NCBI RefSeq assembly: GCF_947331435.1 | Contig: NZ_CAMZOF010000013.1 | Coordinates: 124,001 to 188,000, forward strand | Source: Pelagibius sp. Alg239-R121 | Lineage (GTDB): Bacteria > Pseudomonadota > Alphaproteobacteria > Kiloniellales > Kiloniellaceae | Direction: 5' to 3' | Length of the DNA: 64,000 nt | Part shown: piece after piece, positions 1-64,000 of the stretch | Layout of the letters: every line of letters starts with the position of its first letter | Numbering within the stretch: position 1 is the stretch's first letter | Program-made: the position numbers and the translations under genes | The notes under the pieces: model-generated | What the model was told of the DNA's origin: nothing | What the model saw: only the letters and a program-made list of their open reading frames with translations | The model's database searches: none

Positions 1-1008
1 GCGGAGACCCTTGAGGTTCCCGTCGTTGCCTCCACGGGCCACGCAGATGTCATGCCACATGGACACCCGCTCTTTGCCGGGCAGGGCGGACCGCGCGGCA
101 ACAAGGTGGCGAGCCGCCTGACGCGCGAAGCGGACCTGTTGCTGGTGCTGGGCGCGCGCCTCGCCTTCAACTCAACCTTTTTCAGCCGTGATTACATCTC
201 CGACAGTGCCAGGATCATCCAGGTCGATATCGAAGCCAGCGCGATCGGCCGCTATTTTCCGGTCGCTTTAGGCCTGCAGGCCGATGCGGGGCAGACCGCA
301 AGCGCGCTGATGAAGGAAGCGAAGCGGCGCGGCATCGACGCAGAGGGTTGGACAGCCTGGCGCAATTCCTTTGAGAAAGACGCTTCGGCATTACTGGCGG
401 AACGTTCCGAAGAAGCCGAAAACGATGCGGTGCCGATGCACCCGCGCCGGGCACTCGCCGAAATCCGCGCGAGCCTGCCGGAAGACGCCATTGTGACGCT
501 GGACACCGGTAATGCCTGCCTGCAGGCGGCTGACCGGCTCGCCCACTACCGCACACCCGGATTGATCACTCCGCTCGACTTCGGATTGGTCGGCTTCGGT
601 TACGCCGCCGCGATCGGCGCCAAGGCTGCCGCGCCCGAGCGCCCCGTTGTGTCGGTGATGGGGGACGGCGGGTTTGGATTTACCTTGTCGGAGATCACCT
701 CTGCGGTCCGTCACAACCTGCCTGTTGTCGCTGTGGTGCTCGACAATGGCGCCTGGGGTGCAGAGAAAGCCTATCAGAACGAATTCTTCGGCGGCCGTCT
801 ATTGGGGGCCGAGATCGAAAGCCCGCCTTACGATGAAGTGGCGAAGCTTTGCGGCGCGCTGGGGTTCGCTGTTGAACGGCCTGGGGAGTTGGAGTCAGCG
901 CTTGGAGAAGCGCTCGCCAGCGGCCGTCCCGCCGTCATCCATGTCAGGATCGATCCCACGGCTCTCAATACCCTGCGCAAGGATCTCTTTGCCGCACCGG
1001 CGCCATAG
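1..1008 (+). CDS. ThDP-dependent enzyme, sulfoacetaldehyde acetyltransferase/acetolactate synthase-like (3' part)
   Basis: The reading frame is open from base 1, so the N-terminus lies outside the window; 335 residues are present. They correspond to the middle and the C-terminal ThDP-binding domain of the acetolactate synthase superfamily. The ThDP/Mg motif begins at GDGGFGF and ends at the Asn of LDNGAWGAEK. The WGAEK segment followed by an (N/D)-F-aromatic-Gly stretch resembles sulfoacetaldehyde acetyltransferase (Xsc) and related enzymes more than true acetolactate synthases, which have NNGMYGT there. Xsc converts sulfoacetaldehyde and phosphate to acetyl phosphate and sulfite in the cytosol. 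Neighbours do not settle the substrate: a cupin follows after 82 bases and no sulfonate gene is visible. Family is certain, substrate is inferred. Confidence 0.8.
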   Translation, partial: AETLEVPVVASTGHADVMPHGHPLFAGQGGPRGNKVASRLTREADLLLVLGARLAFNSTFFSRDYISDSARIIQVDIEASAIGRYFPVALGLQADAGQTASALMKEAKRRGIDAEGWTAWRNSFEKDASALLAERSEEAENDAVPMHPRRALAEIRASLPEDAIVTLDTGNACLQAADRLAHYRTPGLITPLDFGLVGFGYAAAIGAKAAAPERPVVSVMGDGGFGFTLSEITSAVRHNLPVVAVVLDNGAWGAEKAYQNEFFGGRLLGAEIESPPYDEVAKLCGALGFAVERPGELESALGEALASGRPAVIHVRIDPTALNTLRKDLFAAPAP

Positions 1009-1090
1009 CGCAATCGCCGCTGTTCTGACGGTATGGTGTTTCGTAGGATGCGTGCAATCATCTTGATGACGAAACAAAGGGTACTCCCCG

Positions 1091-1450
1091 ATGATCAAAA
1101 ATTTTCTCGACGCCGCCGCGCGGCGGCACATGAGCTCGCACGAAGGTGAAGGGCTGGTCGAACTCTACGAGCTTTGGGGTCGCGCCGATTTCAAAAGCAA
1201 TGTCGATTTCATGGACCGCGTGGTCGTACCGCCTAAATCGACCGTCGGGTACCACAGACACGGCAACAACGAAGAAATGTATATCGTACTCGAAGGGCAG
1301 GGCACCATGACCATCGGGACTGAACCGACGACGGTCAAAAAGGGTGACATGATCCTCAATCCACCTGGCGGCGCACATGGTTTGGTCAATGACACCGATG
1401 CGGATATCGATCTGCTGATCATCCAGCTCGGCCTGCAGGAAAAAACATAG
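1091..1450 (+). CDS. Small single-domain cupin protein
   Basis: 119 residues forming one cupin barrel. Motif 1 is visible around GYHRHGNNEEMYIVLEGQG (His, His, Glu metal ligands) and motif 2 around PPGGAHGLVND (His). An AAAGGG Shine-Dalgarno lies 5-10 bases before the ATG. Stand-alone cupins of this size act as small metal-dependent isomerases or dioxygenases, or as ligand sensors; nothing in the sequence chooses between these. It follows the ThDP enzyme in the same direction with an 82-base gap, so shared transcription is possible. It converges on the NCS1 permease gene 60 bases downstream. Confidence 0.85.
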   Translation: MIKNFLDAAARRHMSSHEGEGLVELYELWGRADFKSNVDFMDRVVVPPKSTVGYHRHGNNEEMYIVLEGQGTMTIGTEPTTVKKGDMILNPPGGAHGLVNDTDADIDLLIIQLGLQEKT

Positions 1451-1464
1451 CGATTGTGAGCGTC

Positions 1465-1494
1465 GGCAGCGCACAGAGTTATCCGCGCGCTGCC
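1465..1494. terminator. GC-rich hairpin between convergent genes
   Basis: GGCAGCGC (1465-1472) pairs perfectly with GCGCTGCC (1487-1494) across a 14-base loop, in the 60-base gap between the convergent cupin and NCS1 genes. There is no U-tract on either side, so it is at best a weak or Rho-assisted terminator. Confidence 0.35.
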
Positions 1495-1510
1495 TGTGGC
1501 TCATTTGTGG

Positions 1511-2947
1511 TTATGCCGACTTACCCGGCATGAGGACTTTATAGGCGGCGCCGCCGATCAGGGCACCGACCACCCAACCGAAGCCGGAGAGGAACCCGAG
1601 CGCGGGCAACCAGACCGTCGCGATGGAAAAGACCGCACCGATCGCAAAGGCCTGAAGGGCCTTTTTGTTCCAGCCGTTGTCGTACCAATAGGCCCCGGAG
1701 GGATCGGCGGAAAACATCTGCTGGATGTCCAGTTTGCCACTTTTGATCAGATAGTAGTCAACGATCATGATTCCGTAGACCGGCGCCAACACGGCACCGA
1801 GTGTATTCACGAACTGACCGATCCCGATCTGGCTAATCCAGGCCACCCACAATGCTCCGACGAATAGCGACAGGACCGCGGTGATAAGCCCGCCCATCCT
1901 GAAGTCGATCTTGCTGGGCATGAGGTTGGCCAGGTCGTAGGCCGGGGGGATGAAGTTGGCGACCAGATTGATGCCGATGGTGGCCGCAAAAAAGGTCACG
2001 GCGGCAATGATGGTCAGCGGAAGGAAATCGACCCGGTCGACGATTTCCGCCGGATTGGTCAGGTTCTCACCGTAAATGGCCGCGGTGCCCGCCGTCACGA
2101 AAAGGGCGATGAAGGAGAAAATCGCCACATTGGCAGGCAGACCCCAAAGGTTGCCTTTTTTCAGTTCCTGCTCGTCTTTAACAAACCTGGAGAAGTCTCC
2201 AAAGTTAATCACCACTGCGGCAAAGTAAGCGATCATGGTGCCGACGATGGTGAAGAATGCCGCTATGGCACCGCCTTCGTAATCGCCCGCTCCCTCGAAG
2301 ATGTCGCCGACGGCCGTCAGCAATCCGTCGCCTGCCTTGAACCAGATGACGATCATCAGGACGATCATGACAGCATAAACGAAGGGTCCGGCAAGGTTCA
2401 GGAAGTTGCGGATCCAATCGATACCTTTCATGAAAAGATAAACCTGGAACACCCAGACGAGGGCGAAGGAAAACCAGCCGATGGCGGTGATACCCAGATA
2501 GGTTTCCGCGTCAGAGCCGGTGCCAAGAACTGCATCAATTAGCAGCGTGACCGCGGTCGAGGCGAAATAGGTTTGTACGCCGTACCAGAAGATCGCGACG
2601 ATCGCGCGGATCATGGCTGGGAAGTTGGCGCCGCGAATGCCCATGCTGGCGCGTGCCATGACCGGATAGGGGATGCCGTACTTGACGCTGGGCGCGCCGG
2701 ATAGATTGACCAGAATCATGATGAAAAAGGCCGCCAGGATGATGGCTGCCATGACGGCCCATCCATTCAGGCCGTAACTGATGAACATCGAGGCCGCCAG
2801 TGTGTAGCCGAAAAGGCTTTGAATGTCGTTGGCCCAGACGTTGAATATCTCGAACCAGCCCCAGGTCCGGTCCTTGTGCTCGATCGGAGCAAGATCCTCG
2901 TTGTAGAGACTCGGATCAAGTTTCGTGATCTCCAGATTTTCGCTCAT
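1511..2947 (-). CDS. NCS1-family permease (nucleobase/hydantoin/allantoin type)
   Basis: 478 residues, strongly hydrophobic, with about 12 predicted membrane segments; usual length for the nucleobase:cation symporter-1 family (Mhp1, PucI, CodB). Family hallmarks are the N-terminal LYNEDLAP segment, WFEIFNVWANDIQSLFGYTLA in the first helix region, and the conserved GIPYPVMARASMGIRGANFP helix-3 region. Such proteins import nucleobases, hydantoins, allantoin or thiamine with Na+ or H+. The substrate cannot be read directly; resemblance is to allantoin/hydantoin-type members. It is divergent from the resolvase-like gene, sharing a 142-base intergenic region, so that DNA-binding protein could regulate it. 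No purine- or hydantoin-degrading enzyme is visible nearby. Confidence 0.85.
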   Translation of the reverse strand: MSENLEITKLDPSLYNEDLAPIEHKDRTWGWFEIFNVWANDIQSLFGYTLAASMFISYGLNGWAVMAAIILAAFFIMILVNLSGAPSVKYGIPYPVMARASMGIRGANFPAMIRAIVAIFWYGVQTYFASTAVTLLIDAVLGTGSDAETYLGITAIGWFSFALVWVFQVYLFMKGIDWIRNFLNLAGPFVYAVMIVLMIVIWFKAGDGLLTAVGDIFEGAGDYEGGAIAAFFTIVGTMIAYFAAVVINFGDFSRFVKDEQELKKGNLWGLPANVAIFSFIALFVTAGTAAIYGENLTNPAEIVDRVDFLPLTIIAAVTFFAATIGINLVANFIPPAYDLANLMPSKIDFRMGGLITAVLSLFVGALWVAWISQIGIGQFVNTLGAVLAPVYGIMIVDYYLIKSGKLDIQQMFSADPSGAYWYDNGWNKKALQAFAIGAVFSIATVWLPALGFLSGFGWVVGALIGGAAYKVLMPGKSA

Positions 2948-3089
2948 CCCCCCATGCCCTTCCGAATATGTTCTAATTGTTGTTGAAGCGGCCTCAAGAC
3001 TCTATAACCATGAAGCGTGCATAATTACGCGCAAAATAGTCGTGCAAAATTTCGTGCAAAAGTCAAACGCTTTGTGCGGGGAGATGGAA

Positions 3090-3638
3090 ATGAAGATTGG
3101 CTACGCCCGTGTTTCAACGAAATGGCATAGCAAGGAAGTGCAGATTGCCGCGCTCGAAAGCGAAGGCTGTGACCGGATTTGGCGTGAAAATTCCTCTGAC
3201 CGGGATTTGAGTCAGCGGCAGTTCGAGGAGTTCATCAATGGCCTCAAACCGGATGACACGGTTATCACCACGCGTTTGACTTCCATCGCGCGTTCCAACC
3301 GTGAACTGGTAATGATCGTCAATTCGATCCGCGAAAAGGGCGCCCACTTTCAGTCGATTGCCGAGCCTTGGATCAACACCAACAGGCCGGACGGCGATGC
3401 GGTTCTTACGGTCCTCGATGGGCTGGTCAATTTCGAAATCGACCTTTTGAAAGCCAGCCAATCGGATGAAAAGATGGAGCCGATGGCAATGGGCGTTGCT
3501 CCCGGACGGCCACGTAAACTGACAGAGCTTCAAAAGTATGAAGCGATCTCGCTGTTGAGGCTCGGCAAATCGGCCGCGGAGATTGGCAGGCTGTTCAATG
3601 TCAGCCGCAGTACGATTTCGCGGCTGAAACGTGTCTAG
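3090..3638 (+). CDS. Serine resolvase/invertase-like protein with degenerate catalytic site
   Basis: 182 residues. The N-terminal resolvase fold starts with MKIGYARVST, keeping Arg7 and nucleophile Ser9, and the C-terminus (about 155-181) is a resolvase-type helix-turn-helix, EIGRLFNVSRSTISRLKR. Start at 3090 gives GGGGAG a spacing of 6-7 bases; an in-frame ATG at 3084 sits too close to it. The active-site block normally read as L-D-R-L-x-R is L63-T-S-I-A-R68, so the Asp and first Arg are missing. In the E-helix, FERxLIxER has become FEIDLLKAS, losing two more Arg. Recombination activity is therefore doubtful, while DNA binding looks intact. There are no terminal repeats or transposase partner. 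It diverges from the NCS1 permease gene and may act as a repressor of it or of itself (inference). Confidence 0.8.
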   Translation: MKIGYARVSTKWHSKEVQIAALESEGCDRIWRENSSDRDLSQRQFEEFINGLKPDDTVITTRLTSIARSNRELVMIVNSIREKGAHFQSIAEPWINTNRPDGDAVLTVLDGLVNFEIDLLKASQSDEKMEPMAMGVAPGRPRKLTELQKYEAISLLRLGKSAAEIGRLFNVSRSTISRLKRV

Positions 3639-3678
3639 AGCAACAACGTGTCGAAAGCGATAACGTGTCTAAAGCAAA

Positions 3679-5040
3679 TCAGGCAATCGGGTTCGCTGGT
3701 GCATAAAGGAGTTCATCGAACCAAGTAAGCCTGGAAGTTTTGCCGCCCAGTTCCGCCACCTGGTTTTCGATCCCGGCCGCCCGCTCTTTACCTAGAAGAG
3801 GAGCGGCGAAGCGATGGAACTTTTCAGAGATTTCGGCATCGCTCAGCGGGTCATCAGGATCGCCTTTTGGCGTGCGCGGATCCGAGCGCAACTCACGCCC
3901 ATCCGTCAAGAGGAGCGTTACGTCGGCCCAGCGTTCTCCGCGAAGTGCCCGTGCATTGTAGTCATCGTTTTCGAGCAGCTTTGTCGCCAAGGAGATTCGT
4001 CTGATCTCCGGATCTTCCAGCACTTCGGACGAGACTTCCGCTACGCCGATTTCACCCCGCACGATCATGGTCGCCGTCGGATAGGCGATGCCATAGGACA
4101 GTTCATCCAGGTTGTGTGGATCATAGCCTGCCAGCCGCGTGGCATTGTGAAAGGTCGTAATCCGGACGCTTTCGATCTGCGCGCTGGTCAAGTTGTATTC
4201 GGTCATGAGATCCCGCGCTGCGTCGATGGCCGGGTGCGCCCAGCGGCAGACCGGATAGCGTTTGTAGTGGGTGTTCCCGATTTCCCAGCGTGACCCGAGA
4301 TCGGACCAGAAGCCTGCTGCCTCTTCGCCCTCGACTGTGATGGCGGGCGCACCGGTGAAGCCGTGCCGTGCCATAAAAACTGCAGCGACCCCGGTGGGCG
4401 AACCCCAGCCCACACCGTCGCGCAGGTTCGACGGGTGGTCGATGCAGCGCATCATCTGGCTGCGCGGACCGTTGTATTCGGCGATCCCGATGGCATGCCG
4501 CATTTCCTCCGGCGAGAGCGCGAGCAGGCGCGCGCCCACGGCGGCCGCACCGACCGCCGTCCAGGCGCCGGAAGTATGATAGTCCGGTGTCGTTGCATGA
4601 AGCGCCAATCCGGCACGGTAGGCGACCTCGTAGCCGACCGCCATGGCCGCGAGAAAGTCGGGACCCGAGGGAGCTTTGCCCTGGCCGCGCAGAACTTCGA
4701 CGAAGGCCAGTAGCGCGGGGAAGATGCCGGATCCCGCGTGCCCCTTGACCGGGGAGTGTCCGTCGTGGGCGTCGATGGAATCGATGGTATAGGCACCGGC
4801 GAGTGCGGCGCCCTCCGGACTGACCGGGCGGCCGTCGAACAGCAGACGCGCCGTGGGGCTGTCCGGTCCGGCGCAGTGGTGCGCCCTGACGTAATCCGTG
4901 ATCGTCCGGCCCATCGCATTTGTGGTGCCGACAGCCGCCACGCCGAGCGTATCCAGAACCGAGCGCTCCATGATCCGCTGGATCGCTGCAGGGAGATCCT
5001 CGAAGCGGGTTGTAAAGACGAAGTCGTGAAGGGAAGTCAT
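3679..5040 (-). CDS. MmgE/PrpD family protein
   Basis: 453 residues, the normal length for the MmgE/PrpD superfamily (2-methylcitrate dehydratase, cis-aconitate decarboxylase and relatives). Start at 5040 (MTSLHDFVF) is chosen because homologous proteins begin near this point; an upstream in-frame start at 5154 would add a non-conserved extension. Family features visible are the N-terminal all-helical domain with ALAGAYTIDSIDAHDGHSP-type sequence (the aHGxDxDD-like region), GHAGSGIFPALLA, and the C-terminal domain starting near KRYPVCRWAHPAIDAA. The class works without iron-sulfur clusters. No prpB or prpC lies nearby, so propionate catabolism is not supported; members beside permeases often act on uncharacterised carboxylates. 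Substrate unknown. Confidence 0.85.
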   Translation of the reverse strand: MTSLHDFVFTTRFEDLPAAIQRIMERSVLDTLGVAAVGTTNAMGRTITDYVRAHHCAGPDSPTARLLFDGRPVSPEGAALAGAYTIDSIDAHDGHSPVKGHAGSGIFPALLAFVEVLRGQGKAPSGPDFLAAMAVGYEVAYRAGLALHATTPDYHTSGAWTAVGAAAVGARLLALSPEEMRHAIGIAEYNGPRSQMMRCIDHPSNLRDGVGWGSPTGVAAVFMARHGFTGAPAITVEGEEAAGFWSDLGSRWEIGNTHYKRYPVCRWAHPAIDAARDLMTEYNLTSAQIESVRITTFHNATRLAGYDPHNLDELSYGIAYPTATMIVRGEIGVAEVSSEVLEDPEIRRISLATKLLENDDYNARALRGERWADVTLLLTDGRELRSDPRTPKGDPDDPLSDAEISEKFHRFAAPLLGKERAAGIENQVAELGGKTSRLTWFDELLYAPANPIA

Positions 5041-5380
5041 AGCAGTCCGTGATCGCTTTCTTAGGTTGGGAACACATATTCCTTGACGGTCTTGACGATA
5101 AAATTGTGTTTTCTGGCAATAAGTAAGGAGCGGAGCGATGCTGCATAAGTCCACTGGGCATCGTGCACCTGCCAGAATTGGACCGGCAACGCGACGCTGT
5201 CCAGAACGTGGTTCTCAGAACTCATAATCTTGTCGCCCAAAATACGATCAAGGCCATCAAGAAATTGGAGTCCTCAACCTTGGGCGGCAGGTGCCGACGG
5301 CCGTGCATCGGCCTTGCGCCCTCGAGAGTCTACTCAAAGCTTTCCTAAACTGCGAGAGCCGCCTCACGGGATGGGTAAAT
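5041..5380. other. Intergenic stretch without a convincing gene
   Basis: 340 bases lie between the start of the PrpD-like gene and the 3' end of the hydrolase gene. A 61-codon frame on the plus strand (5163-5348) has no Shine-Dalgarno and overlaps an equally long minus-strand frame; I do not accept either as a gene. It should contain the promoter for the PrpD-like gene, but no strong repeat is visible. Confidence 0.6.
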
Positions 5381-6946
5381 TCAGTGCACTCCGAAAACAA
5401 TAGCGCGAGGCTTGTCGACGCAATGAAGCCGAAATGGATTATCCATGGGGCTGGCAAGAAATGCGGCTGCAAATCTGTCGGCGCATTCGGAGACGGACAT
5501 GACATCGTGTCCGATACCCATCCAGACTCTGTGGCGGCCGTTGGGAAGAAAGCGTAAGGCCTCTCTGGCCCAGACCGGCGGCGTTACCGGATCGAGATCA
5601 CCGGAATAGAGCAGGACGGGAACATTGGAGGAAACAGGCGCCGTTTCTATGGGATCGGTTTTCTTTAAGTCCCAGACTTCGCACATGGCTTTCTCGGACA
5701 GGATCCAGGGAATATTCATGTGATCCTGCAGGGGGTATTTTCCGGATTCCTCGGCGGCGATTTCGATATCGTTGAAGGGAAACTCATCGTAACACTGGTA
5801 AGAGGCATAGGCGCCTGCGTCGAGCGGATAGAGCGTCAGAAAATCGACGTATTCTTCTTGTACGAGCTTGGTGACGGGGCGAACGTTCCCATCGATAAGT
5901 GCTTGAATCGTGCCGGGAATACGGCCGATTTTTCCTTCGTCATAGATGGCCCCGAAAATGGATGAAACCAGCAGCTCCGGCGTGAGCTGCGCCGTGAATT
6001 TCTGAGAGTTTCTTGGATCCGTGAGCTGGAGGGACTTCGGTCTTTCCTTCAACTCGGTGAGAAGGTCCACGAAACCGTCGTAGAGCGCGGTTCCGTGGCG
6101 GGTCCTGCAGAAGCTATCCCGGCTGCAGAGTTCAAAGACTCGTTTGAGAGAGGAGAAATTCTGCCGTGGGGACACTTCTAGAAAGTTGACCTCGGGGGGA
6201 TCGACGCTGTCCAGGACCAGTGTACGGGTGCTCTCGGGGAATTCTCGAAGATAGGTCAGGGCAATGCGCGTGCCGTAGGAAATTCCGTAGATGTTCAACG
6301 TTTCCAGACCTAGGGAGTCTCGGAGGAAGTCGATGTCGCGGACCGCGGCGACATTGTTGTACTGGCTGACGTCGATCCCCTCGTCGGTGAGGCGTTCCTT
6401 ACACGCGTGAAAAGCCTTGGCGCGATCCTTCGTCGCGACTCTCGGCGTCATGACCTGCTGCATCAACCGCATTTCCGCGTCGATGACTTCCGGGCAGTTC
6501 AGTCTGGGACTCGAGCTGCCGACGCCCCTGTTATCGGTCAGGATGAGGTCCCGGCCGGCATCCAGGCTCATGTAGACGTAGGTCAGCCAGCTGCTCTTAT
6601 GCATCTCGTCGGAGTTTTCCGGGACGACGCCCAGGGGATTACCCGGGCCGCCGCCGCCAGCGACCAAAACCGGTACACGCCCCGGAACGGACTTATGCGT
6701 CCGAAAGATTATGAAAGGAAGAGTCACGCTCCGCCCGTTCGGCCTGTCCCAGTTTTCCGGCACCCGAAGATGGCCGCAGTCTGACTCCGGCCAGTCGCGC
6801 CCGCCATCGAACCAACATCTGGTCCACTCGATGCTCTCGGGATTTGGGTACTTGTCCGATTCCGGAGAGAATGGCCAAAAGATCTCGTGCTCGGTAGCGA
6901 TCACGATACAAATACTCAGGGATATGATCAGGATTATGGTCCGCAA
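5381..6946 (-). CDS. Secreted alpha/beta hydrolase, tripeptidyl aminopeptidase (TAP)-like
   Basis: 521 residues. An N-terminal hydrophobic segment (about 3-18, IILIISLSICIVIAT) looks like a signal peptide or anchor. The alpha/beta-hydrolase core shows an oxyanion-type GGGGPGNPLG segment, DNRGVGSSSP, the nucleophile elbow GISYGTR with catalytic Ser, acid SGDLDPVTPP and base GIGHDVMS. The C-terminal part around the Asp and His matches the TAP-C domain of Streptomyces tripeptidyl aminopeptidases. Several Cys pairs (for example RCWFDGGRDWPESDC) suit an exported disulfide-bonded protein. The likely role is periplasmic or extracellular cleavage of small peptides or esters. It is transcribed alone; the 230 bases upstream are shared with the divergent DMGDH operon. 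Family is well supported; substrate is not known. Confidence 0.85.
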   Translation of the reverse strand: MRTIILIISLSICIVIATEHEIFWPFSPESDKYPNPESIEWTRCWFDGGRDWPESDCGHLRVPENWDRPNGRSVTLPFIIFRTHKSVPGRVPVLVAGGGGPGNPLGVVPENSDEMHKSSWLTYVYMSLDAGRDLILTDNRGVGSSSPRLNCPEVIDAEMRLMQQVMTPRVATKDRAKAFHACKERLTDEGIDVSQYNNVAAVRDIDFLRDSLGLETLNIYGISYGTRIALTYLREFPESTRTLVLDSVDPPEVNFLEVSPRQNFSSLKRVFELCSRDSFCRTRHGTALYDGFVDLLTELKERPKSLQLTDPRNSQKFTAQLTPELLVSSIFGAIYDEGKIGRIPGTIQALIDGNVRPVTKLVQEEYVDFLTLYPLDAGAYASYQCYDEFPFNDIEIAAEESGKYPLQDHMNIPWILSEKAMCEVWDLKKTDPIETAPVSSNVPVLLYSGDLDPVTPPVWAREALRFLPNGRHRVWMGIGHDVMSVSECADRFAAAFLASPMDNPFRLHCVDKPRAIVFGVH

Positions 6947-7066
6947 CTTTTCTGATCCGCCTCAATGATAACCTAGCCACGCAGACTCCTTTTAGTGGTT
7001 TTCCTGTAGGGAAAGCAACCGGCAGGCTGCGGTCCGAAGAGGCGGTGAAAGGCTATTGTACATCAC

Positions 7067-7086
7067 TGTCCATAGTGTTATGGACA
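7067..7086. promoter_or_regulatory. Perfect palindromic operator candidate upstream of the DMGDH-MttB-TetR operon
   Basis: TGTCCATA-GTGT-TATGGACA: 8-base arms, fully complementary, 4-base spacer, 110 bases before the DMGDH/GcvT start codon. Size and symmetry suit a TetR dimer. A TetR-type regulator is encoded as the third gene of the downstream operon, so autoregulation is the simplest reading (inference). It could equally control the divergent hydrolase gene. Confidence 0.55.
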
Positions 7087-7196
7087 AGAGTGTCTAGAGT
7101 CTGATCGTTACTCACCCGTCAGCGAAAAACGTGAATCAGACTTGCAGTAAGGAGCGGCCGGAAAGGCCGCCGTGCTGTCGTTTCAGGGAGGATGGA

Positions 7197-9617
7197 ATGA
7201 AGTCGCACTATCGGGTTGTCGTGATTGGTGGTGGGGTCGTCGGAGCGTCGGTGCTCTATCATCTGGCCAAGTTCGGCTGGAAAGATGTCGCTCTGATCGA
7301 GCGATCGGTCTTGACGGCGGGTTCAAGCTGGCATGCCGCCGGCGGATTTCATGCTCTGAACGCGGATCCGAACATCGCCGCGCTGCAAGCTTATACCATC
7401 GACCTTTTGTCGGAGATTGAGAAAGAGTCCGGACATTCGGTCGGCATGCACATGACCGGCGGTCTCACGCTCGCCGGAACGGAAGACCGATGGGAATGGC
7501 TTCAATCGGCCTACAGGGTTTTTCAAAGTCTCGGCATTGAAGACGTGCGCCTCGTAACGCCGGAGGAGGCCGGTGCGCTCTGCCCGGTGATGTCGACCCA
7601 TGGGATTTTGGGCGGCATGTGGGCGGATCGGGAAGGCTATATCGATACGACCGGCACGGTTCATGCCTACGCAGGGGCGGCCCGGAAGAACGGCGCGGAA
7701 GTGATTGAGCACAACCGGGTATTGGAGCTGCAGCAGATTCCCGAAGGCTGGCGGCTGGTTACCGAAAAGGGCACCGTTACCTGCGAACACGTGGTCAACG
7801 CGGCCGGTCTCTGGGCCAAGCAGGTCGGCCGTATGGCGGGAATTGAACTTCCCGTATCGCCGCTGGAACACCATTACCTGCTCACCGAGACTATTCCGGA
7901 AATAGCCGCGCTCGATGGAGAGTTGCCGCTGGTCGTGGACCTGGAGGGCTTTACCTATATGCGCCAGGACTTGAAGGGCATGCTGTTGGGGATTTATGAG
8001 ATCCGGCATAAGCACTGGATGATGGATGGCGCGCCCTGGAACTACGGTATCGAGCTGCTGCAGGAAGACATCGACCGCATCGAAGACGAACTCACTCTCG
8101 GTTTTGAGCGCTATCCCGTTCTGCAGCATGCCGGGGTCAAGAACTGGGTCAACGGGGCTTTCACATTCTCTCCCGACGGTAACCCGCTGGTCGGCCCCGT
8201 TCCCGGCAAACCGGGTTACTGGTGTGCCTGTGCCGTGATGGCCGGATTCCTTCAGGGAGGCGGGGTTGGCAAGTCGCTGGCGGAATGGATGATCCACGGT
8301 GAACCGGAGGCGGATGTTTTCGGCATGGACGTTGCCCGTTACGGCGATTTCGCGGCGAACAAGCGATTCATTAAAGAGACGACCGGACAGTTCTATACCC
8401 GGCGCTTCGTCATGACTTATCCCAACGAGCAGTTACCGGCAGGCCGGCCTCTGAAGATGGCGCCTGCGCATGATGCCATGACGGATGCCGGATGCCGCTG
8501 GGGCGCCAGCTGGGGGTTGGAGGTGCCACTGTATTTCGCGCCCGAAGGATTTGAAGAGACACCATCACTCAAGAGATCGAACGCGCATGACATCGTCGGG
8601 GCGGAATGCCGTGCCGTGCGCGAAAACGTCGGGTTGCTCGATATTTCCGGCTTTTCACGGTTCGAAGTCAGCGGCCCGAACGCCGAACGCTGGCTCGACC
8701 GGGTGATGGCCTCAAAACTTCCGGCTCCGGGTCGGGCTAAACTGGCGCCCATGCTGTCACCGGAAGGCAAGCTGAAGGGCGACCTCACCCTCTTTAACTG
8801 GGGCGACGGCACCTGGTGGATCATGGGGTCCTACTATCTGCGCGCCTGGCACATGCGCTGGTTCGATCAATACATGGAGGACGGCGTTGTCGTGCGTGAC
8901 ATCGCGGATGATATTGTCGGGTTTTCGCTGGCTGGTCCGAATTCTCTGAAGGTCCTCGAAACTCTCACCGACGGTCCGGTCGGCGAGCTGCCCTTCATGG
9001 GCTGCGGTCAATTCGACATGGGATTGGTTCGTGCAAAGGTCGGGCGCTTGTCGGTGGCCGGCGAGCTCGGCTACGAAATCCACTGCCACGCCGCCGAGCA
9101 TATCGGATTGCGGCGCCTGCTCCTGGAAGCAGGGGCTGATCATGGCATCGCGGAATACGGTTTCAATGCTCTGCTGAGTCTGCGGCTGGAGAAGAGTTTC
9201 GGAATCTGGTCCGCTGAATTCACCCAAGGTTACACGCCGCGGCAGACCGGCATGGACCGCTGGATCGACTGGCAAAAACAAGAATTCGTCGGCCGTGACG
9301 CTGCAATAAAAGAACGCGATGGCGCCCAGGAGGGGCAGGTCCTGGTGACGCTTGAAGTTGACGCTGCGGATGCGGATGCGAGCGGCTTCGAGCCGATCTG
9401 GTCGGGCGACCGGCGAGTCGGCTTCGTCACGTCCGGCGGATACGGACACAGCCTTTCGAAATCGCTCGCAATGGCGCTTGTCGATCACGACCTGGCGCAA
9501 GTCGGGCAGGAACTAAGCGTTCATATCGTGGGCGCCGAACGGCCGGCAAAGGTGATCTCGCCGTCTCCCTACGATCCCCAGGGCCTCGCCATGCGTGGCA
9601 AAAGGGTCGCAAGCTGA
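7197..9617 (+). CDS. Dimethylglycine/sarcosine dehydrogenase-like FAD oxidoreductase fused to GcvT domain
   Basis: 806 residues. The start at 7197 has CAGGGAGGA 5-9 bases upstream; an earlier in-frame ATG at 7131 lacks one. The N-terminal Rossmann motif VVVIGGGVVG (7-16) is followed by GSSWHAAGG, whose His46 matches the covalent FAD-binding His of dimethylglycine dehydrogenase. The DAO-type domain runs to about residue 390. An FAO/GcvT-N domain (about 430-700) and GcvT C-terminal barrel (about 705-800, with VGFVTSGGYGHSLSKSLAMALV) complete the DMGDH plan. Such enzymes oxidise N-methyl groups in the cytosol and pass formaldehyde to tetrahydrofolate. It is the first gene of an operon; its stop overlaps the mttB start by one base. 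The methylated substrate is unknown. Confidence 0.9.
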   Translation: MKSHYRVVVIGGGVVGASVLYHLAKFGWKDVALIERSVLTAGSSWHAAGGFHALNADPNIAALQAYTIDLLSEIEKESGHSVGMHMTGGLTLAGTEDRWEWLQSAYRVFQSLGIEDVRLVTPEEAGALCPVMSTHGILGGMWADREGYIDTTGTVHAYAGAARKNGAEVIEHNRVLELQQIPEGWRLVTEKGTVTCEHVVNAAGLWAKQVGRMAGIELPVSPLEHHYLLTETIPEIAALDGELPLVVDLEGFTYMRQDLKGMLLGIYEIRHKHWMMDGAPWNYGIELLQEDIDRIEDELTLGFERYPVLQHAGVKNWVNGAFTFSPDGNPLVGPVPGKPGYWCACAVMAGFLQGGGVGKSLAEWMIHGEPEADVFGMDVARYGDFAANKRFIKETTGQFYTRRFVMTYPNEQLPAGRPLKMAPAHDAMTDAGCRWGASWGLEVPLYFAPEGFEETPSLKRSNAHDIVGAECRAVRENVGLLDISGFSRFEVSGPNAERWLDRVMASKLPAPGRAKLAPMLSPEGKLKGDLTLFNWGDGTWWIMGSYYLRAWHMRWFDQYMEDGVVVRDIADDIVGFSLAGPNSLKVLETLTDGPVGELPFMGCGQFDMGLVRAKVGRLSVAGELGYEIHCHAAEHIGLRRLLLEAGADHGIAEYGFNALLSLRLEKSFGIWSAEFTQGYTPRQTGMDRWIDWQKQEFVGRDAAIKERDGAQEGQVLVTLEVDAADADASGFEPIWSGDRRVGFVTSGGYGHSLSKSLAMALVDHDLAQVGQELSVHIVGAERPAKVISPSPYDPQGLAMRGKRVAS

Positions 9618-11164
9618 TGGTGGAGGCTGACTCCAGACAGGAAAGACGTGGGCGGCGGCGAAGTCGCTCTGCGGCTCCCAGGGCGCAGCGCGTCACTGAC
9701 TACCACAATCTGCGCAACCCATTTCCGCCCATGGCGGTCTTCAGTGATGACCGGATCGAGGCGATTCACGACGCCGCCCTGAAACTGTTGCAGGAGCTTG
9801 GGATCAAGGTTCTGCTTCCCGAGGCACGCGACTTGTTCCGTGCGGGCGGGGCCAGTGTGGATGAGACCAGTGAGATGGTCTGTATCGGCCGCGAGATGAT
9901 CGAGGCCGCGCTCGAAAGCGCGCCAAAATCCTTCGTGATCCATGCCGGCCGCCAGGAGAAGGACATTCTGCTCGCGCCCGGGCAACTCGTGTTCCAGTCC
10001 GGTGCGGGCGCGCCTCATGCTACGGACCGGGAGCGCGGCAGACGGCCGGGCACCCTGAACGACTTCTGCGAGTTTGTGCGGCTCACCGAGCACTTCGATG
10101 TGCTCCAGATGGTGCCGCCGGTGGTCGAGCCGCAGGATGTGCCCATTCATCTGCGGCACTATGAGACGGCGCTGGCACAGCTGACCTTGTCAACCAAGGT
10201 GCCATTCGTCTTTTCGAGGGGTACGCCGCAGGTGACGGAATCTTTCGAGATGATCCGGGACTTTCGCGGTCTTTCCGATGCAGAGTTCCATGCCAGCAGT
10301 CACTGCTACACCATCATCAATACCAATTCGCCACGTCAGATCGATATCCCGATGGCCCAGGGCCTGATCGATTTCGCCAGGGCCGGACAGGTCTCCATCG
10401 TGACCCCCTTCACCCTGATGGGAGCGATGGCGCCCATCACCGTCGCCGGCGCGATCACCCTGTCGCACGCTGAAGCGCTTGCGGCGATCGCCCTGACCCA
10501 GCTGGTCAAGCCGGGCGCGCCGGTCTCCTACGGCACCTTCACGTCGAACGTGGACATGAAGTCGGGCGCGCCCGCTTTCGGGACGCCGGAGCATTTCCGC
10601 GCCAGTCTCGCCGCTGGGCAGCTTGCGCGGAAAATCGGCCTGCCCTGGCGCAGCGCGACCGGCAGTGCCGCCAACATCAACGACGCGCAGGCAGCCAACG
10701 AGACCCAGCTCGGCCTTTGGGGTTGTTTGCTCGCCGGCTCGACCATCGTCATTCACGCGGCTGGCTGGCTTGAAGGCGGCCTGACGGTGTCGTTTGAGAA
10801 ATTCGTGACCGACTGCGAGGTCCTGCAGATGGTGGCCGAACTCTGCTCCGAGGCGCAGGCCGGTGACGACGAGATCGCGCTCGAGGCCCTGTCAGAGGTC
10901 CAGCCTGGCGGACATTTCTTCGGTGCAACGCACACCATGGAGCGCTATCAGACGGAGTTCTACGAACCCTTCCTGCATAGCTGGGCGAACTTCGGCACCT
11001 GGACGGAACGGGGTGCCAAGGACGCGGATCAACGCGCAACGGAAGTCTGGAGAGAGATTCTCGCGACATCCCCGAACCCTGAAGTCGATCCGTCACGGGC
11101 CGAGGCCCTGCAGAATTACATCGAGGCGCGCGCAGAGGCGGGTGGCGCGCCGCCGGAGAGTTAA
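9617..11164 (+). CDS. Trimethylamine methyltransferase (MttB) family protein, non-pyrrolysine
   Basis: 515 residues, the full length of the MttB family, with no in-frame amber codon, so this is the pyrrolysine-free branch typified by glycine betaine methyltransferase MtgB. An Arg-rich N-terminal tail (about 8-25) precedes the TIM-barrel domain beginning near NPFPPMAVFSDDRIEAIHDAAL. Conserved patches include TPFTLMGAMAPITVAGAITLSHAEALA and FGTPEHFRASLAAGQLARKIGLPWRS. Family members transfer a methyl group from a quaternary or tertiary amine to a corrinoid protein. No corrinoid protein (MttC) gene is in this window. The ATG overlaps the upstream dehydrogenase stop (TGATG), implying translational coupling and a joint pathway. 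A downstream TetR gene follows after 4 bases. Confidence 0.88.
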   Translation: MVEADSRQERRGRRRSRSAAPRAQRVTDYHNLRNPFPPMAVFSDDRIEAIHDAALKLLQELGIKVLLPEARDLFRAGGASVDETSEMVCIGREMIEAALESAPKSFVIHAGRQEKDILLAPGQLVFQSGAGAPHATDRERGRRPGTLNDFCEFVRLTEHFDVLQMVPPVVEPQDVPIHLRHYETALAQLTLSTKVPFVFSRGTPQVTESFEMIRDFRGLSDAEFHASSHCYTIINTNSPRQIDIPMAQGLIDFARAGQVSIVTPFTLMGAMAPITVAGAITLSHAEALAAIALTQLVKPGAPVSYGTFTSNVDMKSGAPAFGTPEHFRASLAAGQLARKIGLPWRSATGSAANINDAQAANETQLGLWGCLLAGSTIVIHAAGWLEGGLTVSFEKFVTDCEVLQMVAELCSEAQAGDDEIALEALSEVQPGGHFFGATHTMERYQTEFYEPFLHSWANFGTWTERGAKDADQRATEVWREILATSPNPEVDPSRAEALQNYIEARAEAGGAPPES

Positions 11165-11168
11165 AACT

Positions 11169-11852
11169 ATGTGCGCAGCCAAAGTCACGCCTCTGCCAAC
11201 GCAAGACGACGGCCAGACTGACAGCCTGCCGGGCAATGTAAAGGTCATGCGTCAGGACTGGTTGAATGTCGCCATGGACCTGCTGGTCAGTGACGGCGTC
11301 GAGCAGGTCAAGGTTCTGACCATCGGGGAACGCCTGGAGGTGTCGCGCTCGAGCTTCTACTGGTATTTCAAAAGCCGGCAGGATCTGCTCGATGCCCTGC
11401 TCGAGCACTGGGAGCAAACCAACACCGCCGCCTTGATCGGGCAGTCGAAGGCGCCTGCAGAAACCATTACCGAGGCGGTCTGCAATGTCTTTCGCTGTTT
11501 CGTCGATCCCTCGCTCTTTAACAACGCTCTCGACTTCGCGGTGCGCGAATGGGCGCGGCGTTCGGGCAAGGTGCGCACCGTCCTGGACCGCTCCGACAGC
11601 GCAAGGATCGGGGCTCTGGAGGAGATGTTCAGGCGTTTCGGCTATCCCCAAAAGGAATCTCTCGCCCGTGCGCGGACACTCTACTACATGCAGATCGGCT
11701 ACAACACGGCGGACCTCAAGGAAGACATGAGCGAGCGCCTGAAGCTGCTGCCCGACTATCTGGTCGCGTTCACCGGCAAGAAGGGACGGCCCAAAGAGAT
11801 CCGCGCGTTCGAGGTCTTTGCAAAATCGGTTGAGGAAAGGACAGTCCAATGA
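11169..11852 (+). CDS. TetR/AcrR family transcriptional regulator
   Basis: 227 residues. After a polar tail of about 30 residues comes a TetR DNA-binding domain: MRQDWLNVAMDLLVSDGVEQVKVLTIGERL, then the recognition helix region VSRSSFYWYFKSRQDLLDALL, matching the YYHFKSKEDLL signature. The remaining 150 residues form an all-alpha ligand domain typical of the family. The start at 11169 is four bases after the mttB stop; the stop overlaps the next ATG (ATGA). Its position inside the DMGDH-MttB-oxidase operon suggests it senses the methylated amine or a product and controls this operon, probably through the palindrome at 7067-7086 (inference). Confidence 0.88.
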   Translation: MCAAKVTPLPTQDDGQTDSLPGNVKVMRQDWLNVAMDLLVSDGVEQVKVLTIGERLEVSRSSFYWYFKSRQDLLDALLEHWEQTNTAALIGQSKAPAETITEAVCNVFRCFVDPSLFNNALDFAVREWARRSGKVRTVLDRSDSARIGALEEMFRRFGYPQKESLARARTLYYMQIGYNTADLKEDMSERLKLLPDYLVAFTGKKGRPKEIRAFEVFAKSVEERTVQ

Positions 11853-13156
11853 GTCAGTCGCCGGATGCCATCATCATCGGAACGGGCGTTATCGGAACGG
11901 CGGTGGCCTTCGAGATGGCGAAAGCCGGCTGGAAGACTCTGTCGCTCGACCGGAACCGGCAGATCGGACATGGCTCCACCGCCGGCTCCTGCGCGATCAT
12001 CCGAATGCACTATTCCACATTCGACGGGACGGCTTTTGCCTGGGAGGGCTATCACTATTGGAGGGACTGGCCGGACTATTTAGGCCTTGGTTCGGATACG
12101 GACCTGGCCAAGTTTCTGGAGGTCGGCTGCCTCGTCATGAAGACAGATGCCAACGGGCACCTGTTCAAACATATTGAAAACAGTGCCGCGCTGGACTGTC
12201 CGTTCGAGGAATGGTCCGCTGAAAGGATCATCGAAAAACTACCGATCTATTCGCTGGAAAGTTATGCCCCGGCGAAGCGTAGCGATGACCCGGCCTTCGG
12301 ACTGCCCAACGACACGCAACTCAAGGGCGGCGTCTACTGGCCTAAGGCCGGTTATGTTACGGATCCGGCGCTTTCCTCGCAAAATCTGGCCGATGCGGCG
12401 AAACTGCACGGTGCGGAATTCCGCCTGGGTGTGGAGGTTTCCGAAATCCTCAGCGAGGGCGGGAAGGTGCGGGGCGTGCGGCTGACCGGCGGCGAGGAGA
12501 TACATGCGCCTGTCGTGATTAACGTGGCCGGGCCGGGCTCCTCGATCATCAACCGGATGGCCGGCGTGCTCGACGATATGACCATCGAAACGCGCCCCCT
12601 GCGTCAGGAGGTCGTGCACGTACCCGCGCCGGAAGGCTTCGATTTCGAAGCCGACGGCACCATCGTTTCGGACAGCGACATCGCCTGTTACTGCCGCCCG
12701 GAACACGGCAACCATATCCTTGTCGGCAGTGAAGATCCGCCCTGCGATACCCACCAATGGGTCGAGGACGATAGCGACTACGACCGCAACTTTTCCGACC
12801 AGTGGACGACGCAGGCCATGCGCTACGCCCAGCGCGTGCCAGGCCTTAAGATCCCGAACAGAACCCGCGGCGTGGTCGATCTCTACGACGCCTCGACCGA
12901 CTGGATTCCGATATACGACAAGTCGTCGCTCGATGGCTTCTATATGGCCTGCGGGAGCTCGGGCAATCAGTACAAGAACGCCCCCATCGCCGGAAAGCTT
13001 ATGGCGGCCCTGGTCGACTACTGCGAAAACGGCAATGACCACGACTCGGTGCCCTTGCAGTTTACGCTGCCCTATATTCAACGGGGCATCGACGTGGGCT
13101 TCTATTCCCGTAAGCGCCCGATTAACCAGGAATCGAGTTATTCGGTTCTGGGGTGA
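11849..13156 (+). CDS. FAD-dependent amino-acid/amine oxidase (DAO family)
   Basis: 435 residues. The N-terminal dinucleotide motif is AIIIGTGVIGTAVAFEMAKAGW, followed by DRNRQIGHGSTAGSCAIIR, the usual FAD-contacting segment of DAO-type sarcosine/glycine oxidases. The C-terminal FAD motif is FYMACGSSGNQYKNAP. Length matches monomeric sarcosine oxidase and sarcosine oxidase beta-like proteins. It would oxidise a secondary amine or N-methyl amino acid, delivering electrons to oxygen or an acceptor. The ATG overlaps the TetR stop, placing it as fourth gene of the methylated-amine operon; a sequential role after the MttB and DMGDH steps is inferred. No GcvT domain is attached, unlike the other three oxidoreductases in the window. 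Confidence 0.87.
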   Translation: MSQSPDAIIIGTGVIGTAVAFEMAKAGWKTLSLDRNRQIGHGSTAGSCAIIRMHYSTFDGTAFAWEGYHYWRDWPDYLGLGSDTDLAKFLEVGCLVMKTDANGHLFKHIENSAALDCPFEEWSAERIIEKLPIYSLESYAPAKRSDDPAFGLPNDTQLKGGVYWPKAGYVTDPALSSQNLADAAKLHGAEFRLGVEVSEILSEGGKVRGVRLTGGEEIHAPVVINVAGPGSSIINRMAGVLDDMTIETRPLRQEVVHVPAPEGFDFEADGTIVSDSDIACYCRPEHGNHILVGSEDPPCDTHQWVEDDSDYDRNFSDQWTTQAMRYAQRVPGLKIPNRTRGVVDLYDASTDWIPIYDKSSLDGFYMACGSSGNQYKNAPIAGKLMAALVDYCENGNDHDSVPLQFTLPYIQRGIDVGFYSRKRPINQESSYSVLG

Positions 13157-13292
13157 TGCTGGAAATCCGAAGTTTGGTGATCGCCGCAAAAATCGGCGTT
13201 ACCGACTGGATCGGCTGGGCAAATCCGCTGTAGTATCGTCTTTAGGGATAGCTTCCCTGTCCAGATAATCCCGGTATAACAGGACATCACTT

Positions 13293-14636
13293 ATGGCAGC
13301 ATTGTGGAACGTCGATGTCCTTTCCTGCCGGGGCAGTTCCTATGACGTCGGGCGGCAGGTCGCGGAAGGCTTTCGAAAGACACCGCGTGGCCGCGCCTTC
13401 AAGCGCCGTAAGGAACGCCGCCCCTTTGCCTTCAGCCTGAAGAATGCGGAGGCCGCTCTGACGATGTACGCACCGAACATCTGGGAGGAGCTGCATGGTC
13501 TCGCGGATGGTTTGGAGATTTCTCTAGAGCGCGCGGTCGCCGAGTTTTCCAATGGCCGCCTGCGTTATCCCAAACGCGGTTGCTCGGCGGTCATGACCGG
13601 CGGGCTTTACGGACGCAACTACGACTTCTCACCCAAGCGCTACGACCGCCTGCTTGTCGCCATTCAGCCCGATGGCGTGAACGCGAGCATCGGCTTTTCC
13701 GACCGCTTCACCGGGCGCGACGACGGCATGAACGAGCATGGTCTTTGCGTCGGCCTGCACTATGTCAATGAAGCCAACTGGCAGCCCGGGCTGGTCTGCA
13801 TTCTGATCGTCCGGATTCTGTTGGATCAGTGTGCGAACACGGCAGAGGCCGTGGATCTGGCAAAACGTTTGCCGCACGGGCTCGGTTTCAACTACTCCAT
13901 GATCGATGCGCTGGGGAACGCGGCCGTGGTCGAGGCCTCGCCCGCCGGGATTGCCGTACGCCAGGGCGCGGCGCTCGCCTGTACCAACCATTTTCAGTCG
14001 GCGGATCTGCAGGATCAAAACCGGCGGAACGCTGGCTCTTTCCGGCGGCTCCCAACACTGGAGGCCTGGTCGCAGGAATTGATCGCGGCAGAGGATTTGT
14101 TCTTTCGGCTCAATGCCTCACGCTCACCGGTCTTCGCACATGGCTACACACGCGGCGGCGGCACGCTGCACAGCTTCGTCTGCGAAGCTTCACGGCGGAA
14201 GATGCTGGTTGGCGTTGGCGGCGATGCCACGCCGATGCAACTCGACTTCGGTGCCTGGGTGACGGGCAGCGATCTTACGGTCGCGCAACTGACAGGCCAA
14301 CTGGGTGGTAGGCTCAAACCCTTTGATCCAAGCCGGCGCGCCCGAAAAAACCCAGCAAGTGGGGGCGCTGAATCCGAAAAAACCTTCGTCGATGCCGACC
14401 TCAGCGGTGCCAGCTTCAAAGACGTGTCGTTAAAGGACGCACTCTTTGAGAACGCCAATATGGCCGGCGCAAAATTCACCGACATAAACCTGGCCGGCGC
14501 GCGCCTCGACAACATCAATCTTTCCGACGTCGAGATCACCCGGAACTGTAACTTCAAGGGCATGACCATAGCGGGTGTGCGTGTGCAGGATTTGTTTGAG
14601 GCCTACAGAAATCGTGGATCAGCGAAGGACTCGTGA
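13293..14636 (+). CDS. C45 family acyltransferase/peptidase fused to pentapeptide repeats
   Basis: 447 residues. Residues 1-340 match the acyl-CoA:6-aminopenicillanic acid acyltransferase (peptidase C45, Ntn-hydrolase) family: GSSYDVGRQVAEGF near the N-terminus, then RGCSAVMTGGLYGRNYDFS where Cys97 is the predicted autoproteolytic nucleophile, and NEHGLCVGLHYV. Residues 365 to about 430 are a run of pentapeptide repeats (DADLSGASFKDVSLKDALF and onward, A(N/D)LxG type), about twelve units. The family cleaves or transfers acyl amides. AGGA lies 8 bases before the ATG. It follows the methylated-amine operon after 136 bases and may belong to it. The repeat fusion is unusual and could mediate dimerisation or surface attachment. 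Substrate unknown. Confidence 0.85.
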   Translation: MAALWNVDVLSCRGSSYDVGRQVAEGFRKTPRGRAFKRRKERRPFAFSLKNAEAALTMYAPNIWEELHGLADGLEISLERAVAEFSNGRLRYPKRGCSAVMTGGLYGRNYDFSPKRYDRLLVAIQPDGVNASIGFSDRFTGRDDGMNEHGLCVGLHYVNEANWQPGLVCILIVRILLDQCANTAEAVDLAKRLPHGLGFNYSMIDALGNAAVVEASPAGIAVRQGAALACTNHFQSADLQDQNRRNAGSFRRLPTLEAWSQELIAAEDLFFRLNASRSPVFAHGYTRGGGTLHSFVCEASRRKMLVGVGGDATPMQLDFGAWVTGSDLTVAQLTGQLGGRLKPFDPSRRARKNPASGGAESEKTFVDADLSGASFKDVSLKDALFENANMAGAKFTDINLAGARLDNINLSDVEITRNCNFKGMTIAGVRVQDLFEAYRNRGSAKDS

Positions 14637-14715
14637 CGTCGGCTTCGTCATGAATCCATTGACGCGTGAACAACTCTTGCCCATAGAGTGAACGCGTGAT
14701 TTCTGCGAGACCGTT

Positions 14716-15345
14716 ATGACCGAAACCGCGTTTGTTGCCCTGACCACCTTCTTCGCAACCGTCGGTCCGCCCGATGTCGCGGCGCTGTTCGCCGCGCTTA
14801 CGCACGACAACACAGCGGCCGAGCGGCGTGCCATGGCACTGAAAGGGTCGCTGATCGGGGCCGGTATTCTGTTGTTTTTTGCACTATTCGGAGAGGTGGT
14901 GCTGGCCAACTTCGGGATCTCGTTGCCGGCCTTACGGACAGCGGGTGGTATCTTGTTGCTTCTGATCGCCATCGACATGGTCTTCGCACGCCCGTCCGGT
15001 GGCACGACCACCACGAGCGAAGAAAACAAGGAGGCGGAAGGCAAGAAAGACCTCTCGGTCTTTCCGCTCGCAACGCCTTTGATCGCTGGTCCCGGCGCGA
15101 TCGGCGCCGCAGTGCTGCTGGTCGCCGATGCGGACGGTGATCCCACACAGATCTCCATCGTGATCGGTGCCATGCTGGCGATCGTGCTGCTGACTTTTCT
15201 GCTGATGCTGGTGGCGACCCAGGTACAGCGGCTGCTCGGCGTAACCGGGCTGCATGTACTCTCGCGCGTGATTGGTGTTTTGCTCGCGGCGCTGGCAGTA
15301 CAGTTCATCTTCGACGGGGTGGCGAACAGCGGCCTGTTGTCTTAG
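14716..15345 (+). CDS. MarC family integral membrane protein
   Basis: 209 residues with six predicted membrane helices, the standard size of the MarC/NAAT family (UPF0056). Visible hallmarks are an N-terminal helix ending in ATVGPPDVAALF (family: xxDPxG/NPxxxxPxF region), AGGILLLLIAIDMVF, and the conserved central FPLATPLIAGPGAIGAAVLL. Function of the family is still unclear despite its historical name; it is an inner-membrane protein. The gene is separate from the upstream C45 gene by 79 bases and has no strong Shine-Dalgarno other than GAGAC. Confidence in the family is high; none in a specific transported compound. Confidence 0.88.
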   Translation: MTETAFVALTTFFATVGPPDVAALFAALTHDNTAAERRAMALKGSLIGAGILLFFALFGEVVLANFGISLPALRTAGGILLLLIAIDMVFARPSGGTTTTSEENKEAEGKKDLSVFPLATPLIAGPGAIGAAVLLVADADGDPTQISIVIGAMLAIVLLTFLLMLVATQVQRLLGVTGLHVLSRVIGVLLAALAVQFIFDGVANSGLLS

Positions 15346-15370
15346 GTCTCCAGGCACCTAGGCTGTCACT

Positions 15371-15889
15371 TTATCTGTTGGAAACCCATTCCAAGAAGTC
15401 CGGAATCACATCGGGTGATAGTTCCAGGATCGCCTTGGCCAAGCTGGCGTGACCGCCCGCAACGGCGATCCCTGCTGCGGCTGAAATGGCAAAGTCGTTG
15501 CTTGATTGAAACTTCTGCATTCCGGCGATGACTTCAGGCAGTTGCTTCGATGCTGCGAAATAGCTGTCACTCAAATCTGCAGGCACTTCAGGCCCACGCT
15601 CATCCGTCCGCGCAAGTTCGATTGAAGTTGGCAGCAGGATGAAGTCCCAGTGGGCGTTCCCGGGATTGTGCAGTGCAATTTGGATGACGTGCGGGACTGC
15701 CGCATAGGATGCCGTGTAGACCTCTCCCTGATGGCACAGTGCGCTCCACAGGGAGAAGTAAGGTTCGCTCCGCCAGTCTGTGTACTTTGGGCAGGATGCG
15801 AGGCTGGCGAGCAGATCGGGAATGTCGGAAGCGGGCCCATAGGCGTGGCTCAGTTCCTGCCAGCGTCCACTCGTCAGCTCGATCATCAT
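15371..15889 (-). CDS. Uncharacterised 172-residue soluble protein
   Basis: I do not recognise a named function. The start is uncertain: in-frame ATGs at 15889 and 15886 follow GGGA, while an upstream TTG at 15922 is less likely. The sequence is soluble and mainly helical, with the segment PYFSLWSALCHQGEVYTASYAAVPHVI followed by WDFILLPTSIELAR. This pattern recurs in a widespread family of small HEAT-like hypothetical proteins, often linked to toxin-immunity or polymorphic toxin loci; that link is from memory and is not supported by any neighbour here. It converges on marC, with 25 bases between stops, and follows the next gene on the same strand after 74 bases. Confidence 0.6.
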   Translation of the reverse strand: MMIELTSGRWQELSHAYGPASDIPDLLASLASCPKYTDWRSEPYFSLWSALCHQGEVYTASYAAVPHVIQIALHNPGNAHWDFILLPTSIELARTDERGPEVPADLSDSYFAASKQLPEVIAGMQKFQSSNDFAISAAAGIAVAGGHASLAKAILELSPDVIPDFLEWVSNR

Positions 15890-15963
15890 TGGTCCCAGAT
15901 ATATTGCAACGCTGCCTAACAATATCTGGAGGGCGTTAGCATAGAAACCACAGAACCGCCCTG

Positions 15964-16686
15964 TTACCGGTCAGGCGCGGCCGAGAGGTAGGTGAATTCG
16001 GTCAGGTGCTGTTCGTTGAAGGTGCCAATTTGTTTCAGGATATCCGGATTGCTGTTCCGGAAGTCTTCGCCTTGCTGCGGATTGTCGTAATGGATGACGA
16101 CCACCTCGTCCGGCGTGGGCATACCGACGGCGCGTAGGCCGGCGATAAAACCTTCGGTCTTCCAGGTATTTTTCCGGCCACCCGCGATGCTGTTGATTTG
16201 CTCCAGATCCTCGTTCCGCGCTTTCGGATCCCGGTTGTTGTAGTGGCTGATCTTCAAGACGTAATCGCGCTCCACGTGCTTGTCGTCACTGGCCTCATCC
16301 GCCGTTCGAAAGAGCAGGGGGCCTTCCACGGCACGCAGGGATTCGTCCGCGTCAAACAGAGGGGCGAGCGCCGCGTAGCTTTCCGCCCCCGAAAGCACTG
16401 GTTCACTGCAATCGAGCAGAACAAAGCGTCCTGGCGATCCGATGTCGAGGTTGCCCTGTGCGCCGACAAGACTCCCACGCTGCCAGAGGGTGCAGCCCTG
16501 CCGAGCGAGCTTCGGCAGAACATCTTCCATCACTGCAATCTGTTCCTTTGCGTGCAGCAGCAGAAGCCCCTGGGCTCGACCATTGGACTCCGCCGCCGCA
16601 TGTCCTGCGAAAGCTGCCGTCATGAGGGCGGCTGCGCCTACTGATTTTACAGATTTGCTGAAGGTCGAAGACGAATTCTGCTGCAT
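15964..16686 (-). CDS. Secreted protein of unknown function
   Basis: 240 residues. A Sec signal peptide is clear: basic N-region, hydrophobic VGAAALMTAAFAGHAAA, with probable cleavage after AAA near residue 32. The mature part has two halves, each with a possible ferredoxin-like/dimeric alpha-beta-barrel rhythm (GLLLLHAKEQIAVMEDVLPKLARQG and YVLKISHYNNRDPKARNEDL ... EVVVIHYDNPQQGEDF), reminiscent of ABM/EthD/DUF1330-type barrels, but I cannot name a family. AAGGA sits 9 bases before the ATG. It diverges from the LysR-type gene at 16807; the shared region carries a 13-base inverted pair of sites, so this gene is the likely target of that regulator. Confidence 0.7.
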   Translation of the reverse strand: MQQNSSSTFSKSVKSVGAAALMTAAFAGHAAAESNGRAQGLLLLHAKEQIAVMEDVLPKLARQGCTLWQRGSLVGAQGNLDIGSPGRFVLLDCSEPVLSGAESYAALAPLFDADESLRAVEGPLLFRTADEASDDKHVERDYVLKISHYNNRDPKARNEDLEQINSIAGGRKNTWKTEGFIAGLRAVGMPTPDEVVVIHYDNPQQGEDFRNSNPDILKQIGTFNEQHLTEFTYLSAAPDR

Positions 16687-16723
16687 GGCTTACATCCTTG
16701 TTGCATAGAAATATCAGATTAAC

Positions 16724-16806
16724 TGGTGCGTTTTTATGACGTTATATTCAGGTAAACCGGGGTGTCTCGGTTTTCTTTTGTCAATGTTTGGTGTAAAAAC
16801 GCACCA
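16724..16806. promoter_or_regulatory. Inverted 13-base site pair in the LysR divergent promoter
   Basis: TGGTGCGTTTTTA at 16724-16736 reappears as its exact reverse complement TAAAAACGCACCA at 16794-16806, directly before the LysR ATG. Centres are 70 bases apart. The distance and the position at both promoters suit LysR tetramer binding with looping and autorepression; this is inference from position. Confidence 0.6.
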
Positions 16807-17679
16807 ATGAGTGAATGGGATGATTACCGCTTTGCCCTGGCACTGCAGCGTTCGGGTTCGGTCCGGGGCGCCGCACAGATCCTGGGTGTAAATCATGCGA
16901 CGGTGTCGCGGCGGCTTGCCGGTTTGAACGAACGCCTGGGCGCGCCGGCCTTCGTACGACTGGACGGCGTCTATAAACCTACATCCCTGGGCGGGTCTTT
17001 GGTCGCGGCGGCCCTAAGGATGGAGGACGCCGTCTATGCGGCTGAGCGGGAAGCCATGGGGCGCGAGCAAGGCATGAGCGGTGTGCTGACTCTCTCGCTG
17101 CCGGACGTCCTTGCGCGGCATCTCTTGATGGAGGATATAGGTCGCTTTCAGGAGACCTATCCCGCTATCAAACTGACCTTGCAGACTTCCCACGGTTTCG
17201 CCGACCTCGATCGGCGTGAAGCGGATCTCGTGGTGCGGATCACCAATGAGCCGCCGGATCATCTGGTTGGGCGGCGGCTGTTCAAATATGCCCGCTGCGG
17301 CTATGCGGCCCCTGATTACATTGAGACACACGCTTCAAAGAGCCTTCGCTGGCTCGGATGGCCGGACGATTCCGAGTGCCCTGACTGGGTGCGCGGGAGT
17401 CCTTATCCCGAGGTGCCGGTGGGATTGCGGATCGAAGATCCGTTGGTGCGTCATGCCGCTGCACTGGCGGGACAGGGCTTGATCTTCGAGGCCTGTCTGT
17501 TGGCGGATCCTGAAGAGGGTTTGATCCGGCTGCCCGGCGCCCGGCCGGAACCCGATCGCGATATCTGGGTGTTGACCCACCCCGACCTAAAAGACACACC
17601 TCGGGTTTCGACGCTGATGCGACATCTGGCCGATGCAATTATCCGCAAGCGCGACCTGATCGAAGGCCGTGCGGGATAG
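16807..17679 (+). CDS. LysR family transcriptional regulator
   Basis: 290 residues from the ATG at 16807. The N-terminal winged HTH is MSEWDDYRFALALQRSGSVRGAAQILGVNHATVSRRLAGLNERLG, with the usual invariant Ala-x-x-L and S-R spacing; the rest is the LysR substrate-binding fold. Its wording (DDYRFALAL, one of the shorter C-terminal variants) resembles the subgroup that regulates single divergent targets. No clear Shine-Dalgarno precedes 16807; an alternative GTG at 16762 would add 15 residues. An eight-codon frame (16784-16810) ends in a TGA that overlaps this ATG and could couple translation. The divergent secreted-protein gene is the probable target. Confidence 0.85.
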   Translation: MSEWDDYRFALALQRSGSVRGAAQILGVNHATVSRRLAGLNERLGAPAFVRLDGVYKPTSLGGSLVAAALRMEDAVYAAEREAMGREQGMSGVLTLSLPDVLARHLLMEDIGRFQETYPAIKLTLQTSHGFADLDRREADLVVRITNEPPDHLVGRRLFKYARCGYAAPDYIETHASKSLRWLGWPDDSECPDWVRGSPYPEVPVGLRIEDPLVRHAAALAGQGLIFEACLLADPEEGLIRLPGARPEPDRDIWVLTHPDLKDTPRVSTLMRHLADAIIRKRDLIEGRAG

Positions 17680-18261
17680 TCAAAACACCGCCGGCGAGGT
17701 GCAGGACACCATGGTCACCGGTTTCTTGCCGCGGACCCTGAAGCGATGGGGAATGCGGCCATCGAATTTGTAAACGTCGCCTGCTCTCATGATCTGGTCG
17801 TGATCGCCGACTTGCACACGAAGATTTCCCTCGATGACGATACCGACCATTTCGCATTCCTCTTCCATCTGCGATAGACCCGTATCGGCGCCTGCTTCGT
17901 AGCATTCGTATTGGAAAAGGAATGAGGGATCGCTGTCGGCGGCGATCTGCCAGAATTGGACTCTGTTGTTGGTGATTTTCCGCAACTCTTCAAACCGGAA
18001 GAATACCTTTTTCATGCTGGACGGTTCGGTTTGCCAAAACTCTGCCATGGAGACCGGGAAAGCCCGTAAGAGCTTGACCATGGTGCCGACAGAGGGATTG
18101 AGCGTGCCCTTTTCAATCATGGAGATCGCGGCATTGCTGACACCGCTCAGTTTGGCCAGCTTGCGCTGGGAATAGCCGAACTTTTCGCGGATGAGCCGGA
18201 GACGCTGGTCCACGCGGTCCAGCTCTTCCCCGCCGATCTGCTGCTCTGTGTCCCGCGTCAT
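17680..18261 (-). CDS. XRE-family regulator with C-terminal cupin domain
   Basis: 193 residues from the ATG at 18261. An XRE/HTH_3 domain spans about 14-70 (LRLIREKFGYSQRKLAKLSGVSNAAISMIEKG). A cupin domain follows (about 115-190), with YEAGADTGLSQMEEECEMVGIVIEG and DGRIPHRFRVRGKKPVTMVS. The layout equals PuuR and similar regulators that sense polyamines, amino acids or carboxylates. The 3' end abuts the LysR stop at 17679, so the genes are convergent. It diverges from the iron/2-oxoglutarate-type oxygenase gene at 18431; the A+T-rich 169 bases between hold a 12-base palindrome and probably both promoters. Confidence 0.88.
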   Translation of the reverse strand: MTRDTEQQIGGEELDRVDQRLRLIREKFGYSQRKLAKLSGVSNAAISMIEKGTLNPSVGTMVKLLRAFPVSMAEFWQTEPSSMKKVFFRFEELRKITNNRVQFWQIAADSDPSFLFQYECYEAGADTGLSQMEEECEMVGIVIEGNLRVQVGDHDQIMRAGDVYKFDGRIPHRFRVRGKKPVTMVSCTSPAVF

Positions 18262-18339
18262 GGTTTCAGCTTTTTTGTTGTTAAGTTGTTCAGTATAGCA
18301 AACAAACTTCTTCAATAGATATATTAATAACAGTGTGTT

Positions 18340-18351
18340 GTATGATCATAC
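18340..18351. promoter_or_regulatory. Palindrome in the XRE-cupin/oxygenase divergent promoter
   Basis: GTATGATCATAC is a perfect 12-base palindrome within locally A+T-rich DNA, 79 bases before one start codon and 80 bases before the other. It is a plausible operator for the XRE-cupin repressor; no second copy was seen in the window. Confidence 0.4.
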
Positions 18352-18430
18352 GTTAAATATTGCAGGAAAAAACACTTCAGATTACCCTTTTTCCCGAAAC
18401 CTGATGTGGTGCCGAAACCAGGGAGTGTCT

Positions 18431-19282
18431 ATGCTCAGACCCGATGCCCGGGACTTTGTCGATCTCCAGACCTATCCGATCGACACGCCCGATTCTTCCG
18501 AGTGCCTCAAGCTGTTGTCCAGCCTACGCGCCCAACTGAAGGCAGACGGTTGCGCGGTGCTGCGGGGTTTCATTCGTGCTGAACGTATCGCCGATCTCGT
18601 GGCCGAAGCGGACGGTGTTGCGGCGCAGGGCCATCGCTCCTTCAACCGGACAAACGCTTACTTCACCACGGACAACCCCGACCTTCCGGAATCTCACGCT
18701 CTGCGGCGCTTCTACGACCGGTCGAATTCCTTTGTACCGGCCGATAAATTCGGCGCCGACAGTATCTTGCGCAGCCTCTACGAATGGACTTTCTTTCCGG
18801 CCTTGATTCAGTCGGCACTCAACGAAGCCAGTTTCCACCGTTACGCAGATCCGCTGGCTGACGTGATCGTAAATGTTGCCGAAGAGGGCGGCGGCTTTCC
18901 CTGGCATTTCGATACCAACAACTACACCGTGACTCTGGCCATCCAGAACGGCAGCGAGGGCGGGGAGTTTCAATACTGTCCGAACCTCCGTACGCCGGAC
19001 CATGAGAATTACAATGGCGTGGAAGCCGTCCTGGACGGCGGAAGCGACCGGATAAAGACCCTGGAACTTCAGCCGGGCGATCTGCAGATTTTCAAGGGCC
19101 GCTATTCCCTTCACCGCGTTAAGCCCCTGCGCGGCGCGCGTAAACGCTACGTTGCAATTTTCTCCTATGTGGAAGAGCCGGATATGGTGGGCAGTCCTGA
19201 ACGGACGCTTCAACTCTACGGCCGCGTGCTGCCGATCCATCTTGAGCGTGCGGGGCTGCGCGCCGACGCGCTTATCGATTAA
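18431..19282 (+). CDS. Non-haem Fe(II)/2-oxoglutarate-dependent oxygenase, ArpA/HalD-like
   Basis: 283 residues. Start at 18431 is chosen because AGGGAG lies 7 bases upstream; the frame is open further back without a ribosome site. The jelly-roll metal motif is visible as FPWHFDTNNYTVTLAIQ (His-x-Asp) with the distal His in KGRYSLHRVKPLRGARKRY, giving a complete 2-His-1-carboxylate triad, and the Arg of RKRY for 2-oxoglutarate. The Asp is present, so it would hydroxylate rather than halogenate. GGEFQYCPNLRTPDHENY is typical of ArpA/HalD-type proteins. Substrates in this group are often free amino acids. It is the probable target of the divergent XRE-cupin regulator. Substrate unknown. Confidence 0.75.
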   Translation: MLRPDARDFVDLQTYPIDTPDSSECLKLLSSLRAQLKADGCAVLRGFIRAERIADLVAEADGVAAQGHRSFNRTNAYFTTDNPDLPESHALRRFYDRSNSFVPADKFGADSILRSLYEWTFFPALIQSALNEASFHRYADPLADVIVNVAEEGGGFPWHFDTNNYTVTLAIQNGSEGGEFQYCPNLRTPDHENYNGVEAVLDGGSDRIKTLELQPGDLQIFKGRYSLHRVKPLRGARKRYVAIFSYVEEPDMVGSPERTLQLYGRVLPIHLERAGLRADALID

Positions 19283-19523
19283 GCTGCTTACTATCAAATC
19301 TCGCTGTTTTTTTGTCGGGCGCCTTTCAGCACGGCAGAGATTTAGACGAGAGTATGATCGCTCTTAACGGAATTGGCGTCGGCAAGAAACAGCAAGGGCG
19401 CCAGGAGTCTCTCGGCGCGGCAAAAGCCTGATCTGGATTTGCCTATTAACCCAGGTGCCGGTCTCTCCGAAACTTGCTACTATTGCGTACAAACAAAAAG
19501 TCCAGCAACCAAGGGAGGCGGAG

Positions 19524-19943
19524 ATGACCGGGGAAGAAGAAGCCAATGTAGCCACATTGCGCAAAGCTTATGCGGCCTGGCACGATACCAAGGGTGATGC
19601 AGAGGTCTGGTACGGCATCCTCGCGGACGAAATTTCATTTGGGTCTCTCGCCGACGGGAAACCGGGCATGGAATTCACGAAACCCTGCGCTTCCAAGGCC
19701 GAAGTTGTCGGTTACTTCGAGGGCCTGGCCCGAGATTGGTCGATGGAATTCTATCACGTGAACGAATTCGTCGCCCAGGGCGGGCGTGTCGTGGCGTTGG
19801 CAGAGATCTCCTTTACCAACCGGGCGACCGGCAAAAAAATCACGATACCTAAGGTCGATGTCTGGATGTTCCAGGATGGCAAAGCCACCCAGTTTATGGA
19901 GCACTACGATACCCATACCGCACTCGCCGCATGTGAAGCCTAG
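19524..19943 (+). CDS. NTF2/SnoaL-like small protein
   Basis: 139 residues from the ATG at 19524, preceded by AAGGGAGGCGG. The pattern is an NTF2-like cone: N-terminal helix LRKAYAAWHDTKGDAEVWYGILADEISF, then strands with FYHVNEFVAQGGRVVALAEISFTNRATGKKI and a final VDVWMFQDGKATQFMEHYDTHTALAA. The ending is typical of SnoaL-like/ketosteroid-isomerase-related proteins. These fold units can be isomerases, hydratases or binding proteins; the catalytic residues cannot be assigned from this sequence alone. It stands alone between the oxygenase (241 bases upstream) and the copper amine oxidase. Confidence 0.75.
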   Translation: MTGEEEANVATLRKAYAAWHDTKGDAEVWYGILADEISFGSLADGKPGMEFTKPCASKAEVVGYFEGLARDWSMEFYHVNEFVAQGGRVVALAEISFTNRATGKKITIPKVDVWMFQDGKATQFMEHYDTHTALAACEA

Positions 19944-20121
19944 GTTGGGAACTCCTGATTTGCGTCGGCCTGATTGCTACAGGTGATGATCCTGTATTCC
20001 GCGTAGCTTTAGGTTTGGTGGCGGGACCAGCGACGGCGTTGCCGTTTTTTCCAATGGGAATTCCATCCCGGCGCGAATAACATGTTAAACAACGCTTGCC
20101 GGCAGCCCAAGGGAGAGTGCG

Positions 20122-22101
20122 ATGAGGTTCAAGGGTCTTTTAATCGGAGGATTTCTGGGAACGACCTTGTGGAGCGGATTGCTGTCCGCCCATCCGCTCG
20201 ATGGTTTGTCGGCCGAAGAGGTCGCAAGGGTCAGCGAGATTATGCGCGAACAAGGGTTGGCTGACGACCAAACGCTGTATCCCTTGATCGAACTCATCGA
20301 GCCTTCTAAGGCCGAAGTGCTGGCCTGGTCCGAGGGTGATGTGCTCGACCGCCGGGCCCGCGTGCACTACAGCAACGCCCTGGGTTTCCAGAGCGCAATC
20401 GTGAACATCACCGATGACCTTATCGACGAGCACGGCCCTGCGGGCGGCCAGCCTATGGTGTTGTTCGCCGAATTCATCAGCGCCATGGAGGCGGCGCTGG
20501 GGCATCCCGATATGGTCGCCGGACTTCAGAAGCGCGGCCTGACGCCGGAAGATGTCTTCTGCCTGCCATTGACCGCAGGCAATTTCTTGACGGAGGAGTA
20601 CCAGGGTACACGCCTGATGAAAGTACCTTGCTACGTGAATCCCACTGGCTCCAACTTCTACGCCAAGCCGATCGAAGGTCTTTTCGCCGTGGTTGACCTC
20701 ACGACCAAAGAGGCACTGCGTGTGATTGACGAGGGCGCTATCCCGCTGCCGCAGGATCCCTGGGGTTACACGCAAGAGGAGGTTGCGGCGCGGACGGCTC
20801 TGCGCCCGGAAAGCAATCCGGCAGGGCTGTCACAGGCAGGCGGCCCGAACTACAAGGTGACGGGCAGTCTGATCGAGTGGGACATCTGGCGTTTCCGCTA
20901 CCGCATCGACAAGCGCCCCGGGGTAGTGCTTTCCAACATCGATGTGAACGACGGCAGCGACTGGCGTTCGGTGCTCTATCAGGCACATCTTTCAGAGGTC
21001 TTCGTTCCCTACATGGACCCAGGCCAGGGTTGGTACTGGCGCACCTACATGGACAGCGGCGAATATGGCTTCGGCCTATTCCTGACCCCGCTGACACCCG
21101 GGGTCGATTGTCCGGAATATGCCACCTACCTGCCGGCTGTGATCAACGATGACACGGGACAGCCTCTCGAGATCCCCGATGCGATCTGCATCTTCGAACG
21201 AAACATCGGCGACCCGGCCTGGCGGCATTTCGAAGTCTTCGCACAGAGCGAAGAGACTTTTGTGCCGGCCGAGGGACGCCCGGAGACCGAGCTGGTTGTC
21301 CGTTCGGCGTCCGAGGTCGGGAACTACGACTACCTGATCGATTACCGCTTCAAGCAAAACGGCGAGATCTACATCAAGATCGGCGCCACGGGTCTGGACG
21401 CGGTCAAGGGTGTGGCGGCGACCTCGATGGATGATCCGACCGCCGCCGCCGACACCCGCTTCGGCACGCTGATCGCGCCCCATCTGGTGGCGCCGTTCCA
21501 CGATCACTATTTCAACTTCCGCCTGGACTTCGACATCGATCAGCCCAAGAACAACTTCGGTGTCATGGAGATCGTGCCGGCCAAGCTAGATGCCGACAGC
21601 CCGCGCCGTTCCATGTGGACAGTCGAGCACAAGATGCCCAAGACCGAGCTCGAAGCGCGCTATCAGGTCAGCGCGAAGTCGCCGCGCTACTATCACCTCA
21701 TGAACCCCGACAGGAAGGGGCCATTGGGCCACACGCCCGGCTACATGATCCACCACGGCAGCATCGCCTACGGTCCTTTCGATTTCGAGAACGATCCGCC
21801 GATGAAACGTAACGCCTACATCGAGTACAGCGTCTGGAATACGCTCCACGATCCGGCGCAGCGCTACGCGGGCGGCACTTTCCCCATGCAGGGTGACGGT
21901 TCGGACACGCTTGCGGAATGGGTCAAGGCAGATCGCAGCCTGATGGGCCAAGACATCGTCACCTGGTTCTCCGCCGGATTTCACCACATCCCGCGTATGG
22001 AGGATTGGCCTGTCATGTCGACGGAGTGGAAGACCGTGCACATCATGCCGCACAATTTCTTCGCCCATAATCCTGCGCTGACGATCCGTAAGGGGGAGTA
22101 G
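20122..22101 (+). CDS. Copper-containing primary amine oxidase (exported)
   Basis: 659 residues. A signal peptide (1-23, cleavage near LSA-HP) indicates the periplasm. The copper amine oxidase signature is complete: Asn401-Tyr402-Asp403-Tyr404 in SEVGNYDYLIDYRF, where Tyr402 is the precursor of topaquinone; copper ligands His460 and His462 (FHDHYFNFRLD) and His621 or His622 (SAGFHHIPRMEDWP); catalytic base Asp311 in TYMDSGEYGFG. The enzyme oxidises primary amines such as tyramine or phenylethylamine to aldehydes with release of ammonia and H2O2. GGGAGAG lies 7 bases before the start. Length equals bacterial enzymes without the extra N-terminal domain of E. coli TynA. No aldehyde dehydrogenase is adjacent. 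Confidence 0.92.
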   Translation: MRFKGLLIGGFLGTTLWSGLLSAHPLDGLSAEEVARVSEIMREQGLADDQTLYPLIELIEPSKAEVLAWSEGDVLDRRARVHYSNALGFQSAIVNITDDLIDEHGPAGGQPMVLFAEFISAMEAALGHPDMVAGLQKRGLTPEDVFCLPLTAGNFLTEEYQGTRLMKVPCYVNPTGSNFYAKPIEGLFAVVDLTTKEALRVIDEGAIPLPQDPWGYTQEEVAARTALRPESNPAGLSQAGGPNYKVTGSLIEWDIWRFRYRIDKRPGVVLSNIDVNDGSDWRSVLYQAHLSEVFVPYMDPGQGWYWRTYMDSGEYGFGLFLTPLTPGVDCPEYATYLPAVINDDTGQPLEIPDAICIFERNIGDPAWRHFEVFAQSEETFVPAEGRPETELVVRSASEVGNYDYLIDYRFKQNGEIYIKIGATGLDAVKGVAATSMDDPTAAADTRFGTLIAPHLVAPFHDHYFNFRLDFDIDQPKNNFGVMEIVPAKLDADSPRRSMWTVEHKMPKTELEARYQVSAKSPRYYHLMNPDRKGPLGHTPGYMIHHGSIAYGPFDFENDPPMKRNAYIEYSVWNTLHDPAQRYAGGTFPMQGDGSDTLAEWVKADRSLMGQDIVTWFSAGFHHIPRMEDWPVMSTEWKTVHIMPHNFFAHNPALTIRKGE

Positions 22102-22227
22102 GGGGCGTTTTTTTCACCATGCTGGGTGTTTTAAGCGCGATCCGAGAGTGACCGGTCCGTTGCGGTACCGGGGATGAATCGTTCCTGGCTGGAGAATTTG
22201 CCGCGAACCCGAAGCAGCAAAAAAAAA

Positions 22228-22247
22228 CGGCAGTCAATTGACTGCCG
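22228..22247 (-). terminator. Rho-independent terminator (minus-strand reading)
   Basis: CGGCAGTCAATTGACTGCCG is a perfect 20-base palindrome. Read on the minus strand it is followed by nine U (A9 at 22219-22227), a textbook intrinsic terminator. On the plus strand only a short A-run follows. It therefore ends a minus-strand transcript, and marks that the degraded minus-strand gene at 22234-22574 was once, or still is, expressed. Confidence 0.8.
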
Positions 22248-22574
22248 CCTGATAAAAAAACTGTCGCTTTGGATACTTAAAATAATTTTGAGGAATGTTC
22301 TGCTTCACCAATTCCTTAAATTGTGAAACCAGCAGCTGTGCCCAATCAACTTGAAAGGCCTGACACAGTGAAGCGGCTAACTTCCTCTTGACGTCGGCAG
22401 CGATCTGGGTCCTCGAAGGGATCAGCTCGACTGCCTGCCATCCGGGTGAAGACGATCGCGATACCCACGGATGACCGCTGCGTTTTCAAACTCAGCGAAG
22501 GGTTCCCATGTTGTATTGCATACATGATCATCTCTCCTATTAGCCGTTTCTCTGTAGAAACTCTGTGAGACCAT
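22234..22574 (-). pseudogene. Possible frameshifted small gene
   Basis: Two minus-strand frames seem to form one protein. The first starts at the ATG at 22574 and reads MVSQSFYRETANRRDDHV through FAEFENAAVIRGYRDRLHPDG, stopping at 22422. A second frame, open from 22485 to 22234 but lacking a start codon, reads VELIPSRTQIAADVKRKLAAS and LLVSQFKELVKQNIPQNYF, ending exactly in the terminator stem. A shift near 22430-22450 would join them into about 110 residues. A third frame carries a good AGGAGA before an ATG at 22541, but its product looks non-native. I do not recognise the protein. Real frameshift, sequencing error, or chance are all open. Confidence 0.4.
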
Positions 22575-22734
22575 TTGCGTCTCACGTTCTCTTATGTAGG
22601 TTAGGTTCATATAATTGTCAAATTGAAATTTAATTGAATGGCAAATTAATTTTTTATTGTCATTCATATTGACATTATAACGCGCGCAATTTAACGTCTG
22701 TCTGACCGCAAAGACGGGGAGAAAGGAATTCACC
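22575..22734. promoter_or_regulatory. A+T-rich divergent promoter region
   Basis: The 160 bases between the degraded minus-strand gene and the winged-helix gene are sharply A+T-rich (for example TTTAATTGAATGGCAAATTAATTTTTTATTGTC near 22626-22660 when read in pieces) compared with neighbouring DNA. Promoters for both directions, and possibly foreign origin, are likely. No exact repeat pair was identified. Confidence 0.4.
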
Positions 22735-23148
22735 ATGCTCGACAAGATGTCGAAAACCGAACAAACCCAACAAGCCGACAATGTGACAGACAGCGTGATT
22801 GGTTATATCCAGGCCGTCGAAAAGGCGAGCATGCGCTGGTTTGATGAGGTCTCGAAGTTCGAAAAAATGGATTCGGCCTACTACTGGCCGCTTCTGACCC
22901 AGATTTACCGCAACGATGCCAAGGGGCGTCGCACCAGCTTGTCGGAAGCCGAGAAGTTTGTGCCGCATCTTTCGGCTTCGCAGGTGCGCCGTGCAATCAC
23001 CATCGCGGAAGAAGCTGGTTTTGTGACTCTTAGCGATCCGCAGAAGCGGCCGCGTTACGTGAAGTTGCAACCGAAGGCATCTGCGCTCATCGAAGATACG
23101 GCCGGATTTGCGCTTACGGAAATGGCGCAGTTTCTTAATCGCGACTGA
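22735..23148 (+). CDS. Small winged-helix (MarR-like) DNA-binding protein
   Basis: 137 residues with AGAAAGGA 8-10 bases before the ATG. An N-terminal helical stretch of about 60 residues (VIGYIQAVEKASMRWFDEVSKFEKMDSAYYW) leads to a winged-helix domain: LSEAEKFVPHLSASQVRRAITIAEEAGFVTLSDPQKRPRYVKLQPKASALI. The wing with a basic tip and a preceding recognition helix resembles MarR-type proteins. The C-terminal helix FALTEMAQFLNRD could dimerise. It probably regulates itself and the A+T-rich divergent region; no ligand can be guessed. Conserved partners are not visible, apart from the P-loop ATPase gene converging on it. Confidence 0.65.
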   Translation: MLDKMSKTEQTQQADNVTDSVIGYIQAVEKASMRWFDEVSKFEKMDSAYYWPLLTQIYRNDAKGRRTSLSEAEKFVPHLSASQVRRAITIAEEAGFVTLSDPQKRPRYVKLQPKASALIEDTAGFALTEMAQFLNRD

Positions 23149-23199
23149 TGAATTGTCGCCGCGGATTGGTCTGTAGCGAAGACTATTCGTGCGACCGTC

Positions 23200-24663
23200 T
23201 CACGATACAATCAGTCCGCTGTGAAGGCCCCGGTGAATATATAGTTTATCGTTAGAGGATACACGGATGAAGCGGTTCTGGTAGCGGAACTCCTGCTGAT
23301 TCTCGACGGGCAGCTGTTTGCCAAGTACGCTCGACCTTACCAGTAAATCCACGATCCCCCGTGTGCCGAGCGCACGGGTGTGCTCGCTGAACTGACCTAG
23401 GTTTTCCTTTAAGCGCGTTTCCACGTCTTGGTAATGAAGACTGGCCTTTCCACTGCTTGAAATGATCGCAAGCACATCCTCTATATCCGGGATCCGCGTG
23501 TGTAATTCGTCGATCAGATCGGTGATAAGGTATTCGGAATAGAGCCGATCGAGGCTCTTACGTGTGTCCGCCGATACAAGCTTCTCTCCTTTTTGAACGG
23601 CGTTACTCGCGGCAATTTGCAGATAGGCGATGATGTCGCGCGGGCGGCCGTAACTCCGCCTTTCGATCTCAGTAATAAGGGGGCGGGTCCGTCGTTTGCC
23701 GCTCAGCGTAACACGGGTGCTCTCGAACAGCAGACCCAGCGCTTTTTCCATGTTGGCAGCAGAGTCCGCCGCCATCTCTGACGGGTTGGTGCCCGCTGCT
23801 TTCAGGATTCGATAGGACACCATGTCGTTGAGCACCGAGTTCTGCCAACGCAGATCGATGATGTCGCTCATCAACTTGGCTTTGTTATTGCTCCGGAGCA
23901 GGTCATAGATGTCGTCTCGCAAAAACACGATCGGGTATATTTTTGCGCGCCGCGAAAATTTTGCCTTGATGTCCAGAGTTGCCCTGAACAGTCCGCCGAG
24001 GAGCTTTGCGTAGGTGCTGTCGGGGTGTGCGCTTTCGCGGTCGTAGTCGTCATCAAGGTCGTCATAAAGAATGAAATAGGTGCTATCGTCGATGTGCTCA
24101 TCGATGATGCTTTCCAGGATCGCCACCCGTTCATAGATCGCTGTGTCGTTGCTAAGATAGGTGTTTTTGGTCGATGCGTTGCCGCCGCTGCTCAGAATTT
24201 TAAGTCCAAACGAGCGATCGGTAATCCGTTGGATGTAATCGGATGTGGCCCGACCGAGATTTTGAGGCATTTCCTCGTCGATAAGCGTTCGGAGTTCGGG
24301 TGAAACTGATTCGTTCTTTGCAAAGGTCTGGAGCATCGTCATATAGGTGATGTACTTCCAGATATTGGTATATCGGGACGAAGTGGCGAAGCCCTCCTGT
24401 TCGAACTTTGCCAAGATGTTGAACGGGAAGTTCCGGAACGACAGTGTTTGCGCGAACGTGCCGTAGTCCTGCTTGTTCAGAATGTGCTCGGCGATTGCTG
24501 TCTTGCCCGAACCCTTTCGCCCGATGACAAAGCAGTTCTCACCGCTATAGAGGCCAGCGATCTTTTGGGTCTCGAAAAAGTAGCGCGCGTTTTCTTCGCC
24601 GCGTTCCTCGAGCTTCCAAGACGCCACGGCCTTCAAGCAAAGATTTTCATTTGCATCGTTCAT
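23200..24663 (-). CDS. P-loop ATPase, KAP/Sll1717-like
   Basis: 487 residues from ATG 24663 (an in-frame GTG six bases earlier is possible). Walker A is GRKGSGKTA (48-56); a Walker B-like acidic stretch is YFILYDDLDDDYDRE. The N-terminal KIAGLYSGENCFVIGRKGSGKT layout and the long helical C-terminal half, with RRSYGRPRDIIAYLQIA (sensor/arginine-finger-like), match stand-alone STAND/KAP-related ATPases of the Sll1717 type, many of which occur in defence or mobile neighbourhoods. There is no effector domain and no second gene of a known defence pair, so a role in phage defence is only a hypothesis. Flanks are degraded: a LysR 3' fragment upstream and A+T-rich DNA downstream, suggesting insertion by transfer. 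Confidence 0.75.
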   Translation of the reverse strand: MNDANENLCLKAVASWKLEERGEENARYFFETQKIAGLYSGENCFVIGRKGSGKTAIAEHILNKQDYGTFAQTLSFRNFPFNILAKFEQEGFATSSRYTNIWKYITYMTMLQTFAKNESVSPELRTLIDEEMPQNLGRATSDYIQRITDRSFGLKILSSGGNASTKNTYLSNDTAIYERVAILESIIDEHIDDSTYFILYDDLDDDYDRESAHPDSTYAKLLGGLFRATLDIKAKFSRRAKIYPIVFLRDDIYDLLRSNNKAKLMSDIIDLRWQNSVLNDMVSYRILKAAGTNPSEMAADSAANMEKALGLLFESTRVTLSGKRRTRPLITEIERRSYGRPRDIIAYLQIAASNAVQKGEKLVSADTRKSLDRLYSEYLITDLIDELHTRIPDIEDVLAIISSSGKASLHYQDVETRLKENLGQFSEHTRALGTRGIVDLLVRSSVLGKQLPVENQQEFRYQNRFIRVSSNDKLYIHRGLHSGLIVS

Positions 24664-25207
24664 AGCCACCTAGCCCCCGGGCGCCCATCGTGCATACGAC
24701 CAAGTTTCGTCGGAAACCGCTAGATCCGTCAAGGGAACGTCCCTGCGCCACTGGAATCTCACTCTCTGCGCAGCGTGATGCATATCGTCGGTAACCGGAT
24801 AACCGATCCTTCGATCTGCTGCCTTTCCGGCTGTTGCTGGCTTGCAAAGAGGCGTTCCCAGCGACCGGACCCTAGAGCCGTGTCCTGTAGGACTCCACAA
24901 GGAAATCAACGAAGGCCCGGACCCTGTGCACAAGGCTGCGATTGCTGTCGTAGACGACGTAGATGCCGAGCTTCAAGGCGTTGACGTCTGTTACAGAGCG
25001 ACTAAGCGCCTCGATTCGATGTCGGGTCCGGCGCGAGCGTACACAATCTGCGCGCCTTGGCGCTCAAGGTACGGCAGTGCCCGCTTGGGCGCAGGCCTTT
25101 GACAGTTAGTTGGCTGGAGGAGAGGGGGCAACAACCCGCAGGCTTCATCATAGCTGCAGCTATGGTTCCATCGGCATGAGTGCCTGGTCGTTCAGGTAGA
25201 TCGCGTT
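24664..25207. other. Degraded intergenic region
   Basis: About 540 bases separate the ATPase start and the hybrid kinase stop. No intact gene is supported: short frames in every direction overlap one another and lack ribosome sites. The only recognisable piece is the LysR C-terminal fragment at 24872-25010. The promoter of the ATPase gene should lie in 24664-24760, but I see no clear element. Confidence 0.6.
24872..25010 (-). pseudogene. LysR-type regulator, 3' remnant
   Basis: Read on the minus strand, this segment encodes LKLGIYVVYDSNRSLVHRVR followed by AFVDFLVESYRTRL and a TAG stop at 24872. That is the standard last 30-35 residues of a LysR regulator of the CrgA/DsdC-like group (vvYPsnRhlsprvRaFvDFL). 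Upstream the same frame degenerates into Arg-rich sequence and neighbouring frames carry stops, so the rest of the gene is gone. It is a scar of a deletion or insertion next to the ATPase gene. Confidence 0.6.
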
Positions 25208-26431
25208 CTAAGCGCGGATTGCCGGCGGCAAGTCCAGTTCTTCGGATGCGGCCTCTTCAAGCCGCTTGGCAACGGCGTCTTTGCCCATCGTCCGTTCAGC
25301 CGGCAGGTGCATGTGGACACAAGTGCCCTCGTTCTCGACGCTTTCAATGACCAACTCGCCGTCGTGAAGCTGAACCAGGCGTTTTACGATCGGCAATCCC
25401 AATCCGATGCCTTCCCAGCGCCTTGTCAGAGCGCTGCCGGCCTGTTCGAAAGGCTCCAGAATGCGCGCGAGTGCGTCTTCGGCAATCCCAATACCGTTGT
25501 CAACAACCGAGAGAGTGATCGCGCCGTCTGATTCCAACGTTGTCGAGACCGACACACGGCCGCCACGATTGGTGAACTTGACTGCGTTGGACAGCAGATT
25601 GAGTACGATCTGCTTCATGGCACGTGCGTCACCGAAGACTCGTTCAGTCTTAGGGTCGACCGTCATGTCGAGATACACGCCACCGGCCTCCGCGCGCGGA
25701 GCGACCATAGCAAGCGAGGATTTCACAACGGACTTCAAGTCAAATTCCTCTTCGATCAATACGGTTTTACCCGCCTCAATCTTGGAGATATCCAGTACAC
25801 TGACGATGAGGTTCAGCAGATGCTCTCCGCTCTGCCGAATCTCGCAGATGTATTCGATGTAGGTTTCGTTTCCGATCGGCCCTTTGAGTTCCTTCAGCAT
25901 GATATCGCTGAAGCCGATAATGGCATTGAGCGGCGTACGCAGCTCGTGACTCATGTTGGCGATGAACTCGGATTTCGCGCGGTTAGCCGATTCCGCTGCA
26001 TCCTTGGCGGCCGCCAGCTCGCCACGTACGCGGGCTGACCGAATTGCATAGCGGATCGAACGACCCAGCAAGCTCGCGGACAGGTGACCTTTTTCCAGAT
26101 AATCGGACGCGCCGGCTTCCATCGCGGCAAAGTCGATATCTTCGTTACCTGCGCCGGTCAGCAGAATCATTGGCGTATTGGTTCCGGCGGCAACCGCATC
26201 TGCGACAATCTCAATTCCCGTTCGTCCGCCGACATAATGATCCAGCAATGCGACGTGAAATTGATCCTGGCACAAAGCATCAAATCCGGCAGTGGGACTT
26301 TGCTCCCACACCAGTTCATATCGGACCAGAGAGTCCTTCTGATTGATCTCGCTAAAGAGCTCACGCGTCAACAGGACGTCATCCTCATCGTCATCGATGA
26401 GCAGTACCCTGATGGTGCGTTCGTCCTGCAT
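25208..26431 (-). CDS. Receiver-histidine kinase hybrid (REC-HisKA-HATPase)
   Basis: 407 residues from ATG 26431 (GTG at 26449 possible). A receiver domain occupies about 7-125, with acidic pocket Asp13-Asp15, phospho-acceptor Asp64 in [10 protein letters not shown], and Lys in SDYLEKGH. A coiled linker leads to HisKA with His162 in [13 protein letters not shown]. The HATPase follows: N box [11 protein letters not shown]1 VVDNGIGI, G2 [14 protein letters not shown]. No membrane segment or PAS domain. Such REC-first kinases receive a phosphoryl group and answer with their own kinase activity. It is last in a three-gene operon (21-base gap after the stand-alone receiver), so it likely works downstream of the GAF/PAS kinase in a phosphorelay. 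No DNA-binding output protein is encoded nearby. Confidence 0.9.
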
Positions 26432-26452
26432 GTTTACCAAAGACCCCACTTG

Positions 26453-26914
26453 TTAGCTTGCCAAAGCTTCAGCAGGAGGTAACTCGACGATCTGAATCCA
26501 GTAACTGGTCAGAACGCGAACCATGTCCACCAAACCTTCGAAAGTTACGGGTTTGGTGACAAAGGAGTTAACGCCCATGTCGTAGGTGCGCAGGATATCT
26601 TCTTCCGCTTTTGAGGTCGTCAGCACCACAATCGGAATCTGTTTGAGGTTGGGGTCGGCTTTGATCTCGGCCAAGGCCTCACGCCCGTCCATTCGCGGCA
26701 TGTTGAGGTCCAGCAGGACGATACCGGGGCGGGGCGACGACTCTGGGTCTGCAAAGGAACCTTCATGCCGCAGATATTCGAGCAGTTCGATCCCGTCCTT
26801 TACGAAATGCAGCCGATTACTGAGCTTGCTCTCAAGGAAAGCATCCTCAATCAGCATGCGGTCATCGGGGTCGTCGTCTGCAACCAAAATCGTTATGGGC
26901 TTACCTAGCGTCAT
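26453..26914 (-). CDS. Single-domain response regulator (Rcp1-like)
   Basis: 153 residues, one CheY-like receiver of the Rcp1 type, which partners phytochrome-like kinases. Acidic residues Asp13-Asp15 in LVADDDPDDR, phospho-acceptor Asp69 in GIVLLDLNMPRMDG, Thr in VVLTTSKAEED and Lys in FVTKPVTFEG are all in place. There is no output domain. The start overlaps the kinase stop by four bases (ATGA), so the two are translationally coupled and almost certainly a cognate pair. It can serve as the shuttle that carries phosphate from the GAF/PAS kinase to the downstream hybrid kinase (inference from order and type). Confidence 0.92.
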   Translation of the reverse strand: MTLGKPITILVADDDPDDRMLIEDAFLESKLSNRLHFVKDGIELLEYLRHEGSFADPESSPRPGIVLLDLNMPRMDGREALAEIKADPNLKQIPIVVLTTSKAEEDILRTYDMGVNSFVTKPVTFEGLVDMVRVLTSYWIQIVELPPAEALAS

Positions 26915-29025
26915 AGCGGCTTCTTCTCCATTTTATCACTCTTCGTCGTCTCACTTCTCTGAACAACAGGAAGCTTTACGGTAAAGGTCGAACCTTCACC
27001 CACTACGCTGTCCACTTCGATCAGCCCGCCATGACGTTCAACGATCTTGCGGCAGGTTGCGAGGCCGATGCCGGTGCCTTCAAATTCCTGATTGCCGTGA
27101 AGACGTTGGAAGATGCTGAAGATGCGATCCGCATATCGCATTTCGAATCCAATCCCGTTATCGGCGAACTGAAGCGCACAATATGATCGGCTCTCTTTAT
27201 CCCCAACGGTGCCGCCAATCGTAATTTTCGGAGGCACACCTTCCTTGTGATACTTCAGGGAATTGCTGATGATGTTTTGAAAGAGCTGCCGCATCTGCAC
27301 CAGATCTGCATCGATGGTTGGTAGGGACGCCAGGTCGATGGCGGCACCGGTTTCTTCGATGCGAACCTGAAGGTCCGAAACTACTTCCTTGGCGATCGTG
27401 TCCAGATTGCAGGGTTCGAAGGGTCGTCCCTTTGTCGTCACGCGGGAGTAGGTGAGCAGGTCGTTGATCAACAGGCGCATTCTTCCGGCGGCGCTGAGCA
27501 TCCGTTCCAGATAAAGCTGGCCTTGCTCGTCCAACTGCTCTTCACAACGTGAGGCGAGGCGGTCGCCGAAGGCTTCGATTTTGCGCAGCGGCTCCTGCAG
27601 ATCGTGGGAGGCGACCGAGGCGAAATCCTGGAGTTCCCGGTTCGAGCGTCCGAGTGCGGCCTCTCGTTCTTTCAGTTCTGAGATCTCGGTATAGAGTATG
27701 ACCGTCTCACCGCCCTCGGCTTTGTGAGTTTGTACGAGCAACCAGGAGCCGTCTGGCAGGCTGCGCTCTTCCACGCCCGATAAAGACTCGCCAATGGCAG
27801 TGCTGCAGTTTTCGTCGTCTCCGCAGCAGGCCGCGTGTTCTGCAGCAAGAAAATCCTCCAGGCTTGTGCCCGGATGAGACTTGGCGATGAGATCAGGATA
27901 GTAGCTTCGAAGCTTCGAGTTCGCGATGATCAGCCGGTCTTCCGCATCGAACAGTACGAAGCCCTGATTCAGGTTTTCAACGATGGCCTGACGGGTTCTG
28001 GCTTCGGCCGCCGCAGCTTCCATTTCCGCTTCCTTGATGCGGGTCGCATCGAGGATGACACCGTTCCAGACAACTGTACCGTCGGCTTGCTTTAGTGGTT
28101 TTGCGATTGCATGCGTGAACTTGGTGGTACCGTCGCGGGCGGCGATGGTTGCCTCCACGTCCCATATCTCTAACTTTCGGGAGGCCTCCAGCAGGCGCTC
28201 GCGAAAATTCTCCCGGTAGCCTTCACCATGGCAGTCGAACAGTGCGTTGGGATCTTCGAGGATTTCTCGCGCGGAAACGCCAAACAGATCCTCCGCAGCG
28301 TCGCTGATGTAGGTATAACGAATCTGATTATCCGGTGTTACGATGCGTTGGTAGACGACGCCGGGAATAGCGTCGGCCAGCACATCGAAGCGGCTGTCCG
28401 CGACTTTCTTCGCTTGCCTGCTGAGCCTGTGGATTACGGCGTGACTTGCCATATCCGCCATGAACTCAACGACATTCCAGTCTTCGCTGGCAACTTCGAA
28501 GGGCCGGTCGAAATAGAAGGTCAGAGCGCCCAGCACCGTACCCTCGTCATCGGGGACTGGCAGCGCCCACATGGCCTGGATTTCGGTTTCCAACATCTGG
28601 TCGCGTAATTCATCGCTGAGCGGCTTTGATGAATTTTTCAGATTTGGCACTAGGATTGTCTGACCCTCTGCAATGCAGAGTGCGCCAAGGCTCTTACCCG
28701 CTTTTAAGGGGTGCCGTGCACCCTGTTGCACGAAGGATTTTGGTAGTCCCTGCTGGGCCAGGTGATAAACCAGGCCCGACCGCGGGCTCTGGATCTCGAT
28801 GCCGCAGGCGAACGGAGACAGCTGTTCCTGGGCGGCCGTAAAGATCGGTGAAAAGGTTGCGTCAGTAGAAGCCTTACGAGTTATGTGACCGAGGACCTCA
28901 CTCTGACAACGTAAAAGGCGCAGCAGCAGGTCATTGTCAAACCTGCCGACTTTGCTGTCGTTACTGCATTCCGGAGATTGTAAAAAACTGCCATCCGATG
29001 ACGTATCGATTGTATCGGTTGACAC
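26911..29025 (-). CDS. GAF-PAS-PAS sensor histidine kinase, phytochrome-kinase type
   Basis: 704 residues from a GTG at 29025, chosen because GGAGGGGG lies 6 bases before it; an ATG at 29061 would add 12 residues. A GAF domain (about 40-200) has a Cys-containing SPFACGIEIQS and LPVPDDEGTVLGALTFYF. A PAS domain with PAC (about 215-340) and a second PAS (about 355-455, GFVLFDAEDRLIIANSKLRSYYPDL, with a Cys pair at AACCGDDENC) follow. HisKA has His474 in VASHDLQEPLRKIEAF, the phytochrome-type H box, and HATPase has IISNSLKYHK and EGTGIGLATCRKIVERHGG. It is cytosolic. It lacks the PHY domain and any evident bilin site. First gene of the operon; divergent from the ATP-grasp operon. Confidence 0.88.
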   Translation of the reverse strand: MSTDTIDTSSDGSFLQSPECSNDSKVGRFDNDLLLRLLRCQSEVLGHITRKASTDATFSPIFTAAQEQLSPFACGIEIQSPRSGLVYHLAQQGLPKSFVQQGARHPLKAGKSLGALCIAEGQTILVPNLKNSSKPLSDELRDQMLETEIQAMWALPVPDDEGTVLGALTFYFDRPFEVASEDWNVVEFMADMASHAVIHRLSRQAKKVADSRFDVLADAIPGVVYQRIVTPDNQIRYTYISDAAEDLFGVSAREILEDPNALFDCHGEGYRENFRERLLEASRKLEIWDVEATIAARDGTTKFTHAIAKPLKQADGTVVWNGVILDATRIKEAEMEAAAAEARTRQAIVENLNQGFVLFDAEDRLIIANSKLRSYYPDLIAKSHPGTSLEDFLAAEHAACCGDDENCSTAIGESLSGVEERSLPDGSWLLVQTHKAEGGETVILYTEISELKEREAALGRSNRELQDFASVASHDLQEPLRKIEAFGDRLASRCEEQLDEQGQLYLERMLSAAGRMRLLINDLLTYSRVTTKGRPFEPCNLDTIAKEVVSDLQVRIEETGAAIDLASLPTIDADLVQMRQLFQNIISNSLKYHKEGVPPKITIGGTVGDKESRSYCALQFADNGIGFEMRYADRIFSIFQRLHGNQEFEGTGIGLATCRKIVERHGGLIEVDSVVGEGSTFTVKLPVVQRSETTKSDKMEKKPL

Positions 29026-29253
29026 TCGTTCCCCCTCCTGGTGCGCTCTCACGTCCTCCATAGTACGCCTGCCTTACCGACCAATTTCCCGTTCAAACTA
29101 CACTCATATGTAAACAACAGTAATTAAGTATTCCTTTATTCGAAGGTGCTGAAAGCTTTACTCGTTCTTTGGCGTTTTCATCGAAATTTAACTACTAATA
29201 ATCTACCTTTTCGCTCGCTGGCACATCTTTGAGTGAGACCAATTGGGGGACCT
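29026..29253. promoter_or_regulatory. Divergent promoter region of two operons
   Basis: The 228 bases between the sensor kinase and the ATP-grasp gene become A+T-rich around 29100-29215 (for example CATATGTAAACAACAGTAATTAAG read from 29105). It must carry promoters for both operons. I saw no perfect inverted repeat, so the output regulator binding site, if here, is not recognisable. Confidence 0.5.
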
Positions 29254-30498
29254 ATGGACATAAATTATCAAGCCTTGGAGCAAGAGCCTGAGTTTCGGGT
29301 TCGTTGGCTTGAGTCCCGGCAGCACCCGCCCCGAAGGCAAAGCAGAATTTCTCAGCTTGAAGATCAAATCGCCTGTTTTAAGCAGCGAATGAACATCGCT
29401 GTAATTTATGGCGGCGATAAACGCGTCCCCGGCAACGTGATTTATCAGACTCCCAACACGCGCCCCTGGAAAAGCTACGAGAGCGTTGCTGAAGACATTG
29501 CCGGCGCTTTACGCCGCCTGGGTTTTCAGTCGATTCATGTTCTGCCGGAAGATATGAATCTCGGTGACGAATTGCGCCGCCGATCGATCCAATTTGCCTG
29601 GCTTAATACGGGTGGCACGCAGGGTTATAATCCCATGGCGCACGGGCCCGCGATGCTCGAAATGTTCGGCGTGCCCTATCTCGGGCACGATCCTCTCACA
29701 ACAAGTATCCTGGATAATAAGCCCTTCTTTAAGCGCGAGGTTGAAGCCCGCGGCTTGAGGACCTCACCTTTTCTGACCTGGCACCTGGCACGAGGCACTT
29801 TCGACCCGGAGAGCAACGTCAACTTCAAGACTGTGTTTGCTGGTTATGATGGCGCTTTTGTCGTCAAGCCCGCCTCCGGGAGAGCCTCCCTGCATGTTCA
29901 TGTGGTTGAAGACCGCAAGGACTTGGCGCCGGTCGTCGACGAAGTCTTTCACGCGACCCAGAACCACGTGATGATCGAACGCTTCCTCCCTGGTAGAGAG
30001 TTCTGTGTTGCGGTTGCCGGCCCTGTGACGGCGCGCAGTGAGCAGCTGCAGATCGACACCAAGCCTTTCGTGTTTTCGCCAACCGAACGTGTGTTGGAGG
30101 AAGACGAACAGATCTTCACATCGATGGATCAAAAACCGATTTCGGCGGATCGCCTTCGCCTCCTCACCACGGAGATGGATGCCGATACGGTGGCCAAACT
30201 CGAAGAAGTCTCGCTCGAAGTCTTTATGGGTCTGAATCTTGAAACGCTGGTCCGCCTGGATCTGCGTATGGCGGACGATGGCGAGCTCTACATCCTCGAA
30301 GCCAATCCGAAACCGGACCTCAAGCAGCCCAGCGGCGACAAGACCAGTCTGGTGAGTGCCGGGCTTGCGGCACATGGGATGGATTACGACGATCTCGTGC
30401 TCTCGCTCTTCGCCGACAGGATCGACCTGCTGTTTTGTCAGCGCCGCGGCACGGTGCACCACCTACACACATTGTTCGCGCAGTCGACGCTCGGATAA
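29254..30498 (+). CDS. ATP-grasp ligase, D-Ala-D-Ala ligase-like
   Basis: 414 residues from ATG 29254, with GGGGGA 4-9 bases upstream. A preatp-grasp domain begins at MNIAVIYGGDKRVPGNVIYQT (about 47-70), with a 45-residue N-terminal extension. The ATP-grasp core shows SILDNKPFFKREVEARGL, AFVVKPASGRASLHVHVVED, FLPGREFCVAVAG and the metal-binding ending RLDLRMADDGELYILEANPKPDLK. The ending equals the NxN/ExN motif of D-alanine-D-alanine ligase and homologues. Members form an amide (peptide) bond between two small molecules using ATP. Because it is distant from ddl and lies with transport genes rather than murein genes, it probably makes or modifies a small peptide-like metabolite. First gene of a three-gene operon with MFS and binding protein. 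Confidence 0.82.
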   Translation: MDINYQALEQEPEFRVRWLESRQHPPRRQSRISQLEDQIACFKQRMNIAVIYGGDKRVPGNVIYQTPNTRPWKSYESVAEDIAGALRRLGFQSIHVLPEDMNLGDELRRRSIQFAWLNTGGTQGYNPMAHGPAMLEMFGVPYLGHDPLTTSILDNKPFFKREVEARGLRTSPFLTWHLARGTFDPESNVNFKTVFAGYDGAFVVKPASGRASLHVHVVEDRKDLAPVVDEVFHATQNHVMIERFLPGREFCVAVAGPVTARSEQLQIDTKPFVFSPTERVLEEDEQIFTSMDQKPISADRLRLLTTEMDADTVAKLEEVSLEVFMGLNLETLVRLDLRMADDGELYILEANPKPDLKQPSGDKTSLVSAGLAAHGMDYDDLVLSLFADRIDLLFCQRRGTVHHLHTLFAQSTLG

Positions 30499-30524
30499 AA
30501 AAAACTGCGGATTGAGCCGGAGAA

Positions 30525-32933
30525 ATGAAGCAAAGCACCACTTGGCATAGCTCGGCACTGGAGGGTCTGACGATGGCAATCGTCACCGGCCTTTCTTTGC
30601 TGTTGCTGATCTATGTCGGGACGGGGGAGGCCAAGCGCACCTTTTCCCATTTCCAGGTGGAGAAGCTCGCCGCGCAGGGCCGTAGCCTGCAAAACAAGAT
30701 GGAACATTTCCTGCGCCCCGGTCTTCCGTTGAAGCAGTTCGTCGGCTTTCGTGCCAGCGCGGAAGCGCTCCTGACTTCAGATGCCACAATCTCTTCGATC
30801 GCCGCCTTCGACGCGCGCGGTCAGGTTGCCTTTGAACATGGCGCCGCCGCGGCCGAGCTCTTGGCCGACGCTGAGCCGCTTGGCCAGAACGAATCCAAAA
30901 CTTTCACTGCCCGGCAGAGCGAAACGACGCTGCAGGTCATACTGCCGCTGCGCAACCGGTTTGAAACAGTTGGCAGCCTGACTTTGAGCATGCCGCTCTC
31001 GTTAGTCGAGGAGAGGGTGCAAAAAAGCTTCCAGCCGGTATTGATTGCGTCCGCCATTGCTGCCATCACTTTTGGGTTGTTCGTTGCCCTTCAGGCGCCG
31101 CAGTTGGCGGGCCGGCGACGAAGATGGATGCAGATCGTCTATGGACTGATTTTCACCAGCATATCGGCAATTGTGATTGCCACGCTGGTTTCTCTCTATT
31201 CAGACGGCGCTCAGGCAAAGACCAAAGGATTGGCAGATTCCCTGGGACAGCGCATCGGCAACGTCCTGCGTCTGAACCTGAACATCCTTGAGGTTAAAGG
31301 GCTCGAACGAGTCTTTCTCGATTTCAAACAGTTGCATCCGGACATCCGCTCGGCCGGACTGGTGATCGATGGTCAAGTCGGTATCCACACCGACGATGGT
31401 GCGGTCGGCAAGTCGTGGACGACCGAGGCGGGTGACTATGAATACACCGTTGACTTAGGTGTTTCCGCCGGCCGGTCAGTACATGTCGCGGTGGCAGTAC
31501 CGAGTGATATCGTCGTGCGGCAAACAGCGCGCAGTGTGAAAAACTTTGCGGCCTTGTTCCTGGCGTCGGCCTTCATGGCTGGCATATTTCTGCAGTTTGC
31601 AGGCTCGGTCCAGATGGCGCAGCGCTCAAGGCAGGATGATGGAACGGAGACCAGCAGCACGCAGCAGCAGAGGGCTCTGCTGCTGGTCAAGCCCGTCTTT
31701 TTTGTCGCAGTTTTGTCGGAGCATCTGACCTACGCGTTTTTGCCGCAGCTGGTTCAGGCCGCAGCGCAGACCGCAGGTTTTTCCGAAGGCGCCGCGTCGA
31801 TGGCGTTCACGACCTACTTTATCGCCTTTGCCTCCACCTTGATCCCCGCTGGCTTTTACGCGCAGCGCAAAAAAGACGCCCGCCCGCTGATGTATGCGGG
31901 CCTTGTCATCTCTGGTTCGGGACTGTTGACACTTGCTCTGATGCCGACATTTGAAGCGGTTCTTGTCGCGCGCACACTCTCCGGCTTGGGGCAGGGCATG
32001 CTGTTTATCGGCGTACAGTCCTACATCCTTGCGGCTGCTGCGCCATCGGAACGCACCAGAGGCGCCGGCATTATCGTATTCGGGTTCCAGGGCGGTATGA
32101 TCTCGGGGATGGCCATCGGTTCTCTGCTGGTGACCCAGCTTGGTACTCAGGGTGTGTTCTTCGTGGCGAGTGCCGTTGCGCTGACCATGACCGTTTACAC
32201 TTTCGCAGCGGTTCCGAAGGTTAAGTCGACCGCGTCGCTCGACGAAACGGGCCGCGGTCTTCGAAGTGTTTTCGCCGATATCTCGGATGTGATTCGGAAC
32301 TTGGAATTTTTGCGCACGATCACGCTGATCGGTATTCCGGCAAAAGCGGTGCTCACCGGTGTCATCATCTTTGCTCTGCCTCTCCTTATGCAGGCCGCCG
32401 GCTACCGGCAGGAGGACATCGGTCAGGTCTTGATGATCTACGCCGTCGCAGTGGTGGTTTGCAGCGCATATATTTCCAGAAGCGTCGATCGCTCGGGCCA
32501 AACCCGCTCGGTCCTCGTTTTTGGCGCACTCCTGTCCGGCGTTGGGATGGTGATCATCGGTTTGACTTCGAGTCAATCGCTCGCCTTCCTGCCTTCCAGT
32601 CCAATGGTTTCAACCATTTTGCTGGTCGTCGGTGCTGCTACGACCGGGGCGGCGCACGGCCTGATCAATGCACCTGTCGTCACACACGTTGTGGATTCTC
32701 CGATCTCGCAGCAGATCGGCGAGGCGCCGGCAGCCGCCGCTTATCGCTTTTTGGAGCGCGTCGGCCATGTCACGGGTCCGCTGCTGATCGGACAGCTCTT
32801 CGCGTTCTACGGCCAGAGTCCAATGGTTATTCTTTATATCGGCATCGTCGTTGCCGTGTTCGGTTTGTTTTTCGCGGTTCGGTTTACACCGATCGACAAT
32901 CGCGTTGGCGAAAGAGAGGAATCTTCACAATGA
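30525..32933 (+). CDS. MFS transporter with N-terminal extracytoplasmic sensor domains
   Basis: 802 residues, about twice the usual major-facilitator length. Helix 1 (about 12-32) precedes an extracytoplasmic region (about 35-165) resembling a single-Cache-like fold (ALLTSDATISSIAAFDARGQ). Two helices (about 172-190 and 203-225) lead to a second extracytoplasmic block (about 226-335), with DIRSAGLVIDGQVGIHTDDG. A further helix (about 338-358) and a linker follow. Residues about 385-790 form a 12-helix MFS domain (LSGLGQGMLFIGVQSYIL, GRGLRSVFADISDVIRN loop). Fused sensor domains on an MFS protein are rare. It sits between the ATP-grasp ligase and the periplasmic binding protein; its stop overlaps the next ATG. 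Transported compound unknown, likely related to the ligase product. Confidence 0.85.
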   Translation: MKQSTTWHSSALEGLTMAIVTGLSLLLLIYVGTGEAKRTFSHFQVEKLAAQGRSLQNKMEHFLRPGLPLKQFVGFRASAEALLTSDATISSIAAFDARGQVAFEHGAAAAELLADAEPLGQNESKTFTARQSETTLQVILPLRNRFETVGSLTLSMPLSLVEERVQKSFQPVLIASAIAAITFGLFVALQAPQLAGRRRRWMQIVYGLIFTSISAIVIATLVSLYSDGAQAKTKGLADSLGQRIGNVLRLNLNILEVKGLERVFLDFKQLHPDIRSAGLVIDGQVGIHTDDGAVGKSWTTEAGDYEYTVDLGVSAGRSVHVAVAVPSDIVVRQTARSVKNFAALFLASAFMAGIFLQFAGSVQMAQRSRQDDGTETSSTQQQRALLLVKPVFFVAVLSEHLTYAFLPQLVQAAAQTAGFSEGAASMAFTTYFIAFASTLIPAGFYAQRKKDARPLMYAGLVISGSGLLTLALMPTFEAVLVARTLSGLGQGMLFIGVQSYILAAAAPSERTRGAGIIVFGFQGGMISGMAIGSLLVTQLGTQGVFFVASAVALTMTVYTFAAVPKVKSTASLDETGRGLRSVFADISDVIRNLEFLRTITLIGIPAKAVLTGVIIFALPLLMQAAGYRQEDIGQVLMIYAVAVVVCSAYISRSVDRSGQTRSVLVFGALLSGVGMVIIGLTSSQSLAFLPSSPMVSTILLVVGAATTGAAHGLINAPVVTHVVDSPISQQIGEAPAAAAYRFLERVGHVTGPLLIGQLFAFYGQSPMVILYIGIVVAVFGLFFAVRFTPIDNRVGEREESSQ

Positions 32934-34111
32934 ATGCTGTACAGCATCTTCCCCGCATCGTGGCGTCTTGCCTGTTTGCCGTTTGCCTGACCCTTTTTGC
33001 AGGGCAGCCCGCAGTTTCAGCGGAACCGGCGTATGCCAACTGGTTCCGCTACGAAACGGAACAGGAGGCGCACTGGAAATTCAATGAAGTACCTGGCGAT
33101 GAAAATCAGCTGGTGATCACGCGAACCGATGGTGTCGGCCCGGTCCGCAAGCTCTTCGTGCTCTATCCGAAGCCTTCTTCTGCCTACAAGGTCGCTATCT
33201 CGAAGATCCTGTCGGTCTTTGCGAACAAAGGCGTCAATGCCGAGATCACCGTCTATAACTACAAAGGCGATGAGCAGCGCGGCATGGATGCCATCAAGCT
33301 GGCCGAGCAGAGCGAGAGTGAACTGATCTTCTCCATGGGCTCCCGTTCCACGGCTTTCCTCTGGGACACCTACAAGGGCGGCGCAATCCCCGTCATATCC
33401 GTTTGCTCGAAGGATCCTGTGCTTCTGGGGCAGGCCGAGGCCTATGATCAGGGATCGGGCACAAACTTCGCCTTTACCTCGCTCAACATGCCGGTCGAGG
33501 TGCAGATGGCGTACATCGTCGACTTCATGCCGGACCTACGCAATTTCTCCATTCTGGTCGACAGCCGCAACATCAGTGCCGTTGAAACCCAGGCCAATCC
33601 CATGGCCGAGTTGGCCCGGGAAAAAGGCATCAGTGTTCAGATGATTTCTGTCGAGGACCCGGCGAATGCAGCGGCTGAACTCGAGGGTTTGGTTTCTTCT
33701 GCCGTGACGACGATGCGCAAGTCGGACCCACTGCTGGAACGCAGCCTGTTCTGGATCACCGGCAGCACCGCCGTGTTCCGTGAAATCGAGACGATCAACG
33801 CCAACTCAGACCGTGTTCCGGTCCTGAGTGTCGTGCCGGAAGTCGTTGCCGAGGGCCCCGACAGTGCTGTGATGTCGATCGGCATCAGCTTTGAGAGCAA
33901 TGCCCACTTAGCAAGCCTCTACGCCCACAGTGTCCTGCAGCGTACGGCCAACATCGGTGATCTCGATGTCGGTATCGTGTCGCCTCCGGACATCGCCATC
34001 AACTTCCTGAAGGCGCGGGAAATCGGTTTGGAGATTCCCTTTAGCTTCATCGAAAGTGCCAGCTTTATCTACGGCTACGACGGTGAAGCCGTGCGCAGCA
34101 CAGGCGGCTGA
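32930..34111 (+). CDS. Periplasmic ABC-type substrate-binding protein (ABC_sub_bind family)
   Basis: 393 residues from ATG 32930, which overlaps the MFS stop (ATGA). The signal peptide (1-31, LPRIVASCLFAVCLTLFAGQPAVSA) marks the periplasm. The mature protein is a type I periplasmic-binding fold of the ABC_sub_bind (TrpX-like) group: KLFVLYPKPSSAYKVAISKIL, SESELIFSMGSRSTAFLWD, GAIPVISVCSKDPVLL, RNFSILVDSRNISAVETQANPM, FESNAHLASLYAHSVL. There are no permease or ATPase genes with it, so it may present ligand to the sensor domains of the MFS protein rather than to an ABC importer (inference). Last gene of the operon, followed by a strong terminator at 34149. Confidence 0.85.
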   Translation: MNAVQHLPRIVASCLFAVCLTLFAGQPAVSAEPAYANWFRYETEQEAHWKFNEVPGDENQLVITRTDGVGPVRKLFVLYPKPSSAYKVAISKILSVFANKGVNAEITVYNYKGDEQRGMDAIKLAEQSESELIFSMGSRSTAFLWDTYKGGAIPVISVCSKDPVLLGQAEAYDQGSGTNFAFTSLNMPVEVQMAYIVDFMPDLRNFSILVDSRNISAVETQANPMAELAREKGISVQMISVEDPANAAAELEGLVSSAVTTMRKSDPLLERSLFWITGSTAVFREIETINANSDRVPVLSVVPEVVAEGPDSAVMSIGISFESNAHLASLYAHSVLQRTANIGDLDVGIVSPPDIAINFLKAREIGLEIPFSFIESASFIYGYDGEAVRSTGG

Positions 34112-34148
34112 CCCGCTCTAGGCCCTGCCTCGGCAGGTCGAAGAATAC

Positions 34149-34183
34149 ACCGGCATCGGTCCATACATCGGACCGGTGCCGGT
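34149..34183. terminator. Bidirectional terminator between convergent operons
   Basis: ACCGGCATCGGTCC (34149-34162) pairs with GGACCGGTGCCGGT (34170-34183): 14 base pairs with one G-T wobble and a 7-base loop, followed by TTCGTTTT on the plus strand. It lies between the binding-protein stop (34111) and the stop of the minus-strand DMGDH gene (34190). Confidence 0.8.
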
Positions 34184-34189
34184 TTCGTT

Positions 34190-36619
34190 TTAAACGGGTG
34201 CAGCCGTTCCACGCAGCTTCAGGTTCTCAGGGTCGTAGGGTGCTTTGGATAGTCTCCGGGCCGGATAACGCTGCCCGCAAATCTCGACAGATAAGTCGTG
34301 AATCTTTTCGGGCTGGCCGGTATCGATGTAGGCCAGAGCCAGACTCTTGGCGGTCCGGTGTCCATATGCGCCGGATGTGACCAGTCCGCAGACGCGGTCC
34401 CGGTCAAAGAGCGGATGCAGTGCAAAGGCATCCACCTGACGGGTATCGATTTCGATAAGCTGTAGTGACATTTCAATCGCCCGTGTTTTGATGGCGTCGC
34501 ATCCGGTAAAGGTTCGCCCGTCGAATTTCACGAACCGATCGAGGCCGGCTTCGAACGGCGAGCGTTCGGTCGAAAGATCCATCCCCCAGGCGGGATAGCC
34601 TTTTTCGAGCCGCAGGGAATTGATTGCGAAGGCACCGAAGGGGCTAATGCCGAACTCGCGTCCTGCCGTCAAGAGGCTGCGGTAAATTTTGTGTAAAACG
34701 CCTTTGTCCGCGTGCAGTTCCCAGCCGGTTTCGCCGACGTAGGAAACCCTGATTGCGAGTACCCTGAGACCATTAACGTCAATCTCCTGCGCACTCAGCC
34801 ACGGAAAGTCATCGGCGGAAAGGTCGCTGCCGGTGAGACTTTGAAGTACCTCAGGCGCACTTGGTCCCATCAAGGCGATGACGCCCTTGCTTTCCGTGAT
34901 GTCAGCTATCCCAACACCCTCGTGCGACACGCCGATCCGGCGGAGCAGATCGTGATCCTGCCGGCGCGCCGCAGCCGCCGATGTCAGATAAAAACGGTCT
35001 TTGGACAGCCGGACCACTGTGAATTCAGATGCGACCCCGCCGCTCTTTGTAAGGGAGTGAATGAGGCCGACCCGGCCGTTGATCCTTGGCGCACTATTGG
35101 CTCCGAGCTGCGCCATGAATTGCGATGCCTGGGGACCGGAGATCTCGAACTTCGAAAAGACCGACATATCCGCGATGCCGACCCGCTGCGATACGGTTGC
35201 GCATTCACTGGCGACGGCGTCGAACCAGTTGGCGCGACCAAAGCCGAGTGTGGACTGGCGAGCGTCTCCTGCGGGCGCAAACCAGTTGGGACGTTCCCAG
35301 CCGTAGGCTTGGCCGAAAACGGCGCCGGCGGCATCCATTTCGTCGTGGATCGCAGAAGTCAGGCGGGGCCGTCCGGCTTCGCGCTCTTCAAAAGGAAAAT
35401 GTATGGCGAATTGATTGCCGAAGCTCTCGATTGCCTTGTCAATCCTGTAACTGCGATCAGCAAAGGCGCCGAAGCGGCGCGGGTCGAGGGCAAGGGCGTC
35501 CATCGGTGCTTCGCCGCCGACGATCCATTCGGCAAGAAATTTACCGGCGCCGCCTCCTTCCATCACGCCCATACTGGAGCCGGTGAGCAGCCAGCAGTTA
35601 TCGAGCCCGAAGGCGGGTCCGATCAGTGGGTTGGCATCTGGTGTGAAAGTGATCGGCCCGTTGACGACAGTCTTGATGCCGCCTTCGGCGAGGACCGGTA
35701 TCCGCTCCATCGCAGCGGTCACGATGTGTTCGACATCATCGAGAGCGGACGGCAGCAGTTCCATCCCGAACTCCGGCGGAACCTGATCGACAGACCAGGG
35801 CTTTCCGGTTTTCTCGTAAGGCCCAATGATCAGACCATCGCGCTCCTGCCGCACGTACCAGCTTTCCTCCGGATCGCGGATGATCGGCAGTTCCTGCTCC
35901 AGAGCGGCGACGGCTTCGATGCGGTCGGTTACCAGGTACTGATGAAGGATTGGAACGACCGGAAGCTCAAGTCCCGCCATACATCCGATCTCGTAGGCCC
36001 AGGTTCCAGCCGCCATGACGATGTGTTCGGCGTCGAATTCGCCTTTGTCGGTGCTTACCCGCCATTCGCCTGATGACCTTCGCGCGAGACCGGTCACCAG
36101 TGTGTGCCGCAGGATCCGCGCGCCATTATTACGAGCCCCTTGGGCCATGGCGTGTGTGGCTTGCGAAGGATCCACGTGACCGTCGAGCGGTTCGTGAATG
36201 GCGCCGACGATCCCGTCCAGTTCGACCAGAGGGTAGATGTCCTTTAACTCGCTCGGCGAGAGGAGATTGAAGTCGAAGCCGGAGTACTTGCCAATGCCCT
36301 TGACGTGCCGGAACTCATCCATGCGATCCTTCGAGCGCGTGATCCGCAGAGCGCCGGTCTGGTGGAAACTCACAGGGCTTCCGGTCTCTTGTTCCAGCTC
36401 GCCCGAGTAAAGCCGCACCGAATGGGCACGCAGGGCCTGAATGGTGAGATTATGGGCGAAGTGAGTGCAAAGACCGGCAGCGTGCCAGGTCGAGCCGGCG
36501 GTCAGTTCGTTCTTTTCGATCAACAGCACGTCCCGCCAGCCGAGCTTGGCGAGATGGTAAAGCGCGGAGACACCCATGGCGCCACCGCCGATAATAATCA
36601 CGCGCGCCTGTTGGGTCAT
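34190..36619 (-). CDS. DMGDH-like FAD oxidoreductase with GcvT domain (second copy)
   Basis: 809 residues. Rossmann motif VIIIGGGAMG (7-16) and TAGSTWHAAGL with His46, the covalent FAD-attachment His of dimethylglycine dehydrogenase. FAO-M and GcvT domains follow (about 430-800), with TEFTVVRLSKDRFYLTSAAA and VCGLVTSGAYGHRTAKSLALAYID. The domain order equals mammalian DMGDH and bacterial N-methyl amino-acid dehydrogenases. It is second in a minus-strand operon; its ATG overlaps the stop of the upstream paralogue by four bases. The pair probably forms a complex or acts successively on two methyl groups of one substrate, passing one-carbon units to tetrahydrofolate. Substrate undetermined. Confidence 0.9.
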   Translation of the reverse strand: MTQQARVIIIGGGAMGVSALYHLAKLGWRDVLLIEKNELTAGSTWHAAGLCTHFAHNLTIQALRAHSVRLYSGELEQETGSPVSFHQTGALRITRSKDRMDEFRHVKGIGKYSGFDFNLLSPSELKDIYPLVELDGIVGAIHEPLDGHVDPSQATHAMAQGARNNGARILRHTLVTGLARRSSGEWRVSTDKGEFDAEHIVMAAGTWAYEIGCMAGLELPVVPILHQYLVTDRIEAVAALEQELPIIRDPEESWYVRQERDGLIIGPYEKTGKPWSVDQVPPEFGMELLPSALDDVEHIVTAAMERIPVLAEGGIKTVVNGPITFTPDANPLIGPAFGLDNCWLLTGSSMGVMEGGGAGKFLAEWIVGGEAPMDALALDPRRFGAFADRSYRIDKAIESFGNQFAIHFPFEEREAGRPRLTSAIHDEMDAAGAVFGQAYGWERPNWFAPAGDARQSTLGFGRANWFDAVASECATVSQRVGIADMSVFSKFEISGPQASQFMAQLGANSAPRINGRVGLIHSLTKSGGVASEFTVVRLSKDRFYLTSAAAARRQDHDLLRRIGVSHEGVGIADITESKGVIALMGPSAPEVLQSLTGSDLSADDFPWLSAQEIDVNGLRVLAIRVSYVGETGWELHADKGVLHKIYRSLLTAGREFGISPFGAFAINSLRLEKGYPAWGMDLSTERSPFEAGLDRFVKFDGRTFTGCDAIKTRAIEMSLQLIEIDTRQVDAFALHPLFDRDRVCGLVTSGAYGHRTAKSLALAYIDTGQPEKIHDLSVEICGQRYPARRLSKAPYDPENLKLRGTAAPV

Positions 36620-39072
36620 GAGCCATTTTCTTTCGTCGTGCCGCGCATGCGGCTGCCGTTTGGATCGTAAGGTGACCTGGCAAGAAGCCGAAGGGGGTGG
36701 CGCTTACCTGCGATCGAAACTTCGAAGCTGCTCGCAGAAAGCGCGTCCAGGGTTTCGCCTTTCTCCAGCGCGAGGTAGCCCATGCAGAGCGACAGGCCTG
36801 TGCGGAAACCCCGTGCCCCCGAGGTGGTATGCCCCGCAAGTTTTCCGTCACGGAACAGAGGTTCGTCATGCAGCAGAAGCGGGTGGCCGTCCTCGACGGC
36901 GAACTGTAACAGCTGCCGTTCGATGCCCGTTTCGCGCTGCCGTTCAAGCACGCTGCGGCCAATAAAATTATCGGGTTTTTTCCATGAGACCGAAAAGCCG
37001 AGACCGGCTTCCAGCGGTGTGTCTTCAGGGCCGATATCATGACCCCAGTGGGGAAAGCCCTTCTCCATGCGACAACTGTCGACGGCATGCAGACCCATTG
37101 GACGCAGGCCAAGCGGCTGGCCTATATGAAGGAGGTGCTCCGCGAATGCAGCAGCTTCGTTCCATGGCAGATAAAGCTCCCAGCCGAATTCACCGATAAA
37201 GCTCAACCGGGTGGCTCTCAGCCTCGTGTTGCCGAGCATGTACTGGGCTGATGCACCGAAGGCCAAAGCGAGGGCACCCGGATCGCCACCGGCAGCAGAC
37301 CAGATCTCCGGTGCCTTCGGGCCCATCAGGCCGAGCACGGCATGGGAACGGGTCTTGTCGTGGACGATGACCGGGGTCAGGTGCCGTTCCAGCCAGGCGA
37401 GGTCCCGGCGCCTGGAGGGCGCGGCACCAACCAGGAGAAATCGATCTTCAGCGAGCCGTGTGACCGTCGCGTCGGCTTCGATCCCGCCTCGTTGGTTGAG
37501 TAACTGTGTGTAGACGCTATGACCCGCTGCAACATCCATGTCGGCTGAACAGACCTGCTGAATATTTGCGAGGGCTGCGGAACCCGAGATGCTGAACTTG
37601 GAAAAGGGGCTGAGGTCGATCAGAACCGCGGCGTCGCGGGCTGCGAGACACTCTTGCTGTGCTGCCGGCCACCAGGTTTGATCGCCATAACTGTATCGTT
37701 CCTCATTGACGCGGGAACCAGCGGTAAACCAAAGCGGACGTTCCCAGCCTGCGGGCGAACCGAAGGTGGCACCTGCATGGCGCCAGACCTCGTCGCAGGG
37801 GAGGCGGCGAAGACCTCGTCCCGTCTTCATGCGCTTGTAAGGCCAATGCATCTCAAACTGACTGGCGACCGCTTCCTGTGTTCTGGAAGTAAGGAATTTT
37901 GAATCCGACATGTCGGATTCAAATCGGGTGATATCGACATCGGCAAGATCCATTGGCGGACTGCCGTCGAGGACCCAATCGGCCATGACCTTGCCGGCAC
38001 CGGCTGAGGAGACGATGCCGATGGAGTTGAATCCGGCGGCTACGAAGTAGTTCCGGCATTCCGGTGCTTCACCCATGATTTGTTTCGTATCAGGGGTGAA
38101 GCTCTCGGGCCCATTCATGAAGTGCTGAATGCCGCTGTCGTTAAGGGCAGGAATGCGGTTTAGGCCCGCCAGCATGAAAGGCTCGAACTGATCCCAGTCC
38201 TGTGGAAGCTCGAGGAAGGGCACATTGCCACTCTCAGCCTCGACGTCGAACAGCTTGGCGTTGAGCTCGAACCCGCCTAGGACGAGGCGTCCGGCGTCCT
38301 CCTTGATGTAGATGCGGGCGTCGAGATCGCGGACGATGGGGCAGGGCCGGGGTAGATCGGAGATGGGTTCGGTCACCACATACATATGCTCCACCGCCTG
38401 CAGCGGAATGGCGACCCCTGTACTGGCACCCAGTTCGTGCGCCCAGGCACCTGCACAGTTGATCACGGTCTTGCAGCGAATGTTCCTGCCATCCGCGAGC
38501 GCCACTGAATGCACAGCGTCGCCACGTGTGTTCACGGTCTCAACCGGTGTGTTTTCGAAAATACGCACGCCAGCCTGACGCGCAGCCCTAGCGTAGGCCA
38601 TGCAGACATCGACCGGGTTTGCCTGTCCGTCCTCTTCGACCCAGAGGCCGCCCGCAAGATCCCCGGTCTCAAGCAGAGGCAGCCTTTCCTGAACCGCGGC
38701 CCTGTCCAATATTCTCGTCTCGAGCCCGGCCAGGAGTCCCATGTCAGCGGTGCGCTTCAATTCGGTCATGCGGTCGGTGGTCTGCGCCAGCCAGAGGCCG
38801 CCCGTACGCTTGTAACCCGTTGATTGCCCGGTTTCGCGCTCCAACCGCGCGAAAAGGTCAATGGCGTAGACCGACAGTCGGGTCAGGTTCATGTTCGCCC
38901 GCAGAGGACCTATGATCCCGGCGGCGTGCCACGAAGTTCCGCTGGTCAGTTGATGCCGTTCGAGCAGAATTACATCCTGCGCCCCGCGCCAACCGAGATG
39001 GCAAGCCACAGACAGGCCAATGACACCGCCTCCGATGATGACGATTTCGGCGCTTTCTGGAACGCTAGCCAT
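36616..39072 (-). CDS. DMGDH-like FAD oxidoreductase with GcvT domain (third copy)
   Basis: 818 residues from ATG 39072; a longer frame back to 39183 has no conserved residues and would run over the LysR box. Rossmann motif IVIIGGGVIG (10-19); TSGTSWHAAGI with covalent-FAD His49; DAO domain to about 420; GcvT part at 440-818 with EADATVTRLAEDRFLLVGAA and PLLLHDEPLFRDGKLAGHTT. It is clearly related to, but divergent from, its tandem neighbour. First gene of a two-gene operon, divergent from the LysR gene at 39218, which is its likely regulator. An MttB gene lies 2 kb further on. Family certain; substrate is a methylated amine or amino acid by inference. Confidence 0.9.
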   Translation of the reverse strand: MASVPESAEIVIIGGGVIGLSVACHLGWRGAQDVILLERHQLTSGTSWHAAGIIGPLRANMNLTRLSVYAIDLFARLERETGQSTGYKRTGGLWLAQTTDRMTELKRTADMGLLAGLETRILDRAAVQERLPLLETGDLAGGLWVEEDGQANPVDVCMAYARAARQAGVRIFENTPVETVNTRGDAVHSVALADGRNIRCKTVINCAGAWAHELGASTGVAIPLQAVEHMYVVTEPISDLPRPCPIVRDLDARIYIKEDAGRLVLGGFELNAKLFDVEAESGNVPFLELPQDWDQFEPFMLAGLNRIPALNDSGIQHFMNGPESFTPDTKQIMGEAPECRNYFVAAGFNSIGIVSSAGAGKVMADWVLDGSPPMDLADVDITRFESDMSDSKFLTSRTQEAVASQFEMHWPYKRMKTGRGLRRLPCDEVWRHAGATFGSPAGWERPLWFTAGSRVNEERYSYGDQTWWPAAQQECLAARDAAVLIDLSPFSKFSISGSAALANIQQVCSADMDVAAGHSVYTQLLNQRGGIEADATVTRLAEDRFLLVGAAPSRRRDLAWLERHLTPVIVHDKTRSHAVLGLMGPKAPEIWSAAGGDPGALALAFGASAQYMLGNTRLRATRLSFIGEFGWELYLPWNEAAAFAEHLLHIGQPLGLRPMGLHAVDSCRMEKGFPHWGHDIGPEDTPLEAGLGFSVSWKKPDNFIGRSVLERQRETGIERQLLQFAVEDGHPLLLHDEPLFRDGKLAGHTTSGARGFRTGLSLCMGYLALEKGETLDALSASSFEVSIAGKRHPLRLLARSPYDPNGSRMRGTTKENGS

Positions 39073-39149
39073 GGATTTCCCGGGTTGTGAATCTGAGTCG
39101 CACAATAGAAGGACGGGATGTGCTTGCGACGCAATGGGATGCATCCAAA

Positions 39150-39164
39150 ATAAGAATAACTTAT
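39150..39164. promoter_or_regulatory. LysR-type binding box
   Basis: ATAAG-AATAA-CTTAT: perfect 5-base arms around 5 bases, containing the T-N11-A LysR motif. It lies 78 bases before the DMGDH operon start and 54 bases before the LysR start, the usual placement for a LysR recognition site. Confidence 0.6.
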
Positions 39165-39217
39165 GATGGTTTCTCAAGGTCAATCATCCGACAATTCGGG
39201 ATGAGGAAAGCAATGCG

Positions 39218-40207
39218 ATGAGGCGCTCGAGCTTCGATTTCAATCTGATGCGTGCGCTGGAGGTCTTTGCGGCGATCGTCGAGACACGCAACATCACCAA
39301 GGCCGCGCAGATGCTCGGCATAACTCAGTCCGCGGCCTCCCAACACCTCGGGTCGCTGGAACGCGCCTTTGCGACCAAACTGATAGACCGCTATGCCCGG
39401 CCGATCGAACTCACCAAGTCGGGGGTGGTATTGCATGGCAAAACCGGGCTTATCCTCAGTGAAGTCGAAGATTTGCGTTCCAAAATGCGCCGGGTGGAGA
39501 GTGCGCCGGTGCCTTATTTGCGGGTTGGGATGCTGGCCTCGATCGCCACCACACTCATGCCGGTTGTGACGGAGTTCGCCAAGCGGCAAGCCATTCCGGA
39601 AGTCGCCTGTTTCGCGGGTCTGGCCAGTGATCACACCGACCTGCTGCGCAACCGGCGCGCCGATATGGTGGTGACGTCCGATGCGCTCTACGACACCAGC
39701 GGGCTCGAACGCTTTCATATTATGAGCGAGGCTTTTCTGCTGATCACGCCTCGCGGATTTACCGGCCCAAAGGATGATTTGGCGGAATTGGCTCAGCAGC
39801 TACCGCTTGCTCGCTTTTCCGACTCAACCCCGGTCGGACGGCGGATCGACCAGCACCTGCGGCGCCTGCGTCTCGATCTGGTGCGTGTGATGCAGGCAGA
39901 CCGGGCCAGCATGGTGACGGCTGCCGTTCATGCCGGCCATGCCTTTGCCATCATGAGTCCGACACTGCTGCTCGATGCGGTGCAGGAAGGCATGAAGCTG
40001 GAGATCTCGCCTTTGCCCGTGGTCGGATTCCGGCGGGAAATCACTGTGGTCAGCCGGGCCCGTGAGCTCGGCGATCTCCCTGAACGTATGGCGGTTTCAA
40101 TTGCCGAGAGGCTGCAGCAGACAATCGGTGACTTGGGGGCACTCTGTGCCGAAGCGTCTGACTTTGGCGAGGCGGGCCCGATGGATAAATCAGAGGCAAT
40201 CTTATGA
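39218..40207 (+). CDS. LysR family transcriptional regulator of the DMGDH operon
   Basis: 329 residues. Winged HTH at 1-65: FDFNLMRALEVFAAIVETRNITKAAQMLGITQSAASQHLGSLERAF. The effector domain follows, with LRVGMLASIATTLMPVVTEFAK. The start at 39218 has GAGGAAAG about 8 bases upstream. It diverges from the two tandem DMGDH genes across a LysR box at 39150-39164, so activation of that operon by a methylated-amine ligand is the natural reading. Its stop overlaps the sulfotransferase start by four bases (ATGA), an unusual translational coupling of a regulator to an enzyme. Confidence 0.9.
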   Translation: MRRSSFDFNLMRALEVFAAIVETRNITKAAQMLGITQSAASQHLGSLERAFATKLIDRYARPIELTKSGVVLHGKTGLILSEVEDLRSKMRRVESAPVPYLRVGMLASIATTLMPVVTEFAKRQAIPEVACFAGLASDHTDLLRNRRADMVVTSDALYDTSGLERFHIMSEAFLLITPRGFTGPKDDLAELAQQLPLARFSDSTPVGRRIDQHLRRLRLDLVRVMQADRASMVTAAVHAGHAFAIMSPTLLLDAVQEGMKLEISPLPVVGFRREITVVSRARELGDLPERMAVSIAERLQQTIGDLGALCAEASDFGEAGPMDKSEAIL

Positions 40208-40968
40208 GCCATCCGATCGTAGCGCTTTGGGCCCATCCGCGTTCCATGTCGACCGCGACCGAGCGGATCATGCGCGAGCGCGGTGACTGCGAAGTGTTCC
40301 ACGAACCCTTTCTGGCAGACTACTACCTTCATCGGTCGGTCCGGCCGTTGCCGATGCTGGACGAAGAAAAGACCGCACCGATGGACTATAACGACGTGCG
40401 TTCAATGCTGTTGGAGGCAGCCGACGCCGGGCCCGTATTCTTCAAGGACATGAGTTACTATGTGGTGCCACGGATCTTTGAGGATGAGGCTTTTGCGCAC
40501 CGGCTGTGCAATGTCTTTTTGGTTCGCGACCCACGACGGTCGATCGCTTCCTACTATAAACTCGATCCCCAACTGTCGCTGACAGAAATTGGAATTGAGG
40601 CCCAGTGGCGGCAATTTTGCTTCCTGCGAGACGCGCTCGGCGCCCAGCCGCTTGTGATTGAAGCGGAGGCGGTTTCCGAAAACCCGAAGAGCGTTATCGG
40701 CCGGCTTTGGGAATTTGCTGATCTGCCTTTCAAGAAAGAAGCTTTCGAATGGCGGACCAGCGACGTGCCTGAAGGCTGGCAGCATGTCGAGGGCTGGCAC
40801 GCGGATGTTCTCTCCTCCAGCGGTATCCGTAAGGATGCATCTGATCCGGACGCGGTATTCGAGGCCGCGGCGGCAAAGGCACCACATCTCAAGGATTTCC
40901 TGGAGCATCATTGGGGCTTCTATGAACGCTTAAAGGCCCAAGCTGGAACATACTCCGTTCAGGCGTAG
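40204..40968 (+). CDS. Sulfotransferase family protein
   Basis: 254 residues. The 5'-phosphosulfate-binding loop is visible at the N-terminus, VALWAHPRSMSTATERIM (Pro-Arg-Ser-x-Ser-Thr), and the 3'-phosphate-binding region as NVFLVRDPRRSIASYYKL. These mark PAPS-dependent sulfotransferases or homologues; the length fits bacterial single-domain members. The acceptor cannot be deduced. It is coupled to the LysR gene through an ATGA overlap and converges with mttB, overlapping its 3' end by 10 bases. Related short sulfotransferase-like proteins are sometimes found with amino-acid or amine metabolic genes. No PAPS-synthesis genes are present in the window. Confidence 0.82.
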   Translation: MSHPIVALWAHPRSMSTATERIMRERGDCEVFHEPFLADYYLHRSVRPLPMLDEEKTAPMDYNDVRSMLLEAADAGPVFFKDMSYYVVPRIFEDEAFAHRLCNVFLVRDPRRSIASYYKLDPQLSLTEIGIEAQWRQFCFLRDALGAQPLVIEAEAVSENPKSVIGRLWEFADLPFKKEAFEWRTSDVPEGWQHVEGWHADVLSSSGIRKDASDPDAVFEAAAAKAPHLKDFLEHHWGFYERLKAQAGTYSVQA

Positions 40969-42518
40969 CTGAGATCCGGTGCCTCGGATTTCCGCCGGGT
41001 TATGTAGTCTTCCAGTGCCTCGTCAATGGCGGGATCGAGCTGTGGTTGCTGGTAGTCCTGCAGCAGCTTCTTCCAGCGTTTGTTTGCGCGTGCCGCTGCG
41101 TCCTTGCTGCCATCCGAGACCCATTGTTCGTAGGAGTTGGCATCGGCGTTCTGCGGATAAAAAAAGGCAGTCTGAAAGTTTGCGTGGGTGTGGCTGCTGC
41201 CAAGAAAATGCGAACCGGGCCCGACCTCCTGGATGGCGTCCAGAGCCTGGGCCTTTTCCGACAGATCGAGACCCTGGGCGAAAGCAGCGACCTTTCCGCA
41301 GATGTCGGCATCCATGACCGCTTTTTCGAAACCGTGGACCAGGCCGCCCTCTAGCCAACCGCCTGCGTGATTGATGAAGTTGGCGCCTGCCATCACCGAC
41401 ATCATCAGCCCCCAGGTACCTTCCTCCATGGCCTGGCCGTCCGGAACTTTCGAAGACGTCAGAGCGCCCACCGTATGGAATGGGACGCCGAGACGGCGGG
41501 CGAGCTGCCCCGCCGCCAAAACAAGATGGGCACTTTCAGGAGAGCCGAAAGTCGGTGCGCCGGACTGCATGGAGATGGTGCTGGCGAAGGAGCCGAAGAG
41601 GCAGGGCGCGCCGGGACTAACTAACTGTGCTAGGGCGAGGCCGGCCTGGGCTTCGGCAAGAACCTGCGCAAGGGTGCCTGCCGCCGTACAGGGACTCATG
41701 GCACCGGCGAGCGTCCAGGGTGTGACCGCCACAGCCTGATTGTTGCGCGCGTAGACCTTTAAGGCGCCGGTCATGGCGCTGTCCCAAACCAGTGGCGCGT
41801 TGGAGTTGCTGACCGCATAGAGGCACGCGTTGTTGGCGACGAAATCCTCTCCGAAGACGATCTTGGCCATGTTGACCGAATCCTGCGCGCGCTCGGCACC
41901 GATGAGTGCGCCAAACACGGCCCGGTCGGAATAGCGGAAATGGCTGGCCAGCATATCCAGGTGACGCTTGTTGGCGGGCAGGTCCACCGGCTCGCAGATC
42001 ACACCGCCGGAATGGTGGTACTCAGGCAGCATGTGGCAGATTTTGATCAGCTTGCGGAAATCCTCGATGGTGCCATAGCGCCGTCCCTCGTCGAGATCGT
42101 GGATGAAGGGCGGCCCCCAACCCGGTGCAAGTACGGTGTTGCTGCCGCCCAGGATGATCGTGTTTTCCGAATTGCGCGCATGCTGTTTGAACTGAGCCGG
42201 CGCAGAGGTCGCGATGATGCTGCGGCAATGGCCTGGCTCGAAACGCACGAGTTCGCCGGAAACATCGGCGCCTGCATTTCGAAAAAGTTCCAGAATCTCC
42301 GGATCGTCGCGAAACTCGACGCCGATGTCCTTCAAGATCAGGTCGGCGTTGTGCTCGATCAGCTCAAGCCCTTCTTCCGAAAGGATATCGAAGGTGGAGA
42401 TCTTACGTTGGATATAGGGGGCCCGTACGGAGGAAGCTTGCAAGCGGCTTGCCCTGCGAGCCTGGCGCCCGCCGCCTGTTCGCCCTCGTGATCCACCTCT
42501 TGATTGGCGGCTCGTCAT
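40959..42518 (-). CDS. MttB family methyltransferase, non-pyrrolysine (second copy)
   Basis: 519 residues without an in-frame amber codon. An Arg/Gly-rich N-terminal tail (about 4-30, SRGGSRGRTGGGRQARR) parallels the Arg-rich tail of the first MttB in this window. The barrel starts near YIQRKISTFDILSEEGLELIEHNADLIL and includes VTPWTLAGAMSPCTAAGTLAQVLAEA and FGSPESAHLVLAAGQLARRLGVPFHT. Relatives transfer methyl groups from quaternary amines to a corrinoid protein, which is again absent nearby. It stands alone on the minus strand between the sulfotransferase (overlapping 3' ends) and the divergent aminotransferase, whose 182-base upstream region it shares. Confidence 0.88.
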   Translation of the reverse strand: MTSRQSRGGSRGRTGGGRQARRASRLQASSVRAPYIQRKISTFDILSEEGLELIEHNADLILKDIGVEFRDDPEILELFRNAGADVSGELVRFEPGHCRSIIATSAPAQFKQHARNSENTIILGGSNTVLAPGWGPPFIHDLDEGRRYGTIEDFRKLIKICHMLPEYHHSGGVICEPVDLPANKRHLDMLASHFRYSDRAVFGALIGAERAQDSVNMAKIVFGEDFVANNACLYAVSNSNAPLVWDSAMTGALKVYARNNQAVAVTPWTLAGAMSPCTAAGTLAQVLAEAQAGLALAQLVSPGAPCLFGSFASTISMQSGAPTFGSPESAHLVLAAGQLARRLGVPFHTVGALTSSKVPDGQAMEEGTWGLMMSVMAGANFINHAGGWLEGGLVHGFEKAVMDADICGKVAAFAQGLDLSEKAQALDAIQEVGPGSHFLGSSHTHANFQTAFFYPQNADANSYEQWVSDGSKDAAARANKRWKKLLQDYQQPQLDPAIDEALEDYITRRKSEAPDLSYA

Positions 42519-42700
42519 GTTCGGCTCATCCGGTTCATGAGGATGATGCTACGCCTGAATGGATTGCCGAGCCATAGCCCGGCCTCTTCCTAATGGCGTG
42601 CCCCAGGTTTTACTGATGCTTGGGTGGCTAAGGTGTCATTGCGGCTCCAGGGCGGATAGATTGACTGCCGACAAAGGGATTTCTACGAGGAGTTAATGGG

Positions 42701-44017
42701 ATGTCGCTTGCGCCAGAGATCGATTGGTCGACCGAGAGCGTCCTGGCACGCCGAGAGGCGCATTACGCCGCATCGCAACGGTCGTTCATGCCCTATAAGA
42801 CGCCGCTGATCTTCAAGCGAGGGCAGGGACAGTACCTTTGGGATGAGCAGGATAATAAGTACACAGACCTGCTGGGTATGAACGTCTGTATCAGCGTGGG
42901 GCATGCTCACCCGGGGGTGACGCAGGCGGTCTGCGAACAGGCAGCCAATCTTGCTCACTGCACCGCCATGTTCTGTCATCCAACGCCTGCGCACCTGGCG
43001 GAGGAGTTGGCGGCGACCATGCCTGCGGGTCACGACTGGGTGGTGCATTTTACGAATTCCGGCGCCGAGGCTATCGATCTCGCCCTGATGATGGCGCGGG
43101 CCGCGACCGCAAACGTCGATTTTCTGGCTCTACGCAGCGGTTACCACGGTGCTACCTTTGGTGCCCAGTCACTCACCGGCATCGCGGCTTTTCGGCACAA
43201 CGTTCCGCTGCTGGGTGGCATTCATCACGTTGCCGAACCGAACCAGTACCGTGGCATCTTCGGACCCGGCAGCGAGCCCTATCTGGATGAAATCGATCGC
43301 ACGATAACCGGGGCGACCAATGGCCATCTTGCCGGCATGATCATCGAACCGGTGCAGGGTTACGGCGGCATCGTCGAGATGCCCGAGGGTTACATCGCAG
43401 GTGCGGCCGAGCGGGTCCGCGCGCATGGCGGACTGCTGGTGATCGATGAAGTGCAGTCAGGTTTCGCCCGGACAGGTGATGGCTTCTGGGCGTTCGAGGC
43501 TCATGGCGTGGTGCCGGACGTCGTGGTTGCGGCCAAGGGGATCGGAAACGGTTATCCGCTGGCCGCCGTGATCGCGCGGCGCGAGGTCGCCGATGCGATC
43601 GGCGATAAATTCTGCTTTCACACTTACGGCGGAAATCCGGTTTCCTGTGCGGCAGGACGGGCGGTGCTTCAGGCGATTTCAGAGGAAAAACTGCAGGAGA
43701 ATGCCGGAAAGGTCGGGAACGGGTTACTCGAAATCCTTCGGGACCTCCAACAGCGATACGAAGTGATCGGCGACGTCCGCGGACGCGGCCTGATGCTGGC
43801 GATCGAACTTGTGAAGGACCGTCACTCCAAGGCGCCGGCGCCTGAGGAAACGGTCCGCGTTTTTGAGGCCTCTCGAAAACAAGGTCTCATACTCTCCAAA
43901 TCCGGGCCACACCGGTCTGTCCTGAGAATGGTGCCGCCTCTGTGCTTGTCGGAAGACGATCTGCCGATGGTCGCCGAAGCGCTGGAAGCGAGCTTTGCAC
44001 AGGCCGATCTAACTTAA
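42701..44017 (+). CDS. Class III aminotransferase, AGXT2-like
   Basis: 438 residues. The PLP fold type I, class III signature is clear: TDLLGMNVCISVGHAHPGV, NSGAEAIDLALMMARA, GYHGATFGAQSLTG, DEVQSGFARTGDGFWAFEAH, and Schiff-base Lys279 in VVAAKGIGNGYPLAAVI. Segments such as EEKLQENAGKVGNGLLEIL and IGDVRGRGLMLAIELVKD match mitochondrial alanine-glyoxylate aminotransferase 2, which also transaminates dimethylarginine and beta-amino acids. GAGGAG lies 9 bases upstream of the ATG. It diverges from mttB and converges with the XRE gene (10 bases between stops). A role with methylated amino acids is inferred from context. Confidence 0.87.
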   Translation: MSLAPEIDWSTESVLARREAHYAASQRSFMPYKTPLIFKRGQGQYLWDEQDNKYTDLLGMNVCISVGHAHPGVTQAVCEQAANLAHCTAMFCHPTPAHLAEELAATMPAGHDWVVHFTNSGAEAIDLALMMARAATANVDFLALRSGYHGATFGAQSLTGIAAFRHNVPLLGGIHHVAEPNQYRGIFGPGSEPYLDEIDRTITGATNGHLAGMIIEPVQGYGGIVEMPEGYIAGAAERVRAHGGLLVIDEVQSGFARTGDGFWAFEAHGVVPDVVVAAKGIGNGYPLAAVIARREVADAIGDKFCFHTYGGNPVSCAAGRAVLQAISEEKLQENAGKVGNGLLEILRDLQQRYEVIGDVRGRGLMLAIELVKDRHSKAPAPEETVRVFEASRKQGLILSKSGPHRSVLRMVPPLCLSEDDLPMVAEALEASFAQADLT

Positions 44018-44027
44018 GGTCAGCGCC

Positions 44028-44873
44028 TCAACGGTTCGGCGGTGGTCCCAGCTGCCCGCTCTGAGGTTCCAGGTCGTAATGCAGGTGCTCGTTGGGGAAG
44101 GGTTTGTCACCCAGGATTTGCACGACCCGCGGGTCTAGGGCGGCAGAGTAGGTGGGGAGAATGCCCAGGGCCTTGAGCGCCGAGCGGTGGTCCACGCTGC
44201 GTCCCAGGTACTTCCAAACTGTGCGTGAAACGTAAGGGTTCCGGTGTTTGCTCGAGAGACCAAAAGTCACACCGCGCAACAAGGTCAGTTCGCTGCGCCC
44301 GGCCGGATGAAGCACCGTCTCGACGATGGCGTCCTGTGCCAGGGTCTGGAATTCGACGACGAAGATGCGGTTACCGAGGATCGAGACGTAACCGGTGTAC
44401 TTTGAAAGATACACGGTGTCGTCTGCGGGATCCTTGCTGCGCTCGATCGTCTTGGTCAGGATCATGCCGTCCTGTTCGTAGAGGCAGACCAGAGAGCGTA
44501 GGATGTGACCTTCCCAACTGAAGGAATGGAAGTGCGCCATGTAGTAGCCGAGGTAGCGGCTGAGGCTGCGGCGGTCCCCTGGAAAAGCTTTTTTCAGCAG
44601 GCGGTTTGCATGTGGCTCGCGGGCCTTACCCCTGCCGTCCGCGCGGAACTGAAGACGGCTGGCGAATTCGTTGTGCGAAAGGTACAGCTCCGCCGGCGGC
44701 AATTCGAAATAATCGCAGATCCGCTGAAGATTAAAGGCGGAGGGTTTCGAGGCGCCGCTCAGGTATTTGTTGAACTGTTGCCGGTTGATATCGATGGCCC
44801 GACAGACCTCGGATACCGATTTTTCAAAGCTGCAGAGCAGCCTGAGATTCTGGGATAAATCGATCTGTTGCAC
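44028..44873 (-). CDS. HTH (XRE-like) transcriptional regulator
   Basis: 281 residues starting at GTG 44873, which has AAGGGGG at about 8 bases. The N-terminus is an XRE-like DNA-binding domain: NLRLLCSFEKSVSEVCRAIDINRQQFNKYLSGASKPSAFNLQRICDYF, with a recognition helix of the RQQFNKYLSG type. The remaining 200 residues are an effector domain I cannot name (ARFHSFSWEGHILRSLVCLYEQDG, with strands and acidic loops). The shape resembles helix-turn-helix regulators found in Rhodobacterales and Rhizobiales near transport operons. It diverges from the CocE-Dpp operon over 188 bases that contain an 8-base inverted repeat, so it probably controls that operon. Confidence 0.8.
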   Translation of the reverse strand: MQQIDLSQNLRLLCSFEKSVSEVCRAIDINRQQFNKYLSGASKPSAFNLQRICDYFELPPAELYLSHNEFASRLQFRADGRGKAREPHANRLLKKAFPGDRRSLSRYLGYYMAHFHSFSWEGHILRSLVCLYEQDGMILTKTIERSKDPADDTVYLSKYTGYVSILGNRIFVVEFQTLAQDAIVETVLHPAGRSELTLLRGVTFGLSSKHRNPYVSRTVWKYLGRSVDHRSALKALGILPTYSAALDPRVVQILGDKPFPNEHLHYDLEPQSGQLGPPPNR

Positions 44874-44933
44874 TTTAGCCGCCCCCTTGCAGATCGGCAG
44901 AATAGCGTATTTTCTTCAAAATTCGCACTGAAA

Positions 44934-44964
44934 TTTATGCGACTTGAAGCTTTAAACGCATAAA
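44934..44964. promoter_or_regulatory. Inverted repeat in the XRE/CocE divergent promoter
   Basis: TTTATGCG (44934-44941) and CGCATAAA (44957-44964) are exact inverse copies separated by 15 bases. The site is 60 bases before the regulator start and 97 bases before the first CocE gene, a good place for binding by the divergent XRE-type regulator. Confidence 0.55.
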
Positions 44965-45061
44965 CTCGCGCCAAGTGACGCAGACTGGCGCAATTGAGCG
45001 CCTCCGAGATGTCTGACAGCTTCGAGTCCAGCAAAACGAATGGATCGGCTGAATTGGCGTC

Positions 45062-47062
45062 ATGGCACCATCTGATCAAGGCTTTCGGATTCTGGAAAAC
45101 GAGTGGATTACGCTCAGCGATGGCGTGCGGCTCGCTGCGCGCATCTGGCTGCCCGATGAAAGCTCCCAAAAGCCCGTCCCCGCGATACTGGAATATCTTC
45201 CCTACAAAAAGCGTGGCGGTACAGATGCGCGCGACGACGAAACCTATGCCTACTTCGCGCGCCATGGCTACGCGGGGGTTCGGGTCGACATCCGCGGCAA
45301 CGGCGAATCCGAAGGGCAGATGGAAGACGAATACACCGCCACGGAACTCAAAGACGGTGTTGCAGTCATCGATTGGATCGCCCGCCAGGATTGGTGCGAC
45401 GCCAATGTCGGGATGATCGGTATTTCCTGGGGCGGTTTCAACGGATTGCAGATTGCAGCCCTGCGGCCGCCTGCGTTGAAGGCCATCGTTACCGTTTGCT
45501 CGACCGATGACCGCTATGCGGACGATATCCACTTCATGGGCGGGTGCCTGCTCAATGACAATCTGACCTGGTCGCAGCAGATGCTGAATTACTCCTCCCG
45601 CCCGCCGGATCCGGAACTGGTTGGCGACGGCTGGAAGACGCTGTGGCTGGAGCGGCTGGAGGAACTGCCTTTCCTTGCGGCGAATTGGCTGAAGCATCCA
45701 CGCCGCGACGACTTCTGGAAACATGGTTCGGTATGTGAAGATTTCGCCGCGATCGAAGCAGCGGTACTGGCCGTCGGCGGTTGGCACGACGCCTACAGCA
45801 ACGCAATACCGCGTCTGCTGTCGGGCTTGAGCGCGCCGGCCAAGGGCATTATCGGGCCGTGGGAACATCGCTATCCGCATATCGCGAAGGTTGGGCAAGC
45901 GATCGATTTTCTGGCGGAATGTGTGCGGTGGTGGGATCGTTGGCTGAAGGGCATCGAAAACGGTGCAGACGACGGCCCGGCGCTCAGAGCTTACCTGCTT
46001 GAGTCTGCGCCACCGAGCTCTCGGATCGGCACGCGCGTCGGCATTTGGGTGGCGGAAGAGAACTGGCCGCCGGTGGAGCGCGCACCCAAAGCCTATTTCC
46101 TAATGCGAAACGGACTGGTTGATCATCCGCCCGATCCGGAATCGATCCCAATCTCGACGCCACAGGATCTGGGGCTTCAAAGCGGAAACTTCTGTCCCGG
46201 GATGCGGGTCGACGACGAGTTGCCCGGAGATCAGTGTCAGGATGACGAGAAGTCGGTCGTCTTCGACAGTGCCCCGCTGTCTGAAAAACTCGCCATCCTT
46301 GGCGCACCGGAGATTGCCTTTACCTTCTCTTGCGACAATCCCAATGCAATGATCGTTGCGCGCCTCTGCGACGTTGCTCCGGATGGCAGCAGTACGCGGG
46401 TTTCTCTCGCGCCGATGAATCTGACCCATATGCATTCCCATGAGACACCCGAGGCGCTTGTTCCCGGTAAGACCTACAGAGCCCGGATTAAGATGGCCGA
46501 CGCCGGTTACATTTTTGCGAAAGGACATCGCGTACGACTTGCTTTGTCCAACGGGTATTGGCCATTGATCTGGCCGAGTGCCGAGACGACGAACGTGAAC
46601 CTGATTGTCGGCGAAAGCTCTCTGACCCTGCCCGTGAGAGCCTCAGACGACAGCGCGACGGTGCCGTTCGACGCGCCGAATAAACCGCCGAAGGGCGCTT
46701 TCGAAATTCTGCGGGATGGCAGTAACCGAAAGGACATCGACTACAGCAAGGACGGTACTGTCACCTTCGAACTCTTTGACGATCTCGGTCATATGCGGAG
46801 CCGTTCAAGCGGGTTGGAGACGGCCAGCACGGTTCGCCACAGCTATCGGATCAATCCGGACGATCCTCTTTCGGCGGAAGTCGAGGCGGCGTGGACCTTC
46901 GAGACACGGCGCGGGAACTGGCAGGTCAATACACGCTCATCGAGCGCCATGACCTGTGATGAAACCCATTTTCACCTCTCGGCTCAACTGGAAGCCTTCG
47001 AGAACGGCGAAACCCTGTTCAAAAGAAGTTGGCAGGAAAGCATTGAGCGCGATCATGTCTGA
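45062..47062 (+). CDS. CocE/NonD family hydrolase
   Basis: 666 residues of the X-Pro dipeptidyl-peptidase S15/CocE type. The nucleophile elbow is IGISWGGFNGLQ, the acid lies in VGGWHDAYSN, and the base in PWEHRYPH; the oxyanion Tyr is in LEYLPYKKRGG. The C-terminal jelly-roll (XPP/CocE-C) starts near CPGMRVDDELPGDQCQDD. The family hydrolyses esters or amides such as cocaine, cephalosporin esters or Xaa-Pro peptides. No signal peptide is visible, so it acts in the cytosol on imported substrate. It opens an operon with a second CocE-type gene (8-base overlap), a Dpp-type importer and RidA. No strong ribosome site precedes the ATG. Confidence 0.87.
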   Translation: MAPSDQGFRILENEWITLSDGVRLAARIWLPDESSQKPVPAILEYLPYKKRGGTDARDDETYAYFARHGYAGVRVDIRGNGESEGQMEDEYTATELKDGVAVIDWIARQDWCDANVGMIGISWGGFNGLQIAALRPPALKAIVTVCSTDDRYADDIHFMGGCLLNDNLTWSQQMLNYSSRPPDPELVGDGWKTLWLERLEELPFLAANWLKHPRRDDFWKHGSVCEDFAAIEAAVLAVGGWHDAYSNAIPRLLSGLSAPAKGIIGPWEHRYPHIAKVGQAIDFLAECVRWWDRWLKGIENGADDGPALRAYLLESAPPSSRIGTRVGIWVAEENWPPVERAPKAYFLMRNGLVDHPPDPESIPISTPQDLGLQSGNFCPGMRVDDELPGDQCQDDEKSVVFDSAPLSEKLAILGAPEIAFTFSCDNPNAMIVARLCDVAPDGSSTRVSLAPMNLTHMHSHETPEALVPGKTYRARIKMADAGYIFAKGHRVRLALSNGYWPLIWPSAETTNVNLIVGESSLTLPVRASDDSATVPFDAPNKPPKGAFEILRDGSNRKDIDYSKDGTVTFELFDDLGHMRSRSSGLETASTVRHSYRINPDDPLSAEVEAAWTFETRRGNWQVNTRSSSAMTCDETHFHLSAQLEAFENGETLFKRSWQESIERDHV

Positions 47063-49097
47063 AGCAGCTCTCGAGCAAGATACAACGGACTTTCCGGTGC
47101 TCAACGACATCGAGATCATTGAGCATGTCTGGATTGAGATGTCCGACGGCGTTCGTCTGTCCGCGAAGATCTGGTTGCCGAAGAATGCAGTTGCTCAGCC
47201 GGTTCCCGCCATTCTGGAGTTCATTCCCTATCGCAAACGGGACTCGGTGGCGATCCGGGATCATCGGAATCATGCCTGGTTCGCCGCGCGCGGTTACGCC
47301 TGCATCCGCCCTGATATGCGCGGGCACGGTGATTCCGAAGGTATCATGCTCGACGAATATCTGCCGCGCGAACAAGACGACGCTGTCGAGGTGATTGAGT
47401 GGATTGCCAAGCAGCCCTGGTGCAGCGGCTCCGTCGGTATGATGGGGCTCTCCTGGGGCGGCATCGCGAGCCTTCAGGCCGCGACCAGACAGCCGGCTGC
47501 GCTCAAGGCAATCATACCGGTCGGATCGTCGGTCGATCGCTACTACGATGACGGTGCTTATCTCGTCGGTGGTTACCCCGGTCAGGGGTTGGGATGGGGT
47601 GGGGTGATGTTCGGTTACTGCATCCGCCCGCCGGACCCCGACGTGGTTGGTGAAGAATGGCGCGATATCTGGTTGGCGCGCCTGGAGCAGACACCGATGT
47701 TTGCGGAAAAATGGCTGCAGCACCAGCTGCGCGACGAAACCTGGGTTCAGGGCTCGGTTTGTGAGCAGTATGACCGGATTCAGGTGCCGGTACTGGGTGT
47801 GAGCGGCTGGAATGATTGCTGGCCGAATACGATGAACCGGCTGCTTGAAAATGTTACTGCACCCTGTCACGCGGTTTCCGGCCCCTGGGGACATGTCTAT
47901 CCAAACCTTGGCGGACCTGGGCCGTCGGCAGGTTTTTTGCAGCTTGCCCTCGAATGGTGGGACCACTGGCTGAAGGGAATCGAGAATGGGGCCGCGGACC
48001 GGCCATCGCTGCTCGCCTTTATTCAAGACAGTCATGTGCCGGACCCCAACCCAAGCGATCGCCCGGGCCGCTGGGTCGGTGAGAGATGTTGGCCGTCACC
48101 CAATATCGATTCCAGCGATTATTTTCTCTCGCAGGGCCGTCTGTCGGAGAGGGACGAGTTATCAACCGGATCGATCGATGTATGCTCGCCCGTGACGACC
48201 GGCCTTACCACAGGCGAGTACATGCCGATCACCGCTGTTGCGGAGTTACCTCAAGATCAACGCAGCGACGATGCCTGCTCGGTCTGCTTCGATACGGAAC
48301 CGCTGGTTCATCCGCTCGAGCTTCTTGGCACGCCGCGGCTGCACCTGCGGCTGACCAGCGACATGCCTTTCGGCCTTGTTGCCGCACGACTTTGTGATGT
48401 CGCGCCAGACGGCAGTTCGACTCTCATCAGTTACGGCGTTCTCAACCTGAAACTCCGCGATGGCCGCGAACAGGTTGCCGACGTTATTCCTGGCGACGCG
48501 TTGGATGTGGCCGTTCGGCTGAACGATACGGGTTGGCGCCTGTTAGCAGGACACCGTTTGCGGCTCGCGCTCTCGAACCAGCTTTGGCCCATGGCCTGGC
48601 CCTTATCCGCTTTGCCGACTTTGAGTGTCGATCTGGCAAGCACCAGGCTTACGCTTCCGATCAGGCGGAGTGATGCGGGTGGCGAGACCGATTTTCCGTT
48701 TGATGAGCCTTTGGCGGCAGATCCGCCACCGCACCAAGTGCTTCGTAAAGGGTCGGGCAGCCGCCAGATCCATAGGGACGTCGAGACTGGCGAAGTTGTT
48801 TACAACGTTGAAAGCGATGGCGGAGAAATCCACTTTGAAAATACCGGCCTGAGCTACGGTGCATACAATGCCCAACGCTACATCATCACCGGAGGCAATC
48901 CTTTATCGGCGCGCGCGGAGTACCGGGCGGATTTTTCTTTCGCGCGCGACGACTGGTGTGTGAGCACCGAGAGCGAACTCACCGTAACTTGCGACGCTGT
49001 CCATTTTTTCCTGAAGGGACGTATCGCCGCTGTTGAGGACGGAACCCGCATCTTTGAGCGGGATTGGGACGTGAAGATACCAAGAGTGGTCTACTGA
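47055..49097 (+). CDS. CocE/NonD family hydrolase, tandem paralogue
   Basis: 680 residues from ATG 47055, overlapping the previous stop by 8 bases. Nucleophile elbow MMGLSWGGIASLQ, acid VSGWNDCWPN, base GPWGHVYPN, oxyanion Tyr in LEFIPYRKRDS; CocE-type C-terminal domain from about residue 390. It is clearly homologous over its whole length to the gene just upstream, but strongly diverged, indicating an old tandem duplication. A pair with different specificity, or a heteromeric enzyme, is possible. No signal peptide. The ABC importer binding protein follows after 52 bases, linking the hydrolases to peptide-like uptake. Confidence 0.87.
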   Translation: MSEAALEQDTTDFPVLNDIEIIEHVWIEMSDGVRLSAKIWLPKNAVAQPVPAILEFIPYRKRDSVAIRDHRNHAWFAARGYACIRPDMRGHGDSEGIMLDEYLPREQDDAVEVIEWIAKQPWCSGSVGMMGLSWGGIASLQAATRQPAALKAIIPVGSSVDRYYDDGAYLVGGYPGQGLGWGGVMFGYCIRPPDPDVVGEEWRDIWLARLEQTPMFAEKWLQHQLRDETWVQGSVCEQYDRIQVPVLGVSGWNDCWPNTMNRLLENVTAPCHAVSGPWGHVYPNLGGPGPSAGFLQLALEWWDHWLKGIENGAADRPSLLAFIQDSHVPDPNPSDRPGRWVGERCWPSPNIDSSDYFLSQGRLSERDELSTGSIDVCSPVTTGLTTGEYMPITAVAELPQDQRSDDACSVCFDTEPLVHPLELLGTPRLHLRLTSDMPFGLVAARLCDVAPDGSSTLISYGVLNLKLRDGREQVADVIPGDALDVAVRLNDTGWRLLAGHRLRLALSNQLWPMAWPLSALPTLSVDLASTRLTLPIRRSDAGGETDFPFDEPLAADPPPHQVLRKGSGSRQIHRDVETGEVVYNVESDGGEIHFENTGLSYGAYNAQRYIITGGNPLSARAEYRADFSFARDDWCVSTESELTVTCDAVHFFLKGRIAAVEDGTRIFERDWDVKIPRVVY

Positions 49098-49149
49098 AAC
49101 GAACCGCTCTGAAAACGCAATCAAGCCAAAAAAGACTACGGAGGAAATC

Positions 49150-50736
49150 ATGAGCAAAGTAAACATTGAATGGACCAAGATGCCGATACCGAGGCGGCGT
49201 TTTTTGCAGGGCGCTTCCGCGTTGGGGCTGGCCGCAGGCGCTGGCGCAGGCTTTCCGATCTCGGCCTGGGCCGAGGGCTCGACCCTGAAATCACGCACCT
49301 ACGCCGACATGCGTTCGCTCGACCCGGCGTTCAGCCAGGGGGTTGTGGACGAAGAAATTCATGCCCCGATCTATTCGAAACTGATCCAGTACAAGCCTGG
49401 GCGTGAATGGGGATGGCAGTTGGATGCCGCGGCGTCAGTTGAACAGGTTGACGAAACCCATATCAAATTTTCCCTGCGCGATGACATGGGCTTTACCAAT
49501 GGTTTTGGCGCGATGACCGCAGAGGATGTTAAATATTCCTTTGAACGCATCATCGACGATGACCTGAAATCAACCAACAAACCGGACTGGGGACCGCTCG
49601 ATCATGTCGAAGTGACCGGCGAACGCGAGGGCGTGATCGTTCTCAAGAATGCCTTTCAGCCGCTGTGGTCGATCACCCTGCCTTACATCACCGGTAATAT
49701 CGTCTCCAAGAAAGCCTTCGAGGAAGCCGGCGGAAAAATCGAAACCAGCGCAGTTGCAGCCTCGGGACCTTATATGCACAAATCCTGGGAGCCGAAGCAG
49801 AAGACGACGCTGGTGCGTAATCCGGATTGGAAGGGCGAAAAGGCCGCCTTCGACGAGATCCAGATTTTCCACATTGACGATGAAAAGACCGCTGAAATCG
49901 CATTCGAGGCCGGGGAACTGGATTTCACCCGCGTGTCGCTTGCTTCTCTCGACCGGCTCAAATCCAGTCCGCCGGAAGATTCGACGGTCGATGAGTTTCC
50001 GTCGCTCTACTATGCCTGGGTCGGCATGAACGTGGAAAACGACAAGCTCAAAAACAAGAAACTGCGTCAGGCCATCCAGCATGTCATCGACGTGCCCTCG
50101 ATCATGGAGGCGGCATACTTCGGCGTGGCCAAGCCTTCGACGGGGATCATCGCGCCGGGCCTTGCCGGACATCGTGAAGCCAGTCTGGTGCCGGCCGCGC
50201 AGGATCTTGCAAAAGCTCAGGAACTTCTGGATGAATCCGGCGCCGCAGGAACCAAACTCGCGATCGATGTGCTGAACAAGCAGGCCAACGTAACCGCTGC
50301 CCAGATCATTCAGGCCAATCTCTCGCAGATCGGTATCGAACTTGAAGTGCGTCTGCATGAGGGTGCGACCTTCTGGACGCTCGGCGACAAGTCGGCAGGC
50401 GACCAATGGAAGAACGTCGAACTGCTGCTGAACCGTTTCTCGATGACACCTGATCCCTACTACGCGACGGCCTGGTTCACATGTGAGCAGGTTGGTGTCT
50501 GGAACTGGGAACGCATCTGCATCGACGAATTCGACAAGCTGCACGAGGCTGCCCAGGCGGAAGGCGATGCCGGCAAGCGGGATGCGATGTACCGCCGGGC
50601 CCAGGACCTTATGGAAGAAACCGGTGCATACAAGTTCCTCACTCATGAGGCGACACCGGTAATCTATCGTAACTCCGTCAAACCGGCTCTGCGTCCCGAT
50701 GGCCTGCCGCTGCTGCGGTATTTCGCCAAAGCCTGA
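49150..50736 (+). CDS. ABC importer periplasmic binding protein (peptide/nickel type, SBP_bac_5)
   Basis: 528 residues. The N-terminus carries a twin-arginine signal, PRRRFLQGASALGLAAGAGA, with cleavage after AWA near residue 42; Tat export is unusual but known in the family. The mature protein is a cluster C (DppA-like) binding protein: LRSLDPAFSQGVVDEEIHAPIYS, SFERIIDDDL, and AYFGVAKPSTGIIAPG. GGAGG sits 5-9 bases before the ATG. The permease and ATPase genes follow directly, so this is the ligand receptor of a complete importer. Ligand is probably an oligopeptide or an ester/amide later cut by the upstream CocE hydrolases (inference). Confidence 0.93.
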   Translation: MSKVNIEWTKMPIPRRRFLQGASALGLAAGAGAGFPISAWAEGSTLKSRTYADMRSLDPAFSQGVVDEEIHAPIYSKLIQYKPGREWGWQLDAAASVEQVDETHIKFSLRDDMGFTNGFGAMTAEDVKYSFERIIDDDLKSTNKPDWGPLDHVEVTGEREGVIVLKNAFQPLWSITLPYITGNIVSKKAFEEAGGKIETSAVAASGPYMHKSWEPKQKTTLVRNPDWKGEKAAFDEIQIFHIDDEKTAEIAFEAGELDFTRVSLASLDRLKSSPPEDSTVDEFPSLYYAWVGMNVENDKLKNKKLRQAIQHVIDVPSIMEAAYFGVAKPSTGIIAPGLAGHREASLVPAAQDLAKAQELLDESGAAGTKLAIDVLNKQANVTAAQIIQANLSQIGIELEVRLHEGATFWTLGDKSAGDQWKNVELLLNRFSMTPDPYYATAWFTCEQVGVWNWERICIDEFDKLHEAAQAEGDAGKRDAMYRRAQDLMEETGAYKFLTHEATPVIYRNSVKPALRPDGLPLLRYFAKA

Positions 50737-50829
50737 TGTTGTCCTGACCAGGAAGGCGTTCGGCACGATCTATTTCTTGCTGAACGCCATTCCCGAACCG
50801 GTTCATCCGCTTGAGGAAGGCTCGATGCC

Positions 50830-51774
50830 ATGCTGAAATATGTTGGCAAGCGACTGGCTCTGGCAGCGGTGATCGCTGCCTTATCAGTCACCTTGCTGTT
50901 CATCATTATTCATCTGATCCCCGGTGATCCGGCCCGGACCATGTTGGGCCCGCGCGCGACGCCGGAACTGATCGCCGACCTGCAGCTCCGCATGGGGCTC
51001 GACCAGCCCCTGCCGGTGCAGATTTTGATCTTTTTCGGCAACATGCTGAGCGGAGATCTCGGCATGGATATGTTTTCGAACCGGCCGGTCGCAACCATCG
51101 TTTTCGAACAGCTGCCCCATACGCTGGCACTGATCTTTGCCTCGATCATCTGGTCGGCGGTTCTGGGGATCTTCCTCGGGTGTTTTTCGGCGGTGCGTCG
51201 CAATTCTCTGGCCGACCGGCTTACGGGCGTTCTGGCTGTCAGTTTCATTGCCGCACCCGCCTTCGTCATCGCGCTCTATTCTCTGCTTTTCTTTGCCGTT
51301 GAGCTGAGATGGTTTCCAGCGATCGGGGCCGGCGAACCCGGCGATATCGGCGATCAATTGTGGCATCTCGTACTGCCGAGTTTTGCGATCGGCCTATCGT
51401 GGGTCGGCTACATCGCCCGGCTGGTGCGGGCCTCAATGCTGGAGATCATGGGCGAAGGGCATATCCGCACCGCGCGGGCCTTTGGGCTTCCGGAAAAATG
51501 GATCACCTATCGCTATGCACTCAGACTGGCGATCCTGCCGACCATCACCGTGATCGGCGTGGGAATGGGATTCCTGCTGTCGGCGGCCGTATTTGCCGAA
51601 ATTGTCTTCGCAAGACCGGGCCTCGGAAAACTGGTGATCGATTCCATAACCACACGGAACTATCCGGTGGTCATGGGCTCCGTCCTGGTCAGTACGATCC
51701 TGTTCGTTGCTTCCACGACGCTTTCCGACATCGTCAATGCGCTGCTTGATCCGCGCATTCGGCAATCTTCGTAG
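50830..51774 (+). CDS. dppB: ABC importer permease, DppB-like
   Basis: 314 residues with six membrane helices, the first-permease type of peptide/nickel importers. Typical sequence: LKYVGKRLALAAVIAALSVTLLFIIIHLIPGDPA at the N-terminus and the cytoplasmic coupling EAA loop ARAFGLPEKWITYRYALRLAILPTIT. GAGGAAGG lies 6-10 bases before the ATG. It pairs with the DppC-like gene nine bases downstream. The symbol denotes family position only. Confidence 0.9.
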   Translation: MLKYVGKRLALAAVIAALSVTLLFIIIHLIPGDPARTMLGPRATPELIADLQLRMGLDQPLPVQILIFFGNMLSGDLGMDMFSNRPVATIVFEQLPHTLALIFASIIWSAVLGIFLGCFSAVRRNSLADRLTGVLAVSFIAAPAFVIALYSLLFFAVELRWFPAIGAGEPGDIGDQLWHLVLPSFAIGLSWVGYIARLVRASMLEIMGEGHIRTARAFGLPEKWITYRYALRLAILPTITVIGVGMGFLLSAAVFAEIVFARPGLGKLVIDSITTRNYPVVMGSVLVSTILFVASTTLSDIVNALLDPRIRQSS

Positions 51775-51783
51775 GACAAGGCC

Positions 51784-52668
51784 ATGGCAATAACCGAAAC
51801 CAAAAGCGACAGCTTCAAGACTCGCGGCGAATTTGCTGAAGTTCTGCATCACCTGGTTCGAGATCCCTTAGGTCTGACCGGCCTGATCATCGTATCGCTG
51901 ATCTTCACCGCGGCCATCTTTGCCGATTGGATCGTGCCTTATGACCCGATCGCCCTGAACATCAAGGACCGCATGCAGGGACCATCGATGAACCATCTGA
52001 TGGGAACCGATCAGCTGGGCCGCGATACACTTTCCCGAGTTATCATGGGCGGGCGCATTGCGCTCCAGGTTGCCTTGCCGACGATTGGCGGTGCCATCAC
52101 CATCGGCGTGTTGTTGGGCATGATTGCGGGATTCGGACCGCGCTGGCTGGATAATCTGATCATCCTGTTCTTTGACACCGTGCGTTCGTTTCCGACAGTC
52201 ATGTTCGCCCTGGCCGTCGTGGCACTGGTCGGACCGAGCCTCACCACCGTGATCTTCGTTATCATGATGACCTCGATCCCAACATACGGCCGGGTCGTGC
52301 GCACGCAGACGCTCACGTTGCGCAACAGCGAATTCATTCTGGCCGAACGTTCCATGGGCGCGTCCGTAGGCCGCATTCTCGCGGTCCATATCCTGCCAAA
52401 CGTGCTCGGCCCTCTGGCGGTCCTTGCCGCCATGGACATCCCGACCGTTGTCGGGTTGGAAGCAGGTCTGTCGTTCCTGGGTATGGGCGTGAAACCGCCA
52501 ACCCCGTCTTGGGGGTCGATCCTCAACGATGGTTACTCGCTTATCCGCAACACGCCCTGGATCATCATTGCGGGCGGCGTTCCGCTGATCCTGACCACGT
52601 TAGGATTCACTTTCCTGGGTGAGGCCTTGCGTGATGTGGTGGATCCTAAACTCCGGGGGCGTAGGTGA
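51784..52668 (+). CDS. dppC: ABC importer permease, DppC-like
   Basis: 294 residues, second permease of the importer. An N-terminal OppC-N segment (DPLGLTGLIIVSLIFTAAIFADW) is followed by the hallmark MGTDQLGRDTLSRVIMGGRI and the EAA loop ERSMGASVGRILAVHILPNVLGP. Five to six membrane helices. The gene begins nine bases after the DppB-like stop and its stop overlaps the ATPase start by four bases, so the whole importer is one transcription and translation unit. Symbol by family position. Confidence 0.92.
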   Translation: MAITETKSDSFKTRGEFAEVLHHLVRDPLGLTGLIIVSLIFTAAIFADWIVPYDPIALNIKDRMQGPSMNHLMGTDQLGRDTLSRVIMGGRIALQVALPTIGGAITIGVLLGMIAGFGPRWLDNLIILFFDTVRSFPTVMFALAVVALVGPSLTTVIFVIMMTSIPTYGRVVRTQTLTLRNSEFILAERSMGASVGRILAVHILPNVLGPLAVLAAMDIPTVVGLEAGLSFLGMGVKPPTPSWGSILNDGYSLIRNTPWIIIAGGVPLILTTLGFTFLGEALRDVVDPKLRGRR

Positions 52669-53648
52669 TGACTGCCGACATTCTAAAGATCACCGATCTA
52701 TCGATTCACTACGACACGCCGCGCGGAGCGTTGAAAGCGTTGCGCCACGTCAACGTCTCGGTTCCCAGAGGCAAAATCGTTGGTGTCGTGGGAGAAAGCG
52801 GTTGCGGCAAATCGACATTGATCTCGACGATCATCCGCCTGTTGGCAAATAACGCCAAGGTCGCTTCGGGCAGCATCGTATTCGATGACCAGGATCTATT
52901 GGCTTTGTCGGAGACGCAGATGCGCGGCCTACGCGGCACCGATATTTCCATGGTGTTTCAGGATCCGATGCAGACCCATAATCCGGTGCTGACCATCGGG
53001 CGCCAGATGACCGACATTCAGTACCGCGACAAATCGACGACGGCCGAAAAACGCAATCGTGCGGCCGACATGCTGGCACTGGTCGGTATTCCCGATCCAG
53101 TGCAAAGGCTCGATCAATTCCCTCACGAATTTTCCGGAGGTATGCGCCAGCGTATTGCGATTGCCATGGCCCTGATGGCGCGACCTAAATTGCTGATAGC
53201 AGATGAGCCGACAACAGCACTGGACGCCACCTTGGAAGTTCAGATCATCAAGCGGCTGCACGAGTTGCAGGCGGAAATCGGTTGCTCCATCCTCTTTATC
53301 TCTCATCATCTCGGTGTCATCGCCGAACTCTGCGAAGAGGTTGTTGTGATGTACGCGGGAGAGGTGGTGGAGCAGGGCAGCGTGCGTGACGTTTTCCACA
53401 GCCCGAGCCACCCTTACACCAAAGCGCTTCTGGATTGCGATCCCGGCCACATCAAGGAAAAGACCCGGAGCTTGCCGACAATTCCGGGCGAGATTCCCGA
53501 TCTGGTAAACCTGCCTGCGGGTTGTGCGTTTGCACCCCGCTGTTCACAGGTTTTCGACGCGTGCCGATCCAATCGGCCGGCATGGAATGAATGCAAACCC
53601 GGTCACCATGCGCTCTGTCATCTCGCCGAAACGGAGACAGTATCATGA
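52665..53648 (+). CDS. dppD: ABC importer ATPase, DppD-like
   Basis: 327 residues. Walker [11 protein letters not shown]-loop [11 protein letters not shown], signature [15 protein letters not shown], Walker [13 protein letters not shown] and H-loop [10 protein letters not shown] are all present. The C-terminal oligopeptide extension with [17 protein letters not shown] holds the Cys residues that bind an iron-sulfur cluster in several DppD proteins. ATG overlaps the permease stop by four bases and the stop overlaps the next ATG. It powers import with the second ATPase. Confidence 0.93.
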
Positions 53649-54643
53649 CGGCACTTCTCGAGGTCAAAGACGTAAAGGTCCGCTTCGGCAGCGGGCAGGG
53701 GCTGTTGGGGCGCCTTGGGTTTTCCAGCGGTGGTTCCATAGAAGCCGTGGCAGGTATTTCCTTTTCTCTTCAGGAGGGCGAGACCTATGGAATCGTCGGC
53801 GAGTCGGGTTCGGGCAAGACGACGCTGGCACGCGCGATCGGCGGGCTTCATCATGCTCAGGAAGGTTCGATCCTGTTCCAGGGTGCGGATCTGCGCGGCC
53901 TGGCTGAGGCGCAGTTCCGCGGGTTCCGCAAGGATATCGCGATGATGTTCCAGGATCCGATCGGCTCACTCAGCCCGCGTCTGACCATCAAGTCACTCTT
54001 GACCGAACCATACCGGATCCAGGGCCTGAAGGATCGCGATCTCGAGGCAGAAGCCAAGCGGCTGTTAGCCATGGTGGGATTGCCCGCAGACTTTGCCGGA
54101 CGTTTTCCCCATCAGCTTTCCGGCGGTCAGGCACGCCGTATTGGCGTTGCGCGTGCGTTGGCACTCGATCCTAAGCTGATCCTTGCGGACGAGCCAACCG
54201 CGGGATTGGACGTCTCCGTACAGGGTGAATTGCTCAATCTGCTGGCCCGCCTTCAGGACAAGCTCGGTCTGTCGATCATTATTATTACCCACAATCTGAA
54301 TGTGGTCCGGCATATCACCGACCGGATGGGCATCATGTATCTTGGCCGCTTCGTGGAAGAAGGTCGGACGGACGACATTTTTGCCCAACCGCAACACCCC
54401 TACACGCTGGCCCTGCTGGCAGCCAATCCTGAGCCTGATCCCGATGCCCAACTGGCCCGGATCGAGTTAAAGGGTGAGCCGCCGAGCCTGATCCAGCGGC
54501 CGCTCGCGTGCGAATTTCACCCGCGCTGTCCTTTTGTGCGCGACAACTGCAGAACCGGCGCCCCGCCGGGATGGCAGTCTTCGTCCGAGGTTCATTCCCA
54601 CCGCTGTCACTGGCCGGCGGATTGGCAGAACGCGGAAGCTTGA
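53645..54643 (+). CDS. dppF: ABC importer ATPase, DppF-like
   Basis: 332 residues from ATG 53645. Walker A GESGSGKTT, Q-loop MMFQDPIGSLSPR, signature LSGGQARRIGVARAL, Walker B LILADEPTAGLD and H-loop IIIITHNLNVV; C-terminal Cys-rich extension CEFHPRCPFVRDNC. It overlaps the DppD-like stop by four bases. An insert SGQGLLGRLGFSSGG before strand 2 is typical of DppF. The RidA gene follows after 65 bases. Confidence 0.93.
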   Translation: MTALLEVKDVKVRFGSGQGLLGRLGFSSGGSIEAVAGISFSLQEGETYGIVGESGSGKTTLARAIGGLHHAQEGSILFQGADLRGLAEAQFRGFRKDIAMMFQDPIGSLSPRLTIKSLLTEPYRIQGLKDRDLEAEAKRLLAMVGLPADFAGRFPHQLSGGQARRIGVARALALDPKLILADEPTAGLDVSVQGELLNLLARLQDKLGLSIIIITHNLNVVRHITDRMGIMYLGRFVEEGRTDDIFAQPQHPYTLALLAANPEPDPDAQLARIELKGEPPSLIQRPLACEFHPRCPFVRDNCRTGAPPGWQSSSEVHSHRCHWPADWQNAEA

Positions 54644-54708
54644 TGTTATAGTCCGCATTTCCTTCACCTGCCGGGTGCCGACACCCAGGCCGAGATGAGA
54701 GTGCGTTT

Positions 54709-55050
54709 ATGAGTGAGATTGAGAGAACACCAGGGGGTGCGCGCGGCCGCTGCCGCTCAGTCACGTATGGCGACTTTGTCTGGACCGTGGGGACCGGTAC
54801 GGGTGCGAGTGTTGCGGAGCAGACCCGCAGCACTCTGGCGCAGATCGAGAACAATCTGAAAGAGGCGGGCACGGACAAGCACCGTATTCTGGAAGCGACT
54901 GTCTATCTGACCGACATGGCCACCAAGGCCGAGATGGATGAAGTCTGGTGTGACTGGATTCCGGATGACGGCTGGCCTTGCCGGGCCTGTGTTGGTACCG
55001 ACCTTGCTCCCGGCGATCTGGTGGAGGTCAAATTGATCGCGGCGAAGTAG
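54709..55050 (+). CDS. RidA family protein (reactive imine/enamine deaminase)
   Basis: 113 residues, the normal length. The chorismate-mutase-like fold signature is clear: YGDFVWTVGTGTGASVAEQTRSTLAQIENNLKEAG, VYLTDMATKAEMDEVW, and the ending PCRACVGTDLAPGDLVEVKLIA, whose Arg matches the catalytic Arg105 of E. coli RidA. It hydrolyses 2-aminoacrylate-like imines in the cytosol. Following the CocE-Dpp operon after 65 bases, it could clear imines formed by oxidases or PLP enzymes in amine catabolism. Subgroup (archetypal or Rid1-7) cannot be assigned with certainty. Confidence 0.85.
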   Translation: MSEIERTPGGARGRCRSVTYGDFVWTVGTGTGASVAEQTRSTLAQIENNLKEAGTDKHRILEATVYLTDMATKAEMDEVWCDWIPDDGWPCRACVGTDLAPGDLVEVKLIAAK

Positions 55051-55158
55051 ACCGGCGCCTCAAAACTTGGAGACCCTACCTCGCGGATTAGCGGCACAGT
55101 TCCTATATGAAATGACGAACCTGATACCAGGCGGAAGATTCTGGAGCGCGCTTTTCAG

Positions 55159-55371
55159 ATGACCTTTATCTACGACCAGCTCGAAGCCCATGAATTTGCA
55201 TCAGGGCCTTGTGCCCTATGCGGTCGGGATACAAAAGGGTCGACCTATTGGTCGGGTATCGGGCCCGCGCCGGCACTCTTTACACCCGGTGCGAACAAGC
55301 CCTTCTGCAGTGCCGCTTGTTCAGCGAACTATGCTGTTTCGGAAAATGATCCGAAAGCCGGTCACACGTAA
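55159..55371 (+). CDS. Small Cys-rich (zinc-ribbon-like) protein
   Basis: 70 residues. Two CxxC-type pairs, GPCALCGRDT and FCSAACSANY, frame a central segment, consistent with a zinc-binding knuckle of the CPxCG/FCS type, sometimes seen as anti-toxin or metabolic small zinc proteins. Ribosome site is weak (GGAG 15 bases before ATG). It stands in the 330 bases between RidA and the convergent EamA exporter gene and may be hypothetical. I do not know a function. Confidence 0.5.
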   Translation: MTFIYDQLEAHEFASGPCALCGRDTKGSTYWSGIGPAPALFTPGANKPFCSAACSANYAVSENDPKAGHT

Positions 55372-55382
55372 AATCCACGGAA

Positions 55383-56453
55383 TCAGTCTGGTGTGGCGGG
55401 GATGGCCGTTTTGTGTTGCACGGGAGCCTTTGTCCGGTCTTGTCGGAATGCACCATAGTTGACCAGATAGAGCGAGAATGAGACCAGCAGAACTGCGATC
55501 CAGACCAAGACTGAATGTCGCTCGCCAAGCAAGACCAAGCCCCAGAAGATGCCGGCGAAGAGTGAGATGAAGCTGCCGAAAGAGACAAAGACAGCACCCG
55601 CATGCTTGAGCAGGTAGAAGTAGAGATAAGCCTCGAGAAAACTCACAGGAACGAAGGCAAGTACCGCCCAATGTCCCCAACCCCAGGTCTCGATGAACCA
55701 GGGATCGGTCAGATATGCCAACTGTGCAGGTGCTGCGAGCGTCTGCCATAATAAAAACGGCAGCAGCATCGTCGCTGCTGCAACGGCTTCACCCGTGACG
55801 ACCTGGAATGCCCTCAAATCCGAAGGCCAACGCGCCGCGACGTAGACACCGTCGATTGCGTAGGCCAGAGGGATGACAAGAGCGATCAACATGCTCTCCA
55901 GGCGGGCAGATCCGGGCCTGACGATGTTGGGCCAGAGCACGAGCAACACACCAATCATACCCAGGGCAACGGCAAGCAGGCGAGGCAATTTCAAGCGCTC
56001 GGTGCCGAGCAACGCTACGATTGCAACGGTGAGGACCGGGGTCAGAGATTCGAAAAAGACGATCAGCCCCGCGGAAAGCTGTTCCGCCACCAGAATGACG
56101 CCACTGAGAGGTACGACGAATCCGAAGAGTGCACTGATCAGGAAAAACCAGATATGCCCTAGAGTTGGGCGGAACCAGGCACGCCGGCAGGCCATTGCTG
56201 CGAGAAAAGCCAACGCCAGGAGAAACATCGCGATCGTCAGGATGGAAAGTTCGTCCAGCTCGGCGTCGGCCGCGATTTTGAGCAGAGTGAATTGCAGGCC
56301 CCAGAGCGCGCCCAGCAGAAACAGCAAGAGGCTGTGGTGCCAGCGTTTGGGTTCGTCCGCACCGGATAAACACGCTTGCGTTTGCCCGCGGTCGGCCGAC
56401 CCTCGTTGACCGATTAACTTCGCCCGCCCGACCTCATCAATGGGTGTCGTCAT
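55383..56453 (-). CDS. DMT-superfamily exporter (EamA)
   Basis: 356 residues with ten predicted helices arranged as two EamA repeats after a 35-residue cytoplasmic tail. Typical repeat segments: LLLFLLGALWGLQFTLLKIAAD and LAVALGMIGVLLVLWPN; the second repeat ends GSFISLFAGIFWGLVLLGER. Members export amino acids, purines or other metabolites. It diverges from a nitronate monooxygenase-like gene; the 210 bases between carry a pair of near-identical palindromes, so the two are probably co-regulated. It converges with the small Cys-rich gene (11 bases). Confidence 0.88.
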   Translation of the reverse strand: MTTPIDEVGRAKLIGQRGSADRGQTQACLSGADEPKRWHHSLLLFLLGALWGLQFTLLKIAADAELDELSILTIAMFLLALAFLAAMACRRAWFRPTLGHIWFFLISALFGFVVPLSGVILVAEQLSAGLIVFFESLTPVLTVAIVALLGTERLKLPRLLAVALGMIGVLLVLWPNIVRPGSARLESMLIALVIPLAYAIDGVYVAARWPSDLRAFQVVTGEAVAAATMLLPFLLWQTLAAPAQLAYLTDPWFIETWGWGHWAVLAFVPVSFLEAYLYFYLLKHAGAVFVSFGSFISLFAGIFWGLVLLGERHSVLVWIAVLLVSFSLYLVNYGAFRQDRTKAPVQHKTAIPATPD

Positions 56454-56471
56454 TTCTCAGTTCGCTTGATC

Positions 56472-56519
56472 ATATGTATACATATTATCATAACATAACA
56501 TAGTCATTTGTATACGTAT
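56472..56519. promoter_or_regulatory. Two near-identical palindromic operators
   Basis: ATATGTATACATAT (56472-56485) is a perfect palindrome; ATTTGTATACGTAT (56506-56519) matches it at 12 of 14 positions. Centres are 34 bases apart. TGTATAC cores are typical of GntR/FadR-type operators. The site lies between the divergent EamA exporter and monooxygenase genes; no adjacent GntR gene is present. Confidence 0.55.
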
Positions 56520-56663
56520 GTGTTTTTCTTGTGGCACCGAAAGTTGAGTGTCCAGCGCGCAGTGACCCGGTCGTTGATGAGGATTCTTGACGCCGAGTGG
56601 AACCGGCTGCGAACCTGTAACGACGAGACGAGTATCCAAAATTTGAAATCAGGGAGATCTGTT

Positions 56664-57620
56664 TTGATCCGCACCAAGCTCACCACGAAGTTCGGCATAG
56701 ATCATCCGATCCTGCTGGCGCCGATGGACAAGGTGTCCGGCGGTACCCTCGCCGCTGCAGTAACGGCGGCGGGCGGTCTCGGGCTGATCGGGGGTGGATA
56801 TGGGGATGCGGAGTGGTTGGAGGAGCAATTTTCTGCGGCCAATAACCAGCCTGTTGGCGTGGGCTTCATTACCTGGGCTCTGGCGGAGAAACCGCATCTG
56901 ATGGATCTCTGTCTGGAGCGCAAACCACGTGCCATGATTTTCGCATTCGGTGATGCAACGGAATTTGTGATGAAATGCCGCGACGCCGGGGTTCCGTCGA
57001 TCTGGCAGGTACATCGGGTTGAGCAAGCGCGTCAGGCCTTGTCTGCGGGAACCGACGTCATCGTGGTGCAGGGGCAGGAGGCTGGCGGGCATGGAATGGA
57101 TCGCGGCCTGGCGACCCTGTTGCCGGCGGTGCGTGATGCAGCCGGGCCCGATCAAATCATCGTTGCGGCCGGTGGGATCGGCGACGGGCGGGGGCTTGCA
57201 GGCTCGTTGATGCTGGGCGCAGACGGAATCATGATGGGGACGCGATTTTGGGCTGCGACAGAAGCCAATGGCCTGAACAGTGCGAAAGCGCGTCTGGTCG
57301 AAGCAAAGGGTGACGATACTCTTCGCACGAAGGTCTTCGATGTCGCGCGTGGCCTGGACTGGCCTTGGCATTTTTCAGGCCGGGTTCTGCAGAACGATTA
57401 TTCACGGCGCTGGCACGGCGATATCGACGCCTTAAAGGCAAATGAATCCGAGCGGACACGCTATAACGAAGCAGAAGCTGAGGACTATGCGACACGGGTC
57501 GTGATTGGCGGCGAGGTCGTGGATCTTATTCATGCCATCAAACCCGCAGGTGAAATTATCTCTGATACTGTGGCTCAGGCCGAAGAATTGCTCTCCAATG
57601 CGCAAAATTACCTGACCTGA
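56664..57620 (+). CDS. Nitronate monooxygenase family (NPD) enzyme
   Basis: 318 residues from a TTG start at 56664, preceded by AGGGAG at 6-9 bases; an upstream ATG frame (56508) covers non-conserved promoter DNA. The FMN barrel shows TKFGIDHPILLAPMDKVSGGTLAAAV, VGVGFITWAL, QGQEAGGHGMDRG (His-Gly) and GGIGDGRGLAGSLMLGADGIMMGTRF. The family oxidises propionate-3-nitronate and related nitronates, or acts as 2-nitropropane dioxygenase. It diverges from the EamA exporter over paired operators. Other FMN enoyl-reductase-like relatives share the fold. Confidence 0.87.
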   Translation: MIRTKLTTKFGIDHPILLAPMDKVSGGTLAAAVTAAGGLGLIGGGYGDAEWLEEQFSAANNQPVGVGFITWALAEKPHLMDLCLERKPRAMIFAFGDATEFVMKCRDAGVPSIWQVHRVEQARQALSAGTDVIVVQGQEAGGHGMDRGLATLLPAVRDAAGPDQIIVAAGGIGDGRGLAGSLMLGADGIMMGTRFWAATEANGLNSAKARLVEAKGDDTLRTKVFDVARGLDWPWHFSGRVLQNDYSRRWHGDIDALKANESERTRYNEAEAEDYATRVVIGGEVVDLIHAIKPAGEIISDTVAQAEELLSNAQNYLT

Positions 57621-57855
57621 CTGCGAAACAGATTCTGATCTGTTATGGATTTGATTTCATCTAAGTTCGATAAATTAACGTTAATAAATTAACTATTATA
57701 CCAGAAATTACAGAAGTGTTGTGTTCGTGACTGCATTTTTCATGTGTATTGCGATAAAAATAACGTAGTATAGCTCTGCATAATGAGAAATAAGACTTTG
57801 CGATTGCGCGCAAGTCGCGTCACCTATTGTATTTTCTCTTCGGCGGAGAATTTTC
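57621..57855. promoter_or_regulatory. A+T-rich upstream region with palindrome
   Basis: 235 bases before the secreted protein gene are strikingly A+T-rich. ATTAACGTTAAT (57674-57685) is a perfect 12-base palindrome, and AACAGAT/ATCTGTT (near 57624-57644) forms a weak hairpin after the monooxygenase stop. Confidence 0.4.
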
Positions 57856-59808
57856 ATGTGTCATTTTCATCGTTTGTTTGCGGCTTCGGTTGCCAGTTTA
57901 CTCCTAGCAACCGTAATTTTGTTATTCCCGGTCGCGCAATCGCCAGCGCAGGCCGGTGTGGTCGGCAAGTCGCTCGGCGAAGCGGGTATGAACGAACAGG
58001 TGCAGAACCTGGGTGACACGCTCAGAAGCGAACTAAGTGCCCTGGCCACGAAAGGCAGGGCGGTTCGAGGCGCCAGCGGAGCGCTGGAGGAGTTGACCGT
58101 CAATTCAGGCGAACTGATCTGCAATGCCTGGCTGATCAGCTTCCGGGTCGATATCCGCAATATGATCATCGAGAACGCTGTGCTTTCGGGTGAAGAACAG
58201 ATCCGGCACACGCAAGTGATCAAGAAAATGCGGGAATTTGTCGAAAAGCTGGAGCTGGAATGCACGCGGGTCGGCCTGATCGGCGATGGCGGACCGACTG
58301 GTGGCGGAGGGGAGAGCGAAGAAGACGACGCCGAAGAGGACAGCAGCGAGGAGGACGAGCCGGAGGAGGAATGGAAGATCACGCCGCTTCCCGGGGAAAC
58401 CATTGCCGATGCCATCTGCCGTCACCGCTGCCAGGGCGAATACGACAACATGAAAGTCTGGGAGGACTCAGAAAAGAAAGCCGAGGCCAGAGCTCAGAAG
58501 GCAAATGAGGATGCTGCCAAGGCGCAAAAGACGGTCTCGAAACTGGAGTCGGATCTGGCGGAGAGCGAAAAGCGCGCCGCCAAAGCCAAACGTATCACCC
58601 GCCGGGGAATCTCCGGCGACAGTACTTTCGCCGAGCGCCAGGCGGTCATAAAGGCAGGTCGGGACCTTTCACTGGCCGAAAACGAGGTGAAACGCTACAC
58701 GCGGGATCTGAAATTCGCCAGAAAAGCACTGAAAAAAGCAAAAGCGGAAGCAGCCAGCTGGAGGGAACATGCCAAGTGGATGAAACGCCATGCGGACGAA
58801 GCGCGTCAAGCCTACTACGACTGTCTGAAACGCTGTATCGCTCAGGCCAAGGCGGCCGGCGAGAAAACAACCCTGACCTGCCCGGACGACTATCCCTGCC
58901 TTGAAAAGAAGGGCGCCACGTCAAAACCCGTGAAGGGCGGTAAGAACGAGCCCAAGAGCTCCAAGACGGCTTACGCCTGTCCGATGCCGCCGGCGCATCT
59001 GGCGGTTGTGGTCGGTGCCAATGACAAAATCGGAAGCGGCGCCCGCCTCAAGAACAAAGCCAAGGAAGCATTTGGCGGTGGCTTCGGAGTGGGCGGCGGC
59101 GGCGGAAGTTCAGTCGGTGGCGGATTCGGTCAAGGACGCAGCACTTTCGGCGGCGGTGGCGGCCGCCCCGCATTGGGGCCCAAACCCGATCTCGACGACG
59201 ATCCCATCGATGACGACGACAAGGTGACCCAGGAGGTTCAGGGTGTCGAGCTTGCCACCGGGGCGGTTTGGACCAACGAAGGCCTGCTCGTCAGCATCAA
59301 TATTGAGGACTCGCCCGGCGATGGCACTTTTCAGTCGGTTTTTCTGGAGGATTATGAGGGCCGACGCAGGGCGCCGGATGAGATTCGGCTATACGGCCTC
59401 TGGCACGAGTGGCAGTTGACTGTGACCTGGACGTACCGGGAATGGGTCGACAACGAGCTGGTTAAAGAGGAAAGCGGCGGTTGGAGCGACGATGGACGCA
59501 GTGTCTATGTTGCTTCCTCGCTGACAGAGGGTTTGGCACAGGACGCTGGATTGTGGAAGCTGATGGGCTTCGAAACTGCGAACAAGGGGCTGCGTTCCAT
59601 CGGTGTGCTGTTCAAAATCAAGAAGGAGGACTTTGTCATGCCGATGGATGTCGTTGTCCACACGACTCTGCCGGAGAAAAGCCCAGTAACGACCGTGCCT
59701 ATCGTGGGCCGTCTGTTTCGTAAGGGCGCGAAAAACGATGACCGGAATCTGGATGTCTTGATAGAACCGACTTTGGTCACCATTGCGCAGGAAAACGGCT
59801 GCTATTAA
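57856..59808 (+). CDS. Secreted coiled-coil/Gly-rich protein with secretin-like C-terminal segment
   Basis: 650 residues. A signal peptide (about 1-33, VASLLLATVILLFPVAQSPAQA) indicates export. A helical region is followed by an acidic stretch (about 150-172: EEDDAEEDSSEEDEPEEEW), a long Ala/Lys/Glu-rich coiled coil (about 205-325), a Cys-containing section, a Gly-rich spacer (about 408-438, GGGFGVGGGGGSSVGGGFG) and a C-terminal beta domain (about 465-650). The last 45 residues read VTTVPIVGRLFRKGAKN followed by LDVLIEPTLVTIA, which imitates the VPxLGxLF...LxxxIxPxLV end of secretins. I do not recognise the protein. GGAGA lies before ATG 57856. It is flanked by unrelated genes and an A+T-rich promoter. 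Confidence 0.75.
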   Translation: MCHFHRLFAASVASLLLATVILLFPVAQSPAQAGVVGKSLGEAGMNEQVQNLGDTLRSELSALATKGRAVRGASGALEELTVNSGELICNAWLISFRVDIRNMIIENAVLSGEEQIRHTQVIKKMREFVEKLELECTRVGLIGDGGPTGGGGESEEDDAEEDSSEEDEPEEEWKITPLPGETIADAICRHRCQGEYDNMKVWEDSEKKAEARAQKANEDAAKAQKTVSKLESDLAESEKRAAKAKRITRRGISGDSTFAERQAVIKAGRDLSLAENEVKRYTRDLKFARKALKKAKAEAASWREHAKWMKRHADEARQAYYDCLKRCIAQAKAAGEKTTLTCPDDYPCLEKKGATSKPVKGGKNEPKSSKTAYACPMPPAHLAVVVGANDKIGSGARLKNKAKEAFGGGFGVGGGGGSSVGGGFGQGRSTFGGGGGRPALGPKPDLDDDPIDDDDKVTQEVQGVELATGAVWTNEGLLVSINIEDSPGDGTFQSVFLEDYEGRRRAPDEIRLYGLWHEWQLTVTWTYREWVDNELVKEESGGWSDDGRSVYVASSLTEGLAQDAGLWKLMGFETANKGLRSIGVLFKIKKEDFVMPMDVVVHTTLPEKSPVTTVPIVGRLFRKGAKNDDRNLDVLIEPTLVTIAQENGCY

Positions 59809-59817
59809 GACGTTGCG

Positions 59818-60747
59818 TTAACCGCCAACGGGCTTGCGTTCCAGGATTTCCAGAAAGGTTTGGCGGGCGGTTGAAGGATTACTTCCCCGTTTGGTGACAA
59901 TCTCGATCTTTGTGTTGAGCCGGTGGCGGTGGGGCAGGAGGGAGCGCATGCGGCCTTCCTTCACCCAACGTGCAGCGTAGTGAACCGGCAGGTAACCGAC
60001 GAAACTTCCTGACAGGATCATGAAGGCGACGCCTTCGACCTGATGTGCTGCTGCCGTTGAGGCCAGATGGGCGGTCCTGGGTGCGACCTGCTCTTCGGAC
60101 AGATAGGCACGCCGTACCAACTCTGCGGATTTTAGGTCACGGGTGGTCAGACCGTTTGTGACCTGTTCGAAAAGCGGATGTCCTTTGCCGCAATAGAGCT
60201 CGACCGGGTCATCTCCGATGGTTTCGTAGATCAGGCCCGGCCGGTGCTGGTGAAATACGCCTATGCCGATGTCTGCACGGCCATCGAAGACGGCCAGTTC
60301 GATCTCGTCGGGAGCAAGGGAATAGATATCAATCTGAACTTCAGGAGCCAGGGATTTGAATTGAGCAAGGGCCGACGCCAGTGGAGAGCGTTCGTCAGCA
60401 ACCCAGTTCTCTATGATGGCAAGGGATAGCTGGCCGGTCAGGCGGCCGCGGCTGGCATCGATCGTCCCGCGGAAGTTTTCCAATGCGGCAAAGAGTTGTT
60501 TTGCTGCATTGAATACCGTTGAGCCCTGTTCGGTGATCCGAAAACCGCCGCGGCCGCGCTGACACAAGCGCATGCCCAAACGGCTTTCCAGCTCAGAGAT
60601 CTGCCGGCTGATGGTGGATGTGGCCACGTTCAGCGAAACCTGAGCGGCGGAAAACCCGCCCGCTTCGACGACCGTGGCGAAGACCGCGAGATGATGAAGG
60701 TCAGTCTTGGATAGCTTTCCAAGGGGCGAAGACCGATGCGTTATCAT
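59818..60747 (-). CDS. LysR family transcriptional regulator
   Basis: 309 residues from ATG 60747. Winged HTH: LSKTDLHHLAVFATVVEAGGFSAAQVSLNVATSTISRQISELESRLGMRLCQRG. The LysR effector domain follows, with GRLTGQLSLAIIENWVADERSPL. It diverges from the dimethylargininase-like gene at 60842 over 94 bases with an inverted TTGTA/TACAA pair, so control of that enzyme is likely. It converges with the secreted-protein gene, only 9 bases between stops. Confidence 0.9.
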   Translation of the reverse strand: MITHRSSPLGKLSKTDLHHLAVFATVVEAGGFSAAQVSLNVATSTISRQISELESRLGMRLCQRGRGGFRITEQGSTVFNAAKQLFAALENFRGTIDASRGRLTGQLSLAIIENWVADERSPLASALAQFKSLAPEVQIDIYSLAPDEIELAVFDGRADIGIGVFHQHRPGLIYETIGDDPVELYCGKGHPLFEQVTNGLTTRDLKSAELVRRAYLSEEQVAPRTAHLASTAAAHQVEGVAFMILSGSFVGYLPVHYAARWVKEGRMRSLLPHRHRLNTKIEIVTKRGSNPSTARQTFLEILERKPVGG

Positions 60748-60749
60748 AT

Positions 60750-60765
60750 TTGTAATTATATACAA
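60750..60765. promoter_or_regulatory. LysR-type operator candidate
   Basis: TTGTA-ATTATA-TACAA: 5-base inverted arms around 6 bases, directly upstream of the LysR start and 77 bases before the dimethylargininase-like start. Likely autoregulatory site. Confidence 0.5.
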
Positions 60766-60841
60766 GTAAGAAGCCAATAATCGATATTTTTAATAACTTT
60801 GTATTTCGCTAGCCTTGGCACGCATGCGAAGGAGTTTACTT

Positions 60842-61732
60842 ATGCCGGACGATACCATCCTCAAGAACTGGGGCATCAACAACGACTATGCGCCGTTGCG
60901 CGATGTCCTGCTGGGTAAGCCTGAATATTTTCGCTGGGTTGAGGCCGGACCCTTGATTGGCCGGACTCTGGCCAACGCACATAAGACCGGTGCGAAGTTC
61001 GACCTCCAGACCGCAATGGCCCAGCACGCCGAGATGGTGTCGATTTACGAGGATAACGGTGTTGCCTGTCACTACCTAGAGGCCGATCCGGTATTGCACC
61101 GTAATTTTTTCGCCCGCGATAGCTCAGCCATGACGCCCTGGGGTGCGCTGATCTGCCATATGCAGCTCAAGGTCCGCCGGGCCGACTATGTCACCGCGAT
61201 TAAGTTCTATCAGGAAAACGGCGTCCCGATCTGGAACTACGCAACGGCGGGACATTTCGAAGGCGGCGACTTTGTCATTCTGGAACCGGGCAAGGTGCTG
61301 ATCGGTTATTGTGGTGAGCGCTCGGAAAAAGAGGGCTCCGAACAGGTGGCTGAGATGGTGCGGAAGGAAGGCTGGGAGGCCGTCACTGCACCGATCAGCA
61401 GGGAATTTGTCCATATGGACGGGCTGGTCGTACCTTTGGCCGAAAAGCTGCTGGTTGCCTGCATCGACGCGTTGGAGCCTTGGGTGGTCGAACAGCTCAA
61501 GGACTGGGGGTTTGATTTTGTCGACGTGCCCTACCGGGAGGCCAAAAATCTCGGGGTCAATCTGGTGGCACTGGGCAACGGCAAAGTCCTCTCCATGAAG
61601 GGGGCGAGTGAGCTCAACGAGAAGATGCGTGCGCTTGGTTTCACCGTCTATGATCCGGATATGTCCATGTTCACGCTGGGCGGCGGCGGTGTGCATTGCC
61701 TCTGCCAGGCACTTTGCCGGGACGTTGTTTGA
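60842..61732 (+). CDS. Dimethylargininase/arginine deiminase-superfamily amidinohydrolase
   Basis: 296 residues from ATG 60842, with GGAG 9 bases upstream. The guanidino-modifying fold is indicated by RNFFARDSSAMTPWG (substrate Asp), GHFEGGDFVILEPG (Glu), EFVHMDGLVVPL (catalytic His) and the C-terminal nucleophile region GGGGVHCLCQAL with Cys286. The pattern suits dimethylarginine dimethylaminohydrolase, arginine deiminase-like or N-succinylarginine-type enzymes. If a DDAH, it makes citrulline and dimethylamine, joining the methylated-amine theme. The divergent LysR gene is its probable regulator. Confidence 0.85.
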   Translation: MPDDTILKNWGINNDYAPLRDVLLGKPEYFRWVEAGPLIGRTLANAHKTGAKFDLQTAMAQHAEMVSIYEDNGVACHYLEADPVLHRNFFARDSSAMTPWGALICHMQLKVRRADYVTAIKFYQENGVPIWNYATAGHFEGGDFVILEPGKVLIGYCGERSEKEGSEQVAEMVRKEGWEAVTAPISREFVHMDGLVVPLAEKLLVACIDALEPWVVEQLKDWGFDFVDVPYREAKNLGVNLVALGNGKVLSMKGASELNEKMRALGFTVYDPDMSMFTLGGGGVHCLCQALCRDVV

Positions 61733-61827
61733 TGTCCGGTCCGGCGGTGCCTCCATTGCGCAGATTGCCTGTGGCCGGTTAATCTCCTGTCCTGTACTCA
61801 AAGCAGTAGCATGAGAGAGCCGGGACG

Positions 61828-62259
61828 ATGGGGAAACAGGGCGAAGAAATAGCCGATCCTGCTGTGCGCGCGGTTTTCGTGGCCTATCCGGTCGAGGTGA
61901 AAGACAAGCTGCTTCACTTGCGCCGTTTAATCCTTGAGACGGCTGCAGACACAGAAGGCGTCGGGCCGCTACAGGAAACCCTGAAGTGGGGGCAGCCGAG
62001 CTATCTGACACCGAAATCGAAGAGCGGCAGCACTATCCGGATTGACCAGGTAAAAGGGCAGGAGGGGCGTTACGCGCTCTATTGCCACTGCCAGACCTCG
62101 CTGATCGAGAGCTTTCGTGCACTCTATCCCGATGACTTCCGCTTCGAGGGCAATCGTGCAGTGATCCTCGACGCCGCCGATCAGCTTGACGACGAAGCGC
62201 TTAGGCACTGCATCGCTCTGGCGCTGACTTATCACGCAAGAAAGCAGAGTGCCGGTTAG
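61828..62259 (+). CDS. DUF1801 family protein
   Basis: 143 residues. The family outline (YdhG/Fra-like, DUF1801) is visible as the long N-terminal helix VEVKDKLLHLRRLILETA, then ETLKWGQPSYLTPKSKSGSTIRID and RYALYCHCQTSLIESFRALYPDDFRFEGNRAVIL. Members are small cytosolic proteins of unknown or iron-chaperone-like function. The gene begins 95 bases after the dimethylargininase-like stop, same strand; its stop is nine bases before the next gene, so those two may be co-transcribed. Confidence 0.85.
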   Translation: MGKQGEEIADPAVRAVFVAYPVEVKDKLLHLRRLILETAADTEGVGPLQETLKWGQPSYLTPKSKSGSTIRIDQVKGQEGRYALYCHCQTSLIESFRALYPDDFRFEGNRAVILDAADQLDDEALRHCIALALTYHARKQSAG

Positions 62260-62267
62260 CGTGACGC

Positions 62268-62654
62268 ATGCACGACGTTCTCGAAATTGAGCGGAGGTCG
62301 TCTGTGTGGCAGTCACTGTCAGATCTGTTTTTGGACACGGAGCTGTCCGCGACCGATATCAAACATATTGCGGATAATATCAGGCGTGCGGGCTTTTCAG
62401 CGAACGAAGCAGAAGAGATTCTGCGTACCGAAGTCGCCCCCGTTTTTTGGACGAATCTCTGCAAACCTGCGGGTGAATGGGCTCCATGGAGCAAGGAGCA
62501 GGTGTGCGAATTGGTTTGTGAGAAACTCAGGACGCGGCCGCGAACGAGACTTTTCTCTTGGTTCTATAACTGGATTTCCCGCAGGCAGATGTCCCTGGTC
62601 AAATCAGATTGGCTCCGTGTGCGGGCTTGCTTGGAAAAGGAGCCGTTCACTTAA
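62268..62654 (+). CDS. DUF7079-like small protein
   Basis: 128 residues. The outline RSSVWQSLSDLFLDTELSATDI, NEAEEILRTEVAPVFWTNLCKPAGEWAPWS matches a family of short acidic proteins with a conserved FLDTE, EVAPV and GEW, which I recall as DUF7079; the label is from memory. Some are linked to toxin-immunity islands, but no toxin is visible here. It begins nine bases after the DUF1801 stop and converges with the DUF4336 gene (5 bases). Confidence 0.65.
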   Translation: MHDVLEIERRSSVWQSLSDLFLDTELSATDIKHIADNIRRAGFSANEAEEILRTEVAPVFWTNLCKPAGEWAPWSKEQVCELVCEKLRTRPRTRLFSWFYNWISRRQMSLVKSDWLRVRACLEKEPFT

Positions 62655-62658
62655 GTTC

Positions 62659-63333
62659 TCAGGTCTTGAATGTCACTTCGATCAGCTTTTCCAGCTTCGC
62701 CGGTAAGTCCTGCGCGCGGACGATTGTTCCGTGACAGGGGATAAGGATTTCGGGCTTGTCGTCGCGGATCTGGGCTGTTGCCCAAGCAGCGTACAGCGGT
62801 TTGTTTCCTGTTCCATAGGTCGGAAAGGGTTTGAGAACCTCTGGCTCGCTTGACGTCATTGCGTCAATACGAAACTGCGGGCCGCAAAAGGCATCGACCA
62901 CAAGCCAACTTGTCTTTTTTGCGCCTTTGATGCGCAGCCACACCTCGCCCGTCTTCAATCCCTCGGGTGTGATGAAGCTGGCCTCATCGCCCAATAGATT
63001 CTCGATGGCTTCCAGGCTTTCCACAGGGAGCTCTGTGACCTTGCGCAGCCTCGGCGCTGCCCCATCCGGCGCGCAGACCCGCGCATCAGGAAAGGTCCCG
63101 GCATATTCTCGTAGGCCCATGTGGTGGTAATGGTTTGGCGCGAGCAGAAATGCGACCTCTCCAATCTCCGCGAGGCTTTCGAGGGCGGTCGGGCCGATAC
63201 CCCTGACCGGACTGAAGAGGCAGAGGCGCCCATCCGTCAACCTAATCGCCGCACAGCGCAGGTTGCCTTTGTGGGCGACGTATACGCCAACGACACCGTC
63301 CAGTTTCTCGAATGCAGACAGCTGATTGGTCAT
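62659..63333 (-). CDS. DUF4336 (metallo-beta-lactamase-like) protein
   Basis: 224 residues from ATG 63333. The motif FLLAPNHYHHMGLREYAGTFPDARVCAP follows the metal-binding order of the metallo-hydrolase fold but with HxHH rather than the classical HxHxDH; late residues include WLVVDAFCGPQF and LIPCHGTIV. These correspond to DUF4336-type proteins, probably non-classical hydrolases. It diverges from the TetR gene at 63403 over a 69-base region with a 16-base palindrome, so it is the target of that repressor. Confidence 0.8.
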   Translation of the reverse strand: MTNQLSAFEKLDGVVGVYVAHKGNLRCAAIRLTDGRLCLFSPVRGIGPTALESLAEIGEVAFLLAPNHYHHMGLREYAGTFPDARVCAPDGAAPRLRKVTELPVESLEAIENLLGDEASFITPEGLKTGEVWLRIKGAKKTSWLVVDAFCGPQFRIDAMTSSEPEVLKPFPTYGTGNKPLYAAWATAQIRDDKPEILIPCHGTIVRAQDLPAKLEKLIEVTFKT

Positions 63334-63347
63334 CGAAATACCTATTC

Positions 63348-63363
63348 TTGAGTGATTGCTCAA
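63348..63363. promoter_or_regulatory. TetR operator candidate
   Basis: TTGAG-TGATTG-CTCAA: perfect 5-base arms, 6-base spacer, in the 69-base gap between the DUF4336 and TetR genes. Its symmetry and position between divergent starts are classic for a TetR repressor autoregulating both genes. Confidence 0.65.
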
Positions 63364-63402
63364 AAATGTTATCATATGGGCCAGCTAATGCAAGGAGGTA
63401 CT

Positions 63403-63981
63403 ATGGGGCGCCATCAGGAGTTCGACGCACAGGATGTCCTGGAGCGCGCGATGTGGATCTTTTGGGACAAGGGTTACCGCGCGACCTCCCTGGTCGATCT
63501 GGAGGCGGCGACCGGATTGCAGACCGGCAGCATCTACAACGCCTTCGGCAGCAAGAAGGGCTTATTTCTCGCGGTGATCGATTACTACATTGAGCGGGTG
63601 GTCGGTCTGCGCGTGGAGACCGTTCTGCAGGCCGGGAAGCCGCTGGAGGCAATCGAAGCCTTCTTTCGAACGGCTTATGTGGAATTGCCAAAGGATCAGC
63701 TGATGGGCTGCATGTTGACCAATTCGGCGACAGAAATAGGTTCCGTCGATGCGCAGGTCCAAGAACGGGTTGCGGCCGGCATAGCACGCATTGAATCTGC
63801 CTTCAGGGATCGACTGCTCGAGGCCCAGGCTGCCGGAGACCTCGGAACGGATAAGGATCCGGCCATTCTCGCAGTTCATCTTGCGTCCTGCTATCAAGGG
63901 CTCGGTGTCACAGGCCGGCTGACAAGGGATAAAACCCGATTAGAGATTATTTCCGACGCCGCGATGTCATGCCTTCGCTAG
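63403..63981 (+). CDS. TetR family transcriptional regulator
   Basis: 192 residues from ATG 63403, with an ideal AAGGAGG at 5 bases. DNA-binding domain: FDAQDVLERAMWIFWDKGYRATSLVDLEAATGLQTGSIYNAFGSKKGLFLAVIDYY, with the SIYNAFGSKKGLF signature of the TetR recognition helix region. The ligand domain of the short type (TetR_C, AefR-like) completes the gene. Divergent from DUF4336; the palindrome at 63348-63363 lies between them. The gene ends 19 bases before the window end. Confidence 0.92.
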   Translation: MGRHQEFDAQDVLERAMWIFWDKGYRATSLVDLEAATGLQTGSIYNAFGSKKGLFLAVIDYYIERVVGLRVETVLQAGKPLEAIEAFFRTAYVELPKDQLMGCMLTNSATEIGSVDAQVQERVAAGIARIESAFRDRLLEAQAAGDLGTDKDPAILAVHLASCYQGLGVTGRLTRDKTRLEIISDAAMSCLR

Positions 63982-64000
63982 ACCCTGGTTGCGGGTCGAG

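Follow-up and report, generated by a model that had tools for sequence, protein, structure and literature searches.

A conserved DMGDH-MttB-TetR operon in Pelagibius sp. Alg239-R121 probably serves betaine catabolism through a shared, unlinked corrinoid protein

Which acceptor takes the methyl group from an MttB-family methyltransferase whose operon encodes no corrinoid protein? This question is raised by a 64-kb stretch of the 8.02-Mb genome of Pelagibius sp. Alg239-R121 (contig 13, 124001-188000; hereafter the window), in which four co-directional genes at 7197-13156 (+) encode a DMGDH-like FAD/GcvT protein, a non-pyrrolysine MttB, a TetR regulator and a DAO-type oxidase. An earlier note, made from the sequence of this stretch, had stated that no corrinoid protein gene occurs within 64 kb, and our search of the 64-kb window for B12-binding domains bears this out, as none was found. 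The note had left two ways out: an unlinked corrinoid protein could serve MttB, or the methyl group could pass to the GcvT domain or another acceptor.

The four-gene operon that had been proposed is confirmed by gene calls and Pfam domains. Its first gene (7197..9617, +), which begins with an ATG at 7197 preceded by GGAGG, encodes a putative DMGDH-like FAD/GcvT demethylating dehydrogenase of 806 aa with the architecture PF01266+PF16350+PF01571+PF08669 (DAO+FAO_M+GCV_T+GCV_T_C). It is followed by the MttB-family methyltransferase (515 aa; 9617..11164, +; PF06253, 678 bits), the TetR-family regulator (227 aa; 11169..11852, +; Pfam TetR_N) and the DAO-type FAD oxidase (435 aa; 11849..13156, +; Pfam DAO). 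Translational coupling holds for the DMGDH-like gene and mttB, whose stop and start overlap in TGATG at 9617, but not for mttB and the TetR gene, since the ATG of the latter at 11169 lies beyond a 4-nt gap without overlap; the start of the DAO oxidase gene overlaps the TetR stop (ATGA at 11849). Among 49 related loci, the DMGDH-like gene is immediately 5' of mttB in 45, a TetR gene is close by in 33 and a DAO oxidase gene in 16; DAO oxidase copies, 71-84% identical, stand after TetR in related operons. With such recurrence, the grouping reflects more than chance. Our survey of neighbours across the related loci found no transporter common to lineages besides the core genes, other shared clusters mostly resembling Ruegeria synteny, and the conserved neighbours gave no hint at the substrate. 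A literature search for a DMGDH-MttB-TetR operon found nothing specific. Directly 3' of the operon, at window 13293-14636 (+), stands a gene for a C45/AAT-type acyltransferase with C-terminal pentapeptide repeats, an unusual-looking fusion.

Across the whole genome we found 14 PF06253 (MttB) genes, two of them in the window, and two proteins with a B12-binding_2 domain: MetH, on contig C3, and one stand-alone corrinoid protein. The latter, MtgC (232 aa; C4:426878-427573), is the only stand-alone protein in the genome to combine B12-binding_2 with B12-binding, and its cobalamin motif is canonical, DxHxxG-(41)-SxL-(28)-GG. A genome scan for MttC-like corrinoid proteins, as the earlier note had advised, therefore yields one, on another contig. 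The mtgC gene heads a single-strand run that continues with genes for a DUF1638 protein, a 104-aa PF13769 protein, an MTHFR-family (MetF-like) protein, a pterin-binding methyltransferase (PF00809, mtgD) and a RACo-type (RamA-like) activase, such that the trans-acting components MtgC, MtgD, RamA-like activase, DUF1638 and metF-like gene are all present. The 104-aa PF13769 protein, encoded between the DUF1638 and MetF-like genes (G000:C4:425781-426095, equivalent to L022 8781-9095, -), carries the Pfam label 'Virulence factor', which is probably misleading for a protein of the mtgC run. The three same-genus genomes hold 5-6 MttB homologues against the 14 found here, a marked expansion beside a single MtgC.

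Such an arrangement has a precedent in the split methyltransferase/methionine synthase MtgBCD of Ruegeria pomeroyi DSS-3, another aerobic alphaproteobacterium, in which mtgC, mtgD, RamA, DUF1638 and metF2 are likewise unlinked and one such set serves several pfam06253 proteins (PMC12478193). The unlinked MtgC/MtgD system was shown there genetically: mutants in mtgC and mtgD lost the ability to make methionine as well as growth on glycine betaine, and the pfam06253 genes reported for a single genome number up to seven (PMC12478193). That MtgC is required for growth is described solely for R. pomeroyi on glycine betaine (PMC12478193). The window system differs from that of R. pomeroyi in that its MttB belongs to another clade, has an altered pocket residue and is encoded in its own DMGDH/TetR/DAO operon, and in that the genome also has MetH. 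By description, the system also resembles MtpB, MtcB and MtyB of Eubacterium limosum, where several MttB homologues that differ in the betaine they demethylate share one core corrinoid protein (summarized in PMC12478193), although E. limosum is an anaerobic acetogen.

The distribution of the two proteins across genomes points the same way. In a sample of 61 genomes of the order, MttB was present in 57, and MtgC was found in 53 of these 57 and in none of the four genomes lacking MttB. By hand calculation, the probability of finding all four genomes that lack MttB within the set of eight that lack MtgC is C(8,4)/C(61,4), or ~1.3e-4, a value that overstates independence as three of the four represent one genus. 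The MtgC search of the order gave no match in the MttB-bearing genomes G007, G015, G019 and G045; G007 and G019 are 96% and 90% complete, respectively, and the other two less than 80%. G007 and G019 encode three MttB proteins each, and the lack of an MtgC match in them could reflect an assembly gap or another corrinoid partner. In a second sample, comprising 46 other genomes reached via loci of the window MttB type or a close relative, MtgC was present in 46/46 at 77-87% identity, in one copy in 45 and in two in Mesorhizobium G064, and MttB proteins numbered 3-14 per genome. We sought among these 46 a genome with the window MttB type as its sole MttB and found none; since each has at least two other MttBs, the need of this type for MtgC is not isolated by the comparison. 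The second mtgC of the Mesorhizobium genome (L151; G064:C191:6878-7555) lies directly beside a gene for an MttB of another clade (7762-9255), possibly as a dedicated pair. A relative of the window MttB is encoded on each of twelve Leisingera plasmids, and mtgC occurs on no Leisingera plasmid in the collection; together with the genome-wide co-occurrence, this indicates that the unlinked arrangement is the normal one. In R. pomeroyi strain SZCCDBG043 the orthologue and mtgC are ~1.29 Mb apart, the distance having been compared for the match to SPO2108 or SPO2134. Service of MttB by an unlinked corrinoid protein, the first of the two ways out, is thus strongly supported by one MtgC with MtgD and a RamA-like activase and by the presence of MtgC in every genome of the second sample; it is most likely right and already precedented. 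With the apparent corrinoid gap resolved, no new chemistry is needed.

Could MttB instead use free cobalamin, or that in the cobalamin domain of MetH? MetH is present in this genome, and free cob(I)alamin serves an MtgB as methyl acceptor in vitro (PMC6855144), but a dedicated MtgC exists here alongside MtgD and an activase. Moreover, R. pomeroyi (G061) and Leisingera (G062) genomes carry the window MttB type, and in these the MtgC query found mtgC and no MetH-like match. We therefore regard this route as very unlikely.

The second way out, a corrinoid-free transfer of the methyl group from MttB straight to the tetrahydrofolate (THF) on the GcvT domain of its DMGDH-like partner, or to some other acceptor, draws on the tight pairing of the two genes, that is, on their coupling and on their adjacency in nearly all of the related loci. 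This pairing has another explanation in the DMGDH-like protein itself. The protein matches rat and human DMGDH at ~498 bits, and in an alignment with Arthrobacter dimethylglycine oxidase its His46, His225 and Asp529 correspond to His69, His225 and Asp552, which we take to be the flavin-linking, substrate-site and folate-site residues, respectively. With these residues kept, along with the DAO+FAO_M+GCV_T+GCV_T_C layout, the protein is predicted to be of the DMGDH/DMGO type and is expected to carry out oxidative demethylation with methylene transfer to THF, which would account for the pairing. In FAD and GcvT architecture and in the aligned His and Asp residues it is like the dimethylglycine dehydrogenase and oxidase of PDB 4PAB and 1PJ5, and it is unlike them in being encoded in an operon with MttB. 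DMGDH-like genes also stand within 2 kb of 6 of the genome's 14 MttB genes, and we conclude from this that the MttB/DMGDH pairing is one of pathway logic, in which the first methyl group leaves by the corrinoid route and the next by oxidation. At the level of the GcvT domain, nothing speaks for direct transfer, since this domain resembles a normal folate-dependent acceptor that takes up the methylene arising when N-methyl groups are oxidized. In addition, the occurrence of MtgC throughout the 46 genomes speaks against it and, to our knowledge, every characterized MttB homologue uses a corrinoid. We consider this reading scarcely credible, and return to the corrinoid route through MtgC.

If MtgC receives the methyl group, from which compound does MttB take it? 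The protein matches PF06253 over its full length (positions 1-499 of 500), has no in-frame TAG, and its loop at the position that pyrrolysine occupies in MttB has one residue fewer than that of MtgB, in agreement with its designation as non-pyrrolysine. In a tree of 88 MttB rows it falls into a 47-row clade (SH-aLRT 100), nested among roseobacter and related sequences. A close homologue is absent from the three same-genus genomes and present at 65% in one same-family genome, and this patchy presence, together with the nesting among roseobacters, suggests that the gene was gained horizontally. A separate, MtgB-like clade, outside which the window MttB lies, holds S. meliloti 4yyc, the paralogue at C4:346419 of this same genome and, from five genomes, the MttB proteins whose genes lie no more than about 14 kb from mtgC. 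The protein is of the same family as Desulfitobacterium hafniense MtgB (PDB 2QNE, 9YCE; E ~1e-75 over almost the whole length) and keeps three of the four predicted pocket residues; it differs in clade and in lacking Y94, and the Desulfitobacterium system has its own MtgC and MtgA. The pocket residues in question, Y94, N199, R309 and H345, come from a docking-based prediction of the glycine betaine site of MtgB (PMC6855144). N199, R309 and H345 are kept in 14/14 members examined of the window MttB's clade, this MttB included, whereas the Y94 position is Ala/Ser in 14/14 (Ala in the window MttB, which accordingly lacks the full predicted glycine betaine pocket) and Tyr in 10/10 of the mtgC-linked comparison clade.

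One possibility is that the window MttB is a second glycine betaine methyltransferase for other conditions, also acting via MtgC. Three of the four residues of the predicted site would fit, as would the DMGDH-like step, for which dimethylglycine would be a natural product to act upon, and R. pomeroyi has two pfam06253 proteins whose levels increase on glycine betaine (PMC12478193). We hold this to be unlikely, given how well the clade is separated from the mtgC-linked one, the consistent loss of the tyrosine, and the member of the mtgC-linked clade already encoded in this genome at C4:346419. The separate clade and the lost tyrosine of the docking-based pocket point to a different betaine, and the substrate is probably a carboxylate-bearing one whose shape differs from that of glycine betaine. 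It seems a reasonable expectation that the betaine demethylated by this clade is one not yet described as a substrate of any MttB. Homarine and trigonelline were considered as substrates, and no evidence was found for either.

We also examined how the operon may be regulated. A conserved motif at 7081..7096 (+), TGGACA-AGAG-TGTCTA (consensus TRGACA-N4-TGTCYA), forms a candidate TetR operator 101-116 bp upstream of the first ATG. Of 45 homologous operons, 21 have the consensus upstream of their DMGDH-like gene, where shuffled sequences give an expectation of 0.005; these copies share a common ancestry, yet their flanks, spacers and distances vary. Across the whole genome the consensus has 5 matches, compared with 3 for a backward control. 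Overlapping it at 7067..7086 is a perfect palindrome, TGTCCATA-N4-TATGGACA, to which the genome holds no other match even with 2 mismatches allowed. TetR probably represses the operon through this candidate operator, to which its binding is presumed. As for the earlier note's thought of a co-regulated MttC/RamA pair elsewhere, the pair is present, whereas a search of the 20-kb region of mtgC found no copy of the candidate operator, leaving co-regulation by this means unsupported.

Further loci of this kind occur in and beside the window. A second MttB (40959-42518, -; PF06253), missed by the earlier note along with two overlapping DMGDH-like genes (34190-36619 and 36616-39183, -), has Trp at the Y94 position and His at the R309 position; together, these genes at 34190-42518 (-) form a second candidate betaine-demethylation cluster. 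A little to the left of the window (G000:C13:119842-123320; L023 about 7842-9326 and 9209-11320) a third MttB, from a distant branch, is encoded beside a 703-aa old-yellow-enzyme-type flavoprotein (Oxidored_FMN + Pyr_redox_2).

Based on the observed gene content, co-occurrence, clade and operator conservation, we propose, with a probability of roughly 0.85, that the operon serves the breakdown of a quaternary-ammonium compound of the betaine type, with its MttB using the shared, unlinked MtgC. The catalytic steps that we infer are as follows. MttB would transfer the first methyl group to the cob(I)alamin of MtgC, the single stand-alone corrinoid protein of the genome, encoded on the other contig; MtgD would pass it from MtgC to THF, and the MetF-like protein could then oxidize the methyl-THF, while the RamA-like protein and DUF1638 would reactivate oxidized cobalamin. 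The remaining tertiary amine would undergo oxidative demethylation by the DMGDH-like enzyme, whose GcvT domain would give the carbon to THF as methylene, and the DAO oxidase would probably act on the last N-methyl group or amine, with TetR as the probable repressor at the candidate operator. For the organism, an apparent anomaly is thereby removed, and one MtgC is suggested to serve up to 14 MttB enzymes in a single genome. For the family, the pocket change suggests that the window MttB acts on some methylated compound that is not glycine betaine, within a DMGDH-MttB-TetR operon, often with a DAO oxidase gene, that is conserved with its candidate operator across many roseobacters.
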